Positions 1 through 59,916 of a stretch of DNA of 59,916 nt are shown piece after piece. The translations under genes and the position numbers were made by a program. Position 1 is the first letter of the stretch. The number at the start of each line of letters is the position of its first letter. The notes beneath the pieces are model-generated. The model did no database searches. It was not told the DNA's origin and worked only from the letters and a program-made list of their open reading frames with translations. Source of the DNA: Xenococcaceae cyanobacterium MO_188.B29 (GTDB taxonomy: Bacteria; Cyanobacteriota; Cyanobacteriia; Cyanobacteriales; Xenococcaceae); assembly GCA_030065155.1 (NCBI GenBank), contig JASJDI010000007.1, positions 1 to 59,916 of the forward strand, written 5' to 3'.

Positions 1-717
1 GACAATACCTCTGAGTTTAGCGACCATTTGAGCGCGAGCAGATACATCAAGCTTACGAAATATATTTTTGAGAGTTTGTTTAACAGTATTTCTGCTAATC
101 CAAAGCTGGATGCCAATTTCAGCGTTGGTCAATCCTTGGGCTACTAATTCAGCTATTTGTAGTTCGCGGGTTGTCAGACAGTTAGCCAGGGATGAGTTTG
201 AACTGATTTGTTGCGATCGCAATTTTGCTATAGTTGCAGAAAGATGAGCCGAGACGGAACTCAAATTAGCAAGATCCTGGTTATTGAATGCAGGAATGTT
301 TTCTGCGCGAGCAAAGTAAATTGTACCAATGAGACGACCTTCACCGACTATGGGAGCGATCGCTATATGTTCGTGATTGTAGTAAGCGCACACGTTCTGA
401 TAAATCTTAGTTTGCTTCCAACCACCTTGGGGTAAGATCATTTCTTCGTGAACTGGAGCGTGATGTTCTAACACATAGCTAAGTAAGGGATTATTATCCT
501 GTGTGGCTTCTTGAAAGCGTTCCAAAAACTCATCTACATTTTTGATACCGCAAATATCGACGGAGGCAAGGCGAAATTTCTTGTCATAAAGATAAAGTCC
601 CCAATCTTGCGCTCCAAAATATTCGCCAATGTTTCGATCCATCAAGCGAAATTTTACTTCTTCTTCATTCTTGGCAGAAGCTAAAGTCTGAAAGAGATCG
701 TAAAGAGAATTAGACAT
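1..717 (-). CDS. GAF-LuxR transcriptional regulator, 3' end outside window
   Basis: Reading the minus strand from an ATG at 717 gives 239 codons without a stop up to the window edge, so the C-terminus is cut off or nearly complete. Residues about 8-165 look like a GAF sensor domain (for example the stretch IAIAPIVGEGRLIGTIYFA near residue 118). Residues about 181-239 are a typical LuxR/GerE helix-turn-helix: LTTRELQIAELVAQGLTNAE, then a recognition helix with SRNTVKQTLKNIFRKLDV. It is therefore a DNA-binding regulator that probably senses a small ligand. No phosphoacceptor receiver domain is seen. The ligand and the targets cannot be told from the sequence. No gene is convincingly co-transcribed with it inside the window. 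Confidence 0.85.
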   Translation of the reverse strand, partial: MSNSLYDLFQTLASAKNEEEVKFRLMDRNIGEYFGAQDWGLYLYDKKFRLASVDICGIKNVDEFLERFQEATQDNNPLLSYVLEHHAPVHEEMILPQGGWKQTKIYQNVCAYYNHEHIAIAPIVGEGRLIGTIYFARAENIPAFNNQDLANLSSVSAHLSATIAKLRSQQISSNSSLANCLTTRELQIAELVAQGLTNAEIGIQLWISRNTVKQTLKNIFRKLDVSARAQMVAKLRGIV

Positions 718-933
718 TCAACCTTTTTAAAACTACCCACTTGGGTAATGTTATGCATCCTTACTAATTTTTATACTATGACAAATTATACCTAATACCG
801 TTTTCATTTAAATTGACTACAGATGATTGACACACCAGATGCGGGGAAGGGAGACGCAGAGAAAGATTTGTAGCAGTAATTTTTGAAATTGGTATAAGCC
901 AAACATTAAATAGGAAAAAACAGGAGTTATTGT

Positions 934-1578
934 ATGTTAACCTCCATTGATTCGACTGAATTCTCAATCCCAGATAGCGAGATAGCTAAAAAAGCTACTC
1001 AATTGGTTGTAGAAGTATCCTCAAAGAGTCTTTATCATCATTGTGTACGTACCTACTTATTCGGAGAAATTTTAGGAAAGCGAGATGGGCTTAAATACGA
1101 TCGCGAGTTGCTATATTTAGGAGCAGTTATGCACGATCTGGGCTTAACAGAAAAATTTGATAGTGGCGAACAGAGATTTGAGGTAGATGGTGCTGATGCA
1201 GCGCAAGCATTTGTCCTAGAACATGGTTTATCGGAGGAAAAAGCTGAGATTGTTTGGGATGCGATCGCTTTGCATACTTCTTCTGGCATTGCCTCACGAA
1301 AACAACCAGAAATTGCCCTAGTGCATTTGGGAGCAGGTGCCGATCTTTTTGGGATGGGGTTAGAAGATATTGCTCCAGAAACAATCGAGAAGGTCATAGA
1401 TGACTATGCTCGATTAGGAATCAACGCATCAGTAATGGAGTCATTGATTGCACAAATTAAACGGAAACCTCAAGCTGCTGCTTTTACTTGGATGGCTGAT
1501 TTTGGTAGATGTCACGTTCATGGATTTACTTGTCCAACTATTGATGAATTGATACGCAATAGTCCCTTTGACGAATAA
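934..1578 (+). CDS. HD-domain metal-dependent hydrolase, cyanamide hydratase-like
   Basis: The 214-residue protein has the HD-superfamily metal site: H35/H36 in LYHHCVRTYLFG, the H67-D68 pair in AVMHDLGL, H114 in IALHTSSG, and an HLGAGADLFG segment carrying H131 and D137. The arrangement of HHC, MHDLG, LHT and GAGAD resembles the cyanamide hydratase-like HD proteins widespread in bacteria and fungi, more than the dGTPase or HD-GYP groups. The substrate is unknown. The start is supported by an AGGAG ribosome site seven bases upstream. It stands alone, with a MITE-like element immediately downstream. Confidence 0.8.
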   Translation: MLTSIDSTEFSIPDSEIAKKATQLVVEVSSKSLYHHCVRTYLFGEILGKRDGLKYDRELLYLGAVMHDLGLTEKFDSGEQRFEVDGADAAQAFVLEHGLSEEKAEIVWDAIALHTSSGIASRKQPEIALVHLGAGADLFGMGLEDIAPETIEKVIDDYARLGINASVMESLIAQIKRKPQAAAFTWMADFGRCHVHGFTCPTIDELIRNSPFDE

Positions 1579-1968
1579 GGTTCTCGTAGCAACGTCAGTT
1601 CGGGTTAAGAAAGTTAATTTGTTTTGTTGAATGGACAATTGACAATTGACAACGAGTATTTTGAGGGTTTATGTAACAACGAAATAATATTGTTTCAGCT
1701 TATCCCGAACTCAGGTAAATGGAAATGTTTGCGAAAAAAGAGCCTTTAGTTGTTTCTGAGGTAGAAGCATTTTGTGAAAAAGCGAGAACAGTTTTTTCTC
1801 TAACTAATTTGTAGTATTAAACAACAAATCAAATTAATATCTGGCACAAATGACGCTTATGTAAGGGTGATTTGCAAATCATCTCTACGACTCTTGTCGC
1901 ATTCTTGTTTTAATTTGGCTATGTTATGCCAGATTGACACAAGCGATCTTTAAAAATGGAAGAATAAG
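1579..1968. other. Gene-free stretch with MITE-like element
   Basis: No gene is recognised here. The first part holds an element bounded by inverted copies of AGTTCGGGWTAAG (listed separately). The middle has a short ACAATTGACAATTGACAA repeat. A 31-codon open frame from 1719 looks like a fragment at best. Confidence 0.6.
1597..1714. mobile_element. MITE-like element with 13-bp terminal inverted repeats
   Basis: The left arm (about 1597-1609) reads AGTTCGGGTTAAG. The right arm (about 1699-1712), reverse-complemented, reads GAGTTCGGGATAAG, so 12 of 13 bases match. The roughly 118 bases between and including the arms hold no coding sequence, as expected for a miniature element mobilised in trans by a full-length insertion sequence. 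No clear target duplication is visible. Confidence 0.55.
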
Positions 1969-2322
1969 ATGAAAAATAACGAGCAAAAAACCGCTTATCA
2001 AGTTCGTACCACTGCCATTATTTGGGGATGTAGTACGGCAATGTTGGCAATCTGTGTTCCGCTAACAGCAATAGCTCAAAGCGGAGCAATCTTACCACTA
2101 GCTGTAATTATCGGAGCTAGTGCAGGTACTGTAGCAGTATGGAGAAATACCAGAAAATCCGATTCAAATAAAATTATCAAATCACAAGATCGATTGACAG
2201 CAATAGAAACCAGAATAATCGATTTAGAAACTATTTGTAGTAGTCAAGAATTCGATCGAGAACGAAAGTTTAAACAATTAGAATCAGAACAGGTCGATCT
2301 AAGAATATCTAATCAAGGATAA
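1969..2322 (+). CDS. Small membrane protein with C-terminal coiled coil, unknown function
   Basis: This 117-residue protein is not recognised as any named family. A hydrophobic segment covers about residues 15-36 (IIWGCSTAMLAICVPLTAIA), followed by a second one at about 40-56. The C-terminal half is charged and heptad-like (RLTAIETRIIDLET, RKFKQLESEQVDL). The likely topology is two membrane passes with a cytoplasmic helical tail. About 151 bases of its 3' end recur at 3120-3270 beyond the methyltransferase gene, so the locus has undergone a partial duplication. Confidence 0.55.
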   Translation: MKNNEQKTAYQVRTTAIIWGCSTAMLAICVPLTAIAQSGAILPLAVIIGASAGTVAVWRNTRKSDSNKIIKSQDRLTAIETRIIDLETICSSQEFDRERKFKQLESEQVDLRISNQG

Positions 2323-2388
2323 AAGATGAATCGATCGCCTCTTAAATGTAGATATCAGCAGAATCAATCAGTGAAATAATTGTGGTAT

Positions 2389-3039
2389 ATGATGAACAAT
2401 TCAGTTAAATTTTGGGACAAAACCGCAGAAGATTATTCTAAACAACCCATTGCTGACGAAGCAGCTTATCAGAAAAAACTGCAAGTTACACAGAAATACT
2501 TTACGCAAGACATGGAAGTGCTAGAGTTTGGCTGTGGGACAGGATCGACCGCGATCGCTCACGCACCTTACGTTAAACATATTCATGCCATTGATTTCTC
2601 GTCGAAAATGATTGAAATTGCCCGCAGTAAAGCGATCGCAAATAAAATCGAAAATGTCACCTTTGAACAATTGACTATCGATGAATTAAGTGTTGGCGAG
2701 CGCACCTTGGATGTGGTGCTAGGACTCAATGTTTTGCACTTACTTGACAACAAGGAAGAAGTAATCTCTAAAGTTTACAAGATGCTCAAACCAGGCGGAG
2801 TTTTCGTCACCAGTACGGTGTGTTTGGGAGATACCATGAAGTGGTTTAAGATTGTCAGACCGATTGTAAAATTTTTGGGTTTGATACCGACGGTTGTGGT
2901 TTTTACCAAGCAAGAATTGTCAGACAGTTTGACTGATGCTGGTTTTACAATTGACTACCATTGGCAGCCAAGCAAAAGCACAAGCAAAGGGGTGTTTAAA
3001 TTAAAAGGGGTGTTTATTGTGGCGAAGAAGGCTGAGTAG
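2389..3039 (+). CDS. Class I SAM-dependent methyltransferase
   Basis: The protein has the Rossmann methyltransferase fold. Motif I is VLEFGCGTGSTAIAHA at about residue 47. The acidic end of beta-2 is IHAIDFSSKMIEIAR, motif post-II is LDVVLGLNVLHLL, and the MLKPGGVFVTST segment marks the strand 5 region. The opening FWDKTAEDYSKQP is typical of UbiE/COQ5-like enzymes that act on small molecules. An upstream in-frame TTG at 2380 exists, but the paired ATG codons at 2389 and 2392 are more plausible starts. The substrate is unknown. It sits between a small membrane protein gene and a partial copy of that gene's 3' end. Confidence 0.85.
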   Translation: MMNNSVKFWDKTAEDYSKQPIADEAAYQKKLQVTQKYFTQDMEVLEFGCGTGSTAIAHAPYVKHIHAIDFSSKMIEIARSKAIANKIENVTFEQLTIDELSVGERTLDVVLGLNVLHLLDNKEEVISKVYKMLKPGGVFVTSTVCLGDTMKWFKIVRPIVKFLGLIPTVVVFTKQELSDSLTDAGFTIDYHWQPSKSTSKGVFKLKGVFIVAKKAE

Positions 3040-3119
3040 GATTAAGCTGCCTCTCTACTTGATATTGACATTACTACAGTCTATTTTTTCTCGATCGCTC
3101 TCTAAAGTCCAGCTAACAT

Positions 3120-3270
3120 AATTACCCAATCGCAAGATCGATCGACAGCAATAGAAACAAGAATAATCGATTTAGAAACTATTTGTAGCAGTCAAGAATT
3201 CGATCGAGAACGAAAGTTCAAACAATTAGAATCCGAACAGGTCGATCTAAGTGTATCCAATCGAGAATAA
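3120..3270 (+). pseudogene. Partial duplicate of the 3' end of the gene at 1969-2322
   Basis: This stretch aligns without gaps to 2172-2322. The last 138 bases differ at only 10 positions, about half of them silent, and both copies end in a TAA at the same place. The reading frame is intact but has no upstream start or membrane segments, so it encodes only the coiled-coil tail. It is a 5'-truncated paralogue. The methyltransferase gene between the copies may have been inserted or carried along. Confidence 0.75.
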
Positions 3271-3348
3271 AATTTGTAGAGTCAGCAAATATCTGGGTAA
3301 TTAGATAAAATTAAATTCAATATTACGATAATACGTTAAATATTAATT

Positions 3349-3819
3349 ATGATACGGTTAAGGCAATATCAACCAAAAGACTGGAATGCTATTGCTACTA
3401 TTCACGATCGCGCTAGATTGGATGAACTAAAGGCATCAGTTGGTGTGGAGGCTTTTCTCTCATTGGCAGAGACAGCAGAAAATGAGGAGTTATTTGAGGG
3501 AGAGGTTTGGGTAGCTTGCGATGATGATATTGTGGTTGGGTTTGTTGCTTTTGTTGATGACGAAGTGACTTGGTTATATGTATTGCCCGATCGCTATCGA
3601 CAGGGAATTGGACGGAGATTGTTAAGACAGGCGATCGAGAACTGTGGCAGTATCGTATATACTTCGGTACTAAGTGGCAATGACGCAGCACTAAATCTTT
3701 ACCAAAGCGAGGGATTTAAAATTATAGAAACTAAGACAGGAAAACTTAATGGAAATGAAAGTTTTTCAGCAACTGGTCATATTCTTCGGCTTGAGATAAA
3801 ACAAACTTTAACGGCTTGA
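3349..3819 (+). CDS. GNAT-family N-acetyltransferase
   Basis: This 156-residue protein has the standard GNAT elements. The N-terminal strand-helix is IRLRQYQPKDWNAIATIHD, and a beta-4 segment reads DEVTWLYVLPDRYR. The acetyl-CoA pyrophosphate loop RQGIGRRLL fits the Q/RxxGxG/A signature. A C-terminal GNDAALNLYQSEGF segment is usual for motif B. It should transfer an acetyl group from acetyl-CoA to an amine. The substrate cannot be deduced. No operon partner is evident. Confidence 0.88.
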   Translation: MIRLRQYQPKDWNAIATIHDRARLDELKASVGVEAFLSLAETAENEELFEGEVWVACDDDIVVGFVAFVDDEVTWLYVLPDRYRQGIGRRLLRQAIENCGSIVYTSVLSGNDAALNLYQSEGFKIIETKTGKLNGNESFSATGHILRLEIKQTLTA

Positions 3820-3928
3820 GGTATTGACGGAAAAGGCTGTAAGTTTGCGGTACATAAAATATCTTTTTTTACGAGTTTACAAAGATTGTCGCAGCTTGAA
3901 AGCCCACTACTAATATATTATGTTTTAT

Positions 3929-4528
3929 CTAAATATCAATTTCTATGTCCAGTAATTGACCTTCTTTAACAAATTTAACTAGATTATTTATTTCATTGAT
4001 TACATACCTAGTAGAGTCAGAATCTTTCCACCAATTATGCGGTTGGCACTTTTGATAATTGGCTGAACACCAAGTATAGTCTATCCAATGAGGATAGTAT
4101 GTTTGCAAACTAAGTAAACCTCTTCTATAGTGCCAGGGAATACTAACAACTAAAAGGTGACTTATAGTATGAATACCAAATTTATTTTCTAAAGTAAATA
4201 AAGATGAAATTGCATTTTCTTTGGTATTATTAGAAAGTTCTTCTGTTAATATTGCTTTTGCAGGTACACCTTTTTTCAAAGCATTATTTTTCATTGTTAT
4301 AGCTTCTGAAACTCTATATTTGCCATATTTAATTCCACCAGAAAAAAGAATATGATTGGCTCTTTTCTGTTTATATAAATCTACGGCTTTATCAACTCTT
4401 TCTATTCCTTTACCACCATAAACAAAAATACAATCTCCATACTTGCCGTCATCTTGTTCTTCACCAAATAGTATTTTAGTTATTTGTTCTTTTGATAGAC
4501 AATCGACCTCAATCTCAGATATTCTCAT
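3929..4528 (-). CDS. YdcF/DUF218-family protein, copy 2
   Basis: The 199-residue protein carries the DUF218 pattern: CIFVYGGKGIERVDKAVDLY (glycine pair then an Arg-led helix), HILFSGG, and a middle segment with AITMKNNALKKGVP, LTEELSNNTKENA and LLVVSIPWHYRRG. DUF218 proteins (YdcF, SanA, ElyC) bind nucleotide-like ligands or act in envelope metabolism. This copy lacks the membrane helix of SanA/ElyC and looks cytoplasmic. It lies directly downstream of a close paralogue (4552-5151) in the same orientation, and the segment just before each start is also similar, so this is a tandem duplication. Confidence 0.75.
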   Translation of the reverse strand: MRISEIEVDCLSKEQITKILFGEEQDDGKYGDCIFVYGGKGIERVDKAVDLYKQKRANHILFSGGIKYGKYRVSEAITMKNNALKKGVPAKAILTEELSNNTKENAISSLFTLENKFGIHTISHLLVVSIPWHYRRGLLSLQTYYPHWIDYTWCSANYQKCQPHNWWKDSDSTRYVINEINNLVKFVKEGQLLDIEIDI

Positions 4529-4551
4529 GTTTTCTGTTGATAAAGCAATAT

Positions 4552-5151
4552 TTAAAAATCAACTTCTACATCCATCAATTGACCTTCTTTAACGAATTTA
4601 ACTAAATTAGCTATTTCTTTGTGTACGTATCGTAAGGATTCAGGATGTTGCCACCAATTATCTAATTGATGTTCTTGATAGTCTGCCGAACACCAAGTAT
4701 AGCTTATCCAGGATGGATAATATGTTTGTAAACTAAGTAAACCTCTTCTATAGTTCCAGGTAATACTGACAACCAAAAGATGTCTTATAGTATGAATACC
4801 AAATTTATTTTCTAAAGTAAATAAAGATGAGATTGCACCTTCCTTAACATGATTAGAGCGTTCTTCAACTAAAATATTTTCTTCAGGTACTCCCAGTTTT
4901 AAAGCATTGTCTCGCATCGTATAAGAAAGTGGATATGAGTATTTTCCATATCCAAATCCGCCAGTAAATAAAATGTATTTTGCACGTCCTTGGTTATAAA
5001 GCTCTACAGCCTTATTGACTCTTTCTATTCCTCTACCACCATAAACAAAAATACAATCTCCATGCTTACCGTCATCTTGTTCTTCACCAAATAGTATTTT
5101 AGTTATTTGTTCTTTTGATAGACGCTCAACCTCAATTTCAGATATTCTCAT
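4552..5151 (-). CDS. YdcF/DUF218-family protein, copy 1
   Basis: This 199-residue protein is closely similar along its length to the gene downstream. The same MRISEIEV start is followed by the nearly invariant LSKEQITKILFGEEQDDGK, then CIFVYGGRGIERVNKAVELY, YILFTGGFGYGKYSY and LLVVSITWNYRRGLLSLQTY. The frame stays open for 27 more codons upstream, but I chose the ATG at 5151 because the paralogue begins at the matching residue. The longer form would also run deep into the divergent gene's leader. A DUF218 nucleotide-binding fold is expected and the exact role is unknown. The 55-bp gap to the divergent gene suggests shared control. Confidence 0.75.
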   Translation of the reverse strand: MRISEIEVERLSKEQITKILFGEEQDDGKHGDCIFVYGGRGIERVNKAVELYNQGRAKYILFTGGFGYGKYSYPLSYTMRDNALKLGVPEENILVEERSNHVKEGAISSLFTLENKFGIHTIRHLLVVSITWNYRRGLLSLQTYYPSWISYTWCSADYQEHQLDNWWQHPESLRYVHKEIANLVKFVKEGQLMDVEVDF

Positions 5152-5206
5152 GTTTTCTACTGATATATTTAGAATCAAAGCAAACATCAAATTAGGTTTG
5201 AAAAAG

Positions 5207-6538
5207 ATGGAAATCAAGCGATATTTTAGCAAGATAATTGTCTATACTTTTGCTTTTATTTTGCCACCTTTAATTATTGGTATTTTAGCGATCGCTATTT
5301 CCTTCTCAGATCTAATGCATGGAAACCCTGAATCTTTTTCTACTCAGGATATTAATTTTCCCAGCTACGATCGCAGTAAACAAACTGCTGTTATTTTAGT
5401 ATCTAATGAAGGAACAGAAACAACCGATCTACTAGTACCCTACGAAATATTTTCTGCTTCTAGTAAATTCAATGTTTATACCGTAGCTCCAAAACGCCAA
5501 ATTTCTCCTTTAAATGGCGGAGTGGATATTATTCCTGATTTTTCTTTTGCAGAATTCGAGCAAAATATAGGAGCTAATCCAGATTTACTTGTCATACCTG
5601 CGGTTCACAATTGGCAAGATCCAACTCTAATTAACTGGATTATTGAACATAATCAAGAAAAAACTGTCATTCTTTCGATTTGTGAAGGTGCGAGACTTCT
5701 AGCAGCTACTGGACTATTAGAAAACCACCAAGCTACTACCAATTGGTTTGCGATCGACTCTCTCCAAAAACAGTATCCTAATACTAAGTGGCTCAAAGAT
5801 GTTAAATATTTAGAAGATAGCAATATTATTACTAGCCCTGGGGTAATTACAGGAGCGATGAATGGTTCACTGTATACCTTAGAAAAACTAGCGGGAAAAG
5901 ATGTAGCCAGGGAAGTTGCTCAAAAATTAAATTATTCATTTACTGATTCAGCCCAATTTGAGTCACCTAAAATCAAATTAAGCGATACGATCTGGTTATT
6001 AACTGCTGCTTATGGATGGCATAGACAAAATATCGGCGTGTTTCTCGATGATGGTATTGGCGAAATTAACCTGACTGCTGTTGTAGATACCTATCCTCGC
6101 TCGTTTACTGCTAAAACTATATCTATTGCTCCCGAAAGAAAGATAATTCACTCTCAATACGGGCTCAATTTAGTTCCTCGAAATGATTTCGCTACTACTA
6201 CTAAACTTGATCGCCTTCTAGTTTTAGATAATCAAGATCATTTAAATCTGGAAGATTGGGCTAAAAATAAATCTAACCTCGAACTAGAATACTTATCTTC
6301 GCTTTCAAAAGATGCTGACAAATTTGTTTTCGATAATGTTTTACGGGACTTAGCACAACAAGAAAATAAACCCTTGGCTGAAATTGTCGCAAAAACTCTC
6401 GAATATCGAGTAGATTCTCCTAATCTTGAAGGGAAAGATTTTCCTATTTGGTTAATTTTAAAACCATTGTCGATCGCCTTAATTAGTTTAGCTGTAATTT
6501 CCAGAATATATAGAAAAAACTTAAACTATGAAAAATAA
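5207..6538 (+). CDS. Membrane-anchored protein with two DJ-1/PfpI-like domains
   Basis: The protein has about 443 residues. An N-terminal membrane helix (VYTFAFILPPLIIGILAIAI) is followed by a DJ-1/PfpI domain: TAVILVSNEGTETTDLLVPY, an FNVYTVAPKRQ strand, and the nucleophile elbow ILSICEGARLLAATGLL with its Cys. A second, weaker copy begins near IGVFLDDGIGEINLTAVVDT with an FTAKTISIAPERKI strand. That copy shows no Cys elbow, so it is probably structural or regulatory. A C-terminal hydrophobic segment (LILKPLSIALISLAVISRIY) gives a second membrane anchor. I started at the ATG at 5207. The frame extends upstream to 5150 but overlaps the divergent gene's start. Confidence 0.7.
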   Translation: MEIKRYFSKIIVYTFAFILPPLIIGILAIAISFSDLMHGNPESFSTQDINFPSYDRSKQTAVILVSNEGTETTDLLVPYEIFSASSKFNVYTVAPKRQISPLNGGVDIIPDFSFAEFEQNIGANPDLLVIPAVHNWQDPTLINWIIEHNQEKTVILSICEGARLLAATGLLENHQATTNWFAIDSLQKQYPNTKWLKDVKYLEDSNIITSPGVITGAMNGSLYTLEKLAGKDVAREVAQKLNYSFTDSAQFESPKIKLSDTIWLLTAAYGWHRQNIGVFLDDGIGEINLTAVVDTYPRSFTAKTISIAPERKIIHSQYGLNLVPRNDFATTTKLDRLLVLDNQDHLNLEDWAKNKSNLELEYLSSLSKDADKFVFDNVLRDLAQQENKPLAEIVAKTLEYRVDSPNLEGKDFPIWLILKPLSIALISLAVISRIYRKNLNYEK

Positions 6539-6599
6539 AATTGAACAAATAGAGTTTGTTACAACATTCAAAGGCAAAAACAAGACAAAAAACTAAGTT

Positions 6600-6689
6600 G
6601 ACTTTGCCTACGCAGATTTAGAGGGTTTAGCTGCTATTGACGATCGAGTAATCGCTGTTTCCGAGTCGGAGTTGCCTGAAATTAATTGA
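6600..6689 (+). pseudogene. Possible remnant of an esterase-like phytase family gene
   Basis: A start-less open stretch reads as DFAYADLEGLAAIDDRVI followed by AVSESELPEI and a stop. The DLEGLA-x-IDD-x-VIAVSE pattern resembles the beginning of the 'esterase-like activity of phytase' or SdiA-regulated propeller family. It is only 29 residues long, so the identification is tentative. It sits between two intact genes. Confidence 0.25.
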
Positions 6690-6763
6690 AAGTTAAGAGC
6701 GATCGCTCTATTAGTCAGAATGCTTATTATTTAAGAAGACGAGATCAATGGTCAAATCATCCA

Positions 6764-7159
6764 ATGACTGATTTATCAGATAAAGAAGCTGTTTTAGATG
6801 CCAATCAAGCGTTTTACGATGCCTTTTCCCAGAGGGATATCAAGAATATGAGACTTTTGTGGTGGCAAGGTTCAACTAGTTTGTGTATTCATCCTGGTGG
6901 TAGAGTGTTGACAGGATGGGAGTCAATACAGTCGTCTTGGGAATCTATCTTTAAAAATACTGATTTGATGGAGATAGATATCGAAATTCTTAAGGTAGAA
7001 ATCGATCTAGCTTTTGCCTATGTAATTGTTGAAGAAACAGTGTTACAGTCTAGCCGAGGCAGAAAACTAAAAGCACAATCGATCGCAACTAATATTTTCC
7101 AGAAGATGGCACAAAAATGGTATTTGATTCACCATCATGGCAGTCCCATTATGCGCTAG
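6764..7159 (+). CDS. NTF2-like / SnoaL-type protein
   Basis: From the ATG at 6764 the protein has 131 residues, the usual length for a single NTF2-like domain. It shows AVLDANQAFYDAFSQRDIKNM (first helix), a CIHPGGRVLTGWESIQSSWE segment characteristic of the DUF4440/SnoaL_3 group, and the closing KWYLIHHHGSPI strand. Such proteins form a cone-shaped pocket and act as small isomerases, ligand-binding proteins or partner domains. A TTG-initiated extension of 26 codons is possible, but it is basic and not conserved-looking. Confidence 0.75.
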   Translation: MTDLSDKEAVLDANQAFYDAFSQRDIKNMRLLWWQGSTSLCIHPGGRVLTGWESIQSSWESIFKNTDLMEIDIEILKVEIDLAFAYVIVEETVLQSSRGRKLKAQSIATNIFQKMAQKWYLIHHHGSPIMR

Positions 7160-7357
7160 TTATATGAAATACTTTAATGCCTACTACAAATGCTTGATGG
7201 TGGGGGTAAGTAGTGAGTGTTGATTTCTAATGACTAATTGGGTGGTAATTATTTGTATCATTCTTGTTTGTATTTGATATTAGATTATCTCTTTTCGCTT
7301 AAAGTACAAAGTATTTTTGTATAAAACAAAGATGCTTAATGAATTACATTTTAAAAC

Positions 7358-8302
7358 CTAAACTGCAAAATTTAGATCATCAAAATTGCGATCGACATAT
7401 TTAAAATTGGTTTTAACATTGCTTCGATGTAAATTACCATTCTCTAAATCAAAGCCAACGATTTCACCATTTAGTTCAGGAATAGCACGACAAGCATATA
7501 ATTTAGAGCTTTCTGGTAAAAGAACATTAGCTTGACTATTGCTAAAGTTTTGCCAATTTGTAGAAATTAAACTTTGTAGTCCTCCTACTTTATTTGTTGT
7601 GGAGGCAAAATCATATTCAGAATGACAAGAAAATATTAACTCATATTCGTTTTGAGAATTTATATATAACTGTGGTACTTCCATTTCTGAGTAATGAGAT
7701 GGCTCTGATATAGGTTTTAGATATTCCCATTCTTGAAAACTATTATCTTTCATTTTTAGTAATCCAATAGCTCCTTTTCTTCCTAGAGGGCTATCTATAG
7801 ATTTAGCGGAAACAAGCATATAAACTTGTCGATCAATTCGGAATACAAAAGGATCTCTCCAAGCATGAATAGTAGTATCGCCAATTAGGCTTCTACGTTC
7901 ATAAACAAAATCAGGAGGAATACGAATATCTGAGACAATCCAGTTATTAAAATCTTTTTTTGAATAAGCAATTCCAATATTTTGTGTCAAACTATCGTCT
8001 TGGTATTTATTTCTTGACGTAAAAAAAAGTAAGAAACCATTGTTTATCTTGATAACATCGCCACTCCAAATAGAAGTATTAGCCCAATAGTTATCAGAAG
8101 CTTTTAAAACATTAAAATTGATATATTTTATATCTCTAAAATCATAAGTGTTAGCGTAACCAATTCGCGAATGGAAGTGATGTTTTTCAGTAGCGACTAA
8201 ATCTTTATTGGCATTAAGATAAAAGATATGGAAAAGTTTTTCTTGTGGATCAAAATAATACCAAAAATCCCAGATGAAATTATTTGAGTCGTTCATAATC
8301 AT
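7358..8302 (-). CDS. Beta-propeller glycoside hydrolase-like protein (GH32/68/43 fold)
   Basis: The 314-residue protein shows three acidic motifs spaced as in the five-bladed propeller hydrolases of clan GH-J/F. D12 in IWDFWYYFDP is a candidate nucleophile. D150 in HAWRDPFVF is the RDP transition-state Asp. E206 or E208 in SEMEVPQLY is a candidate acid/base. A TSIWSGDVI segment near residue 76 recalls the WSGS motif of GH32. No signal peptide is visible, so a cytoplasmic role on sucrose- or fructan-like substrates is possible. Overall similarity to known families appears low and the substrate is not assignable. It stands alone on the minus strand. Confidence 0.6.
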   Translation of the reverse strand: MIMNDSNNFIWDFWYYFDPQEKLFHIFYLNANKDLVATEKHHFHSRIGYANTYDFRDIKYINFNVLKASDNYWANTSIWSGDVIKINNGFLLFFTSRNKYQDDSLTQNIGIAYSKKDFNNWIVSDIRIPPDFVYERRSLIGDTTIHAWRDPFVFRIDRQVYMLVSAKSIDSPLGRKGAIGLLKMKDNSFQEWEYLKPISEPSHYSEMEVPQLYINSQNEYELIFSCHSEYDFASTTNKVGGLQSLISTNWQNFSNSQANVLLPESSKLYACRAIPELNGEIVGFDLENGNLHRSNVKTNFKYVDRNFDDLNFAV

Positions 8303-8623
8303 AGGGTAAGTATATCTGGATTTGCCGTTTGTTCAAAGTTTATGCAAAAATCGACAATAAATAATGAAAAATTACTTATATCATTTCTCGAAAATAGCTA
8401 GATAAATAAGCAAATTATTTCTGATTAAAATTAATATACAAACACCTTGCTAGTTTTGAATTTTGTGAAGGCGTAATTCTGAGGAAACCTTAAAAAACAT
8501 CCCCTTATCTTAGACCAAATTAAGCAATGAAAAATTGTCATGGCTCGTGCGTTCCTTAGTGGAGGAAACCGCAGCAGGGTCGCTCGTCAATTATCAATTA
8601 TCCATTGTCCATTAGTTATTTAC
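8303..8623. other. Intergenic stretch with dispersed repeat
   Basis: No coding sequence is supported. The right half contains the dispersed GC-rich repeat listed at 8541-8586, then an AT-rich ATTATCAATTATCCATTGTCC tract of the kind common between cyanobacterial genes. Confidence 0.5.
8541..8586 (-). repeat. Dispersed GC-rich repeat, copy A
   Basis: Read on the minus strand it contains CTGCTGCGGTTTCC followed by CACTAAGGAACGC. The same block, CGCTGCGGTTTCC then CAGCTAGGGAACGC, appears on the plus strand at 13027-13065. Both lie between genes in AT-rich surroundings. Confidence 0.5.
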
Positions 8624-9547
8624 TCAACAAGCTAATTGCTTCAAACAATAACTATAAAAGCTTTCTCGATCTACTGCTGTCATCACTTTGATCTTTTTCC
8701 CCCCAGGCTTAATCACAGTTCTTCCTTGACTAATTCCTGTAGTAATAATATCTGTTTCTTGTTCTTCTAAGGAATAATACTGAGGGCATCCAAGATAGGC
8801 AGTAGCGAGAATATCCCAACAATAATAATTTTGAGGAATAGCCAAAGCGTAACACATACCTGCTAAGTCTGAGAGAGGATATCGACGTTGTTTAGCTAGT
8901 TGATGAATAAATTCTGGTGTAACAGGAACAGTATTGGTAATGTCTAAAGGACAGAGAATAATAGGAATATCAGTTTCCCAAATCTCTTTGGCAGCTAGAG
9001 GGTCCCAAAATACATTCCATTCTGCTGTCCCATCCTGTTCAAGAGCAAATTCTTTCTCTACGTTACCAGATACTTTTAATGCTCCTCCCATCCAGACAAT
9101 TTCTTTAATTTTGGTAACTATATTCTCCTCAAGAGCGATCGCCTCTACTACTGTAGTCAAAGGACCCGTTACCATTAGTGTTACTGGTTCTGGGGATGTT
9201 TGCAAAGCTTGTACTATAAACTTTTGTCCTGATTCTGCAACCAAAGGAGTGGCGATCGCATCTTGTTCATTGAGTATAGGAAAATTATCTACAATTACAC
9301 AGTCGCGACGAAAAGAAGGCGGAAAGGGATTTAAACCCCGAACAGTACTTTGGGCAACAGAAATATTACTTCGTCCCATCAAGTCAAGAATTTTGCGAGT
9401 AACGCTAACCGCAGCATTAGCATAACAGTCGGCAGGGGTAACTACTACACCGATAGGTTCGACTTCTGCCATAGTCATTAACAGCATCATGGCTAAAAAG
9501 TCATCTACTCCCCCATCATGATCCATTAATACCAGTTTTTTAGACAT
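8624..9547 (-). CDS. Inosine-uridine-preferring nucleoside hydrolase
   Basis: The 307-residue protein opens with the family signature LMDHDGGVDDFLAM. Its D9, D11, D15 and D16 match the DxDxxxDD calcium site of the IUNH fold. The VTPADCYANAA segment, VTLMVTGPLTTVVEAI, and IVWMGGALKVSGNVE with a following EWNVFWDP (the second half of the metal and ribose site) are also present. It should cleave the N-glycosidic bond of nucleosides to ribose and base in salvage. Which nucleoside is preferred is not evident. It is divergent from hemE across about 110 bp. Confidence 0.9.
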   Translation of the reverse strand: MSKKLVLMDHDGGVDDFLAMMLLMTMAEVEPIGVVVTPADCYANAAVSVTRKILDLMGRSNISVAQSTVRGLNPFPPSFRRDCVIVDNFPILNEQDAIATPLVAESGQKFIVQALQTSPEPVTLMVTGPLTTVVEAIALEENIVTKIKEIVWMGGALKVSGNVEKEFALEQDGTAEWNVFWDPLAAKEIWETDIPIILCPLDITNTVPVTPEFIHQLAKQRRYPLSDLAGMCYALAIPQNYYCWDILATAYLGCPQYYSLEEQETDIITTGISQGRTVIKPGGKKIKVMTAVDRESFYSYCLKQLAC

Positions 9548-9658
9548 AGTTATTTATTAAAGTTAGTTTAGTGGTATTTCGCTTTCAGCATTGGTTACTC
9601 ATGGAATGGTAAGCTAGCAATTGCGCTCAAAAATGCTCCCATTGAAAGTATAGATATC

Positions 9659-10711
9659 ATGACAGAAAATAACGAAATTCCTTTACTTTTAAAAGCTGCT
9701 CGTGGAGAAGTTGTAGACCGTCCTCCTGTGTGGATGATGCGTCAAGCGGGTAGATATATGAAAGTGTATCGCGATTTAAGACAAAAATATCCTGGATTTA
9801 GAGAACGTTCAGAAAATCCCGATATTGCGATCGAAATTTCTCTACAACCTTGGCGAGCATTTCAACCTGATGGAGTGATTATGTTCTCAGATATTTTAAC
9901 TCCTTTGCCTGGTATTGGTATTGATTTTGATATTGTTGAAAGTAAAGGACCTCTCTTTGAAAATCCTATTCGTACTCAGGAACAAATTGATAATCTTCAT
10001 CCTTTAAACCCAGAAAAATCCTTACCTTTTATCAAAACTATTTTAAATACTTTGCGTGCTGAAGTAGGTAATCAGTCTACTGTCTTAGGTTTTGTCGGTG
10101 CGCCTTGGACTTTGGCAGCTTATGCCATTGAAGGAAAAAGTTCTAAAAATTACTCTATTATTAAGGGAATGGCTTTTTCTGAGTCAGCAATGCTGCATCA
10201 ATTACTGAGTAAGCTAGCTGATGCGATCGCTGTTTATGTCCGCTATCAAATTGACTGTGGGGCACAAGTAGTACAGTTATTTGATTCTTGGGCTGGACAA
10301 TTAAGCCCTCAAGACTACGAAACTTTTGCTCTACCCTATCAACAGCAAGTAGTCCGTCAAGTAAAAGAAACTCATCCCGATACTCCTTTAATTCTTTATA
10401 TTAGTGGTAGTGCTGGTGTATTAGAAAGAATGGGACAATCTGGTGTAGATATTGTCAGTGTAGACTGGACTGTCGATATGGCAGAAGCTAGAGCTAGACT
10501 GGGAAAAGATATGAAAGTACAGGGAAATATCGATCCTGGGGTTTTGTTTGGTACTCAAGAGTTTATTCGCGATCGCATTGTAGATACTGTTCGCAAAGCA
10601 GGAAATAGTGGTCATATTCTTAACTTAGGACATGGGGTACTCGTTGGTACTCCAGAAGACAATGTACGTTGTTTCTTTGAAACCTCCAAACAAGTAAATC
10701 AATTACTCTAA
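9659..10711 (+). CDS. hemE: Uroporphyrinogen decarboxylase
   Basis: The 350-residue protein is full length for HemE, which decarboxylates uroporphyrinogen III to coproporphyrinogen III in heme and chlorophyll synthesis. Family signatures are clear: [20 protein letters not shown] near the N-terminus (the conserved Arg pair that binds substrate carboxylates), [36 protein letters not shown], and the C-terminal [15 protein letters not shown]. It is followed after 46 bp by an epimerase gene in the same direction, with a REP-like palindrome between them. Confidence 0.97.
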
Positions 10712-10717
10712 TTTAAT

Positions 10718-10736
10718 GGGCGTAAGCCTTACGCCC
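10718..10736. repeat. REP-like palindrome after hemE
   Basis: GGGCGTAAG and CTTACGCCC form a perfect 9-bp stem around one base, followed by CCTA. It belongs to the same style of element as those at 33277, 38406 and 41618. It lies between two co-directional genes and has no U-tract, so it is more likely a dispersed repeat than a terminator. Confidence 0.65.
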
Positions 10737-10757
10737 CTAATTGTTACCTAATTTAAG

Positions 10758-11726
10758 ATGAAGCGTATTTTTATGACTGGTGCTAGTGGCTGTATTGGTC
10801 ACTATATTGCCGAAAATTTAATTAAAAACACAGATCATGAGTTATTTTTACTAGTCAGAAATCCAGATAAATTGAAATTTGACTACCAATGCCGTCCTGG
10901 TATTAAGATCATCCAGGGAGATTTACGCAATATCGAAGACTTCAGTAATCTGTTACAGCAAGATATTAATGTGGCTATTCTCGTAGCAACTGCCTGGGGA
11001 GGAGCAGCAGAAGCTTATGAAATTAATGTGGTGAAAACCCTGGCTTTGCTTGATTTGTTAAATCCTGAGATTTGTGAGCAAGTCCTTTATTTTTCTACTG
11101 CCAGTATTCTCGATCGCCATAACGAATTGTTGCCAGAAGCCGGGCGTTTAGGTATAGATTATATTAAGACTAAATATCAGTGTTTTTCAAAACTACCTAG
11201 TTTACCCATAAGCGATCGCATTACTACTTTATTTCCCACTCTAGTTTTTGGTGGAGATGAATCTAAACCTATTTCCCATCTTTCTTCTGGTATACCAGAG
11301 GTGACTCAATGGATTGGTTTAATTCGTTGGTTAAAAGTAGATGGTAGTTTTCATTTTACCCATGCTTATGATATTGCTCAAGTAGTAGGTTATTTAGTAG
11401 ATCATCCACCTTCACCATATAGAGATCAACAAACAGGGAAAACAGGAAATCAGTTTGTTTTGGGTTCATCTGCTATTACTGTTGACGAAGCCATCCAAGA
11501 AGTTGCTGCTTATTTTAATCAAAAAATTTATTTCCGTATTCCTTTATCAATTTGGTTAGCTAATATTCTCATTAAAGTGTTTCGTATTCAGATGGATTCT
11601 TGGAGTCGCTTTTCTTTAAATTATCGTCACTTTGTCTATCAAAATTGCGTTAATCCAGCTAGTTTTGGTTTGAGAAATTATTGCTCTACATTGTCAGATA
11701 TTCTCAAAGCGTCTGGTATTGAATAA
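10758..11726 (+). CDS. NAD(P)-dependent epimerase/dehydratase (extended SDR)
   Basis: The 322-residue protein starts with the Rossmann nucleotide loop MTGASGCIGHYIAENL (GxSGxxG form). It has a later KIIQGDLRN segment and a catalytic-type STASIL...YIKTKYQC with Tyr and Lys spaced as YxxxK. It therefore resembles extended short-chain dehydrogenases acting on nucleotide sugars or similar substrates, and some cyanobacterial homologues are annotated as NmrA/UDP-glucose 4-epimerase-like. The substrate is not known. It probably forms a transcription unit with hemE. Confidence 0.82.
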   Translation: MKRIFMTGASGCIGHYIAENLIKNTDHELFLLVRNPDKLKFDYQCRPGIKIIQGDLRNIEDFSNLLQQDINVAILVATAWGGAAEAYEINVVKTLALLDLLNPEICEQVLYFSTASILDRHNELLPEAGRLGIDYIKTKYQCFSKLPSLPISDRITTLFPTLVFGGDESKPISHLSSGIPEVTQWIGLIRWLKVDGSFHFTHAYDIAQVVGYLVDHPPSPYRDQQTGKTGNQFVLGSSAITVDEAIQEVAAYFNQKIYFRIPLSIWLANILIKVFRIQMDSWSRFSLNYRHFVYQNCVNPASFGLRNYCSTLSDILKASGIE

Positions 11727-11780
11727 AAATAAGTTACCTAGAGGTTGTTGGTAAAATTATCTACCTATCTTTGAGCATTG

Positions 11781-12473
11781 TTAGGGTTCGCTTTGAACTG
11801 CTGGAGGCTGAACGGTATTTTTAGGAACTAGATATAAACTCCAGAGATTTCGTAAAGAAGAAAGGGCAAGTAATAAAAAAACGACCGCGCAAGCTCGATA
11901 AGTTAAACGCGCCCAGCTTACACCAGCTTTTCCAAATACTTGAGAAACAAGTCCAGCACAGACAAATGACCAGAGAAACGAAGACATCATGAAACCAGCA
12001 AAAAAAATTAGATAGTGGTTAGTTGTAGGATCGCTGACACCGATAGCACCCATTGCACTACCTAAAGCTGCCCAGTAAGCTATATTTTGAGGGTTCGTGA
12101 CGGATAGAAGTACACCAGAGCGTAGAGCTTGTTGGTGATGAGCAATAATCGTGTCAGAATGAGCATTAATTTCTTCATTTGCTTCTTGCCAAGCATCCCA
12201 TGCTAACCACAAAAGATAAAGTACACCTGCAATACCAACTGGAAATCGTAAATAGTTTAGCTGGAGGAGAAAGCCAACACCTGCTAAACCAAGTACAGCC
12301 CAAAGTGCATCTCCTACAAGAGAACCAATTTGAACAGCTAATGCAGGTTTGAATCCCCCTTTGATCCCTTGACGAATAGTTTCTGCAAAAACTGCTCCAG
12401 GTGCAGCATTAAAGATAAACCCCAAGAAGAATGCGGAGAAAAAGAGCATGAAAATTAAATCTCCATCAAGCAA
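11781..12473 (-). CDS. LysE/RhtB-family amino-acid exporter
   Basis: The 230-residue integral membrane protein has about six hydrophobic segments. The LysE signature region FIFNAAPGAVFAETIRQGIKGG carries the conserved NxxPGxxF pattern, and SVTNPQNIAYWAALG marks the second half. Members export amino acids or related small molecules using the proton gradient. The substrate is not assignable. It is divergent from the cytochrome c6-like gene, and the intergenic region carries a consensus-like promoter with an inverted repeat. Confidence 0.88.
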   Translation of the reverse strand: MLDGDLIFMLFFSAFFLGFIFNAAPGAVFAETIRQGIKGGFKPALAVQIGSLVGDALWAVLGLAGVGFLLQLNYLRFPVGIAGVLYLLWLAWDAWQEANEEINAHSDTIIAHHQQALRSGVLLSVTNPQNIAYWAALGSAMGAIGVSDPTTNHYLIFFAGFMMSSFLWSFVCAGLVSQVFGKAGVSWARLTYRACAVVFLLLALSSLRNLWSLYLVPKNTVQPPAVQSEP

Positions 12474-12527
12474 GAGAACAATACACGAAAATATTCTTTA
12501 AAAGAACTAGTAAAACACTCAAAAAAT

Positions 12528-12556
12528 TTGACAACTATCGCAATTGTCAATTTAAT
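12528..12556 (+). promoter_or_regulatory. Consensus-like promoter overlapped by inverted repeat
   Basis: TTGACA at 12528-12533 and TTTAAT at 12551-12556 are separated by exactly 17 bases, close to a sigma-70 promoter, about 104 bp ahead of the cytochrome gene. The spacer completes an inverted repeat: TTGACAA at 12528-12534 and TTGTCAA at 12544-12550 with nine bases between. A regulator binding here would block RNA polymerase. This is inferred from sequence only. Confidence 0.5.
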
Positions 12557-12659
12557 AGCTAATGTTGATGATTATAAGCCTGTCAAAAGTCAAAATTAGT
12601 AGCAAGCACAACTTTTGCCCATTAAGTCTAATATTAATTATTAGTCAAGGAAAAAAAAG

Positions 12660-13001
12660 ATGATAAGTATTAAGCAATTTTTTACTATTTTAGTACTAGT
12701 ATTGGTTTTATCTGCATTTCCTCACCAGTTTACTTTAGCAGCAGAAACAAATAATCCCGCTAAACTTTTTGAAATCAATTGTGCAGGATGTCATCCTCGT
12801 GGAGGAAATATTATCCGACGAGGGAAAAATTTATCTTTAAGAGCTTTACACAGAAATAAACTAGATTCCCTTGAAGCGATCGAAACTTTAGTGGCTAATG
12901 GTAAAAATAATATGTCAGCCTATAAAGATCGTCTGACAGAAAAAGAGATCCAAGATGTCTCAACTTATGTTTTAGAACAGGCTAAAACAGGATGGAAGTA
13001 A
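12660..13001 (+). CDS. Cytochrome c6-like c-type cytochrome
   Basis: The 113-residue precursor has a signal peptide (residues 1 to about 28, hydrophobic LVLVLVLSAF core) and a mature part of about 85 residues. Heme is bound through C41-A-G-C44-H45, with M85 in KNNMSAYKDRLT as the likely sixth ligand. The closing VSTYVLEQAKTGWK matches the C-terminus of cytochrome c6. This family carries electrons in the thylakoid lumen from cytochrome b6f to photosystem I or terminal oxidases. The unusually basic stretch after the heme site (PRGGNIIRRGKNLSLRALHR) sets it apart from acidic c6 and suggests a c6-like variant, so no gene symbol is given. Confidence 0.85.
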   Translation: MISIKQFFTILVLVLVLSAFPHQFTLAAETNNPAKLFEINCAGCHPRGGNIIRRGKNLSLRALHRNKLDSLEAIETLVANGKNNMSAYKDRLTEKEIQDVSTYVLEQAKTGWK

Positions 13002-13505
13002 CCTTGACTTCTCAGTAAAAGCGGTGAGAACCCGCTGCGGTTTCCGCAGCTAGGGAACGCTGGTCAAAATAGAAAGTATTGTTTGTAGATTTAAAAATAG
13101 TTAAATAATAATAAAATTTCATCAATTTACGTATTTTTTCTTAGGTTAATAAACCTAGGTTAATTATTATCAAGTAGCTTTTTATAAAGAGATTAAAAAG
13201 CTAGAAGTGATAATTTGGGTAGAATTGCGGTTATTATAATTGCGGTTATTCATTTATCATAATGATTATTAAAATAAAGATAATATATATTGAAGAAAAA
13301 TATAGCCATAATCAATTATTTCGTAAAAGTTAAGGAACAAACAAAGGTAAACAAATAAAAACGAAATATTAAAAATTATTCTTAACTCAAAATTATTTAA
13401 TTTGTATTTACTTTCTTATTTGATTCCTAAACTAATTGCTGGCAAACAAATAACTGCAACTGTAAGTTAAGTTACCAAGCAGAATCAACAGAAACTATCT
13501 ATTTT
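13002..13505. other. Gene-free stretch with small repeats
   Basis: No gene is visible. It contains the dispersed GC-rich repeat (13027-13065), a 15-bp direct repeat AATTGCGGTTATTAT at 13223-13237 with a second, slightly shorter copy to 13250, an AGCTTTTT...AAAAAGCT inverted repeat near 13172-13200 that could end transcription, and otherwise AT-rich sequence leading to the GGDEF gene. Confidence 0.5.
13027..13065 (+). repeat. Dispersed GC-rich repeat, copy B
   Basis: CGCTGCGGTTTCCGCAGC forms a hairpin (GCTGCGG/CCGCAGC) and is followed by TAGGGAACGC. The block matches copy A at 8541-8586 in inverse orientation. Confidence 0.55.
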
Positions 13506-15251
13506 ATGAATTTATCAAAAAATAGCCAACAACAGTTGCATTTAGAATTGTCTGAGGCTTTGACTCTAAAATTTTCAAGGGAATTAGAAATATTTTTAAA
13601 TCTTTCTTCAGAATTATTTTGTGTGATTGGGGTGGATGGATACCTCAAACAGTTTAATTCATCTTTTCTGCAAATTCTTGGGTACTCCACAAAAGAGTTA
13701 TTAACCAAGCCTTTCTTAAGTTTTGTTCATGAAGAAGATCGTCAGAAAACCTTCACAAAAATTGAACAATTAAATAATATTACTTCTGTGGTTCATTGGG
13801 AGAATCGTTATTTGTGTCAAGACGGTTCTTGTAAGTGGTTAGAATGGAAAGCCAAATTAGACACTACCAATAGACTAATTTATGCTTGCGCTCGTGATCT
13901 TACTCAATCAAGACAATTAGAACGTCAGCTTTTTTTACAAACTAAACACGATGCTTTAACAGGATTATACAATCGCAAAGAATTTGAAGTGCAAGTAACT
14001 GAAGCAATTTTCAATAGTCAAGAAAATGGCTCACAACACGCTTTGTGTTATTTAGACCTAGACCAGTTTAAAGTAGTTAACGATACTTGTGGTCATGTAG
14101 GTGGAGATAATTTATTACGTCAATTAACTATATTAAAGAAAAAGTTAATTCGTTCTTCTGATGTTTTAGCTCGTCTTGGAGGAGATGAATTCGGTTTACT
14201 ACTGAAACAATGTTCTCTCGAGCAAGCAGAGACTATCGCTAATACCATTAGAACTTTAATTCAAGAATTTCGCTTTTCCTGGGAAGATAAAGTTTTTACT
14301 CTTAGTGCTAGCATTGGTTTAGTTTCTATAGATCAAAATAGTCAGAATTTTAGTAGCGTTTTGAGTGCAGCAGATGCTGCTTGCTACGCTGCCAAAGAAA
14401 AAGGACGTAATCGAGTTTTTGTCTACCGCCACAACGATCGCGAATTAACCAGACAAAGAAAAGAAAGACAATGGGTTGCTCATATAAATCGTGCTTTAGA
14501 AGAGGATCGTTTTTGTCTCTATTGTCAAAAAATTATTTCTTTAAAAGAAAATGACAGTAGAGAACACTATGAAATTTTGTTGCGTCTCTTAGATAAAGAC
14601 GGAAAATTAGTACCGCCAATGGCGTTTATTCCTGCTGCGGAAAATTACAATCTTATGCCAGCGATCGATCGTTGGGTAATTTCTACTTTTTTTTCTGCCT
14701 ATAACAACTATTGCCAACGTAAAAATCAAACTACTAACAACTTAAAATCAGCTAATTTTCCTGAGGAGAAGATTTATACGATTAATCTTTCAGGAGCTAG
14801 TATTAATAGCGATTCCTTTTTTGATTTTTTAAAAGAGCAATTTACTCTTTATCCTATTTCTCCTAGTACTATCTGTTTTGAAATCACCGAAACTAGTGCC
14901 ATCGCTAATCTGGCTAAAGCTGCTGAGTTTATCGATGAATTAAAACAATTAGGCTGTCTTTTTGCTCTGGATGACTTTGGTAGTGGGATGAGTTCTTTAG
15001 CTTATCTAAAAAATTTACCTGTAGATTTTTTGAAGATAGACGGTAGTTTTGTCAAAAATATTCTTGATGATCCCGTAGACCATGCTACAGTAGACTGCTT
15101 TAATCGGATTGGTCATGTGATGAATATGCAGACTATTGCTGAATTTGTCGAAAATGAACCTATTATCCAAAAATTGCGCAAATTGGGTGTGGATTATGCC
15201 CAGGGTTATGGGATTGATAAGCCAAAACCTCTCTCTTTTGATGTAGAGTAG
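13506..15251 (+). CDS. PAS-GGDEF-EAL cyclic di-GMP protein
   Basis: The protein has 581 residues. A PAS sensor covers about 28-135 (ELFCVIGVDGYLKQFNSSFL). A GGDEF diguanylate cyclase domain covers about 145-310 with an intact RLGGDEFGLLL active site (225-229) and an RSSD inhibitory site five residues ahead. An EAL phosphodiesterase domain covers about 325-581 with HYEILLRLL (EIL in place of EAL), TINLSGASI (metal Asn), ICFEITETSAI, ALDDFGSG, FLKIDGSFV, TIAEFVENE and YAQGYGI. Most catalytic positions of both domains are present, so it may make and degrade cyclic di-GMP. No membrane segment is seen. An EAL-only gene follows after nine bases. Confidence 0.92.
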   Translation: MNLSKNSQQQLHLELSEALTLKFSRELEIFLNLSSELFCVIGVDGYLKQFNSSFLQILGYSTKELLTKPFLSFVHEEDRQKTFTKIEQLNNITSVVHWENRYLCQDGSCKWLEWKAKLDTTNRLIYACARDLTQSRQLERQLFLQTKHDALTGLYNRKEFEVQVTEAIFNSQENGSQHALCYLDLDQFKVVNDTCGHVGGDNLLRQLTILKKKLIRSSDVLARLGGDEFGLLLKQCSLEQAETIANTIRTLIQEFRFSWEDKVFTLSASIGLVSIDQNSQNFSSVLSAADAACYAAKEKGRNRVFVYRHNDRELTRQRKERQWVAHINRALEEDRFCLYCQKIISLKENDSREHYEILLRLLDKDGKLVPPMAFIPAAENYNLMPAIDRWVISTFFSAYNNYCQRKNQTTNNLKSANFPEEKIYTINLSGASINSDSFFDFLKEQFTLYPISPSTICFEITETSAIANLAKAAEFIDELKQLGCLFALDDFGSGMSSLAYLKNLPVDFLKIDGSFVKNILDDPVDHATVDCFNRIGHVMNMQTIAEFVENEPIIQKLRKLGVDYAQGYGIDKPKPLSFDVE

Positions 15252-15260
15252 GTTTGAGCA

Positions 15261-16130
15261 ATGAGAACAACGAAGGGCGATCGAGATAGAGATAAGCTTC
15301 GCAGTTTGCTGCTTTTTTTGTTAGGTAAAAGCCATGTACAGCGAAGAGGAGAAAAACAATGGATTTCTCGCATAACTCTAGCCCTCAAGGAAGATCGTTT
15401 TTGTCTTTATGCTCAAAAAATTACTTCTTTAAAGGAAGATAATACCAAAGAACACTACGAGATTTTATTGCGACTTCTAGATGAAGAAGACAATTTAGTT
15501 CCACCAATGGCATTTATTCCTGCTGCTGAACACTATAATCTGATGTCAGCAATTGACCGTTGGGTGATTGCTACTTTCTTGGCTAAATATAGCCAATATT
15601 GTCAAGAGCAAACAGGGCAAGGATTAGAAGTAGATAGTAAGAATTCTAACATTATCTATACTATCAACCTTTCTGGGGCTACTATTTTCAGCGATCGCTT
15701 TTTGAGTTTTTTACAAGAGCAATTTACCCTCTATTCTATTTCTCCTCGTAATATCTGTTTTGAAATTCCCGAAACTATTGCTATCTCTAATCTGACTAAA
15801 GTTACTGAGTTTATTCAGGACTTACAACAATTAGGTTGCCTTGCTGCTCTTGATGATTTTGGTAGCGGAAAGTCAATAACCTATCTCAAAAATTTACCTG
15901 TCAATTTCTTGAAGATAGATGGCAATCTGATTCAGAATATTCTTAATGATCCAGTTGCTAGTGCTACATTAGACTGTTTTAATCGGATTGGTCACGGAAT
16001 GAATATGCAAACTATTGCCAAATTTGTCGAAAATGAACTAATTATCGATAAATTACGCCAATTAGGTATAGATTATGCCCAAGGTTATGCCATTGGTAAA
16101 CCCGATCCTCTGTCTTTTAAATTAAACTAG
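15261..16130 (+). CDS. EAL-domain protein, partial tandem copy of the upstream gene
   Basis: From about residue 38 on, the 289-residue protein aligns with the EAL half of the preceding gene (EDRFCLY, EHYEILLRLLD, PPMAFIPAAEHYNLM, TINLSGAT). It has no PAS or GGDEF domain. Several catalytic segments have drifted: ITE became IPE, TIAEFVE became TIAKFVE, and the loop after DDFGSG is one residue shorter. The LDDFG and FLKIDG parts remain. It may be a weakened phosphodiesterase or a cyclic di-GMP binding effector. The first about 30 residues (GDRDRDKLRSLLLFLLG) are unlike the parent. Its 3' end overlaps the convergent nagB by 14 bases. Confidence 0.82.
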   Translation: MRTTKGDRDRDKLRSLLLFLLGKSHVQRRGEKQWISRITLALKEDRFCLYAQKITSLKEDNTKEHYEILLRLLDEEDNLVPPMAFIPAAEHYNLMSAIDRWVIATFLAKYSQYCQEQTGQGLEVDSKNSNIIYTINLSGATIFSDRFLSFLQEQFTLYSISPRNICFEIPETIAISNLTKVTEFIQDLQQLGCLAALDDFGSGKSITYLKNLPVNFLKIDGNLIQNILNDPVASATLDCFNRIGHGMNMQTIAKFVENELIIDKLRQLGIDYAQGYAIGKPDPLSFKLN

Positions 16131-16899
16131 CTGAATTTTGATCGAGAAATAAGGTAGCTTGTTTTTGCTTTCTTAAAATAGAAGCGGGATAATCGGTAGT
16201 TATCGAGCCTTGTAACATGTTACTAACTACTTCTGCTTTGTGTTCTCCTGATGCTAAACAAAAAATCTGTTTGGCTGAGCAAATTGCAGGAACAGTCAGA
16301 GTATAGGCGTACTGAGGTACATTGGCTAAATTAGCAAAAGAATTACTGTATACTTGCTGTTGACGAGTTATTGGTTCTAATTTGACAATTTTGACTAGCT
16401 CAGAATCAGCAAAATCTGCTACAGTCGGTTCATTAAAAGCTAGGTGTCCATTATCTCCGAGACCTAAAAGACAAAGATCGATCGCTTTTTGTTGTAATAA
16501 TTGACTATAACGGCGACATTCTTCTATGGGTTGAAGTGCATCTCCTTGAAGGTAATGAAATTCTCGTAAAGGAATTTTTTGCTCTACTTTTTGTTGAAGA
16601 TAATAACGAAAACTAGCAGGATGATCTGCTGTAATTCCTAGGTATTCGTCTAAATGAAAAAAAGTAATTCTAGACCAGTCTAATTCTTGAGAAGTAGTAA
16701 TAGCCTCTAAAAATTTAATTTGTGAATTGCCTGTAGCTAGGACAACTCTAGCTATTTCTTGTTGTTGTAGAAGAGATTGCAAATAATTTTGGGCAAGTTT
16801 AGCAGCATCTTGTGCTAAGTCTCTTTCTTCTGCGTAAACTCTGACAGATAAATCATCAAAAACTATTCGCTTGGGTTGTGATGATATTGTAAAATCCAT
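16117..16899 (-). CDS. nagB: Glucosamine-6-phosphate deaminase
   Basis: The 260-residue protein fits NagB, which converts glucosamine-6-phosphate to fructose-6-phosphate and ammonia. Seen are VVLATGNSQIKFLEAI (phosphate loop), ITFFHLDEYLGITADHPASF (the catalytic Asp and following loop), and LCLLGLGDNGHLAFNEP, with the active-site Asp and His in GxGxNGHxAFNEP form. The final part carries the TLTVPAICSAKQIFCLASG strand. It belongs to the same NagB/6-phosphogluconolactonase fold as the protein at 26768. It is convergent with the EAL gene. Confidence 0.93.
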   Translation of the reverse strand: MDFTISSQPKRIVFDDLSVRVYAEERDLAQDAAKLAQNYLQSLLQQQEIARVVLATGNSQIKFLEAITTSQELDWSRITFFHLDEYLGITADHPASFRYYLQQKVEQKIPLREFHYLQGDALQPIEECRRYSQLLQQKAIDLCLLGLGDNGHLAFNEPTVADFADSELVKIVKLEPITRQQQVYSNSFANLANVPQYAYTLTVPAICSAKQIFCLASGEHKAEVVSNMLQGSITTDYPASILRKQKQATLFLDQNSASLI

Positions 16900-16937
16900 A
16901 GGGAACCAATCTGATCGAGAACTGAGTAACTAATTGC

Positions 16938-17423
16938 ATGAGTAACACTATCTCCGATATTACCGTCAAAACTATTAATGGTGACGATAAACAATTATCT
17001 GAATACGCAGGTAAAGTATTGTTAATTGTTAATGTAGCTTCTTATTGTGGATACACTTCCCAATATAAAGGCTTAGAACAATTAAACCAGCAATATAGCG
17101 ATCGTGGTTTAAGAGTTTTAGGTTTTCCCTGCAACGATTACGGCGCACAAGAGCCAGGCACTAACGAGGAAATTGCCAAATTTTGTGAAACTAGATACGG
17201 TGTTACTTTCGATCTATTTGATAAACTTCATGCTAAGGGCAGTCAACAACATCCCCTCTATCAAAAACTAACTAACAGTGTCGATCCCCAAGGAGATATA
17301 GCCTGGAATTTTGAAAAATTTCTCATCAATAAACAAGGTGAAATAGTTGCTAGATTTACTAGTAGCGTCACCCCAGATTCTCCCCAATTAATTCAAGCAA
17401 TTGAAGCAGAATTAGCCAAATAA
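16938..17423 (+). CDS. Glutathione peroxidase family protein
   Basis: The 161-residue thioredoxin-fold peroxidase has its catalytic Cys at residue 37 in VNVASYCGYTSQY and the WNFEKFLI motif carrying the Trp and Asn of the catalytic tetrad. The third signature reads FPCNDYGAQEPG. In many members the residue after Asn is Gln, while here it is Asp. It uses Cys, not selenocysteine, so thioredoxin or NADPH-linked reduction of hydroperoxides is more likely than use of glutathione. It is divergent from nagB with a 38-bp gap. Confidence 0.92.
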   Translation: MSNTISDITVKTINGDDKQLSEYAGKVLLIVNVASYCGYTSQYKGLEQLNQQYSDRGLRVLGFPCNDYGAQEPGTNEEIAKFCETRYGVTFDLFDKLHAKGSQQHPLYQKLTNSVDPQGDIAWNFEKFLINKQGEIVARFTSSVTPDSPQLIQAIEAELAK

Positions 17424-17467
17424 GTACTTGAACCCAATCAAATTTACTGGTTAAGCCTAGATAGGGT

Positions 17468-17643
17468 TTGCTGAAAAAGTCATAATTCTCGGTTGTGAGA
17501 GGTGTTAGGTATTAGGTTTTAGGTATTGGGTAGAAATTTAAAGCAATGGTTGTGGGCTTCTAGAAATTATAACCTTGCACTTGTTTAAGCAAAAAAGGCG
17601 ACAAAATTCTTAATCTGATTTACCTTACACGTTTATTCAGCAA
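17468..17643. mobile_element. MITE-like element with TTGCTGAAWAA ends
   Basis: The left end at 17468 reads TTGCTGAAAAAGT. The right end (17632-17643), reverse-complemented, reads TTGCTGAATAAA. The roughly 176 bases contain no coding sequence and a run of TTAGGTATTAGGTTTTAGGTATT-type heptanucleotide repeats. The ends look like those of insertion sequences, so this is likely a non-autonomous derivative. Confidence 0.5.
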
Positions 17644-17701
17644 GTTCTAGATAATAGGTAAAACTTGTTTAGATAGTTAATTCTGTCTAGATACTTAATT
17701 A

Positions 17702-19084
17702 CTATAGTTCTGAACTCCTGAACTTCTGAACTCCTGAACTCCTCAGAGAAGAATTAATTTGTACAGAGATATTATCTTGTTCTGACTGTAAAACCTCTTT
17801 GTATTGCTCGGCAATAATTTCTGGAGTAAAATGCTCTTCTAAGTATTTACGTCCTGCTTGTCCCATAGCTATAGTCAAAGCAGGATTGGCAGCTACAGAA
17901 CGAATAAAATCAGCCAAACCCTTACTATCGTTGTGCTCAAAACAAGCACCACAAGCTGCATTAGCAATAAGATTACGAAGGTAAGATTGAGAATCACAGA
18001 TAGCAGCGATCGCTCTTCCTGCTGCCATGATGCCATATAGTTTACTAGGTGCCACTATGCCTTCTAAACCAGGAGCGATACTCACAAACGCTAGATCACA
18101 GGCAGTGAGAGAATAGGGTAGATTTTCTCTATCTTGATAAGGTAAAAAGAGACAATTTTGCAAACCAAGACTCTTTACAGTTTCAATACAAACTTGTTGT
18201 TTGGCTCCTGCACCAATAAAGACAAACTGAATAGGATCATCTTTTAATAGTTTAATCGTTGCTAAAATTGTTTCCACATCATGACAACGACCTAAATTTC
18301 CTGAATACAAGACAGTGAACTTTTTATTAATTCCATATTGTTGAGCAAACCAATTTTCTTGTTTAGACATAGGTTTAATCCACTCAGAATTTGCCCAATT
18401 ATGAATAACAGAAATTTTATCAGTTACTTGAGGATGTTTAGCAATAATTCTCTCTTTCATAGTTGAGCTAAGAACAATGATTCCCTGTGCTTTTTGCCAA
18501 ACTAAATTGTTAATTTTGTCCCATAGTTTTGTTACAGGATGTTGCGGAGAAATTACTTTCAATTCTGTAGCTGCATCAGGATATAAATCATAGATTAAAC
18601 AAACATAGGGTAAATCAAAACAGAGATTAGCAAAATAGCCTAAGATTGATAAGAATGGAGGTGCAGTTGTTAATAATAAAACAGTATTTTTGTCTCGATG
18701 ACGACATATATGTAATCCTGCACGAATACAGAAAATTACTCCATTCAAAGCTTTGCCACGAATACGTTTTGACCACAATTTAGTAACCCGCGATCGCCTT
18801 ATATTTACATTATCTACTTGTTCTTTTACTGGTGCTTGAGAGTTAGTAAAAGCATATCCTGGCTGTCCAGTAAAGATGCTTACTTCTATTCCTTGGGTAC
18901 TGAATTGTGCTGATAATTCTTGAATTAATTGACCAGTTGCTGCAAAGTCAGGAGGATAAAACTGAGTAATTATTTTAATCCGCTTATTTTCTTGACAATG
19001 ATTGGTTTTTACGTACTGTTCAAAAGTATTTACCAAGAAAACATTTTTAGCTTTGGTCAACCATAAGTTAGATAGTCTAAACAC
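17702..19084 (-). CDS. Glycosyltransferase family 4 protein
   Basis: The 460-residue protein is a GT-B retaining transferase. The N-terminal domain has IKIITQFYPPDFAATGQLIQ and the acceptor-side GQPGYAF. The C-terminal domain carries KFTVLYSGNLGRCHDVETIL, FVFIGAGAKQQ, LPYQDRENLPYSLTACDLA and a nucleotide-sugar-binding stretch APSKLYGIMAAGRAIAAI with an E-x7-E-like form. It probably builds exopolysaccharide or glycolipid. The last about 13 residues come from an 8-bp tandem repeat (TGAACTCC) and are unlikely to belong to the fold. The first about 35 residues before KRIKIITQFYPP may be non-native, and the true start could be further in. Confidence 0.85.
   Translation of the reverse strand: MFRLSNLWLTKAKNVFLVNTFEQYVKTNHCQENKRIKIITQFYPPDFAATGQLIQELSAQFSTQGIEVSIFTGQPGYAFTNSQAPVKEQVDNVNIRRSRVTKLWSKRIRGKALNGVIFCIRAGLHICRHRDKNTVLLLTTAPPFLSILGYFANLCFDLPYVCLIYDLYPDAATELKVISPQHPVTKLWDKINNLVWQKAQGIIVLSSTMKERIIAKHPQVTDKISVIHNWANSEWIKPMSKQENWFAQQYGINKKFTVLYSGNLGRCHDVETILATIKLLKDDPIQFVFIGAGAKQQVCIETVKSLGLQNCLFLPYQDRENLPYSLTACDLAFVSIAPGLEGIVAPSKLYGIMAAGRAIAAICDSQSYLRNLIANAACGACFEHNDSKGLADFIRSVAANPALTIAMGQAGRKYLEEHFTPEIIAEQYKEVLQSEQDNISVQINSSLRSSGVQKFRSSEL
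17711..17742. repeat. Four tandem copies of the octamer TGAACTCC
   Basis: Three perfect copies and one with a single change (TGAACTTC) lie head to tail and form the 3' end of the glycosyltransferase reading frame. Eight-base units shift the frame when copy number changes, so the C-terminus of the enzyme could vary between strains. Confidence 0.75.
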
Positions 19085-19633
19085 TTCTATAATTACCTAA
19101 TTAATTTAACTGATAGTTTAAGCAATCCTTATATATCATTCCCCAAATTACCTAAGAGATATCAGTATTGTTTGCGTCTTCATATTTAGCAATAAAAATA
19201 TTAGTAAAGATTGAAAGGCAATAAAAATATGAGCAAAAGTTATTTTTAGTTTGCCCAAATATTTATTTTTAGCTATTGGTTATTAGTTTTAAATCTAAGA
19301 GAATTAATGGTTTAGGTAAGAAATATGATATCCATTGCAATACTTACAGATCTTTTACAATGGATAAATTTTCCAATTACTTACCTATTAACCATTACCT
19401 AACACAACTCGATGAATTTTCGTACAAAAATAAGTCTCATCTGTACTATTTATCTTATCTTCATGGAAAATTTTGCTTGTGTATGAATACAATGAAGTTT
19501 AACTCTGGGTAATGACTTAAGTAATATTACTAGTCATAATATATTTAACGAGAACAGAACAATCACTTAGTTGATTTACCCATGATCGTTCTATGGAAGC
19601 AGTTTTAAAATTTGATTGTTAGTAGATTTGACT
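19085..19633. other. Gene-free, AT-rich stretch
   Basis: I see no supported gene, hairpin or RNA. A 78-codon frame at 19276-19512 has skewed composition (many Tyr, Asn, Lys), no recognisable motif and no ribosome site, and looks fortuitous. The promoter of the exported protein at 19634 should lie near the end of this stretch. Confidence 0.4.
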
Positions 19634-20458
19634 ATGAAATTCACCAAAGCAACTCTTTCTTTAGTAGCCACCCTTAATTTATTGGGTATTTCCTTCACCG
19701 CAGAACCTCTACTATCAGCAACCAAAAACATTAACAACCAAGAGTGCTTGAATTCAGCAACCGAGATTAGTCCCAATAAAAGTTTAGATAATTATCAAAA
19801 AAATCCCACTTCTTTTAACTACGAAGAAGCAATAACTCTTGAAACAAAAGGTTCTAGAATTGTTGCCACATTTTCACCACAAAAAGCTCTAGGAGGAAAA
19901 ATAAAATTAGAGAAGTTAGCATCTATGATGGGTTACGATCACTTCAACTGGGTTAGTTATGTTGAAGAAGACCCCCATGGTATAGCTGATAAGTCCGGTC
20001 AACTTGTATCCACACCTTACAACGATCCACCCCAAGGAGGATACTATTATGAGGGAGCAGACGAATTCCCTTTTTACTGGGATATTGTTAACTGCGATCG
20101 CTGTCGTTTTCGACATCACTATCGCAACCCCAAAATTACTAAAGAGTTTGAACTCGTCTTTGAAGATTCACCAGCAGACTATAGACTAAAAAAAGAAGAA
20201 TCTATTGAATTCGTTACTCATTTAGTTGGTGTTAAGTCTTTTGACCATCAAACTAAAAAAGCAACATGGGATGTTCTCAAAACTTTTAAGTGGAAGTTAA
20301 GTAACCCTACTCCAGGAAAAGGAAGTGTCTCTTTAGTAAAGGATAATTTAGAGACAACCCACTTACCACAATCAATTTTAATGCAGATGCAAGCTGATGG
20401 TGCAACGATTCCTAGTGTAAGTGCAGTTGCCAGTTGTAATATCACAATTAGACGATAG
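19634..20458 (+). CDS. Exported protein of unknown function
   Basis: The 274-residue product starts MKFTKATLSLVATLNLLGIS, a classic signal peptide, with a probable cut near residue 20-30. No family is recognised. The mature part has hydrophilic, mixed alpha/beta-looking stretches, including WVSYVEEDPHG and GGYYYEGADEFPFYWDIVNC. A CDRCRF pair of Cys sits near the middle and a late Cys (VASCNITI) near the end. The signal and Cys residues suggest a periplasmic or extracellular fold with a disulfide. I chose the ATG at 19634 over the one at 19616, which would add six residues before the signal peptide. It converges on a three-gene envelope operon. Confidence 0.65.
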   Translation: MKFTKATLSLVATLNLLGISFTAEPLLSATKNINNQECLNSATEISPNKSLDNYQKNPTSFNYEEAITLETKGSRIVATFSPQKALGGKIKLEKLASMMGYDHFNWVSYVEEDPHGIADKSGQLVSTPYNDPPQGGYYYEGADEFPFYWDIVNCDRCRFRHHYRNPKITKEFELVFEDSPADYRLKKEESIEFVTHLVGVKSFDHQTKKATWDVLKTFKWKLSNPTPGKGSVSLVKDNLETTHLPQSILMQMQADGATIPSVSAVASCNITIRR

Positions 20459-20587
20459 ACAAGCTACTAGGTGCTAAATAGATTTCTTGTCCTAATATTC
20501 TTTAACTGCAATTGGTAGTAAAATTGGATATTTTTCTCACTGGAGCAAATTAACCATCTCCTAAATACTAAAATCTCGAATTCTCTG

Positions 20588-21304
20588 TTAATAGCAATCC
20601 AATTCGCCACCAACCCCAATAATAAAATCATCAAAGTCAGTATCTTGTTTAGCTTGAGGAACTAATACAGAACCAGTATCATCCCAGCGAATTACAATAC
20701 CACCATTAACTAATTGACCCAACTCTTGTTCGAGTTGAGGATCGAGGTTAATATCAGGAGTATTTCTGCGTCTTGCTTGTAAAATATCAGGAGTCAAGTT
20801 ATCGACAAAAATAGCTTGTTGACTATCGCGAGGATTATATATAGCACTAGAATACTTTATTCCCGCAGGTACGCCATTGAAAGAAGATTCTAAATAAAAA
20901 GCATAGCGTTTCCCTGCCTTGAACATAAACTCAGCCATGGGATGAGGAACAGCATTACCAGGAGTTCCCAAAAAATCCTGAGTTTGATTTTCGTTGTCTT
21001 CGTAGGTAGAGCGACGAACCACACTTTCAGGGAAGTCTGAGGCTTTTTCTTCTACTAGTAAAGGAATTCTTTCACAAGTGCTTAAATCGACGTTACCATA
21101 GCTACTTTGACAAGAATCCAAATCAACCACACCAAAAGCTGATTGATAAGCTCCATGAGATTCGATAAATTCAAACTCAACAATAGTGTCTTGGGTAAAC
21201 TGAATGCCATCATTCCGTAATGCAGATTGAGCATGAGTAGTTTGACTTACACTCAACAAACACCCAGTTGTTGCTAATGCAATACCTAAATTTTTTAGCT
21301 TCAT
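20588..21304 (-). CDS. Exported protein, DUF4114-like C-terminus
   Basis: The 238-residue product begins MKLKNLGIALATTGCLLSVS, a signal peptide cut after about residue 26 (TTHAQ). The mature part has Cys pairs (DLDSCQSS, DLSTCERI). The acidic C-terminus, with WDDTGSVLVPQ then DTDFDDFIIGV, resembles the end of DUF4114 domains found on cyanobacterial surface proteins. That link is weak and based on a short motif. It is the last gene of a three-gene unit, 13 bp after its neighbour. An earlier in-frame ATG at 21328 would put eight residues before the signal peptide and overlap the upstream gene. Confidence 0.6.
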   Translation of the reverse strand: MKLKNLGIALATTGCLLSVSQTTHAQSALRNDGIQFTQDTIVEFEFIESHGAYQSAFGVVDLDSCQSSYGNVDLSTCERIPLLVEEKASDFPESVVRRSTYEDNENQTQDFLGTPGNAVPHPMAEFMFKAGKRYAFYLESSFNGVPAGIKYSSAIYNPRDSQQAIFVDNLTPDILQARRRNTPDINLDPQLEQELGQLVNGGIVIRWDDTGSVLVPQAKQDTDFDDFIIGVGGELDCY

Positions 21305-21317
21305 TGAATTTCTCCTT

Positions 21318-21893
21318 TTACCAAACACTATTTTCTGGCTTTAGTTTATTTACTTCCTCTAGAAACTCCTCAGATTGGCTTAAAAGATCATCTAATGATT
21401 CCGAAGGGCGAGCAATGGAAGGATTCGGACAACTGGCACTGCTTCTTCTTCTCACAATGCGTATAGGCTTTTGTGCTACGTTGAAAGTATCTCCTCCATC
21501 CAAAGATCGATCGATACTAGCAGCAAAATACTGAGCAATATCAGCAACGGTAATTGTTCCATTAGTACTGCTACCAGAACTGGCATTAGAAGTATCAGAA
21601 GGATTAGAAGGATTTGTATCGCCAGCAATACCACTACTAGAACCACCAGGATTTCCTCCAGTAGCAGCAGTACTAGGAAGAGTCATAGAGGGAGGAATAG
21701 AAATACCTCCAGCAAGTCCTTCCCCTGCAATAATCCCTCCTAAAGAATAGCTTGATGCACCACTAGGTCCCACAAAATTAGATCCCTGTAGAGATGTGGT
21801 TGATATATCATCTGCATTAGCAGCAGTAACCATGATGGCATTACCCATAACCGTTAAACCAATACCAATCAAAAGCTGTTTTTTTGTGAACAC
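21318..21893 (-). CDS. Exported low-complexity Gly/Ser/Thr/Asn-rich protein
   Basis: The 191-residue product has a signal peptide (MFTKKQLLIGIGLTVMGNAI, cleaved near NADD). A flexible, Gly/Ser/Pro/Asn-rich middle at about residues 30-115 includes GGNPGGSSSGIAGD and SNPSDTSNASSGSS. A compact, more ordered C-terminus has an RIVRRRSSASCPNPS segment and an amphipathic helix (LDDLLSQSEEFLEEVNKL). It could be a surface or periplasmic linker. No family is recognised. It is the middle gene of a three-gene unit, 24 bp after the beta-barrel gene. Confidence 0.55.
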   Translation of the reverse strand: MFTKKQLLIGIGLTVMGNAIMVTAANADDISTTSLQGSNFVGPSGASSYSLGGIIAGEGLAGGISIPPSMTLPSTAATGGNPGGSSSGIAGDTNPSNPSDTSNASSGSSTNGTITVADIAQYFAASIDRSLDGGDTFNVAQKPIRIVRRRSSASCPNPSIARPSESLDDLLSQSEEFLEEVNKLKPENSVW

Positions 21894-21917
21894 AATTATT
21901 CTCCAAAATTATAATAA

Positions 21918-22874
21918 TTAAAATGGGAATCCCAATCCAATTCCCAAGGCGAAATGAAGACTATCATCACCACCAACAACATCTCGTAATGCTGGAGTAA
22001 TGGTTAAGGGAATATTTTTAAAAGGAGCAACAGATAATCCTAAAGCTAAATCTTGCCCAGTCCATTCAGTTATTAAACTTACGGGTTGACCAAGACGAAA
22101 GGCTAAACTACCAAACACATTGATCTGGTCTTCGTCGTCTTCAATTGCTTCAAGAGTACGATATTGTCCATTGCCTAACCCCACAGATACAGCAACTCGA
22201 CTAAAAGCAGAGTTAAGATTCTCCCGTGTACGAAAAATTTTGGTAGCAACTCCATAAATTGAGTCTTCAAAATCATTATCATCGCCCAGATTAAGGAAAC
22301 CATTGAACCCTAATGCTACTGAAGCATCGTTGCCAATCATGCGATGTACTTTGGCGTTGAAACCACCAGTACCAAAATCTCGATTATTACCAAAACTAGC
22401 CATGGTATAGCTTAATTCTAGACCTACAGCTTTACGGGAGTTGCCTAAAGCAGCCCCAAAAACCATACCACCATCACTATCAAGAGAGCGAAATCTGGTA
22501 TCTGAAGCATAGCCAGCACCAACAAAAAATCTTCCTCCATCTCCACCAAAACCGTAGGGACTAGCAATAGTTATTCCTGGCGCGCCTTGGTTGGGACGAA
22601 AATTGAGATTACCAACTTGTTCTAGTTCTTGTAGTACATTACGAACTTTATCTGTATCTACGGAATCAGATTCAGACCAAGAGCTACTAACTTCTGTTTG
22701 TTTAGTTTTAGGTAATTCTGGATTATTTTGAGCAACTAAAGTAGTCAAAGAAGCAGCATCAGTAGTCCAAGAAACTGATTTATTACTGTCTTCAGAAATA
22801 GAATTTGCCAATACACTTAATCCTGACATTGGTACAAAGACCAAAGTACAGCAAGTAATAGTTAATATACGCAT
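21918..22874 (-). CDS. Predicted outer-membrane beta-barrel protein
   Basis: From the ATG at 22874 the product has 318 residues. A signal peptide (MRILTITCCTLVFVPMSGLS) is followed by an Asp/Ser-rich linker and alternating hydrophobic strands. Examples are RFFVGAGYASDTRF, MVFGAALGNSRKAVGLELSY, SVALGFNGFLNLGD and HFALGIGLGFPF. The C-terminal Phe after a hydrophobic strand is the usual outer-membrane insertion signal. The longer open frame starting at 22958 runs into the GC-rich structured element and is not believable. It heads a three-gene unit whose products are all exported, so this may be the membrane component of an unknown surface complex. No transported substrate is implied. Confidence 0.7.
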   Translation of the reverse strand: MRILTITCCTLVFVPMSGLSVLANSISEDSNKSVSWTTDAASLTTLVAQNNPELPKTKQTEVSSSWSESDSVDTDKVRNVLQELEQVGNLNFRPNQGAPGITIASPYGFGGDGGRFFVGAGYASDTRFRSLDSDGGMVFGAALGNSRKAVGLELSYTMASFGNNRDFGTGGFNAKVHRMIGNDASVALGFNGFLNLGDDNDFEDSIYGVATKIFRTRENLNSAFSRVAVSVGLGNGQYRTLEAIEDDEDQINVFGSLAFRLGQPVSLITEWTGQDLALGLSVAPFKNIPLTITPALRDVVGGDDSLHFALGIGLGFPF

Positions 22875-22891
22875 AAATCGGTTGCGGTAAT

Positions 22892-23254
22892 TTTTGACTG
22901 GGGAACACCAGTCACCGCACCAGGTCGAATTCCCTTTGGGTTCGTTAGTTGACGGCACTCACTACTCGGATGCAAGCTCCGAGTCCGTGCCTCCTCATGG
23001 GGGAAAGCCCCGCCCAAGACCGCACTAACTCAACGCGCCGACGAAAGGCGCAAGAGAACGTCGACCTTCGCTCCGTTGTCTTACGGTGAAACAGTTGCAG
23101 TAGGCAAGTTTCCCAACTCTCTTGGTGCGACCCTGGCGAGGAAATATCGCCAGGATAACACCGCTTGAGCAAACTGAGGAAAGACCCTACGTCCCCGAAA
23201 GGCGCAAGGGAACACTTTCCGATGTTGAAACCGAAGGGCGGAGTAACGGTGACT
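22892..23254 (+). ncRNA. Candidate structured RNA or palindromic element, ORF-less
   Basis: This block is far richer in GC than its surroundings. Perfect or near-perfect stems are visible: TGACTGG/CCAGTCA (left edge), ACTCGGA/TCCGAGT, GCGCC/GGCGC and CCTGGCGA/TCGCCAGG. An outer pair AGTCACCG (22910-22917) / CGGTGACT (23247-23254) encloses most of it. On the plus strand several loops read GAAA (GGGGGAAAGCCCC, GACGAAAGGCGC, CCCCGAAAGGCG), the GNRA pattern of structured RNA, which favours the plus strand. The motif CGAAAGGCGCAAG occurs twice. It could be a transcribed ncRNA, an ORF-less HEARO/omega-RNA-like relic, or a large MITE. None of these is proven. Confidence 0.45.
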
Positions 23255-23675
23255 TAATTGCTTGCAAGTTTTACTAATACCTTGCTGTTATACTCTGCAA
23301 TAACATCTACCCTCAACCGTTAAAAGCAAAAAATAGTTGTGTTCACGGATAAATTTGGTTGTTTTTACGGAAAAAAAAAACTTTTTTAGCAAAAAAATAT
23401 GAATTTTTACTTAAAAAAAATGTGGTGATTTAAAACAAAAATTAATTATATTTAATTTCAATATTTATACTGAATTTGTCGCCGATGTGGCAACTATAAA
23501 ACTTATGAATTATAGTAACAATATTGAGAAAAAAATTGTCAAGATTCACTATTTCTATCTAATCAAAAAGTTAGTAAATCTCCAATACTATAAACAAGCT
23601 TTACCAATTTATTAATCAGCCTTAACGATTCAATTTTTTGGGGTTGGGTGCTAAGCTGTCACGCTTTTAAATTTG

Positions 23676-23830
23676 GTTGTTGAAAATGGCAGGAGGGAGG
23701 CGAACAAACCTGCCGACGAAACGTCCGCCAAGGAACGCTAGAGAAAGGAAGAGGGTAGTAGTCTGTCAACACCTCGATTGGATATGGCGAGGAGACCTCG
23801 CCATCCCTCTCGGTCAATTTTGAATTGATG
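23676..23830. repeat. Second palindromic GC-rich block
   Basis: It contains a perfect 9-bp inverted repeat (ATGGCGAGG-AGA-CCTCGCCAT at about 23784-23804), a GGCAGG/CCTGCC stem near 23688, and an AAGGAACGC box shared with the dispersed repeat family. It has no coding content. Confidence 0.5.
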
Positions 23831-23996
23831 GGTTGAGGCAAGACAAGAAAGACAAGGGAGATAAGGAGACAAGGAAGAGAATTTCAATAGTTTTACCTAT
23901 CATTAATTACTTGACAGAACAGTAGAAGGAAATTACTAATACCCAGTTTAAATACACAACAGCTTATCTATCACCTTCTACTTCTAATGATTTACT

Positions 23997-24638
23997 TTAA
24001 ATCTTCAACTTGGACTTATCTAAGCGATCACTTACTCTTCTTAATACCCCATTAATAAAACGATGTCCTTCCTCATCAGAGTAAAGTTTAGCTAATTTTA
24101 CCGCTTCATTAATTGCCACTTTAAGGGGAGTTTCCAAAAATAAAATTTCTGCTACTGCAATACTGAGAATATAACGATCGATTTGAGGTAAACGATTTAG
24201 TTGCCATGCCACCATAGATTCTTCAATGTGTTGCTCAATTTCTTTGCGTCTGCGGTAAACAGTACCAATAATTTCTAGGGCATATTCTCTTACTTCATAG
24301 CTATTGGCTATCTGAATAAATTCTGGGAGTTCTACCGCTACTCCCAGACGATTAATCGCTGTTTGTGTTAATTCTATGGCATCCTCCACCATAGCTTTGG
24401 CACTGTTAAGGTTATTGGCATGGGTTTCTGTTTTCAATAAGCGATCGCTACCTCGCTTTACTTCTGCTGCTGCCGTTTCCAGGATATCTTTGGTTTCTGT
24501 GGTTAAAGTTCTAATGGCTGCTAAGACTAAACCATCCAAATCTTGCTTTTCTAATTGTTCTGAACTACCGACTTTAATTTGGCTAAGACTTAATAGTGCC
24601 AACTCGCGGGCGATAGTTCGGGGTTGTTTACGTGACAT
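23997..24638 (-). CDS. nusB: Transcription antitermination factor NusB
   Basis: The 213-residue protein is longer than the roughly 140 residues of E. coli NusB. As in cyanobacterial forms, the extra length sits in the middle ([35 protein letters not shown]). The N-terminus [15 protein letters not shown] and the C-terminal half with [37 protein letters not shown] and [11 protein letters not shown] are typical. NusB joins NusE (S10) at boxA of rRNA leaders to prevent early termination. A DUF502 gene lies 109 bp upstream on the same strand. Confidence 0.93.
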
Positions 24639-24747
24639 GGGAGAAAGTTAGTAAATAAGTCAATGACAAGGGCTTACTTTTTAGACTTGAGCCTTAAATT
24701 AAGACAATTTGTTAAAAACCTACCCTTGTGGGGATATGGAGAAGAAT

Positions 24748-25509
24748 CTAGTTGATATTTTCTTCTTCTAGAGAAGATATAGAAGATTTTATCTCGCCTA
24801 GAGAAGTTTCTATTGGTATTTGGTTATGAGATTTTTTGGCGGTGGAAAGAGGAATAACTCTAGAGTTTTCAGGGCTAACAATCCCTCCAGAAATTAGTAT
24901 TTTGAAAGCATCTTCGATCGAAATAGATAAATCAATGACTTCTGCTTCAGGTACAATTGCGTACCAACCAGAAGTAGGGTTAGGTGTAGTAGGAATAAAA
25001 ATACTAAGCATTTGTTGAGAAAGATGAGATTGTAAATGATCGCTTGCTTTTCCCGTCACAAATCCTAATGTCCAAACTCCTCTTCGAGGATATTCCAGCA
25101 TTACTACACGACGAAACTTCTTTTTAGAGTCTCTTAAGAGAGTTTCTAATATTTGTTTGAGAGTTTTGTAAACAGAGCCAGCTAGAGGAATCGCTTGTAA
25201 AAACTGTTCGCCAAAATCTAGTAGCCATCGTCCTACAATGTTCCGCGCCATCAAACCAATAATCAAAATACATGATAGAGGCACGGCTAACCCAACCAAA
25301 AAATTAAGAAGATTGGTTAAAAATGGGTCAAAACCATCAAAGGGGTTGAGTTGTTTGGGTATGCGAGTAAGAAAATCAATCACCCATCTGGCAATAGTAA
25401 TAGATAGCCAAATAGTAGTAGCTAAGGGAATAACTACTAGAAGACCCGCAATAAGGTCGTTCTTTAAATCCTGCTTAAAGCGTTGAAGCACAGAGCGCAG
25501 ACTCTCCAT
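24748..25509 (-). CDS. DUF502 family membrane protein
   Basis: The 253-residue product has the DUF502 layout. A first helix (LIAGLLVVIPLATTIWLSIT) and a second (FLVGLAVPLSCILIIGLMARNIVG) are followed by IPLAGSVYKTLKQI. The soluble part has EYPRRGVWTLGFVTG and the conserved FIPTTPNPTSGW signature. A GGIVSPEN segment precedes the variable tail. The biochemical role of DUF502 proteins is not known. In cyanobacteria they are often found beside nusB, as here. Confidence 0.88.
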   Translation of the reverse strand: MESLRSVLQRFKQDLKNDLIAGLLVVIPLATTIWLSITIARWVIDFLTRIPKQLNPFDGFDPFLTNLLNFLVGLAVPLSCILIIGLMARNIVGRWLLDFGEQFLQAIPLAGSVYKTLKQILETLLRDSKKKFRRVVMLEYPRRGVWTLGFVTGKASDHLQSHLSQQMLSIFIPTTPNPTSGWYAIVPEAEVIDLSISIEDAFKILISGGIVSPENSRVIPLSTAKKSHNQIPIETSLGEIKSSISSLEEENIN

Positions 25510-25737
25510 TCTAAATGAATCTGAAATTAATTATTCTGCCTGATACTTAGTATAGTGTTTAGTATCACCAAAAAACTTGTCACATGCTCGATCCAAAAAT
25601 CTCCATGGCGATCGATAAGTTATCTTTAATTTGTTCAAAGTACCATTAAACCAAGTCAAAAAATGGGCAGAAGAAGAGTAGATGCAAATTTTCTGCCCCT
25701 TGCCTTGAAGGAAAAAAAATAATTACCAGCTTTTTTC

Positions 25738-26553
25738 CTATCGAACAGCAGCTTTTTTATTACTAACAGGAGGTTTACCCATTTTTTTCAGACCAAGCCA
25801 ACCAATGGCAATATATCCAACTGCGAGCATTAAGCTACTTAATCCAGTGCGGATGCCTTGCTTTAAAGCTTCTGTTTTGGCTCTATTTTCTCTTTCTGTT
25901 TTCTGGTCTCTAAGTTGAGTTTGTAGTTCCGTTAATCTTGCTTCTAAAGCTTCTGGATTTTGAGCAAGTTCGCGGAAATTTTGTAATTGTTGTTTAGTTT
26001 GGTTTAAATTTTGTAACTGTTCTGGATTAAGTCTTTGTCCTTGAACTTGACCACTATTAATGGCAGTATCAATTTCTTGGATACGGTTATTTAGTTGTTG
26101 CAGACGCTGGGGGTCTTGAGAAAGAACATTTAGCTGATCGAATTGAGTCTTGATTCTGTTTTCTGCTTCCCCCGCACCCTGATTAATTTGACTAAGAGCA
26201 CTAGATTGAGCTTCTCGTAAATTATTAATATGGAGAGGTACTAAGAGCAGAAAAATTAATCCCATCAAACTGGCAAGAATAAATACCGGCAATCTTACAT
26301 CAAAAGTAGGTTTTTTATTGTTACTACCAGCACTGGTTTCAATCCAATAGCTGACAAGTAGAAAAGCGATTCCTACCATAGGAACAATACCTCGATCGAC
26401 AACTTGACCAGTAAAACTAATTTGCCACTCTGCCCTCAGAGGTTCAAAGGGAATTGCCAAGGTAATATAGTCTAAAAGAGAAGAAAGTATTAAAATTACA
26501 CCGATTAACTTGAGAGATAAAGAGGTAAAGGGAGACATTGCTGAAGTATTCAT
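25738..26553 (-). CDS. HpsJ-like membrane protein with periplasmic coiled coil
   Basis: The 271-residue protein has about four transmembrane helices (SLKLIGVILILSSLLDYITLA, IVPMVGIAFLLVSYWIE, FILASLMGLIFLLLVPLHI and a last one near residue 245). Between the third and fourth is a long Gln/Asn/Leu-rich helical region with RLQQLNNRIQEIDTAINSGQ and LTELQTQLRDQ heptads. This plan matches HpsJ-type proteins of the hormogonium polysaccharide system. No other hps gene lies next to it, so a function in polysaccharide secretion is inferred only from family resemblance. Confidence 0.7.
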   Translation of the reverse strand: MNTSAMSPFTSLSLKLIGVILILSSLLDYITLAIPFEPLRAEWQISFTGQVVDRGIVPMVGIAFLLVSYWIETSAGSNNKKPTFDVRLPVFILASLMGLIFLLLVPLHINNLREAQSSALSQINQGAGEAENRIKTQFDQLNVLSQDPQRLQQLNNRIQEIDTAINSGQVQGQRLNPEQLQNLNQTKQQLQNFRELAQNPEALEARLTELQTQLRDQKTERENRAKTEALKQGIRTGLSSLMLAVGYIAIGWLGLKKMGKPPVSNKKAAVR

Positions 26554-26767
26554 TACTTTTCCTTGAATTTTATGTCTGTATATTTTGGAGATGATCTAAA
26601 AACACCAATTCAAATTAAAAATATAAATCCAGTTTGATTAGTTTTTTGATCAGTTTAACTTGCTCGTGTTAACTCGTCTAATTACTGACGAATATATGCT
26701 TAAGTTTTGAGTAATTAGAGTTTTTTGCTTTTAGAATCTACAAAATGGTATATCTATTACTCCAGCA

Positions 26768-27502
26768 ATGAAAAAATTTGTTGAAATTCTTCCAGATAAA
26801 TTAGCTTTAACCCAAAGATCCCTTGAATTATTATTAACAAAAATCAACACAGCGATCGAACAAAGAGGACAATGTACTATTGCTCTTGCTGGGGGAAATA
26901 CTCCCAAGCCAATCTATGAAGCCTTGGTCAATCAATCTTTACCTTGGCAACAAATTCAAGTATTTTGGGGTGATGAACGATATGTAGCTCCAGATCATCC
27001 AGATAGTAATCAAAAAATGGCTCGTCAAGCTTGGTTAGAAAAAGTTGATATCCCCGCAACTAATATCCATCCTATGCCGACAGCAGCCAAAAATCCCCAA
27101 CTAGATGCCCAAAACCACGAACAAGAACTGCGTCAATATTTTAAGATTTCTGAAGCTGATTTTCCTATTTTTGATCTGATTTTGTTGGGTATGGGAGATG
27201 ATGGACATACAGCTTCTCTATTTCCTTATACAGAAGCTCTAGCAGTCCAAGATAGTTGGGTGACGGTTGGCAATAAAGATGGACAACCTCGTTTAACCTT
27301 TACCGTTCCTCTCATTAATCATGCTCGCTGCGTTATCTTTGTAGTTGCCGGAGAAAATAAACGTCCTGCTCTCAAACAAGTTTTTGCAACTGAAGCAGAT
27401 GAGCAAAATTATCCATCTCGCCTAATTCAACCCCAAGGAGAACTTTGGTGGTTATTAGATTCTGCTGCTGGTGTAGAAATTAAAGAGCAGATATCAAGTT
27501 AA
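26768..27502 (+). CDS. pgl: 6-phosphogluconolactonase
   Basis: The 244-residue protein belongs to the DevB-type lactonases of the oxidative pentose phosphate pathway, hydrolysing 6-phosphogluconolactone. Visible signatures are TIALAGGNTPKPIYEAL (phosphate loop), IQVFWGDERYVAPDHPDSN, and FDLILLGMGDDGHTASLFPY with the catalytic His. The closing strand RPALKQVF and RLIQPQGELWWLLD fit the family. It shares a fold with the nagB product at 16117-16899. A strong terminator follows its stop codon. Confidence 0.95.
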   Translation: MKKFVEILPDKLALTQRSLELLLTKINTAIEQRGQCTIALAGGNTPKPIYEALVNQSLPWQQIQVFWGDERYVAPDHPDSNQKMARQAWLEKVDIPATNIHPMPTAAKNPQLDAQNHEQELRQYFKISEADFPIFDLILLGMGDDGHTASLFPYTEALAVQDSWVTVGNKDGQPRLTFTVPLINHARCVIFVVAGENKRPALKQVFATEADEQNYPSRLIQPQGELWWLLDSAAGVEIKEQISS

Positions 27503-27514
27503 CTTGAAACTAAG

Positions 27515-27548
27515 AAAAAAAAGCTAAATAATTCTTTTTAGCTTTTTA
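27515..27548 (+). terminator. Terminator downstream of pgl
   Basis: AAAAAGCTAAA (27518-27528) and TTTAGCTTTTT (27537-27547) form an 11-bp stem with an eight-base loop and a terminal T run. It is preceded by a run of As, so it could work on both strands. Confidence 0.8.
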
Positions 27549-27590
27549 TTTGGGAAAGCTAGGTAGCAAGGAATATTTACTTAAAATACT

Positions 27591-28649
27591 ATGATTATAT
27601 GTCCAAATTGCAATCATCAAAATCCCGATGGTTCTACACAATGCGAAAATTGTTATACACCTTTACCGCAAACAACTAATTGTCCCAACTGTGGTGCATC
27701 TGTACAAACTGACGCTACTTTCTGTGGTCAATGTGGCTTTAACTTACAGGTAGAAATGCTCGAGCCTGTAATGGACATGGCTGATAACTTGGATGACAAC
27801 TTAGAAGTATATCCAGAACTTACTTACACAGAAGCAACAGAGACATTGCCACCTGTAGCTCAAGAAACTCTATCTTCTAGTCTTCAAAGTCCTTGGGATG
27901 AAGATAACCCGATGACTAAACCCCAGGAAAAAATGCCCTGGCAAGAAGAAGATATACAAGAAGAAGATATAGAGGAAAAAGAGCCAGAACCATCTGAATT
28001 TGTGGTTCACAATCCTTGGGATGTTGAAGAATCTGAACAAGACTTAGAAGAGATACCAGAGTTATCCGAATCAGAAGAATTATTAGATTTGGTTAACTCT
28101 ATGGAAAGCTTAACCTTCTCCGATTCAGTCCAAAATGAATCAGCAGAAGAAATAAATTCTTCCACACCATCATTACCAGAAAAGCCACAGGAGTTAGTTA
28201 ACCAGGAAGAAATAGAAGTACCATTCTCTATTCCTTCCCTAGAAACCAAGAAAGTTGCCCAGCCACAACCATTTACCCCTTCCATGCCTGGAATAAGTTC
28301 AGCTACTCAGCTACAATTACAGACTGCCAAACTTTTACACGTTCAGACCAATAATATTATCGAAATTCCGCCTAGTTTAGCAGTAATTCATATTGGCAAA
28401 CCTAATAGCCAAATTCCTCCAGATATTGATGTTTCAGGTTTTGCCAACTCAGATGTTGTCTCTCGTATTCATGCTGATATTCGAGTAGAAGGAGATGCTT
28501 ACTTTATTGAAGATGTTGGCAGTTCTAATGGGACTTACATCAATCACATTCCTTTGCTGGTAGGTAATCGCCATCGATTACGTACGGGCGATCGAATTGC
28601 TTTAGGAAAAGGAGATTTGGTAACATTTATTTTTCAAATATCCGAGTGA
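27591..28649 (+). CDS. Zinc-ribbon and FHA-domain protein
   Basis: The 352-residue protein has two zinc-ribbon pairs at the N-terminus (CPNCNHQNPDGSTQCENC and CPNCGASVQTDATFCGQCG). A long, very acidic and probably disordered middle, about residues 55-225, is dominated by Glu, Asp, Pro and Ser. A C-terminal FHA domain at about 255-350 shows the phosphothreonine-binding pattern: DVVSRIHADIRVEGDAYFIE, SSNGTYINHIPL, and RLRTGDRIALGK. It should recognise phosphothreonine in a partner and may be an adaptor in a Ser/Thr kinase pathway. The kinase-like gene at 56751 is not adjacent. Confidence 0.88.
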   Translation: MIICPNCNHQNPDGSTQCENCYTPLPQTTNCPNCGASVQTDATFCGQCGFNLQVEMLEPVMDMADNLDDNLEVYPELTYTEATETLPPVAQETLSSSLQSPWDEDNPMTKPQEKMPWQEEDIQEEDIEEKEPEPSEFVVHNPWDVEESEQDLEEIPELSESEELLDLVNSMESLTFSDSVQNESAEEINSSTPSLPEKPQELVNQEEIEVPFSIPSLETKKVAQPQPFTPSMPGISSATQLQLQTAKLLHVQTNNIIEIPPSLAVIHIGKPNSQIPPDIDVSGFANSDVVSRIHADIRVEGDAYFIEDVGSSNGTYINHIPLLVGNRHRLRTGDRIALGKGDLVTFIFQISE

Positions 28650-28682
28650 TTGATAGATGAAAAGTAGAGCAATTTAACTATT

Positions 28683-28704
28683 AAGAATTAGTTAAGTAAT
28701 TCTT
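28683..28704. terminator. Hairpin between convergent genes
   Basis: AAGAATTA and TAATTCTT form an 8-bp stem around GTTAAG between the FHA gene and the convergent exported-protein gene. It is AT-rich without a long T run, so a terminator role is only likely. Confidence 0.4.
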
Positions 28705-28711
28705 GAGTTCT

Positions 28712-29398
28712 CTACCGCAAAGCCAAATCGGATTGTAGAGTTAGGTCTAAATCTCTTTCGGGGTCGATGGAAATTAACTCTACTTCCTTACCGCCTCCTA
28801 GCAACAGCCCACCTAAAGCACCAAGTCCTGCGCCACCAACAACTTCTTCAATATTGATATCACCAAAAATATCTCCTAAAACTACTGCAGCAACACCACC
28901 AATAGCAGCCCCAGTTAAAATGTCTCCTGTATCCGATCCTTTTTTAATGGTTTCGGTGCGAGTAACTATTCTAGAATCAGCATTGATAAACTGAGTTCTA
29001 CCATTAGGAAGAGTTAATTCCTCCGCCACAAAGCGAGCCCCTGCGCCTGCTGGTTCAATTTGTCCCGAAATTTCACTGCCATAGGGAATGAGAGTATTAC
29101 GATAACGGTCTCTAATGTTAGCTGCTACAGTCAAAGTAACAGGTACAGTTTCACCTTGAGTAACCAAAATCTTATCTTTTTCAAACTCTACTGGAATTTC
29201 TACTCCTGCAGGAATAACAGCGCGAGAATAGTTACGGTCTCGATCATATCTATCTGTTCTTCTATCTGTTCTGCTATCAGAGGGAAAAAGTTGAGCAGAA
29301 GCAGGAGCTAAATTAACCATAGGGGCAATAACAGCAGCACTAATAGTTAGAACAGTAATTAGAGAAGTAGCTGGTTTAAAGTATTTAAGAGAAAACAT
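28712..29398 (-). CDS. Exported TrbI-like / glycine-zipper protein
   Basis: The 228-residue product has a signal peptide (TSLITVLTISAAVIAPMVNL, cut near ASAQ) and an Arg/Asp-rich linker (DSRTDRRTDRYDRDRNYSR). A beta-rich domain (IPAGVEIPVEFEKDKILVTQ, YGSEISGQIEPAGAG) recalls the conjugation TrbI/VirB10 beta-barrel domain. A glycine-zipper (GDILTGAAIGGVAAVVLGD, GGAGLGALGGLLLGGG) near the C-terminus suggests membrane or pore association. No conjugation genes are nearby, so this is a free-standing envelope protein of unknown role. Confidence 0.6.
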   Translation of the reverse strand: MFSLKYFKPATSLITVLTISAAVIAPMVNLAPASAQLFPSDSRTDRRTDRYDRDRNYSRAVIPAGVEIPVEFEKDKILVTQGETVPVTLTVAANIRDRYRNTLIPYGSEISGQIEPAGAGARFVAEELTLPNGRTQFINADSRIVTRTETIKKGSDTGDILTGAAIGGVAAVVLGDIFGDINIEEVVGGAGLGALGGLLLGGGKEVELISIDPERDLDLTLQSDLALR

Positions 29399-29604
29399 AG
29401 GATATTGTTAATGTATTGTTCATGAGCAAAGACGGAGGAAAATTCGGCTTAGTTCCATTTCACTTATCAGTTAACATTGATCATCTATCAGTGGTAAGTG
29501 TTTACTGTTACCAAATTAATTAGTTAAGTAGCTGAACGTAATTACTTTTATTACCTAGTCTTAATCCTTGGAATCTATTTTGGTAATATTACTTAATACT
29601 AGCG

Positions 29605-31809
29605 ATGTTAAAATTCAAACTACCGCCTAAGCAAGAAGAGAAAAGAACAAATAAGCAAGTTTGGTTCGCGCTAAGTTCAGGACTAATATCAGTAGCTATA
29701 GCTGGTATCGCTATAGTCAAATTTACTCCCCAAGGACAAGAATTAAGCCAAAGAATCTTAGATAATCCTCTATTTACTCATCGCCAAGAAGAAGAACAAC
29801 CCTCAGCTATCTTGCCTCTGATCTCACGATCGCCCGCCCAAAGAGCAACCCAACTACAAGCAATAATCACTGCTCAAAAAAATTCCCCCGATAGTTATCG
29901 CGCTCGTTATCTTTTGGCTGTAGATTTACTGAGACAAAATAAGGGACAAGCTGCTTTAGAGTATTTACAGAGGTTAGAAAAAAAATACCCGTTACTTGCT
30001 CCCCAGATTCTGTTGAAAACGGCTCAAGCTTATCAACAAAGTAATCAGCAAGCTGAAGCTCAAAAAGTTGCTCAAAAGTTAATTAAGCAATATCCAGATT
30101 CTCCTTTAGTGGTTAATGCTTCTTTTCTTTCATCTCCATCTCAAGCCGACTTATTTTCTGAGTTATCGAGCAAATTTCCTCATCATCCCCTCAATCAAAG
30201 ACTAGCACGCCAACTTTTACCCCATCAGCCTGATAATTTTGAATTATTGCTTTGGTTAGCTAAATACAGTCAAGATAATGACCTTAACCCGATTAGAGAC
30301 CGTTTGGTACTAGAATTTCCCGCAGAATTAAAACCAGAAGACTGGGAGGCGATCGCTCACGGTTATTGGCGATCGGGAGAACATCGTAAAGCTGCTGATG
30401 CTTATCGTTTTACTCCTCTAACACCCCGTAATCTCTATCGGACAGCCAGAGGATTTCATCTTAATGGCAATCTTGCTGATGCCCGAAGATGGTATCAAAA
30501 ATTAATTGCCGAGTTTCATGATGCCAGAGAAACGGGTTTGGCTTTACAGTATTTAGCTAGTATTTCTGGAGGCAAAGAAGCTCTGATTTATCTCGATCTA
30601 GTTATCGAGAAGTTTAGCGAGCGCGCTCCTTCTGCTCTTTTGGCTAAAGCGGTAATCCACGATGCTCTCAGACAACCAGAACTAGCTAATCAAGCCAGAA
30701 ATAGAGTATTGCAAGATTATCCTCGATCGACAGCAACAGTTGAATATCGCTGGAAGATAGCAGAAAAACTAGCTAAAGGAGGTAAGGTTAACCAAGCTTG
30801 GCAAGAGATACAACCAATTCTAGAGATTAATTCCCCTATAAATATTTTACCTAAAGCCACTTTCTGGGCAGGAAAATGGGCAACTCAACTAGGTAAACAC
30901 GAAGAAGCTCAAGCTGTTTTTGAGAAAACCATTGCTCATTCTCCTCAATCTTATTATGCTTGGCGTTCTGCTGTGGCTTTGGGTTGGGATGTAGGGGATT
31001 TTACTAATGTCGGTCAGTTAGATTTATCTTTAGAGTTTCCTTCTGCTAATTCTCCTCTACCTTTAGGTTCAGAGGTACTTAAAGAATTATTTCTCTTGGG
31101 TCAATATCAAGATGCTTGGACAATATTACAGTCAGAAATTGTTGACCCTCAGAGTCTAACTGTTCAAGAACAATTTCTCGAAGGTTTATTATTAGTTAGA
31201 TTAGGAGAAAATTCAGCAGGAACTCAACAAATTTGGGATTTAGCTCAACGAGAAGCCCCTCAAGATCGAGAACAATGGCAATTACTTAGAAAAAACTCTG
31301 TTTATTGGTATGGATTGTTTCCTTTCCCTTACCAACAAGCAATTATTCATAATTCTCAGCAGCAAGAAATAAATCCTTTATTGGTAATTTCGGTGATGCG
31401 AAAAGAATCTAGTTTTGCCCCCAAAATTAGATCTTGGGCTGGTGCAGTGGGTTTAATGCAGATTGTACCGAATACAGCTAAATGGGTTGCCCAACAGACA
31501 GATTTGCCAGATTATGTTTTGACTAAACCAGAAGATAATATCAAAATTGGCACTTGGTATCTGGCTCACAATCACCAAAGATACGAGCATAATTCTTTAT
31601 TGGCGATCGCTAGTTACAATGCAGGTACAGGCAATGTTTCTCTCTGGATGAAAAGATCTAGCCTCAAAGACCCCGATTTATTCATTGAACAAATTCCTTT
31701 TCCCGAAACTAAAGACTATGTAGAAGGAGTTTTTAGTAATTATTGGAATTATTTACGGCTTTATAACCCAGAAGTTAGAGATAAACTTGCTAGTTACAAA
31801 AATCAATAA
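29605..31809 (+). CDS. Soluble lytic transglycosylase with helical repeat superdomain
   Basis: The 734-residue protein has an N-terminal membrane or signal helix (WFALSSGLISVAIAGIAIVK). A long TPR-like array at about residues 70-550 includes RYLLAVDLLRQNKGQAALEY, RSGEHRKAADAYRFT and QLGKHEEAQAVFEKTI. A C-terminal SLT/lysozyme-like domain at about 575-725 has the catalytic Glu in ISVMRKESSFAPKI, AVGLMQIVPNTAKW, and LAIASYNAGTGNVSLW. The plan resembles Slt70, which cleaves peptidoglycan to 1,6-anhydro products. It probably acts in the periplasm in wall turnover or repair. Confidence 0.93.
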   Translation: MLKFKLPPKQEEKRTNKQVWFALSSGLISVAIAGIAIVKFTPQGQELSQRILDNPLFTHRQEEEQPSAILPLISRSPAQRATQLQAIITAQKNSPDSYRARYLLAVDLLRQNKGQAALEYLQRLEKKYPLLAPQILLKTAQAYQQSNQQAEAQKVAQKLIKQYPDSPLVVNASFLSSPSQADLFSELSSKFPHHPLNQRLARQLLPHQPDNFELLLWLAKYSQDNDLNPIRDRLVLEFPAELKPEDWEAIAHGYWRSGEHRKAADAYRFTPLTPRNLYRTARGFHLNGNLADARRWYQKLIAEFHDARETGLALQYLASISGGKEALIYLDLVIEKFSERAPSALLAKAVIHDALRQPELANQARNRVLQDYPRSTATVEYRWKIAEKLAKGGKVNQAWQEIQPILEINSPINILPKATFWAGKWATQLGKHEEAQAVFEKTIAHSPQSYYAWRSAVALGWDVGDFTNVGQLDLSLEFPSANSPLPLGSEVLKELFLLGQYQDAWTILQSEIVDPQSLTVQEQFLEGLLLVRLGENSAGTQQIWDLAQREAPQDREQWQLLRKNSVYWYGLFPFPYQQAIIHNSQQQEINPLLVISVMRKESSFAPKIRSWAGAVGLMQIVPNTAKWVAQQTDLPDYVLTKPEDNIKIGTWYLAHNHQRYEHNSLLAIASYNAGTGNVSLWMKRSSLKDPDLFIEQIPFPETKDYVEGVFSNYWNYLRLYNPEVRDKLASYKNQ

Positions 31810-31907
31810 ATAATTCACTGGGGATTTTCTATTGTAATATAAGTGCAACTTGGTTAAATGCACATACTTAGCTATGATAAATCCAAAATTATCTACCCTA
31901 TCCCTAT

Positions 31908-33233
31908 CTACCTATCCGCATGGATATAATCCACAAAATAGAATCTTGGCTGCAACCAAAATCTGAGCCAGGCAGCAACAAATAAACCTAAAAGTGCCAA
32001 AATTATCAACGGTAAACCAAATTTGAATCGTATTGCATCTGGCATCAATGCTACTGCTGAAACAGCCAAAATAAAGTAAGTTAAGAGTATTATCTGTAAA
32101 CGTTGCCCATTTTTTAAAGCACTGCGACAGCTACTACAATGCTGAGTATGTTGATGATAGCGATCGAGTATCTGCTTGCGGTTATTATTAATTTGCGTTT
32201 TCCGATCACTCAGTCCCACTTCTTGCCAAGGTAATTTTCCCTCACAGTATTTATCAAACCATTGGCGAAATTCAATTACTAAACGATCTGCACTAGTAGG
32301 TAATTGATAGGCAGTTTTCCAACTTTCTTTTTTTTGTTTTTGTTGCAGTAAATATTCTTGCTGATGGAGAAGAATCATATCCCCATCAAGGACTTGATTG
32401 CGAATTTTAATATGTTCCCACCAGCGAGGTGTAAAGCGATTAAGGCTTTGAGCGAAATTACGGGAGAATTGAGCGACAATTCTTGATTTACCTGGGGTAA
32501 TGGGAATACAGTAAGTAATAAGTCCCACTTGTTTTTCCTTACCAAAAGCGATCGTATATTCTAAACGGCAAGGAGGTTCAAAAGTAATGGTAGTTTTAAA
32601 AGGTACATCAGTCGTAGCTTCAATTAAATCAACTCTTGACTGAGAAATCTTGAGTGGAATAGGTCTTGCTTTTTGGCGATCGCCCTGGATCCCATGATGA
32701 GAAAAGGGGACATGACTAGGATCGGCAACATTTTCTATTAAAATTTGCCAGTCATACTCTAAGTCTCGCACCATCGAAGACCAAACAAAACCTTTACTTG
32801 CATCTATTTGAGGAGACAAAGGCAACGGCGTTTTTTCAGCTTGTTCGACAGATTGAGGATCGGCCCAAAACCAGAGTAAATCGTTTTCTTGACGGGATGG
32901 GAAAGCAGTAGCACACAAATTAGATTTATTTTTGCCGATCAGATCTGGATCATCTGCTTGGGGGATACGGGTACAAACTCCCTGCTTATCAAATTGCCAA
33001 CCATGATAGCTGCACATCAAATTCCCCGTATCTTCGTCTATTCTTCCTTCACTCAAAGGCGCGAGACGATGGGGACATTGGTCTAGAAATACGCAAAATT
33101 TATCAGAAGATTGAGATTTCCAGATAACTAAGTGTAGTCCAAGTATAGTTACAGGAGTTGGTCTTTGCGAATCGAGGTCTTCAATAGGGGAAAGAGGATA
33201 CCAGTGTTGGAAAAAATTGAATTGGGGTTGCAT
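31908..33233 (-). CDS. Rieske 2Fe-2S oxygenase of the pheophorbide a oxygenase type
   Basis: The 441-residue product has a Rieske cluster with C53-P-H55 (DQCPHRLAPLSEG) and C74-S-Y-H77 (CSYHGWQF), then a mononuclear iron site with NVADPSHVPFSHHG. A CSSC pair at HTQHCSSCRSAL and two C-terminal membrane helices (ILLTYFILAVSAVALM, LIILALLGLFVAAWL) are characteristic of the PaO/Tic55/PTC52 group. Members oxidise chlorophyll-like rings or act in chloroplast envelope metabolism. The cyanobacterial substrate is uncertain. I chose the ATG at 33233 because the preceding 14 codons are unlike family N-termini. Confidence 0.9.
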   Translation of the reverse strand: MQPQFNFFQHWYPLSPIEDLDSQRPTPVTILGLHLVIWKSQSSDKFCVFLDQCPHRLAPLSEGRIDEDTGNLMCSYHGWQFDKQGVCTRIPQADDPDLIGKNKSNLCATAFPSRQENDLLWFWADPQSVEQAEKTPLPLSPQIDASKGFVWSSMVRDLEYDWQILIENVADPSHVPFSHHGIQGDRQKARPIPLKISQSRVDLIEATTDVPFKTTITFEPPCRLEYTIAFGKEKQVGLITYCIPITPGKSRIVAQFSRNFAQSLNRFTPRWWEHIKIRNQVLDGDMILLHQQEYLLQQKQKKESWKTAYQLPTSADRLVIEFRQWFDKYCEGKLPWQEVGLSDRKTQINNNRKQILDRYHQHTQHCSSCRSALKNGQRLQIILLTYFILAVSAVALMPDAIRFKFGLPLIILALLGLFVAAWLRFWLQPRFYFVDYIHADR

Positions 33234-33276
33234 TGTACTTCTCGTTGAGCAGGGATAAGATATGATAGATATCAAT

Positions 33277-33309
33277 CATTAGGGGTTTGGCATTGCCAAA
33301 CCCCTAATG
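33277..33309. repeat. 33-base near-perfect palindrome
   Basis: CATTAGGGGTTTGGCA and TGCCAAACCCCTAATG are exact complements around one central T, a 16-bp stem. It lies between the coiled-coil gene and the Rieske gene, both on the minus strand, and has no T run after the stem. The shared ACCCCTA edge groups it with the other REP-like elements. Confidence 0.75.
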
Positions 33310-33313
33310 TCAA

Positions 33314-33871
33314 TTATCCTAATCTACGGGTTTCTCGAATTGCTTGCAGATAATCGATCGCTGCTTCTAATTTAGAATCATAAGAGTAAGAAAATTCTTC
33401 AAACCATAAACCTTCGTCAGAATTAAGATTGAGGTTTTTTAACCATTCCTGCGCTTCTTGTCTTAAAGCTTCTCTGCGTCTTTTTGCTTTCGCTTGTTCT
33501 CGCTTTTGTTGTTCGATCAGTTCTTGTTGTCTGCGCTGTTGTTCTTCTTGTTCTTTTGCCTGATATTCTGCTTGCAAATCTTTGATTAAATTGTCATTAA
33601 CAAGAGGAGTCGATCGATTACTAGAAGATGGAGTGGCAGAAATAGTTTTTGCTGGTTTTTGTGGAGGTTTATTTAGCTTTTGCGGTTGTTCTCCAGTAAA
33701 TTCTGCTTTCAAATCTGACAATAAACTATTTAGTTGTTGATTGCTGGTATCTTCTAACTTATGCTTAGACTTTTGAGGCAATGGCGTAGCTGATGAGGAT
33801 GGTTTTGATGATGGTTTTTCCTGTTCGTATTCCGCTTTTAGTTGTGCTAGTAATTTATCCATCTCACTCAT
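33314..33871 (-). CDS. Coiled-coil rich cytoplasmic protein of unknown function
   Basis: The 185-residue product is strongly charged. A repeated short motif (MDKLLAQLKAEYEQE, LNSLLSDLKAEFTGEQ, NDNLIKDLQAEYQAKEQ) occurs three times, separated by Pro/Ser-rich linkers. A long Gln/Glu/Arg helix (EQEEQQRRQQELIEQQKREQ) precedes a folded C-terminus (FEEFSYSYDSKLEAAIDYLQ). The repeats may be short docking helices for a partner. It is not a family I recognise. It lies 71 bp downstream of a VWA gene on the same strand and may form a unit with it. Confidence 0.6.
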   Translation of the reverse strand: MSEMDKLLAQLKAEYEQEKPSSKPSSSATPLPQKSKHKLEDTSNQQLNSLLSDLKAEFTGEQPQKLNKPPQKPAKTISATPSSSNRSTPLVNDNLIKDLQAEYQAKEQEEQQRRQQELIEQQKREQAKAKRRREALRQEAQEWLKNLNLNSDEGLWFEEFSYSYDSKLEAAIDYLQAIRETRRLG

Positions 33872-33942
33872 TTGATTACACCATTTCCTTCTGTTTTTTA
33901 CCTCTTATTTAACTAAGGTTTGACAAAATGAGCGCAAGAGTT

Positions 33943-34548
33943 TTAATCAACAATGGCATTCATTAAAACCTCTGTTAAAGTAAAGTCTTCCATATCATCC
34001 ATTGTAATCGTATCAACAATATCAAACTTTGCTCCCGCACCTTGCAATTCATCATCTAAAAGTTTGAGAAACTTAGTTGCATCAGGGTCACTGCCTACTT
34101 GGATAAAAGAAATTGCCAATTCTTCATCCTTATCCATTTTTCGAGATGCTTCTACGATAGCTCGCATTACAGCTTTGCGATCGTCTGGTTCTCCATCAGT
34201 TACGACTAAAATAGTATCGCCATTAGCTTTGGTTTGTCCTGATGCCTTCCTCTGAAAGTAATCATTAAGAGCATCTTGCAAAACTCCAGCTAAATCTGTT
34301 CTGCCTGAAGGCTCATTTTCGCGGAAAATTTGTTCTACTTTTTCCGAAGTTACATTATCGTAGCGTCTAAAGCGACCAGAAAAAGTATAGATAGTTATGC
34401 CATCAGGATCGAATTCTTCACATTTACTGGCCAAAGCAAGGGTAGACTCTTGCATCATCTGCCAACGACTTTTGCCACCTGCTTGATCTTTGCGGGTCAT
34501 ACTACCACTTTTGTCAATAATCAGCGTATAATCGCGGTTTTCTAGCAT
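33943..34548 (-). CDS. VWA-domain protein with intact MIDAS motif
   Basis: The 201-residue protein is essentially one von Willebrand factor A domain. DKSGSM gives the metal-ion-dependent adhesion site DxSxS at residues 12-16. A Thr lies in SGRTDLAG and an Asp in LVVTDGEPDD. There is no signal peptide or membrane segment, so it is intracellular. Such stand-alone VWA proteins in bacteria often act with AAA or TerD partners, but none is next to it. The close, same-strand coiled-coil gene downstream (33314) is a plausible partner. Confidence 0.87.
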   Translation of the reverse strand: MLENRDYTLIIDKSGSMTRKDQAGGKSRWQMMQESTLALASKCEEFDPDGITIYTFSGRFRRYDNVTSEKVEQIFRENEPSGRTDLAGVLQDALNDYFQRKASGQTKANGDTILVVTDGEPDDRKAVMRAIVEASRKMDKDEELAISFIQVGSDPDATKFLKLLDDELQGAGAKFDIVDTITMDDMEDFTLTEVLMNAIVD

Positions 34549-34594
34549 ATTGCCTCCCTTGCTTATCTGATTTGTTTTTCTGGCTAACCCTATC

Positions 34595-35071
34595 CTAAGC
34601 TGCTGCTAAAGTATTTGCCAAAGGTTCCCAACGGAAATAACGTTCACCACCCATCTCTAAAACAACTTTAATTTTGGGTTCTATTTTGGGTAAGTTCACC
34701 AGATATTCAATTTCTTGAGTAGATAAGATTTGCCCCTCAATAATCCATAAAGCCAGACCTTTAGAATTAGCAGGTAGGTTTTCTAACTCATAGCTAGCGA
34801 TGGGTTGTACATAATATCTCTGACCCACGGCTGCATCTTGACCAATATCTTTTTTACCCAAATGAGGAGGACGAACACCATGAACTTTAGTCAAATAAGC
34901 AACGGGATCTCCTAAACCTCTAGCTGTTATATTGATGGTGTTGTAACCTGATGCTCGCAAACGTCTCTGATAGCGTCCTTCTGCTCCTCCTTCTAAGGGT
35001 ATATATGTAGCTAATGCACCTTCTTTTTCTAAGGCACGAATAAACGATTTACCAGTGGTAATTAAGGGCAT
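34595..35071 (-). CDS. ndhN: NAD(P)H-quinone oxidoreductase subunit N
   Basis: The 158-residue protein matches NdhN, a cyanobacterial and chloroplast-specific subunit of the photosynthetic NDH-1 complex on the thylakoid surface, used in cyclic electron flow, respiration and CO2 uptake. Family segments seen are KSFIRALEKEGALATYIPLE, GGAEGRYQRRLRASGY, LGDPVAYLTKVHGVRPPHLG and the C-terminal MGGERYFRWEPL. It lies divergent from the S10 ribosomal operon with a 774-bp gap. Confidence 0.93.
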   Translation of the reverse strand: MPLITTGKSFIRALEKEGALATYIPLEGGAEGRYQRRLRASGYNTINITARGLGDPVAYLTKVHGVRPPHLGKKDIGQDAAVGQRYYVQPIASYELENLPANSKGLALWIIEGQILSTQEIEYLVNLPKIEPKIKVVLEMGGERYFRWEPLANTLAAA

Positions 35072-35845
35072 ATCTTTTCTGTATAAAATCTAAAACTTTT
35101 GTCTTGATTATAAGATAAACACAGAAAAGTAATAGTTTTGTCTATGCACAAATAATTTCTGCAATCTTTCCCTCATTGCCTCCCAAAATGATCGATCCGG
35201 CGAAGGGATTATTACTGTGCAATTGGCGTAAGCTAGTAATGCGCGTCTCGTTCCGAGCCAGCGAAGCTGACCGCGAAGTGCCAGGCTTCGCCCGATCGCT
35301 TATTCCTAAATATTCTATCTGGATTGCTTAATATAGCTTGTCAAATTAAGCCAATGTAACTTATAATGTGTGATTGTGACTAAAAACCTACTGTCACATC
35401 TTAGTTGAGCTCAAAAAAACGACAAAGAAAAAGCTGAAACCAAGTAATTGGTCATGTAGCTTAGCCTTTTGCCTTTTTGAGTAGATTATGGCAACTTGCG
35501 ACAGTAGAAATTTGTTACTAACTGGTATTCCTCCTCAAAAGATACTGAGAAAATTCTTTCTTAAGTCTTGAGAAATAGAGGTTAATAAATAAAAAACCAG
35601 GCATTTAAGGCGATTCAGCCATTAATCTGGTTGTATATCTTTAAAAAAACCATAAAAACTTATCGCTGCTAACTATCTTGTCCATAGCGACAAGCTGAGG
35701 GTGAAAAAAATCTTTGAATTAGTAGAAAATTTTTTCCCTCAAGGCAAGATGGTTTTTTTTGCCGTTTAGCAGCTAGTAAATTTGAGCCGTTAATTTGAGC
35801 TCAACCTTCACCAATGTTGTTTAGCAAGTAAAGGGGCTGATTTCT
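35072..35845. other. ndhN-rplC intergenic region and rplC leader
   Basis: No gene is seen. It contains a GC-rich mosaic at about 35239-35301 built from GCGAAGC/GCTTCGC units, two copies of the palindrome TTGAGCTCAA (35405-35414 and 35795-35804), and a terminator-like structure with alternatives at 35643-35773. The promoter for the S10 operon should lie here. Confidence 0.55.
35643..35773 (+). promoter_or_regulatory. Attenuator-like leader of the S10-spc-alpha operon
   Basis: CTATCTTG-T-CC (35673-35683) can pair with GGCAAGATGG (35743-35752), which is directly followed by eight Ts (35753-35760), the shape of an intrinsic terminator. An inner GAGGG...CCCTC stem (35697-35740) supports it. Two alternatives would break it: CTTGTC/GACAAG (35677-35694) sequesters its 5' arm, and AAAAAAACCAT (35643-35653) pairs perfectly with ATGGTTTTTTT (35749-35759), hiding the T run. 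A third pair GCTGCTAA/TTAGCAGC spans 35665-35773. It lies 73-203 bp before the rplC start. Control by a ribosomal protein such as L4 is inference. Confidence 0.55.
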
Positions 35846-36487
35846 GTGTCTGTAGGTATTCTCGGCACTAAACTGGGCATGACCCAGATATTCGATCGTG
35901 AAACGGGGGCTGCAATTCCCATCACTGTGGTACAAGCAGGACCATGTATTGTCACTCAAATTAAAACTAAAGAAACTGACGGATATAACTCTATCCAAAT
36001 TGGCTACGAAGAAGTCAAAGAAAAAGCGATCACTAAACCAGAATTAGGTCATTTGAGTAGATCTGGTGCTTCTCCTCTACGCCATCTCAAAGAGTATCGG
36101 ACAAACGACACTGCTAACTATGAACTTGGTCAAGCAATTAAAGCAGATCTTTTTAATCCAGGGGAAATTGTTGATGTCAGTGGAAAAACTATTGGTCGTG
36201 GTTTTGCTGGTTATCAGAAACGGCATAACTTCAGACGAGGCAATATGACCCACGGTTCTAAAAACCATCGTTTACCAGGTTCTACAGGAGCTGGTACTAC
36301 TCCAGGAAGAGTTTATCCAGGTAAAAAGATGGCTGGTCGCTACGGAGGAAAACAGATAACTATCCGCAAGCTTGAGGTAGTTAAGGTGGATGCAGAACAA
36401 AACCTCCTCTTGATTAAAGGTGCACTACCTGGTAAGCCAGGAAATTTAGTCAATATTATTCCCAGTAAAATTATTGGTAAAAAATAG
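35846..36487 (+). CDS. rplC: 50S ribosomal protein L3
   Basis: The 213-residue protein, with a GTG start, matches L3, which binds 23S rRNA early in assembly near the peptidyl transferase centre. [20 protein letters not shown] is the family N-terminus. The long loop includes [21 protein letters not shown] and [11 protein letters not shown]. It is the first gene of the long ribosomal operon and follows the attenuator-like leader. Confidence 0.97.
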
Positions 36488-36544
36488 ATGTGTTGACTTG
36501 AGTCAAATCAAGAACAAGGCAACCAATTCATAGCAACAAAAATT

Positions 36545-37177
36545 ATGGTTAATTGTGTAGTTAAAAATTGGCAAGGGGAAGATGTCGGCGAGACTACCCT
36601 AGACTTGAAAGTAGCCAAAGAAGAAAATGCTGAACATATTGTTCATCGTGCTTTAGTTAGACAACTCAATAATGGTCGTCAGGGTACAGCATCCAGCAAA
36701 ACAAGAGCAGAAGTTCGTGGTGGTGGACGCAAACCTTGGCGACAAAAAGGAACAGGTAGAGCGCGGGCTGGTTCAATTCGTTCTCCTCTCTGGCGTGGTG
36801 GTGGTGTTATCTTTGGACCCAAACCCAGAGATTATAGTACCAAGATGAATCGTAAAGAGAGACGCTTGGCACTAAGAACAGCATTAAATAGTCGGAATGA
36901 AGATACTATTATCGTCGAGAATTTTGCCGAACAGCTAGAGCGTCCTAAAACTAAAGAGATTATCTCCGCTTTAGAACGTTGGGGAGTAGAAACTACAGAG
37001 AAAGTATTGTTAATCTTCGATGATATTCCTGATAATGTGTATCTCTCCGTCAGAAACATAAGTACCGTCAAGTTAATTAAGGCGACTAACCTTAATGTAT
37101 TTGATTTGCTCCACGCCAACAAAATTGTGATGACCAACGAAGCTTTGGCAAAAATACAGGAGGTATATAGTGACTAA
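36545..37177 (+). CDS. rplD: 50S ribosomal protein L4
   Basis: The 210-residue protein matches L4. It has the exit-tunnel loop [20 protein letters not shown], the [20 protein letters not shown] segment, and the C-terminal globular part. In E. coli L4 also represses its own operon by acting on the leader; whether it does so here is unknown. Its last eight bases overlap rplW. Confidence 0.97.
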
Positions 37178-37472
37178 GTATAACCCTCGCGATTTAGCAG
37201 ACTTAATACTTAAACCAATTGTCACCGAAAAAGCGACTATCCAACTCGAAGAAAACAAGTACGTTTTTGATGTGTTGCCCAAAGCAACCAAACCAGAAAT
37301 CCGAGCAGCGATCGAAAGTTTATTCGATGTAACTGTTACTAAAGTAAACACCCTTCGTCTGCCTCGCAAAAAGCGTCGAGTCGGTAGATTTATTGGTTAC
37401 AAACCCCAATACAAAAGAGCGATCGTTACCCTCAAAGAAGGAGACTCAATCACTCTCTTCCCAGAAGTTTAA
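37170..37472 (+). CDS. rplW: 50S ribosomal protein L23
   Basis: The 100-residue protein matches L23, which sits at the exit of the peptide tunnel and docks SRP and trigger factor. [21 protein letters not shown] is the family N-terminus, and the loop [17 protein letters not shown] precedes [13 protein letters not shown]. The GTG start overlaps the end of rplD by eight bases, indicating translational coupling. Confidence 0.97.
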
Positions 37473-37556
37473 TAATTTAACTTCTTTTCAGGGTAGGAAG
37501 AATAACCTATTTCCTATCCTATTAACAACGCAAAATTCAGCAATTCATCAGTAACT

Positions 37557-38384
37557 ATGGGTATCCGTTCTTTTCGACCATACACCCCAGGGACTAGGCA
37601 AGCGACAGTTTCCGACTTTGCCGACATTACTAAAAGTAAACCAGAAAAATCCCTCACTAAATTTAAACACAGTGCCAAAGGACGTAATAATCGTGGCGTA
37701 ATTACCAGTCGTCGTCGAGGTGGTGGACATAAACGTCTCTATCGCCAGATTGACTTTAAGCGCAATAAGCTTAATATTCCTGCTGAGGTGATTGCGATCG
37801 AATACGATCCTAACCGAAATGCGCGTATTGCTCTAGTACAGTACGAAGACGGAGAGAAACGCTACATTTTAGCTCCTGTAGGTATCAAAGTCGGTACAAC
37901 CATTATTTCAGGTCCAGAATCTCCCATTGAAGTAGGTAACGCTTTACCTCTAAGTAAGATTCCTCTGGGGGAAACTGTCCACAATGTAGAACTCAAAGCA
38001 GGGAAAGGTGGTCAAATTGTGCGGGCTGCTGGTACGGCTGCCAAAGTTATGGCAAAAGAAGGAAACTATGTAACTATTGGTCTTCCTTCTAAAGAAGTAC
38101 GCATGGTACGAAAAGAATGCTATGCCACTATCGGACAAGTAGGTAACGTAGAAGCCAGAAACATAAAACTAGGGAAAGCTGGTAGAACTAGACATTTGGG
38201 CAGAAGACCGCAAGTGAGAGGTAGTGCAATGAACCCCTGCGATCACCCTCATGGAGGTGGTGAAGGACGCGCCCCCATCGGTAGAAGTGGTCCTGTTACT
38301 CCTTGGGGTAAGCCAGCTTTGGGTCTAAAAACTCGTAAGAAGAAAAAACAAAGCGATAAATTGATTGTTCGTCGTCGTCGCTAA
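37557..38384 (+). CDS. rplB: 50S ribosomal protein L2
   Basis: The 275-residue protein matches L2, a core protein needed for subunit joining and peptidyl transfer. [14 protein letters not shown] starts it. The highly conserved [17 protein letters not shown] and the C-terminal [17 protein letters not shown] with the essential His residue are present. The REP-like palindrome 38406-38426 follows its stop codon. Confidence 0.97.
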
Positions 38385-38405
38385 AAGCAAACTCCAAAAC
38401 TGTAA

Positions 38406-38426
38406 GGTCAAGGCACTGCCTTGACC
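38406..38426. repeat. REP-like palindrome between rplB and rpsS
   Basis: GGTCAAGGC and GCCTTGACC form a perfect 9-bp stem around ACT, followed by CTAC. There is no T run, so transcription into rpsS is probably not ended here. It is an intrusion into an otherwise compact operon. Confidence 0.7.
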
Positions 38427-38473
38427 CTACGAACTACTAACTCAATTACTGTTTACTATTCACTGAAAACACT

Positions 38474-38752
38474 ATGGGTCGTTCACTCAAAAAAGGGCCG
38501 TTTATTGCTGATAGTCTTCTAACTAAGATAGAGAAGCTAAACGCCAATAATAAAAAAGAAGTAATCAAAACTTGGTCAAGAGCTTCAACAATTCTGCCTC
38601 AAATGGTAGGACACACCATCGCCGTACATAATGGTCGTCAGCACATCCCCGTGTTTGTTACAGAGCAGATGGTGGGACACAAACTAGGAGAATTTGCTCC
38701 TACTCGTACTTTTAAAGGTCATTCCAAGAGTGATAAAAGAGCTCGGCGATAA
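38474..38752 (+). CDS. rpsS: 30S ribosomal protein S19
   Basis: The 92-residue protein matches S19, which forms a complex with S13 in the head of the small subunit near the A-site tRNA. Signatures are [40 protein letters not shown] and [17 protein letters not shown]. Confidence 0.97.
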
Positions 38753-38776
38753 AAAAAAATACTATTAGATAAAACT

Positions 38777-39136
38777 ATGACAATAGATACTACCAACGAA
38801 GTAAAAGCGATTGCACGCTACATTCGTATGTCTCCTTCTAAGGTACGACGAGTATTAGATCAAATTCGCGGTCGTCAATATCGAGAAGCCTTGATTATTC
38901 TCGAATTTATGCCCTACAAAGCTTGTGAACCAATCCTTAAAGTCTTGCGTTCTGCTGTTGCCAACGCAGAACATAATGCGGGACTCGATCCTACTACTCT
39001 CGTTGTTAGTCAAGCTTTTGCCGATGGAGGACCTACTCTCAAACGTTATCGACCAAGAGCGCAAGGGCGAGCATACCAGATTCGTAAGCCGACTTGTCAT
39101 ATAACTGTAGCTGTTGCCCCGAATGTAACAGACTAA
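38777..39136 (+). CDS. rplV: 50S ribosomal protein L22
   Basis: The 119-residue protein matches L22, whose beta-hairpin lines the peptide exit tunnel. Visible features are [20 protein letters not shown] at the N-terminus and the hairpin region [20 protein letters not shown]. It ends 62 bp before rpsC. Confidence 0.97.
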
Positions 39137-39198
39137 TCACCTTAGAACTAACATCAATCAAATTTGTCATTGTCATTACTTTCAACGAGGAAATATTT

Positions 39199-39918
39199 GT
39201 GGGACAAAAGATACATCCAATCGGATTTCGCCTAGGTGTTACTAAAGAGCATTTGTCTCGTTGGTACGCTGACCCCAAACGCTATCCAGAATTACTACAA
39301 GAAGACCACTTGATTCGACAATATGTAGTTAAGGAATTAAGTAACGCTGGTATCGCCAAAGTCAGAATCGAGCGTAAAGCAGACCAAATAGACCTAGAAA
39401 TTCACACAGCCAGACCTGGGGTGGTTGTAGGTCGTGGTGGTAGTGGAATTGAAAAATTGCGGACTGAGTTACAAGATCTAGTTGGTAATCAGCGTCAAAT
39501 CCGGATCAATGTTATCGAAGTATCTCGTGTTGATGCTGATGCTGCTCTAGTTGCTGAATACATTACTCAGCAACTAGAAAAACGGGTATCTTTCCGCAGA
39601 GTTGTTCGCCAAGCAATTCAAAGAGCGCAAAGAGCAGAAGTACAAGGAATTAAGATTCAGGTTGGTGGTCGTCTCAACGGCGCAGAAATAGCTCGAACTG
39701 AGTGGGTAAGAGAAGGAAGAGTACCTTTGCACACCCTCCGAGCCGATATTGACTATGCTTATCGCACTGCCTTGACTATTTACGGTATTCTCGGCGTTAA
39801 AGTTTGGGTATTTAAAGGAGAAATTATTCCAGGACAAGAAGAAATTCCCACAAACACACCCAATCAAACTCCCCGTCGCCAACGCCGTCGTCAAAAGTTT
39901 GAAGACCGCTCTGAATAG
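39199..39918 (+). CDS. rpsC: 30S ribosomal protein S3
   Basis: The 239-residue protein matches S3, with its N-terminal KH domain [20 protein letters not shown] and RNA-contacting [20 protein letters not shown] in the C-terminal half. S3 contributes to the mRNA entry helicase. I chose the GTG at 39199, giving [20 protein letters not shown], because that matches the family start. The open frame extends upstream to 39094 but would overlap rplV and is not conserved. Confidence 0.96.
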
Positions 39919-39942
39919 ATATTAACTAGTAAAGTATCAATT

Positions 39943-40362
39943 ATGCTAAGTCCAAGAAGAACTAAATTTCGTAAACAGCAGCGCGGACGCATGAGAGGGA
40001 TGGCTTATCGAGGTAGTACTCTCAACTTTGGGGAATATGCCCTTCAAGCTACAGAGCCTTGCTGGATTACCTCTCGTCAAATAGAAGCAGCTAGACGAGC
40101 TATGACTCGTTATGTTCGTCGGGGTGGAAAAATTTGGATTCGTATTTTTCCTGATAAACCTGTCACTATGCGTCCAGCAGAAACTCGTATGGGTTCTGGT
40201 AAAGGTTCACCTGAATACTGGGTTGCAGTGGTCAAACCAGGGCGCATTATGTTTGAAATGTCTGGTGTTGCCGAACCAGTAGCGAGAGAGGCAATGCGCT
40301 TAGCTGCCCAGAAATTACCCATTAAAACTAAATTTATTACTCGCGAAGAGGATTACGTCTAA
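39943..40362 (+). CDS. rplP: 50S ribosomal protein L16
   Basis: The 139-residue protein matches L16, which helps position the A-site t[23 protein letters not shown] starts it, and [19 protein letters not shown] and [20 protein letters not shown] follow. It is four bases from rpmC, so coupled translation is likely. Confidence 0.97.
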
Positions 40363-40365
40363 ACT

Positions 40366-40611
40366 ATGGCTTTACCTAGTATAGAAGATGTTAGAAAGCT
40401 CAGTGATGAGGAACTAGCCGAAGCAATTGTCAAAGAAAAGCAACAACTGTTCCAACTTAGGCTAGAACAGGCAACCCGTCGCCTAGAAAGTCCTCATCTA
40501 TTTAAGCATAGTAAGCATCGTTTATCTCAACTAATGACTATTGAGCGGGAGCGTCAATTAGCTACCTCTCAAACTGAACCAGAATCAACGACCGCAGCAG
40601 AAGAGGAATAG
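40366..40611 (+). CDS. rpmC: 50S ribosomal protein L29
   Basis: The 81-residue protein matches L29, a small helical protein near the exit tunnel that contacts SRP. The start is MALPSIEDVRKLSDEELAEA, the helical pair reads VKEKQQLFQLRLEQATRRL, and the C-terminus is extended and acidic compared with the 63 residues of E. coli. Confidence 0.94.
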   Translation: MALPSIEDVRKLSDEELAEAIVKEKQQLFQLRLEQATRRLESPHLFKHSKHRLSQLMTIERERQLATSQTEPESTTAAEEE

Positions 40612-40619
40612 AGTGAAAT

Positions 40620-40865
40620 ATGGCAGTTAAAGAAAGAGTGGGAGATGTAGTGAGCGACAAGATGGAAAAAACTATAGTAGTTGCCATCGAAAACCGCGCT
40701 CCTCACCCCAAGTATGGCAAAATCGTCGTTAAAACTAAAAAATACAAAGTTCACGACGAAGAAAATAAGTGCAAAATTGGCGATCGCGTCCGTATTCGCG
40801 AAACCAGACCCCTCAGTCGCACTAAACGTTGGACTGTAGCGGAAATTCTTGAATCTAGTAATTGA
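40620..40865 (+). CDS. rpsQ: 30S ribosomal protein S17
   Basis: The 81-residue OB-fold protein matches S17. [20 protein letters not shown] opens it, and [20 protein letters not shown] and [16 protein letters not shown] follow. It binds the 5' domain of 16S rRNA. It starts nine bases after rpmC. Confidence 0.97.
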
Positions 40866-40894
40866 TAATTTCTATTTGATAAATTTTTATAGCC

Positions 40895-41263
40895 GTGATT
40901 CAACAACAAACTTATCTTAATGTTGCCGATAATAGTGGAGCGCGCAAACTAATGTGTTTGCGAGTTCTTAGCACAGGCAATACCCGTTATGGCAGTATTG
41001 GCGATGTTATTATTGCCGTAGTTAAAGATGCTCTACCTAATATGGCAGTTAAAAAATCTGATGTAGTCAGAGCAGTAATAGTCCGTACTAAACAATCTCT
41101 CCGTCGTGAAAGCGGTATGAGTATTCGTTTCGACGATAATGCAGCCGTAATTATCAATAATGACAATAATCCCCGTGGAACTCGCGTATTTGGACCTGTA
41201 GCACGGGAATTAAGAGAGAAAAACTTTACGAAAATCGTTTCCCTCGCCCCGGAGGTAATCTGA
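40895..41263 (+). CDS. rplN: 50S ribosomal protein L14
   Basis: The 122-residue protein, with a GTG start, matches L14, which forms inter-subunit bridges with 16S r[23 protein letters not shown], the [20 protein letters not shown] strand and [20 protein letters not shown] are typical. Its stop codon overlaps the start codon of rplX (TGATGG). Confidence 0.97.
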
Positions 41264-41616
41264 TGGCAAAACACAAAAATAATCAGAGTCCCCAACGTTA
41301 TAAAATGCACGTTAAAAAGGGAGATACTGTTCAAGTCATTTCTGGTCGAGATAAAGGCAAAGTAGGAGAAATACTTCAAACATTGCCAAAATCAAGCAAA
41401 GTAATTGTTAAAGGGGTAAACGTGAGAACCAAACACGTCAAACCTCAGCAAGAAGGAGAATCAGGGCAAATTGCCACTTTTGAAGCTCCCATCCACAGTT
41501 CTAACGTGATGCACTATTCCAACAAAGAGAAAGTAGCCAGCCGTATCAGCTATACCTTTAAAGAGGATGGTCGCAAAGTGCGGATGCTCAAAAAAACTGG
41601 CGAAATCATTGATTAA
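41263..41616 (+). CDS. rplX: 50S ribosomal protein L24
   Basis: The 117-residue protein matches L24, an early assembly initiator. The KOW motif is [20 protein letters not shown], followed by [20 protein letters not shown]. It overlaps rplN by one base. A REP-like double palindrome lies between it and rplE. Confidence 0.96.
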
Positions 41617-41617
41617 C

Positions 41618-41654
41618 CGTACATATTTATGTACGGGCGAACGGCGGTTCGCCC
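41618..41654. repeat. REP-like double palindrome between rplX and rplE
   Basis: Two stems lie back to back. CGTACAT/ATGTACG surrounds ATTT, and GGGCGAAC/GTTCGCCC surrounds GGCG (from about 41635), ending in CCTAC. The second stem is of the widespread GGGCGAAC...GTTCGCCC cyanobacterial type. It interrupts a compact operon. Confidence 0.75.
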
Positions 41655-41703
41655 CTACTGATTAACCCCTGACCAAGCCCAGGGAAGATGAAAAAATAAA
41701 AAA

Positions 41704-42249
41704 ATGGTCAAACCACTCAAAACTATCTACGAAGAAACAATCGTCCCTAAGCTCAAAGAACAATTCAACTACACTAATATTCATCAAGTCCCCAAAGTGG
41801 TGAAAGTAGTTATTAACCGAGGTTTAGGAGAAGCGTCTCAAAATGCCAAAGCCTTGGAATCTTCCATTGCAGAATTGAGCATTATTGCTGGTCAAAAGCC
41901 AGTGGTTACTAGAGCCAAAAAAGCGATCGCTGGCTTTAAAGTTCGTGAAGGTATGCCTGTTGGGGTAATGGTTACTTTAAGAGGAGAGCGGATGTATGCC
42001 TTTCTCTCTCGCTTAATTAACCTAGCTCTACCACGTATTCGTGACTTTCGTGGTGTTAGTCCCAAGAGTTTCGATGGTCGAGGGAACTATAGCTTAGGAG
42101 TTAGGGAACAACTAATCTTTCCTGAGATTGACTACGATAGCATCGATCAAATTCGGGGACTAGATATTTCTATTGTCACCACAGCCAATACCGATGAAGA
42201 AGGAAGAGCCCTGCTCAAAGAGATGGGCATGCCCTTCAGAAATAACTAA
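41704..42249 (+). CDS. rplE: 50S ribosomal protein L5
   Basis: The 181-residue protein matches L5, which contacts 5S rRNA and the P-site t[43 protein letters not shown] and [19 protein letters not shown] are family segments. The S14 gene that follows L5 in many bacteria is absent here, with only 32 bp before rpsH. Confidence 0.97.
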
Positions 42250-42281
42250 ATCCTGAGGATAATATAAACAAAAAGGGAATA

Positions 42282-42683
42282 ATGGCGGCAAACGATACTA
42301 TTTCAGATATGCTGACCCGCATTCGCAATGCCTGTATGGTCAAGCATCCATCAACTCAAATCCCCTCAACTAAAATGACACGGAGCATTGCTAAAGTGTT
42401 GTCAGATGAGGGTTTCATTGAAAGTTATGAAGAAACAGGGGAAGGACTTAAAAAATATGTAGTACTTACCCTCAAATACAAGGGGAGAAATCGTCAACCC
42501 ATAATTAGCACTCTCAAGCGTGTCAGTAAACCAGGACTGCGAGTTTACTCTAAACAAAAAGATTTACCTCGCGTACTTGGTGGCATTGGCATTGCAATCA
42601 TTTCCACATCTCACGGAGTAATGACAGATAGAGAAGCTAGAAGTCAAGGAATTGGCGGAGAAATCCTCTGTTATGTCTGGTAA
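42282..42683 (+). CDS. rpsH: 30S ribosomal protein S8
   Basis: The 133-residue protein matches S8, which binds the central domain of 16S rRNA and, in E. coli, the spc operon messenger. [19 protein letters not shown] is the N-terminal signature, and the C-terminus has [20 protein letters not shown]. Confidence 0.97.
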
Positions 42684-42701
42684 TTTAAGGAGTAATTATT
42701 C

Positions 42702-43238
42702 ATGTCTCGTATTGGTAAGCGTCCAATTACCATCCCTGATAAAGTAACTGTAGATATCAAAGATTCTCATGTTACAGTCAAAGGTCCAAAAGGAACTTTA
42801 GATAGAGAACTACCATCTCTTGTTGCTATTGAAAAAGATGGTAATACCTTACAAGTAGTAACTCAAAATGATTCCCGTATTGCTCGTCAGCGTCATGGAC
42901 TTTCCCGTACGTTAGTAGCAAATATGGTAGAAGGGGTGTCCAAAGGATTTGAGAAAAAACTACAAATTTTGGGGGTCGGCTATCGCGCCCAAGCTCAAGG
43001 AAAAAAATTAACCCTTAACGTTGGTTACAGTAAGCCTGTAGAGATGCAAATGCCAGAAGGAATTACTGTAGCAGTAGAAAAAAATACCGAAATTACTGTT
43101 AGTGGTATTGACAAAGAAATTGTGGGTAATACGGCTGCCACAATTAGGGGAGTACGTCCCCCAGAACCCTATAAAGGAAAAGGCATTCGCTATTTAGGCG
43201 AAATGGTCAGACGCAAAGCTGGTAAGACAGGTAAATAG
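42702..43238 (+). CDS. rplF: 50S ribosomal protein L6
   Basis: The 178-residue protein matches L6 with its two related domains. [20 protein letters not shown] opens the first. [20 protein letters not shown] is the hallmark of the second domain, which binds 23S rRNA near the factor-binding site. A good AAGGAG ribosome site precedes the start. Confidence 0.97.
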
Positions 43239-43243
43239 AAGCT

Positions 43244-43606
43244 ATGAAACTTTCTCGCAGAGAATCAGTCCAACGTCGCCATCGACGTATTCGCAAAAAA
43301 GTCAACGGTACTCCAGAACGCCCCCGCTTATCTATCTTTCGCTCCAATAATCATATTTATGCTCAAGTAATTGATGATGTAGCTCAAAACACTATAGCTG
43401 CTGCATCGACTCTAGAAGCAAGCTTAAGGAGTGAATTATCTTCTAAAGCCACTTGTGAAGCCTCGGCTGCGGTGGGTAAGCTGGTAGCCCAAAGAGCTAT
43501 GGAAAAAGGAATTGCTAAAGTAGTTTTCGATCGCGGTGGTAATCTTTATCATGGTCGAATTAAAGCTTTAGCTGATGCTGCCCGCGAAGCTGGTTTAGAT
43601 TTTTAA
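43244..43606 (+). CDS. rplR: 50S ribosomal protein L18
   Basis: The 120-residue protein matches L18, which binds 5S r[23 protein letters not shown] is the basic N-terminus, and [20 protein letters not shown] is the family C-terminus. It starts five bases after rplF. Confidence 0.97.
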
Positions 43607-43632
43607 TTAATAGTAATAAGGAATTATTAATC

Positions 43633-44160
43633 ATGGCAAAATCAAAGTCGCGGAAAAAAAGCCGTGCCAAAGAAAAAGAAACAAATTGGCAAGAGCGAGT
43701 GGTGCAAATTCGTCGTGTCAGCAAAGTAGTTAAAGGTGGTAAAAAACTGAGCTTTCGTGCCATTGTCGTAGTTGGCAATGAGAAAGGTCAGGTAGGAGTC
43801 GGTGTAGGTAAAGCTGCCGATGTAATTGGTGCTGTACGTAAGGGAGTTGCTGATGCTAAGAAACAGTTAGTAGAAGTATCCCTAACAAAAGCTAGTTCTA
43901 TTACTCATGTTAGTAATGGGGTAGCAGGAGGAGCTAAAGTATTCATGCGTCCCGCTGCTCCTGGTACTGGAGTAATTGCTGGAGGAGCAGTCCGTACTGT
44001 TTTAGAATTAGCTGGAGTGAAAAATATTTTAGCTAAGCAATTAGGCTCTAATAATCCTCTCAATAATGCTAGAGCAGCTATTAATGCTTTAGAAAGTTTA
44101 CGGACTTTTTCTGAAGTGGCTCAAGAGAGAGGTCTTTCTTTAGAGCATCTTTATGCTTAA
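43633..44160 (+). CDS. rpsE: 30S ribosomal protein S5
   Basis: The 175-residue protein matches S5, a fidelity protein at the mRNA entrance. [20 protein letters not shown] is the double-stranded RNA binding start, [19 protein letters not shown] follows, and [20 protein letters not shown] is near the end. The L30 gene found after S5 in many bacteria is missing, and rplO follows after 21 bp. Confidence 0.97.
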
Positions 44161-44181
44161 TTTGGTCCCGGGAGGAAATTT

Positions 44182-44628
44182 ATGGAATTAAGTAATCTTA
44201 CGCCAAAAAGTGGCTCAAAAAAACGAAGAAGAAGGGTAGGTAGAGGTATTTCTGCTGGACAGGGAGCTAGTTGCGGTTTTGGTATGCGCGGTCAAAAATC
44301 TCGATCGGGTACTGGAACTAAGCCTGGGTTTGAAGGCGGTCAAATGCCTTTATACAGAAGAGTACCCAAGCTCAAATATTTTCCTTTAGTTAATCCCAAA
44401 TCCTACACCATTATCAACGTTAGTAAGCTTTCATCTTTAGAAGCCAATACAGAAGTGACTTTAGATTCTCTAATGAACAAGGGTATTGTTACTAGTAATG
44501 ATGGTCCTTTGAAAATACTGGGAGATGGGGAATTAAATGTTCCTTTAACGGTAAAAGCGGTAGCTTTTAGTGCTACAGCCAAACAAAAAATCGAAGCTGC
44601 CGGAGGCAGTTGCGAACTCACTAAGTAA
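44182..44628 (+). CDS. rplO: 50S ribosomal protein L15
   Basis: The 148-residue protein matches L15. The Gly/Arg-rich N-terminus [20 protein letters not shown] and [19 protein letters not shown] are typical. It contacts many helices of 23S rRNA. A GGGAGGAAA ribosome site lies just before the start. Confidence 0.97.
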
Positions 44629-44747
44629 GTCAACAAGACATAGTGATTGGTATTATCATAAGTTTGAAGGTAAAAAAATTAATATAAGATAACATTTACC
44701 AGTCTATAACTTATTTAAACTACCAACCAAAATAGAGGTAACCTTTC

Positions 44748-46058
44748 ATGGTTCGAGATAAAACGCCAACGGCACAAGAAACTTTTTTACAAATGGCCCA
44801 AGCAGCAGGGCTGCGGGGTCGGCTGCTAGTTACTATTGGTCTTTTAATATTGGTACGCTTTGGCATTTTTGTTCCAGTGCCAGGAATTAATCGAGATGCT
44901 TTTGCTGCAGGAGTTCAAAATAGTTCCGTACTCGGTTTTTTGGATATCTTCAGTGGAGGAGGTCTTTCTGCTCTGGGTATATTTGCCTTAGGGATCATTC
45001 CTTTTATTAATGCTTCTATTATTATGCAGTTGCTTACTGCTGCTATTCCTGCTCTTGAAGATTTGCAAAAAAACGAGGGAGAAGCAGGGAGAAGAAAAAT
45101 TTCTCAGATTACCCGCTACGTGGCTTTGGGCTGGGCAATAATTCAAAGTACAGGTCTTACCGTTGGCTTACTTCGTCCTTATGCTAATGACTATGGTCTA
45201 TGGTTTGTGATCGAAACAGTATTGGCTTTAACCGCTGGCTCAATATTTGTCATGTGGGTATCAGAGCTAATTACTGAGCGAGGAATAGGTAATGGAGCTT
45301 CTTTGCTGATTTTTGTCAATATTGTCGCTGTTTTGCCTAAAACTCTCGGTAATACGATCGAATTTGCTCAGACTGGTGGTCGTGAAGCAGTGGCACAAGT
45401 AGTAATATTGCTGCTTGTATTTCTGGTTATGATTATCGGTATTGTTTTCGTTCAGGAAGGAACTCGGCGAATCCCGATTATCTCAGCCCGTCGTCAAGTA
45501 GGCAGAAGAGTATACCGGGAAAGAACTAACTATTTACCCCTGAGGTTAAATCAAGGTGGAGTAATGCCAATTATTTTTGCCTCCGCAGTGCTGATTTTAC
45601 CGTCTTCCCTGGCAGGATTTGTGGGTGCAGAAGGAGGAGTAGGTCAAGTTGTTAATCAGATTGCTATTTCTCTCCAACCAGGTAACTGGATTTATGTGGC
45701 TACATATCTACTGCTAATTGTATTTTTTAGCTATTTCTACGCCTCTTTGATTGTCAATCCTGTTGATATGTCCCAAAATCTAAAAAAAATGGGGGCTTCT
45801 ATTCCAGGAATTCGTCCAGGTAAAACCACCAGTTCCTACTTAGAAAAAGTACTAAATAGATTGACTTTATTAGGGGCAATTTTTCTGGGTATTGTAGCTA
45901 CTGTTCCTACTTTAGTAGAAGGTGCTACAGGAGTAACTACTTTTAGAGGTTTAGGAGCTACTTCTTTGCTAATTTTAGTAGGTGTTGCTATTGACACAGC
46001 CAAACAAATTCAAACCTATGTCATCTCTCAACGTTATGAGGGGATGGTTAAACAATAG
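44748..46058 (+). CDS. secY: Preprotein translocase subunit SecY
   Basis: The 436-residue protein is SecY, the ten-helix channel of the Sec translocon in the plasma and thylakoid membranes. GRLLVTIGLLILVRFGIFVP is helix 1. The plug region (SGGGLSALGIFALGIIPFIN), a cytoplasmic loop with ARRQVGRRVYRERTNYLPL and the C-terminal GVAIDTAKQIQTYVISQRYE are visible. A 119-bp gap before it contains a possible secondary promoter, but that is not clear. Confidence 0.97.
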   Translation: MVRDKTPTAQETFLQMAQAAGLRGRLLVTIGLLILVRFGIFVPVPGINRDAFAAGVQNSSVLGFLDIFSGGGLSALGIFALGIIPFINASIIMQLLTAAIPALEDLQKNEGEAGRRKISQITRYVALGWAIIQSTGLTVGLLRPYANDYGLWFVIETVLALTAGSIFVMWVSELITERGIGNGASLLIFVNIVAVLPKTLGNTIEFAQTGGREAVAQVVILLLVFLVMIIGIVFVQEGTRRIPIISARRQVGRRVYRERTNYLPLRLNQGGVMPIIFASAVLILPSSLAGFVGAEGGVGQVVNQIAISLQPGNWIYVATYLLLIVFFSYFYASLIVNPVDMSQNLKKMGASIPGIRPGKTTSSYLEKVLNRLTLLGAIFLGIVATVPTLVEGATGVTTFRGLGATSLLILVGVAIDTAKQIQTYVISQRYEGMVKQ

Positions 46059-46189
46059 CTTGAACCAAAATTATTGTTCAAAATTTAGTAGTGTGGAGGA
46101 CACAAACTTAGAGGGGGAAAAACAGTAGCAAAGTAGAACTAACTACCTTAAAAGCTCTTTTTCTCTTTCTATTTCTAGGTGTAACATAA

Positions 46190-46744
46190 TTGAAAAGATT
46201 AATTTTTCTGGGACCTCCCGGAGCAGGCAAGGGTACACAGGCAAAGGCTTTATCGTCTACTTATCAAATTCCTCATATTTCGACAGGGGAAATTTTGCGT
46301 CGAGCAACCACGGCGCAAACTCTTTTGGGTCAGAAGGCAAAAGTTTATATGGATAAGGGAGAATTAGTTCCTGATGAGTTAATTCTCGATCTGATTAAAG
46401 AGCGTTTAGCTCAACCAGATAGTAAAAAGGGTTGGGTTTTGGATGGATTTCCGCGCAATTTAGCTCAAGCTTCTTTTTTAGAGCAACTTTTAGCCAATCT
46501 GAATCAATCTCCTGATTTTGCTCTTAATTTAATCGTGCCAGACGAAGTTGTAATTACACGTATGCTTGAGCGGGACAGAGAAGATGATAATGAAGATACT
46601 ATTCGCCGTCGTCTCCAAGTTTATCGTGATGATACAGCCCCAGTCATTAGTTTTTATCAGGAAAGAGGTATTTTAAAGTCTATTGATGGTAATCAGTCTA
46701 TGGAAGCAGTAACCTCATCTTTGCAAACATTAGTTGAAAGCTAA
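46190..46744 (+). CDS. adk: Adenylate kinase, short-LID type
   Basis: The 184-residue enzyme converts ATP plus AMP to two ADP. The P-loop is FLGPPGAGKGTQAKAL, AMP-site residues lie in STGEILRRAT, GWVLDGFPRNLAQA and RRRLQVYRDDTAPVISFY follow. The short LID (MLERDREDDNEDT) lacks the zinc-finger insert of long forms. It starts with TTG. It sits between secY and infA, as in many bacteria. Confidence 0.96.
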   Translation: MKRLIFLGPPGAGKGTQAKALSSTYQIPHISTGEILRRATTAQTLLGQKAKVYMDKGELVPDELILDLIKERLAQPDSKKGWVLDGFPRNLAQASFLEQLLANLNQSPDFALNLIVPDEVVITRMLERDREDDNEDTIRRRLQVYRDDTAPVISFYQERGILKSIDGNQSMEAVTSSLQTLVES

Positions 46745-46790
46745 TTAGCAAAGATGTTAATGACAAAAACAATGTTGGAGGATAGATCGA

Positions 46791-47015
46791 GTGGCTAAAC
46801 AAGATTTAATTGAGATGGAAGGAACGGTAACGGAATCTCTTCCTAATGCTATGTTTAGGGTTGATTTGGATAATGGATTTAATGTTTTAGCTCATATTTC
46901 AGGTAAAATACGGCGCAATTACATTAAAATCTTGCCTGGAGATCGAGTTAAAGTTGAACTCACTCCTTATGATTTGACAAAGGGGAGAATTACCTATCGT
47001 TTGCGGAATAAATAA
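46791..47015 (+). CDS. infA: Translation initiation factor IF-1
   Basis: The 74-residue OB-fold protein matches IF-1, which blocks the A site during initiation. [20 protein letters not shown] starts it, and [20 protein letters not shown] ends with [12 protein letters not shown]. It has a GTG start with a GGAGG ribosome site. Confidence 0.97.
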
Positions 47016-47121
47016 TCAACTAATCTAGATTATCCATTTATTTGGCAATCAGATTACATTATTTGACATAATAGATCAATATAAATTAGAATTATAGGCT
47101 TGCAGTGTTGCCAAAAAAGGC

Positions 47122-47238
47122 ATGAAAGTTAGACCATCAGTAAAAAAAATGTGTGAGAAATGTCGCGTCATTCGCCGTCGTGGTCGCGTCATGGTGATTT
47201 GTAGTAGTAACCCTAAACATAAGCAACGTCAGGGTTAA
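47122..47238 (+). CDS. rpmJ: 50S ribosomal protein L36
   Basis: This 38-residue gene is easy to miss. It reads [20 protein letters not shown], then [18 protein letters not shown]. Cys11, Cys14, Cys27 and His33 give the zinc-binding C+ form of L36. It lies between infA and rpsM, its usual place. Confidence 0.96.
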
Positions 47239-47303
47239 TTTGTGCTATTCAACCAAGGAAAAAAAATAGTATCAGTAAACAAGGAAAATAGGGAGAGAAA
47301 AGC

Positions 47304-47687
47304 GTGGCACGGATTTCTGGTGTAGATCTACCCCGTGATAAGCGTGTGGAAATCGCGCTAACTTATATTTACGGGATTGGCTTATCGCGATCGCAAGACA
47401 TATTAGCAGCAACGGGAGTTAATCCCGATACTAGAGTAAGAGACTTATCCGACGAAGATGTCTCTAAACTCCGCTCGCATATCGAAGCAGCCTATCAAGT
47501 TGAAGGGGACTTAAGACGATGGGAAGCCATGAATATCAAGCGTTTAGCTGATATTGGCACTTATCGAGGTCGTCGTCATCGTATGGGTTTACCCGTGAGA
47601 GGACAGCGAACTCGTACTAACGCTCGTACTCGTCGCGGTAGAAGGATAACAGTAGCTGGGAAGAAAAAAGCTCCTAGCAAGAAATAA
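47304..47687 (+). CDS. rpsM: 30S ribosomal protein S13
   Basis: The 127-residue protein matches S13 of the small-subunit head. [39 protein letters not shown] and [20 protein letters not shown] are conserved. The GTG start follows a GGGAGAG ribosome site. Confidence 0.97.
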
Positions 47688-47726
47688 GCAGCATAAACTT
47701 ATTGATTTATTGACGATAGAAATAAT

Positions 47727-48119
47727 ATGGCGCAACCAAAAAGAAGAACTGGCGCAAAAAAGCAGAAAAAGAATATTCCCAACGGAGTTGCTCACATTCA
47801 ATCCACCTTCAATAACACTATAGTTACTATTTCTGATACTAGAGGAGATGTTGTATCCTGGGCATCAGCAGGCTCTAGTGGTTTTAAAGGTGCGAAAAAA
47901 GGCACTCCTTTTGCTGCTCAAACAGCAGCAGATAGTGCTGCTCGTAGGGCAATAGAACAAGGAATGCGCCAAATTGAAGTAATGGTTAGTGGACCTGGTG
48001 CAGGTCGAGAAACAGCTATTAGGGCATTGCAAGGTGCAGGATTAGAAATTACTTTAATCCGTGATGTTACTCCAATCCCTCATAATGGTTGCCGTCCACC
48101 TAAACGGCGTCGAGTATAA
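47727..48119 (+). CDS. rpsK: 30S ribosomal protein S11
   Basis: The 130-residue protein matches S11 on the platform of the small subunit. [40 protein letters not shown] and [18 protein letters not shown] are the family hallmarks. Confidence 0.97.
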
Positions 48120-48142
48120 CTAGAGAGGAAAGTAGAAATTTG

Positions 48143-48210
48143 GCGATCGGATTATGCTGGTTATTTTTGACTCGAAACTAGTACTTAAATACTTATCGTC
48201 AACCGATCGC
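48143..48210. repeat. Inverted repeat between rpsK and rpoA
   Basis: GCGATCGG (48143-48150) and CCGATCGC (48203-48210) are exact complements separated by 52 bases in the 116-bp rpsK-rpoA gap. The arms contain GCGATCG, the HIP1 core, so this may be coincidence of two HIP1-like sites. Confidence 0.3.
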
Positions 48211-48235
48211 TGTAACCAAAAAGGGAGGTCAGTCT

Positions 48236-49225
48236 GTGGCACAGTTCCAAATTGAGTGTGTAGAGTCTAAAACTCTCAAAAATCAACATCAGTATAGCAA
48301 ATTTGTTCTCGAACCTCTCGATCGTGGTCAAGGTACAACCATTGGAAATTCTCTGCGAAGAGTTTTACTGTCCAACCTGGAAGGGGCAGCAGTGACAGCA
48401 ATTCGTATTGGTGGTGGCATGGCCAAAAATGGACATAAGCAAGAACACAAGTTTGGCTTTGCTACCCATGAGTTTGCCACAATCGAAGGGGTTAGAGAGG
48501 ATGTTTTAGAAATCATCCTGAATATGAAGGAAATTATCCTCAAAAGCTATACCAATCAACCGCAAATTGGTCGGTTGGTATCAACAGGTCCAGGGACAGT
48601 CACTGCTAATCAGTTTGAATTACCTTCAGAGGTAGAGGTTATCGATCCCAATCAATATATTGCTACTTTGGCTGAAGGTACAACTCTAGAGATGGAGTTT
48701 AAAGTAGAAAAGGGCAAGGGCTATCGAGCCGTTGAAAGGGGAAGAGATGACGGAAGTTCTTTGGATTTTCTCCAAATTGATGCTGTTTTCATGCCTGTAA
48801 CAAAGGTTAATTACAGTGTTGAAGATGCTCGTGTAGATGGATCGACTATTAAAGAGCGATTGATTATGGAGATCTGGACTAATGGCAGCATTAAGCCAGA
48901 AGAAGCCCTATCCCAAGCAGCAGGGATCGTAGTGGATTTATTCAATCCACTTAAAGACTTGACCCTGGAAGAAATTCAAGATGATTATCAAGAGGATGAA
49001 GACCCCACCAGTCAAATCCCCATCGAAGAATTGCAATTGTCAGTACGAGCTTATAACTGTCTCAAGCGGGCGCAAATTAATTCAGTATCCGATCTTTTAG
49101 ATTACACCCAAGAAGACCTTTTGGAAATTAAGAATTTCGGTCAAAAATCTGCTGATGAGGTTATAGATGCTTTACGTAAGCGTTTAGGCATAACCTTACC
49201 TCAGGAAAAATCAGGAAAAACTTAA
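48236..49225 (+). CDS. rpoA: RNA polymerase subunit alpha
   Basis: The 329-residue protein is the assembly subunit of RNA polymerase. The N-terminal domain has FVLEPLDRGQGTTIGNSLRR and LEGAAVTAIRIGG. A linker at about residues 235-255 is acidic. The C-terminal domain has LQLSVRAYNCLKRAQINSVS and LLEIKNFGQKSADEVIDALR for promoter UP elements and activators. It has a GTG start with GGGAGG ahead. Confidence 0.97.
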   Translation: MAQFQIECVESKTLKNQHQYSKFVLEPLDRGQGTTIGNSLRRVLLSNLEGAAVTAIRIGGGMAKNGHKQEHKFGFATHEFATIEGVREDVLEIILNMKEIILKSYTNQPQIGRLVSTGPGTVTANQFELPSEVEVIDPNQYIATLAEGTTLEMEFKVEKGKGYRAVERGRDDGSSLDFLQIDAVFMPVTKVNYSVEDARVDGSTIKERLIMEIWTNGSIKPEEALSQAAGIVVDLFNPLKDLTLEEIQDDYQEDEDPTSQIPIEELQLSVRAYNCLKRAQINSVSDLLDYTQEDLLEIKNFGQKSADEVIDALRKRLGITLPQEKSGKT

Positions 49226-49264
49226 TATAACTCACAAAGATAGAGCAAAAAGGAACAAAAAGCA

Positions 49265-49615
49265 ATGCGACATCGTTGTAAAGTCCCAGAACTAGGATTG
49301 CCAGCCGATCAACGGCGGGCGTTACTCCGTTCTTTGGCTACTCAAATTATTCGTCATGGTCAGATAACAACTACTAAAGCTCGTGCTAAAGCAGTACGTA
49401 AAGAAGTAGAAAAAATGATCACCCTAGCCAAAGATGGTTCTTTAGCAGCCAGAAGGCAAGCTATGGGATACATCTACGATAAAAATTTGGTTCACGACTT
49501 GTTTGCAGCAGTAAGTGAACGTTATGGCGATCGCCAAGGCGGATATACTCGCATAGTTAGAACCAAGCGTCGTCGTGGTGATAACGCAGAAATGGCGATT
49601 ATTGAGTTAGTCTAA
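49265..49615 (+). CDS. rplQ: 50S ribosomal protein L17
   Basis: The 116-residue protein matches L17. [40 protein letters not shown] and [20 protein letters not shown] are conserved. It lies near the exit tunnel. Confidence 0.97.
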
Positions 49616-49652
49616 ACAAATGTTTTCTCAACAGATGTAAGATTGGTAAGGG

Positions 49653-50534
49653 ATGAATATAACTCCCAGTGTTCAGTCTGACAATTTGCAGTCATTGCCG
49701 AAAGCAAAGGAAAAGGAAGCTGATAATTCCTTAAAGCAGAAAGTAGCTCTGGTTATTCAATATCTAGGAACTAACTTTCACGGCTGGCAAAGACAACCAC
49801 AAAAAAGAACTGTCCAAGCAGAACTAGAAGATGCTCTTGCTTCGATTGTTGGCTTTCCTGTAATTATACATGGTGCAGGGAGGACTGATGCAGGGGTTCA
49901 TGCAGCTGCTCAGGTAGCTCATTTTGAATATGTAGGACCAATTCCTGCTGATAAATGGGCGAAAATTCTCAACAGCAAATTGCCAGAAGATATACTAATT
50001 AGAGCATCTGCCCAAGTTCCTTTAAACTGGCACGCTCGATTTTCCGCAGTTTGGCGACGCTATCGTTATACCATCTATACCGATAAAAACCCAAACTTAT
50101 TTATCCGTTCCTTAGCTTGGCACTATTATCATCAGCCTTTGCAGGAAACTCTAATCCAAGAAGCCTTAAACCCTCTGATTGGCAAACACCATCTAGCTGC
50201 TTTTAGAAGAGCAGGTTCGGCAAGAAAGCATTCTTGGGTAGAGGTACAAGTGGCTCAATGTTACCGGAATGGTTCATTTTTACACTTAGAAATTCAAGCC
50301 AATGGTTTTTTGTATGGTATGGTCAGGCTACTTGTGGGAATGCTGGTAGAAGTAGGAATACAAAAGCGATCGCCAGAAAGTTTTACGGAAATATGGGTTA
50401 ATCAGAAAAGAGAAGAAGTTAAATATTCTGCTCCAGCCAAAGGATTATGTCTTTTGCGAGTGGGTTATCCAGAATTTCCTTTCCCTAAACAAGTTTGGTT
50501 TGATACTCAACCAAATTTTATTCTTGCCGATTAA
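49653..50534 (+). CDS. truA: tRNA pseudouridine(38-40) synthase TruA
   Basis: The 293-residue enzyme converts uridines 38-40 of the tRNA anticodon stem to pseudouridine. The catalytic Asp is in VIIHGAGRTDAGVHAAAQVA, IQYLGTNFHGWQRQPQKRTV precedes it, and HLAAFRRAGSARKHSW and FLYGMVRLLVGMLVEVG are seen. The first about 25 residues (IVTPSV-like, Gln/Lys-rich) are extra. TruA commonly sits in this operon in cyanobacteria. Confidence 0.96.
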   Translation: MNITPSVQSDNLQSLPKAKEKEADNSLKQKVALVIQYLGTNFHGWQRQPQKRTVQAELEDALASIVGFPVIIHGAGRTDAGVHAAAQVAHFEYVGPIPADKWAKILNSKLPEDILIRASAQVPLNWHARFSAVWRRYRYTIYTDKNPNLFIRSLAWHYYHQPLQETLIQEALNPLIGKHHLAAFRRAGSARKHSWVEVQVAQCYRNGSFLHLEIQANGFLYGMVRLLVGMLVEVGIQKRSPESFTEIWVNQKREEVKYSAPAKGLCLLRVGYPEFPFPKQVWFDTQPNFILAD

Positions 50535-50573
50535 ATGACTTGCTAAATATAATCAATCGATGTTGTACAAAAA

Positions 50574-51029
50574 ATGATTAAGACTCCTCTGCCCACCAAA
50601 GAAAATTTAGAACAGAAGTGGTATGTTGTAGACGCTGCCGATCAACGTTTAGGTCGTCTGGCTACTGAGATTGCGATGATCTTGCGAGGGAAAAATAAAC
50701 CCAGCTTTACTCCTCATATGGATACAGGTGACTTTGTGATTGTCGTGAACGCAGAAAAAGTAGTTGTGACTGGTAGAAAGAATAGCCAAAAACTATACCG
50801 TCGTCACTCTGGCAGACCAGGGGGAATGAAAGTAGAAACTTTTGACCAATTACAAGCTCGCATTCCCGAAAGAATTGTCGAAAAAGCAGTTAAAGGGATG
50901 TTACCCAAGAATGCTTTGGGACGTAAACTGTTTACTAAACTCAAAGTTTACACAGGATCAGAACATCCTCACCAAGCACAAAAACCAGAAGTGCTAGATA
51001 TTAACACTATTCCCGTCGGAGGTAAATAA
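50574..51029 (+). CDS. rplM: 50S ribosomal protein L13
   Basis: The 151-residue protein matches L13, an early-assembling large-subunit protein. [20 protein letters not shown], the [20 protein letters not shown] segment and [20 protein letters not shown] are typical. It overlaps the start of rpsI at AATAATGG. Confidence 0.97.
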
Positions 51030-51442
51030 TGGACGCAACAGAATCTCAAGATCGAGTAGTATATTGGGGTACAGGTCGCCGAAAGTCTTCAATTGCCAGA
51101 GTTAGGTTAGTTCCTGGTAGTGGTCAATTAACTGTTAATGGGAAACCAGGGGAAGATTATTTTAACCGCATTCCTGGCTATCTTCAGGTAATTAAAACTC
51201 CTTTGGAAACTCTAGGTTTTGAAAATGATTACGATATTTTAGTAAATGCTCATGGTGGAGGTTTAACTGGTCAAGCAGATGCAGTTAAACTAGGAATAGC
51301 TAGAGCATTGTGTCAACAAGACCCCAACAATCGCCAGCCTTTAAAAACAGAAGGTTATTTAACTCGCGATCCGAGAGCTAAAGAAAGGAAAAAATATGGC
51401 TTACACAAAGCTCGTAAAGCACCTCAGTTCTCCAAGCGATAA
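51029..51442 (+). CDS. rpsI: 30S ribosomal protein S9
   Basis: The 137-residue protein matches S9, whose C-terminal tail touches the P-site t[43 protein letters not shown] and the terminal [18 protein letters not shown] are conserved. Confidence 0.97.
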
Positions 51443-51524
51443 AATTAGATTAGTGATTAGTTATGAAAATTAATTACTAACTCGATCTTGTCCAGTGATA
51501 ATAAAAGTAACAAAGTAACCGATT

Positions 51525-51770
51525 ATGCCTAAACCTGATATCCATCCCACTTGGTATCCAGAATCAAAAGTTATCTTTAACGGTGAAGTTGTGATGACTG
51601 TTGGCTCAACCCAGCCAGAAATTCATGTTGACGTTTGGTCTGGTAATCATCCCTTTTATACAGGAACGCAAAAAATTATTGACACAGAAGGACGAGTCGA
51701 TCGCTTTTTGCGTAAATATGGAATGCTTGATAAAAGTGCTGAAGGTACTGATTCTAACGAAGAAAAATAG
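51525..51770 (+). CDS. rpmE: 50S ribosomal protein L31
   Basis: The 81-residue protein matches L31. MPKPDIHPTWYPESKVIFNG is the family N-terminus, and IHVDVWSGNHPFYTGTQKII and GRVDRFLRKYGM follow. It lacks the zinc-binding CxxC pairs, so it is the C- form, which does not need zinc. A terminator hairpin follows. Confidence 0.95.
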   Translation: MPKPDIHPTWYPESKVIFNGEVVMTVGSTQPEIHVDVWSGNHPFYTGTQKIIDTEGRVDRFLRKYGMLDKSAEGTDSNEEK

Positions 51771-51791
51771 CTTATTAGTTAATTTTATTTG

Positions 51792-51825
51792 CCCAGCAGT
51801 TAGTTATTGTGACTGCTGGGTTTAT
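51792..51825 (+). terminator. Terminator between rpmE and prfA
   Basis: CCCAGCAGT (51792-51800) and ACTGCTGGG (51812-51820) form a perfect 9-bp stem with an 11-base loop, followed by TTTATC. It could end or reduce the ribosomal transcript before prfA. Confidence 0.65.
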
Positions 51826-51890
51826 CGTATTCGTATTTAAATTTAATTAACCAATAAGATCACTAAATTTTTCTCTGGGAGTTGAAAACA

Positions 51891-53000
51891 ATGGCAGAAA
51901 CTTATTTATTAGACAAACTCAAATCTGTCGAACAAACTTTTCAAGAATTAACTCGACGTTTAGGCGATCCTGATATTGCCACTAATCCTGATGAATTACA
52001 AAAAATAGCTAAAGCTCGTTCTTCTTTAGAAGAAACAGTTAATACCTATCAGGAGTGGAAAAATGCGGGAGAAGAATTAGCAGGTGCTAAAGAAATTCTT
52101 AAAGAATCTAATGATCCAGAGATGAAAGAAATGGCAGCTTTGGAAGTAGAGGAATTAGAAGAGAAGTTAGAACAGCTAGAAAATCGCTTAAAAATCTTAC
52201 TGTTACCCCGCGATCCTAATGATGACAAAAATATCATGTTGGAAATCCGTGCTGGTACTGGTGGGGATGAAGCTAGTATTTGGGCTGGTGATTTAGTCCG
52301 AATGTACTCTCGCTATGCCGAAACCCAAAACTGGAACGTCAAACTAGTAAGTGAATCTCTGGCGGATATGGGTGGTTTCAAAGAAGCGATTTTAGAGATT
52401 CAAGGAGAATCCGTTTACAGTAAATTAAAATTTGAGGCAGGAGTCCACCGAGTACAGCGAGTACCAGTTACCGAAGCGGGGGGAAGAGTTCATACGTCTA
52501 CTGCTACAGTAGCAATTATGCCAGAAGTAGACGATGTAGAAATCAAGATCGATCCTACTGAAATTGAAATGAAAACGGCTCGTTCTGGCGGTGCTGGGGG
52601 ACAAAACGTCAACAAGGTAGAAACAGCAGTAGATTTGATTCACAAACCCACAGGAATCAGAATTTTTTGTACCGAAGAGCGATCGCAACTGCAAAACCGG
52701 GAACGAGCCATGCAAATTCTACGGGCTAAATTGTATGAAATAAAACTGGCTGAACAACAAGAAGCGGTTACTTCTATGAGGCGATCGCAGGTAGGCACAG
52801 GATCGCGTTCCGAAAAAATTCGTACTTACAACTACAAAGATAATCGTATTACCGATCATCGTTTAGGACAAAACTTTGCTCTAGCTAATTCGTTAGAAGG
52901 AGATATCGAAACAATTATTCAATCCTGCATCTCTCAAGATCAACAAGAAAGATTAGCACAACTAGCTAATTCTCCTGATACAGCCGAAGTTTTGAATTAA
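51891..53000 (+). CDS. prfA: Peptide chain release factor 1
   Basis: The 369-residue protein matches RF1, which ends translation at UAA and UAG. The GGQ motif is in [20 protein letters not shown]. The stop-codon-reading PxT tripeptide is PVT in [21 protein letters not shown] chose the ATG at 51891 with [15 protein letters not shown]; a TTG three codons earlier is less likely. A terminator follows the gene. Confidence 0.96.
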
Positions 53001-53023
53001 AACCAGGAAACTAAGACTTAACA

Positions 53024-53057
53024 AAAAAGCTAATAGCTAAATAGCTGATAGCTTTTT
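53024..53057 (+). terminator. Terminator downstream of prfA
   Basis: AAAAAGCTA (53024-53032) and TAGCTTTTT (53049-53057) form a 9-bp stem around a 16-base loop, ending in a T run, the end of the long co-directional block. The paired A and T runs would allow function in either direction, for the convergent gene at 53101 too. Confidence 0.75.
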
Positions 53058-53100
53058 CAGAGGTTAAATCTTGGCACTCAAGTTTTTCAGCCAACCCTAA

Positions 53101-54333
53101 TTACTGTTGACTGATTACTGCCTCAATCGCTGTTTCAAGAGCGATCGCAATATGCGTCCAATGAGTACCACCCTGACAAAAAACAATATAAGGTTCTCTT
53201 AAGGGGCCATCAGCAGAAAATTCTGAGGTACTACCATCAATAAATGTGCCTCCAGCCATCACTAATTTGCTCTCATACCCAGGCATTTGTGCAGGAATGG
53301 GTTCTAAGTAGGAATTGATAGGAGAATGCCGTTGAATCGCCTTACAGAAAGCAATTAGTTTATCTGCACTACCCAATTTAATTGCTTGAATAATATCTCG
53401 ACGGGGTGCTAAGGGTAGAGGGTTAACTGGATAACCTAATTTATCAAAAACATAAGCGATGAGATGACTTCCTTTAATGGCTTCTCCTACCATCTGAGGG
53501 GCTAAAAATAAACCTTGAAAGAGCAAACGGTTTTGGTTTAGAGTCGCACCACCACTACTCCCAATCCCTGGTGCAGTTAAACGACAGGTTGCTGCTTCTA
53601 CTAATTCTGCCTTGCCAGCTATGTAACCTCCTGTCGAAACAATTGTTCCACCAGGATTTTTAATCAACGAACCAGCAATTAAATCTGCACCTACTGCCGT
53701 TGGTTCTTGTTCTTCAATAAACTCCCCATAACAATTATCGACAAAACAGACTGTATTTGGATTTTGTTGTTTGACAATTTGGACAATTTTTTGAATTTCG
53801 GCGATCGATAAACTTGTTCGCCAAGAATAGCCACAGGAACGTTGAATTAGCACTAAACGAGTATTGTCTCTGATGGCTGTTTTAAGATTTTGCCAATCAA
53901 TTTCTCCCTGCTCAGTTAAGTTTAATTGGCGGTATTGGATGTTAAACTCGGCAAGGGAGCCTTGAGCGTTGCCTCTAATCCCGATTACTTCTTCTAGAGT
54001 GTCGTAGGGTGCGCCAGCTACTGCTAGCATTTCATCCCCGGGGCGAAGTACACCAAATAAAGCACAGGCGATCGCATGAGTTCCAGAAACAAATTGTACT
54101 CTTACTGCTGCTGCTTCGGCTTCCATAATTTGGGCAAATACTCGATCTAAAGTTTCTCTGCCTAGATCGTCATGTCCATAACCGTTAACACTAGCAAAAT
54201 GTTGGGTTCCTACTCGGCGATCGCTATAAGATTTTAAGATTTTTCTTAAATTATGCTTGACCTTGGTGTCAATACCAGAAAAAATCGGTAATAGTGCTTT
54301 TTCTGCTTCTTGTAGCAGACTGTAACTTTTCAT
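53101..54333 (-). CDS. PLP-dependent methionine gamma-lyase-like / 'aluminium resistance' family protein
   Basis: The protein of about 410 residues belongs to the fold-type I PLP enzymes of the YnbB/aluminium-resistance group. VRVQFVSGTHAIACALFGVL holds the cofactor cradle, VCFVDNCYGEFIEEQEP gives the cofactor-pyridine Asp, and LIAGSLIKNPGGTIVSTGGY carries the Schiff-base Lys. Specific substrates in cyanobacteria are not proven. I chose the ATG at 54333 since MKSYSLLQEAEKALLPIF matches the normal start; the frame runs to 54369. It is convergent with prfA. Confidence 0.85.
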   Translation of the reverse strand: MKSYSLLQEAEKALLPIFSGIDTKVKHNLRKILKSYSDRRVGTQHFASVNGYGHDDLGRETLDRVFAQIMEAEAAAVRVQFVSGTHAIACALFGVLRPGDEMLAVAGAPYDTLEEVIGIRGNAQGSLAEFNIQYRQLNLTEQGEIDWQNLKTAIRDNTRLVLIQRSCGYSWRTSLSIAEIQKIVQIVKQQNPNTVCFVDNCYGEFIEEQEPTAVGADLIAGSLIKNPGGTIVSTGGYIAGKAELVEAATCRLTAPGIGSSGGATLNQNRLLFQGLFLAPQMVGEAIKGSHLIAYVFDKLGYPVNPLPLAPRRDIIQAIKLGSADKLIAFCKAIQRHSPINSYLEPIPAQMPGYESKLVMAGGTFIDGSTSEFSADGPLREPYIVFCQGGTHWTHIAIALETAIEAVISQQ

Positions 54334-54574
54334 TAAGTCTATGGAGATGCCAATTTTTAGATTATTCATCTATCGAAAAACATTTCCTTTATGGATGTCA
54401 ATAGGTTTTATATCGATAGTCGATCTAGTCAAAACTCCTTTGGACAAAAAATTGTCCAGTCAGAGATTAGAGGAAAAAACAGACAATGTACTTTCCTTTG
54501 TATTTTGTATTTCTCTTTTTGTGTGAATGGCATCGCACAAAAGTATTGCATAAATTTGAAATTTAGGTTACTAA

Positions 54575-55405
54575 ATGACAGTTGCTACATCAAATAAACC
54601 TCCTTTAGCTTGGAGTATTATTATATACATGGCTACAATCCATATTGTGGCCTTATTAGCCCTTTTCCCAAGTAACTTTAGCTGGGGAGCACTCGGAGTT
54701 GCTTTTATACTGTATTGGATTACAGCAGGTTGGGGTATTACTCTAGGATTCCATCGCTTAGCTACCCATCGTAGTTTTGAGACTTCTAAGTTAGTAGAAT
54801 ACTTTTTTATATTTTGCGGTGCCCTTGCTTGTCAAGGAGGTCCAATTGACTGGGTTGGTTTACATCGTATACATCATAAATATTCTGATACTGAACCAGA
54901 TCCTCATGATTCCAATCGTGGTTTTTGGTGGAGTCATTTAGGATGGATGTTAATTCAGAATCCTGCTAATAATGATATTCCTCGTTACACCAAAGATATT
55001 GCTGACGATCCTTTTTATCAGTTTTGTCAGAAATATTTTATTCCTCTTCAAGTAGTTTTAGGCGTGTTTTTATACTTGTTAGGAGGTTGGCCTTTTGTAA
55101 TTTGGGGAATTTTTGTCCGTTTAGTAGTAGTATTCCACTGTACTTGGTTTGTTAATAGTGCAACTCACAAATTTGGTTATCAAAGCCATGAATCCAACGA
55201 TAAATCGAAAAATTGTTGGTGGGTAGCTCTACTGACTTTTGGTGAAGGTTGGCACAACAATCATCATGCTTTTCAATATTCTGCTCGTCATGGTTTGCAA
55301 TGGTGGGAATTGGATATTACTTGGATGACGATTAAACTATTGGAGATTTTGAGATTAGCCAAAGATCTTAAATTACCTCCTAAACAATTGTTAACAAAAG
55401 CATAA
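54575..55405 (+). CDS. desC: Acyl-lipid delta-9 desaturase (DesC type)
   Basis: The 276-residue membrane enzyme has the three His boxes of fatty acid desaturases: HRLATHR (box 1), HRIHH (box 2) and HNNHH (box 3), which hold a di-iron site. Four hydrophobic segments are visible (IIIYMATIHIVALLALFP, ALGVAFILYWITAGWGITLG, VVLGVFLYLLGGWPFVIWGI and another). DesC introduces the first double bond at delta-9 in stearoyl lipids, affecting membrane fluidity in cold. The symbol follows similarity; a desaturase with another position preference cannot be excluded. Confidence 0.9.
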   Translation: MTVATSNKPPLAWSIIIYMATIHIVALLALFPSNFSWGALGVAFILYWITAGWGITLGFHRLATHRSFETSKLVEYFFIFCGALACQGGPIDWVGLHRIHHKYSDTEPDPHDSNRGFWWSHLGWMLIQNPANNDIPRYTKDIADDPFYQFCQKYFIPLQVVLGVFLYLLGGWPFVIWGIFVRLVVVFHCTWFVNSATHKFGYQSHESNDKSKNCWWVALLTFGEGWHNNHHAFQYSARHGLQWWELDITWMTIKLLEILRLAKDLKLPPKQLLTKA

Positions 55406-55611
55406 AACGCCTTAAATAGGATTATAGATAGGTAATGGGTAATGGTTTGTTAAGTTACTCTTATCTATTACCTATTTCTAATCATGATTAGTAGATGTGA
55501 AGGATTTTAGGGAAATCTACAGTAGATAGTCCAAACTGAGTAAATTAAGATTAAAAATAAAAATAATTTTTCTCAAAAGCCCTTAAATAATTTATTAAAA
55601 TAGACTCCTTC

Positions 55612-56541
55612 ATGATCTCTATTTATATACTCACTTATAACGAAGAAATAGATGTAGCTGATTGCATTGAATCAGCCTTACTATCTGATGATGTGATTGT
55701 AGTTGATTCTTTTAGTACAGATAGAACTATTGAAATTGCTTCTACCTATCCAGTTCAAATAGTTCAGCACAAGTTTGAAAGTCATGGAAAACAGAGAACT
55801 TGGATGCTTCAGGAAATAGTTAGTAAACATGAGTGGGTTTATATTCTCGAAGCAGATGAGCGCATGACACCAGAATTGTTTGCTGAATGTATTGAAGCGA
55901 CAAAAAGCCAAAAGGCGATCGGCTATTATGTAGCAGAAAGAGTGATTTTTATGGGGAAATGGATTCGCTACAGCACCCAATATCCCCGTTATCAAATGCG
56001 TTTATTTCAGAAGGGAAAAGTTTGGTTTACTGATTACGGGCATACAGAGAGAGAAGTGTGCAATGGAAAAACAGATTTCCTGCAAGAAACTTATCCCCAC
56101 TACACTTCTGGTAAGGGTTTGACTCGCTGGATTGACAAACACAATCGTTATTCTAGCGATGAGGCAATAGAAACAATTCGTCAATTAGAAGGCGGTCAAG
56201 TTTGTTGGCGCAACTTATTTTTTGGCAAATCGGAAGTAGAAAAAAGACGTGCTTTAAAAGATTTATCTCTACGCTTACCTTTTAGACCACTATTGCGTTG
56301 GGTTTATATGTACTTTTTTTTAGGAGGTTTTCTGGATGGTAAAGCAGGTTTTGCTTGGTGTACTTTACAAGCCTTTTATGAATATTTGATCTTATTAAAA
56401 GTCAAAGAAATAAAAACACAACAACAAGATAATAGTTACCATCAATTGGATTCAGATTCTATTTCTTGCTCTACTCCATCACCTTTAGTTGCTGTCAACT
56501 CGGATTCGATTAAACTATCAGAAACAGAGATCGAGAATTAA
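55612..56541 (+). CDS. Glycosyltransferase family 2 protein
   Basis: The 309-residue protein has a GT-A fold. MISIYILTYNEEIDVADCIE, DDVIVVDSFSTDRTIEIA and EWVYILEADERMTPELFAEC give the nucleotide-sugar and DxD-like positions. A C-terminal hydrophobic region (WVYMYFFLGGFLDGKAGFAW) suggests membrane association. It resembles WaaE/KdtX-like lipopolysaccharide or exopolysaccharide transferases. The acceptor sugar is unknown. It stands apart from other glycan genes. Confidence 0.87.
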   Translation: MISIYILTYNEEIDVADCIESALLSDDVIVVDSFSTDRTIEIASTYPVQIVQHKFESHGKQRTWMLQEIVSKHEWVYILEADERMTPELFAECIEATKSQKAIGYYVAERVIFMGKWIRYSTQYPRYQMRLFQKGKVWFTDYGHTEREVCNGKTDFLQETYPHYTSGKGLTRWIDKHNRYSSDEAIETIRQLEGGQVCWRNLFFGKSEVEKRRALKDLSLRLPFRPLLRWVYMYFFLGGFLDGKAGFAWCTLQAFYEYLILLKVKEIKTQQQDNSYHQLDSDSISCSTPSPLVAVNSDSIKLSETEIEN

Positions 56542-56750
56542 TAAATAGTCCTGCTCTTTGAGTTGTCAAGTAACTTCAATCAAATAATAAAAAAACAAGA
56601 TTAGACTGCGTCTCATAAGTCTAAGAATTGCTGTATCTATCTTATTAGTTTTTCTAATGGATATTATTTAGTTATTTACGATTGACCTTTAAGATAAAGA
56701 TTAAGATAAAAATATAAAGTATAAGCACTTACAATAAGGCTAAACTACCA

Positions 56751-57455
56751 ATGTCATTTTTTCGTCAAAGTGATTTTGTTGGTGATGATCGATCGTCTCA
56801 AGCTCAAGAAGATTTAGATCGATTAATCGAGAGTATCCATCAAGAGCTAATCCCCCATCTCGAAATGGAGAGTCCCAATCCTCGTAATCCTGTCATAGTT
56901 CACCGAGTTCCAGAACCTTGGCAACTTCTGGGTACAGGAAACTATGCGGGGGTATTCTACCATTCAGACTATAGTGATTTAGTCGTCAAAATTTATGCGA
57001 CGGGAAGATTAGGTTGGGAAGACGAGTTAGAAGTTTATCGTCGTTTGGGTTCTCATCCTTCTTTCTCAGAATGTTTTTATGCCGAAAATAACTTTTTAAT
57101 TTTAAAACGACTACACGGAGTAACTCTTTATGATTGTATGCATAGAGGTTTAAAAATTCCTAAACGGGTAATTAAAGATATCGATCGAGCTTTAGAATAT
57201 GCTCGTAGTTGCGGTTTATATCCCCATGACGTTCATGGACGTAATGTAATGATGTCTGATGGGAGAGGATTAGTTGTCGATGTATCAGATTTTTTGGAGG
57301 AAGAACCCTGCTTAGCTTGGAAAGATTTAAAAAAAGCTTACTACTTACTCTATTTACCTCTTTTTTCTTGGCATCGATTGCGAGTACCCTACCCTATTCT
57401 AGATTTAGTTCGTGGTAGTTATCGTCTATTCCGTCGAGTTTTCGATCGTCGATAA
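56751..57455 (+). CDS. Small serine/threonine-kinase-like protein
   Basis: The 234-residue protein has kinase features. A Gly-rich loop (LLGTGNYAGVFYH), the VVKIYA lysine, a hinge-like FLILKRLHGVTLYDC, a catalytic-loop sequence YPHDVHGRNVMMS (HxDxxxxN form) and a metal-binding VVDVSDF are seen. It is shorter than a classic kinase, with the C-lobe cut after helix E. It resembles the RIO/APH-like kinase group more than the Hanks type. The substrate is unknown. Activity is likely but not certain because the second metal residue sits in DVSD instead of DFG. Confidence 0.72.
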   Translation: MSFFRQSDFVGDDRSSQAQEDLDRLIESIHQELIPHLEMESPNPRNPVIVHRVPEPWQLLGTGNYAGVFYHSDYSDLVVKIYATGRLGWEDELEVYRRLGSHPSFSECFYAENNFLILKRLHGVTLYDCMHRGLKIPKRVIKDIDRALEYARSCGLYPHDVHGRNVMMSDGRGLVVDVSDFLEEEPCLAWKDLKKAYYLLYLPLFSWHRLRVPYPILDLVRGSYRLFRRVFDRR

Positions 57456-57556
57456 TTATATCTTTTACTCTAGGATGAGTAGCTTTTACAGCGGTTTTCA
57501 GATCGATAGACCACACTAATTTTAGACTGAGGAGACTGGATTGAAAGTTACTTTCC

Positions 57557-57581
57557 AATCAGTAATCAGTAATCAGTAATC
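57557..57581. repeat. Heptanucleotide tandem repeat AATCAGT
   Basis: Three perfect copies and a partial fourth of AATCAGT lie in the intergenic region after the kinase-like gene. Short tandem heptamers of this sort are common in cyanobacterial intergenic DNA. Confidence 0.8.
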
Positions 57582-57721
57582 CATGACGGGTGGAGTCTAC
57601 TCAATTGAAAAGCGCAGTAATTAGTACTTTTAGCCGATTAAGTTCCTATATTTAGCGAATTCACATTATTAAATTGTCATGAGAATTTAATAAATAATCA
57701 ATAAATTATTTTTAATTTGAA

Positions 57722-58015
57722 ATGACACAAAAGTTTATAACTAATTCTGAAATTGAATTTGCATCAAGTATAGATGGTTTTCAGTACATAAAAAATAATC
57801 AAAATTATAGCTTAAGAGATGCTCTGGAAAAGTATTGGCACAATAAATCATGGAATCATGTTGGTCTTTTAGAAGCAATGGCTACTCTATTTCTCATCCT
57901 AAAAGCTATAGAAGCTTGGCAAACCTCTCCCTACTCTATATCTACAGAAGAATTAGATAAATATTATGAAGCTTTTCATAGTCTTTATGAATGGATAATT
58001 AGCATTGAAGACTAA
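57722..58015 (+). CDS. Small hypothetical protein
   Basis: The 97-residue protein is not recognised. It begins TQKFITNSEIEFASSIDGFQ. It is mostly helical-looking (NYSLRDALEKYWHNKSWNHV, ATLFLILKAIEAWQ, LDKYYEAFHSLYEWIIS), with many aromatic residues. No signal or membrane segment is evident. The ATG follows an AT-rich stretch without a clear ribosome site. It lies between a kinase-like gene and the convergent rodA and has no clear operon partner. Confidence 0.45.
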   Translation: MTQKFITNSEIEFASSIDGFQYIKNNQNYSLRDALEKYWHNKSWNHVGLLEAMATLFLILKAIEAWQTSPYSISTEELDKYYEAFHSLYEWIISIED

Positions 58016-58137
58016 CTACATCTAATTTGAAACCGATAGTTTTTGAGGTCATTATCTTGATTAGTGAGTAGTGAGTACAGGTTAAGAACACAAAAGTTTT
58101 CTGAACATAAAACTACTGTTTTCTGTCTGGACGCGGT

Positions 58138-59418
58138 TTAGGAAGATTTTTTTTTCCTTTCTCGATAATTAGCTACTGATTCTACTAAACCGATCGCGAT
58201 AAAATTGGTTAATAAAGCAGAACGTCCATAACTCATCCACGGTAGAGGGATTCCTGTAATAGGAGCAAGTCCTATAGTCATACTAATATTAATAATTACC
58301 TGAAAAGTAATCATAGATAAAACTCCAATAGCCAAAAGAGAACCAAAATTATCTTTAGCAGTAGAAGCAATCCACACTAATCTTAAACAGATCAACCAGT
58401 AAGTAAGTAGTAGAAAGATACAGCCGATAAAACCCAATTCTTCTCCTACCGCCGAAAAAATAAAATCTGTATGCTGTTCGGGAATAAAATTTAGTTGGGT
58501 TTGAAGTCCTTGATGTAATCCCTGTCCCCACATTTCCCCTGAACCAATAGCGATACGAGACTGAATTAAATGGTATCCTCCCCCTAAAGGATCTTTTTCA
58601 GGATCGAGGAATAAAACTAATCGGTCTTTTTGATAATCTTTCAGTAAGCTCCAAAAAAAGTTACCTAATTCTACTGCTCCACAATTAATAGCGATCGCAC
58701 CTAAAACTGATACTATCTTGATAGGAAAAGCCAGCCAAGCAACACCAGTGATAGTTAAAGTCCACAATAACCAGGCAGGAAGATAAAGGTGATAGAGAAC
58801 GGCTGAAACTAGAGGGGAAACTAGTATTAGTAGCCAAGCAGGATTAACATTTGCCCAATAAAGCATACTAATAACGATCGCGCCAAAGACTAAAGATGTG
58901 CCTAAATCTGGTTGTAGAAAAACTAATCCCCAGGGAATAGCAGTAATAGCTAGAGTACGACTTACTTGACTCAGGCTAGTAGTTTTACTTTCATGTAACA
59001 AAGCAGCTAGAGTTATAATAACGCCTATTTTGGCAAATTCTGAAGGTTGAACATTAAAACCACCGATTGTCAGCCATCTTTGCGCTCCTTTTGCCGTTAC
59101 CCCTACAATCATTACGGCAAGCAAAGATAAATTGGTTACGGTATAAATTAGCCAATGCCACTGCAACAAAATTCGATAACGCCAAGAGGCAATCATCATA
59201 GCTATCCCCAACCCAATTCCCCCAATGTACCAATGTTGAAAACCATGATTGAGGTTATCGGTAAGTTCTGTACTTTGAATGATTACTCCACCAGAAAAAG
59301 TCAAACTAACTATTAATAATATTAAAAACCAATCAACGTCTCTCCAAGGAGAGAAAAGAGAAAATAAATACTTTGCCAGATTATGAAAGATAGATTTAGA
59401 GCCAGATTTAGGAAGCAT
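58138..59418 (-). CDS. rodA: Rod-shape/cell-wall SEDS glycosyltransferase RodA
   Basis: The 426-residue protein is a SEDS-family peptidoglycan polymerase with about ten transmembrane helices. It shows WYIGGIGLGIAMMIASWRYR, AKGAQRWLTIGGFNVQPSEF (the RWxxxxxxxxQPSEF signature), FLQPDLGTSLVFGAI, and HLIQSRIAIGSGEMWGQG. FIPEQHTDFIFSAVGEELGF and PITGIPLPWMSYGRSALLTN follow, the latter being the GIPLPxxSYGxS motif. It acts with a class B PBP in side-wall growth. FtsW could be an alternative, but the QHTDFIF and WGQG forms favour RodA. Confidence 0.92.
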   Translation of the reverse strand: MLPKSGSKSIFHNLAKYLFSLFSPWRDVDWFLILLIVSLTFSGGVIIQSTELTDNLNHGFQHWYIGGIGLGIAMMIASWRYRILLQWHWLIYTVTNLSLLAVMIVGVTAKGAQRWLTIGGFNVQPSEFAKIGVIITLAALLHESKTTSLSQVSRTLAITAIPWGLVFLQPDLGTSLVFGAIVISMLYWANVNPAWLLILVSPLVSAVLYHLYLPAWLLWTLTITGVAWLAFPIKIVSVLGAIAINCGAVELGNFFWSLLKDYQKDRLVLFLDPEKDPLGGGYHLIQSRIAIGSGEMWGQGLHQGLQTQLNFIPEQHTDFIFSAVGEELGFIGCIFLLLTYWLICLRLVWIASTAKDNFGSLLAIGVLSMITFQVIINISMTIGLAPITGIPLPWMSYGRSALLTNFIAIGLVESVANYRERKKKSS

Positions 59419-59540
59419 TATTGACTATATCTTGTGTATAAGTTCGCTCAATCTTAATAAGCCGAATTAACAAGTTACTGATTTTGATTGAAATTCAATT
59501 CTATAATTTCCTAAATACAATCAACCTCAGAAATTTGACT

Positions 59541-59846
59541 ATGCTTGGTACACAAAACCTCTCTGTTTTTCTGTTGGCAGCAATCTCACTCAATTTATTA
59601 CCTGGTGCTAATACTTTGTATATCATTACTCGTAGCATAGGGCAGGGAAGAAAAGCTGGCATTGTTTCCGTTTTAGGTATTAGCACAGGGGTACTGTTAC
59701 ACACGACTGCTGCTGCGTTTGGACTATCAGCTATCTTGGCTACCTCAGCAATGTTCAATACCGAACTTACCACCGCATTCCGTAGTCTTAGACTTAGTAA
59801 TCATTCATTCCCCCTCCCTAAAAAACTAGAAGTCAAAGCCAAATAA
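59541..59846 (+). pseudogene. Truncated LysE/RhtB exporter gene
   Basis: From an ATG at 59541, residues 1 to about 71 match the start of a RhtB-type exporter: LSVFLLAAISLNLLPGANTL (the LxPGxxxxY motif), IGQGRKAGIVSVLGISTG and AAFGLSAILATSA. The match then stops abruptly and the frame continues as unrelated, low-quality sequence ending at 59846. A full exporter would be about 205 residues. The break at about 59750-59760 and a likely transposase start at 59882 suggest insertion of a mobile element. Confidence 0.7.
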
Positions 59847-59881
59847 TTCTCATTCCAGCGAATTGATGTATGCTATAAATC

Positions 59882-59916
59882 ATGGCTGGACTGAACAAAG
59901 ATGATCTAAAACAAAT
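59882..59916 (+). CDS. Possible start of an IS66-type transposase, cut by window end
   Basis: The last 35 bases encode MAGLNKDDLKQ from an ATG, which resembles the start of cyanobacterial IS66-family transposases (M-x-G-L-x-K-x-DLKQ). Only eleven residues are seen, so this rests on remembered family similarity and on its position right after a broken gene. Extending the sequence would decide. Confidence 0.3.
   Translation, partial: MAGLNKDDLKQ

Follow-up and report, generated by a model that had tools for sequence, protein, structure and literature searches.

The region examined here lies within a 59,916-nucleotide stretch of DNA from Xenococcaceae cyanobacterium MO_188.B29, the whole of which is referred to below as the window. 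At positions 22896-23254 of the window there is a GC-rich element of 359 bp, beginning 21 nt upstream of a gene for a membrane-protein-like product (minus strand, ATG at 22874-22872); no Pfam match was found for this neighbouring gene, whose assignment to an envelope operon is a reading of the initial annotation. The initial annotation had described at this place a GC-rich, hairpin-dense patch without an ORF, and this description is correct, as the stems, the outer inverted pair and the repeated box are all present at the positions which it gave. However, while the region was rightly identified, its limits (22892-23254, 345 bp) need to be corrected, as positions 22892-22895 are part of the AT flank. 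The GC content of the element is 0.565 (56.5%) in comparison to 0.379 (37.9%) for the window as a whole, and a fraction of 8e-5 of the other 359-bp segments are equally GC-rich. Each member of the outer pair is present just once in the window (AGTCACCG at 22910, CGGTGACT at 23247), and the box CGAAAGGCGCAAG occurs in it twice, at 23042 and 23196 only. The element has no ORF of its own, and a frame starting with GTG merely crosses it into the minus-strand gene. RNA folding of the element in comparison to shuffles gave z = -3.4 for the plus strand and z = -2.8 for the minus strand, and such folding above chance on both strands is expected of palindromes. A scan of the element against Rfam matched no family, either at the gathering score or at a permissive threshold of E<=10.

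A search of the organism's own genome (6.24 Mb in 383 contigs) gave 44 matches to the element, nearly all of them partial, which fall on both ends and on interior blocks. When up to 3 mismatches are allowed, the left end ACTGGGGAACACCAGTCACC is present 58 times and the right end GAAGGGCGGAGTAACGGTGA 31 times in this genome, and the same patterns written backwards are found 0 times. The intact unit, referred to here as F58, is 58 bp long and produces a net gain of 54 bp; its copies have lengths of 58 bp or more, apart from a few that are shorter or damaged. For the full-length F58 copies from the retrieved loci (n=83), the observed lengths include 58 bp (27 copies), 103 bp (8), 109 bp (6), 160 bp (6) and others. 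The ends of F58 are TTNACYGGGG and GGTGACY, with TTNAC as the left flank, and the intact copies show compensatory changes at two pairs. The genome-wide counts reported in this work are based on pattern and model searches, and those from model matches are lower bounds. Outside of its own genome, the F58 left end occurs 19 times in a genome of the same genus and 36 times in a genome of the same family, and 0-1 times in most others; across the phylum, it was found in 2 of 386 genomes, one of these being the window's own. The named metagenome-assembled genomes in which it occurs are those of Xenococcus, Pleurocapsa, Xenococcaceae and Prochloraceae, plus one Rivularia. The element is thus a multicopy sequence with relatives in other genomes. 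No larger F58-ended elements containing an ORF were found, and the incomplete copies are truncated forms.

In another genome of the same genus (G386), the equivalents of 21905-22899 and 23249-23479 are contiguous with about 86% identity, and the element is absent. Queries made by joining the flanks of 16 other F58 copies revealed seven more contiguous (i.e. empty) sites in this genome. The net gain caused by F58 equals the element length minus 4, and at the empty sites 16 of 28 positions agree with the GACT of the joint, in comparison to about 78% in the flanks; a clean insertion, a short replacement and a changed target are all candidates for the chemistry of this joint. A true 4-bp target duplication was also considered for F58 and was rejected, as the GACY on the left is not identical to that on the right within copies, and no such duplicate is present at the empty sites. 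With its many copies, defined ends and an empty orthologous site, the element corresponds to the palindromic transposable unit which was among the possibilities raised initially. If, on the other hand, it were a structured non-coding RNA, as yet undescribed and having a function of its own, which was another of these possibilities, or a riboswitch acting on the neighbouring gene, then its folding above shuffles on both strands and its location in the possible 5' leader of the minus-strand gene would be consistent with this. However, the orthologous gene in the same-genus genome lacks the element, the interior differs in every copy with modules present in both orientations, the neighbour gene varies even among the minimal copies, and there is no Rfam match. 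Hence, an RNA of this kind is highly improbable. No sign of a regulatory role was seen for the window copy, whose position, if it is transcribed, is in the 5' leader of the gene, and its identification as a riboswitch or HEARO is not accepted. It is probably not an antisense RNA either, and control of the neighbouring gene by antisense or as a spacer, also raised initially, would be a putative role.

The longer F58 copies result from the insertion of exact hairpin modules of 45, 51 and 57 bp into F58 and into one another. A clean 45-bp insert, with 0 mismatches elsewhere, distinguishes L104 or L138 from L098 and also L111 from L109, and a clean 51-bp insert, again with 0 mismatches elsewhere, distinguishes L110 or L141 from L092 and L120 from L141. 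When shorter and longer F58 copies differing by the 57-bp insert are compared, a few mismatches are seen. In these exact empty/filled pairs, the module insertions are not accompanied by a target duplication. At one locus (L118), a 51-bp unit is present in a 51-bp unit, which is in turn in a 51-bp unit inserted in F58. The unit sizes of 45, 51, 54 (net) and 57 bp are all multiples of three, and the net gain is divisible by three in 59 of the 66 elements of up to 170 bp, many of which are intergenic. The organization of the window copy, in which F51 denotes the 51-bp module, is as follows, together with a better-kept module from elsewhere in the window.

22896-22919, plus strand: F58 host left end (GACTGGGGAACACCAGTCACCGCA) with the hairpin GACTGG/CCAGTC; 58 own-genome copies at <=3 mismatches, reversed-pattern control 0; left flank consensus TTNAC/YGGGG
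22921-23069, minus strand: first inserted module, F51-like and itself interrupted, with arms GGTCGA (22923) and TCGACC (23061) and the first CGAAAGGCGCAAG box; weak model match at 23027-23060 (E 0.55), uninterrupted equivalent at the same place in L028, manual parse
22933-23034, no strand assigned: insert within the first module, hairpin ACTCGGA/TCCGAGT; 22933-23000 recurs alone (97% on contig C320, 89% on C369)
23070-23086, plus strand: F58 host middle (GCTCCGTTGTCTTACGG), from alignment to minimal 58-bp copies
23085-23239, plus strand: F57-type module (GGTGAAACAGTTG ... TTGAGCAAACTG ... GATGTTGAAACCGAAGG), split by two further modules; intact 57-bp form in L010 and L021
23118-23164, plus strand: decayed F51 module (model R1, 25.4 bits, E 5e-5)
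23178-23224, minus strand: decayed F51 module with the second CGAAAGGCGCAAG box (model R1, 18.2 bits, E 0.006)
23236-23254, plus strand: F58 host right end (GGGCGGAGTAACGGTGACT); 31 own-genome copies at <=3 mismatches, control 0
23255-23479, no strand assigned: upstream flank beyond the element, directly joined to 21905-22899 at the empty site in the same-genus genome
13021-13071, minus strand: better-kept F51 module elsewhere in the window (model R1, 46.6 bits), with F58-like sequence out to 12997 (BLAST to F58 elements)

The window copy thus contains at least three decayed 51-bp modules, of which two, those in minus orientation, carry the CGAAAGGCGCAAG box as their distal hairpin and 3' arm, and the right half of the element is framed by the F57-type arms. 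Based on these F51 modules, the F57-type arms and the recurrent 22933-23000 block, the window element is interpreted as a decayed nest in an F58 host, although its decay is too advanced for every inner boundary to be certain and the outer minus-orientation module is a manual parse. It is therefore very probable that this element is a degenerate nested copy of F58, a dispersed, non-autonomous palindromic mobile element.

The F51 module has a length of exactly 51 bp in all 18 copies obtained by a simple rule and in all 58 model matches, and its ends are TSTCTTGG and CCGC. All 18 simple-rule copies are inserted 5' of a T, and this is also true for most, but not all, copies in two further genomes. 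In the folded module, a conserved asymmetric internal loop separates a 6-bp outer helix from a 3-bp helix, and a two-base bulge separates the latter from a 7-bp hairpin. Changes on both sides were observed for 12 of the 16 pairs, and the covariation score of 0.604 compares with 0.154 for shuffled and <=0.125 for slid alignments; however, as the complementarity of helix P1 was in part used for selecting F51, only P2 and P3 provide independent evidence of covariation. Of 120 genomes of the order, 30 gave matches to a covariance model for F51, including at least 48 copies in the own genome; the module is present in other families of this order, and no match was seen in family f6 (taken to be the Nostoc family). 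The plasmid sequences gave only weak relatives, viz. in Stanieria cyanosphaera PCC 7437 and Chondrocystis NIES-4102. F51 is also found cleanly inserted exactly between tandem heptamers, and in four other loci (L329, L341, L343 and L351) it splits another common palindrome, GTAGGGGCG/TTTCGCGAAACGCCCCTAC, at its midpoint, and this palindrome is coding in 2 of these 4 cases. Ten F51 copies in one genome (G056, L290-L299) are within one repeated sequence with shared flanks, and eight copies in another (G066, L300-L307) are in tnpB-like genes. The shared repeated flanks and TnpB-like hosts indicate that some F51 copies hitchhike on multicopy sequences, and these carriers are probably insertion sequences.

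Copies of these units are also present within genes. Of the 83 F58 copies, 24 lie within open frames that are 120 codons or longer, where they are read in at least four different frames. The F58 hosts in which a conserved domain continues on both sides of the insert include PfkB, beta-galactosidase (LacZ), CheA, a hybrid histidine kinase, a polyketide synthase and a phosphoribosyltransferase-like enzyme. F51 is likewise found in frame in TnpB, IscB, an N6 methylase, a BFA1/DUF3598 protein, CobN, a TrpE/PabB-type enzyme and a cytochrome P450; in the alignment of the N6 methylase, the extra residues due to F51 correspond to a gap in the solved homologue. One genome (G397) has F51 in cobN, in a gene of the trpE/pabB type and in a P450 gene. 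In Rivularia sp. MS3 (L094:156-2960, minus strand), F58 is in frame within the intein of the DNA gyrase B gene (gyrB), and in the own genome (L319:1176-1652, plus strand) F51 lies within a Y1 (IS200-type) transposase gene, on the C-terminal side of the matched domain. A further locus (L246:843-2408, plus strand) contains a HEARO RNA and its iscB, in which F51 adds 17 residues in frame to the RRXRR domain of the protein. The element in the window had also been suspected to be an ORF-less relic of HEARO/IscB or of another OMEGA RNA, and its GC-rich and hairpin-dense character, as well as the F51 modules inside iscB and tnpB genes, could be seen as pointing to this. However, the HEARO model gives no match in the element even at E<=10, yet it scores 136.5 bits beside the iscB gene in L246, and the F51 in iscB is a later insert in the protein rather than a guide RNA. 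The probability of such a relic is thus close to nil.

At the level of the sequences compared, these units are characterized by dispersal, empty sites, single-base-precise nested insertion lacking target duplication, conserved folds with compensatory changes, lengths divisible by three and copies that keep the frame of genes. The sequence of events was very probably that F58 was inserted 21 bp upstream of the membrane-protein-like gene after the lineage had split from its sister species, and that smaller hairpin modules (F51 in both orientations, the 57-bp module and at least one other) then entered F58 and one another, giving rise to the 359-bp nest. The insertions are clean and in both orientations, the length is constant and the stems covary, and this argues for a folded single strand as the form that is moved or recognized. 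Each unit would thus move as a folded strand recognized through its hairpin and conserved internal loop, and an enzyme acting in trans would insert F51 5' of T and F58 at TTNAC-like sites. Transposases of the IS200/IS605 type act on hairpins and leave no target duplication, and motifs of the TTNAC type are used by this family. An IS200/IS605-like single-strand transposase is tentatively the enzyme envisaged, and movement via an RNA intermediate, a possibility reportedly once proposed for small dispersed repeats (SDRs), is the main alternative, though a rather unlikely one. The own genome has 10 Y1 transposase genes, but neither an autonomous element nor a transposase with ends matching F58 or F51 was found beside the 30 Y1 loci inspected. 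Palindromes favour template switching, and as the Y1 loci inspected yielded no matching enzyme, it could be proposed that the units are non-mobile and have spread through gene conversion or template switching among existing hairpins. However, the exact-length units at many unrelated sites (tandem heptamers, unrelated genes) and the clean empty sites in the sister genome require de novo insertion, which makes a non-mobile origin very unlikely. If the units were instead small members of the RAYT/REPIN kind, viz. REP-like hairpins moved by a TnpA-REP tyrosine transposase, this would fit with the hairpin units, their high copy number and the Y1 genes noted above. However, the GTAG/CGTC tags of the REP family (PMC3733652) are missing from the hairpin foot of both F58 and F51, F58 is not a pair of inverted REPs, and copy number does not track the Y1 count, as G389 has 43 Y1 genes and zero F58. 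Membership of this kind is accordingly improbable.

Among the known systems, the closest kinds to F58 and F51 as mobile units are the SDRs of Nostoc and the Rickettsia palindromic elements (RPEs). The SDRs described by Elhai et al. in 2008 are reportedly of 21-27 nt, form hairpins with compensatory changes, and occur nested and within tandem heptamers and minitransposons. On the basis of these descriptions, the present units share with them the dispersed high copy number, nested insertion and embedding in tandem heptamers, whereas they differ in length (units of 45, 51, 54 and 57 bp, with 51 bp in 58 of 58 F51 model matches) as well as in keeping frame and occurring in conserved protein genes. 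SDR1-SDR8 of Nostoc and its relatives are cited in passages of PMC4390886 and PMC3116915, and according to the former SDR5 inserts precisely inside HIP1. The RPEs, which are palindromic repeats of about 150 bp, encode a conserved peptide and are inserted in frame in unrelated conserved genes (PMC10969869). The present units likewise occur in frame in conserved protein genes that are unrelated to one another, but the RPEs are about 100-150 bp long with one conserved peptide frame, whereas the units here are of 45-57 bp, about a third as long, with F58 read in at least four frames in 24 ORFs; they also nest in one another and are from another phylum, and no sequence relationship is expected. Due to the differences in size from the SDRs, and in length and single frame from the RPEs, the units are placed in neither group. 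MITEs and the PATE/IS200-IS605-derived elements are similarly non-autonomous, palindromic and dispersed, but F51 is a single irregular hairpin in contrast to the two terminal hairpins present there. The IS200/IS605 elements resemble F51 in inserting without target duplication, and F58 in its TTNAC-like sites; however, no Y1-bearing element with matching ends was found among the 30 Y1 loci inspected. The HEARO/OMEGA RNAs are also structured, GC-rich and cyanobacterial, but the HEARO covariance model (RF02033) has no match here. No printed match was found for the element sequences tried in the literature searched.

It is possible, and is proposed here with some reserve, that these units are a separate class of mobile hairpins, hitherto undescribed and shaped by coding targets, which add whole codons, have several readable frames, reinsert into themselves and build growing peptide nests within genes. 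Insertions in genes may often be tolerated because the units add whole codons and stay open in several frames. An extreme form of this proposal, viz. that the insert is skipped by ribosome hopping or RNA removal and never reaches the protein, is extremely improbable; skipping of this kind has been proposed for the 'byp' elements in the mitochondria of yeast. If translation includes the inserts, then conserved cyanobacterial enzymes carry removable inserts of 15-50 residues, tolerance of which is directly testable, and if they are untranslated, then an unknown skipping route exists. The exact single-base empty/filled pairs provide a clean record of insertion, nesting and in-gene survival for some of the smallest known mobile DNAs, and the units account for a class of hairpin-dense cyanobacterial intergenic patches that resemble, but are not, novel RNAs. 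Further decayed module remnants are present in the window at 8543-8583, 23700-23744 and 24666-24733, and the second GC-rich patch, near 23700-23830, probably represents a decayed nest as well.
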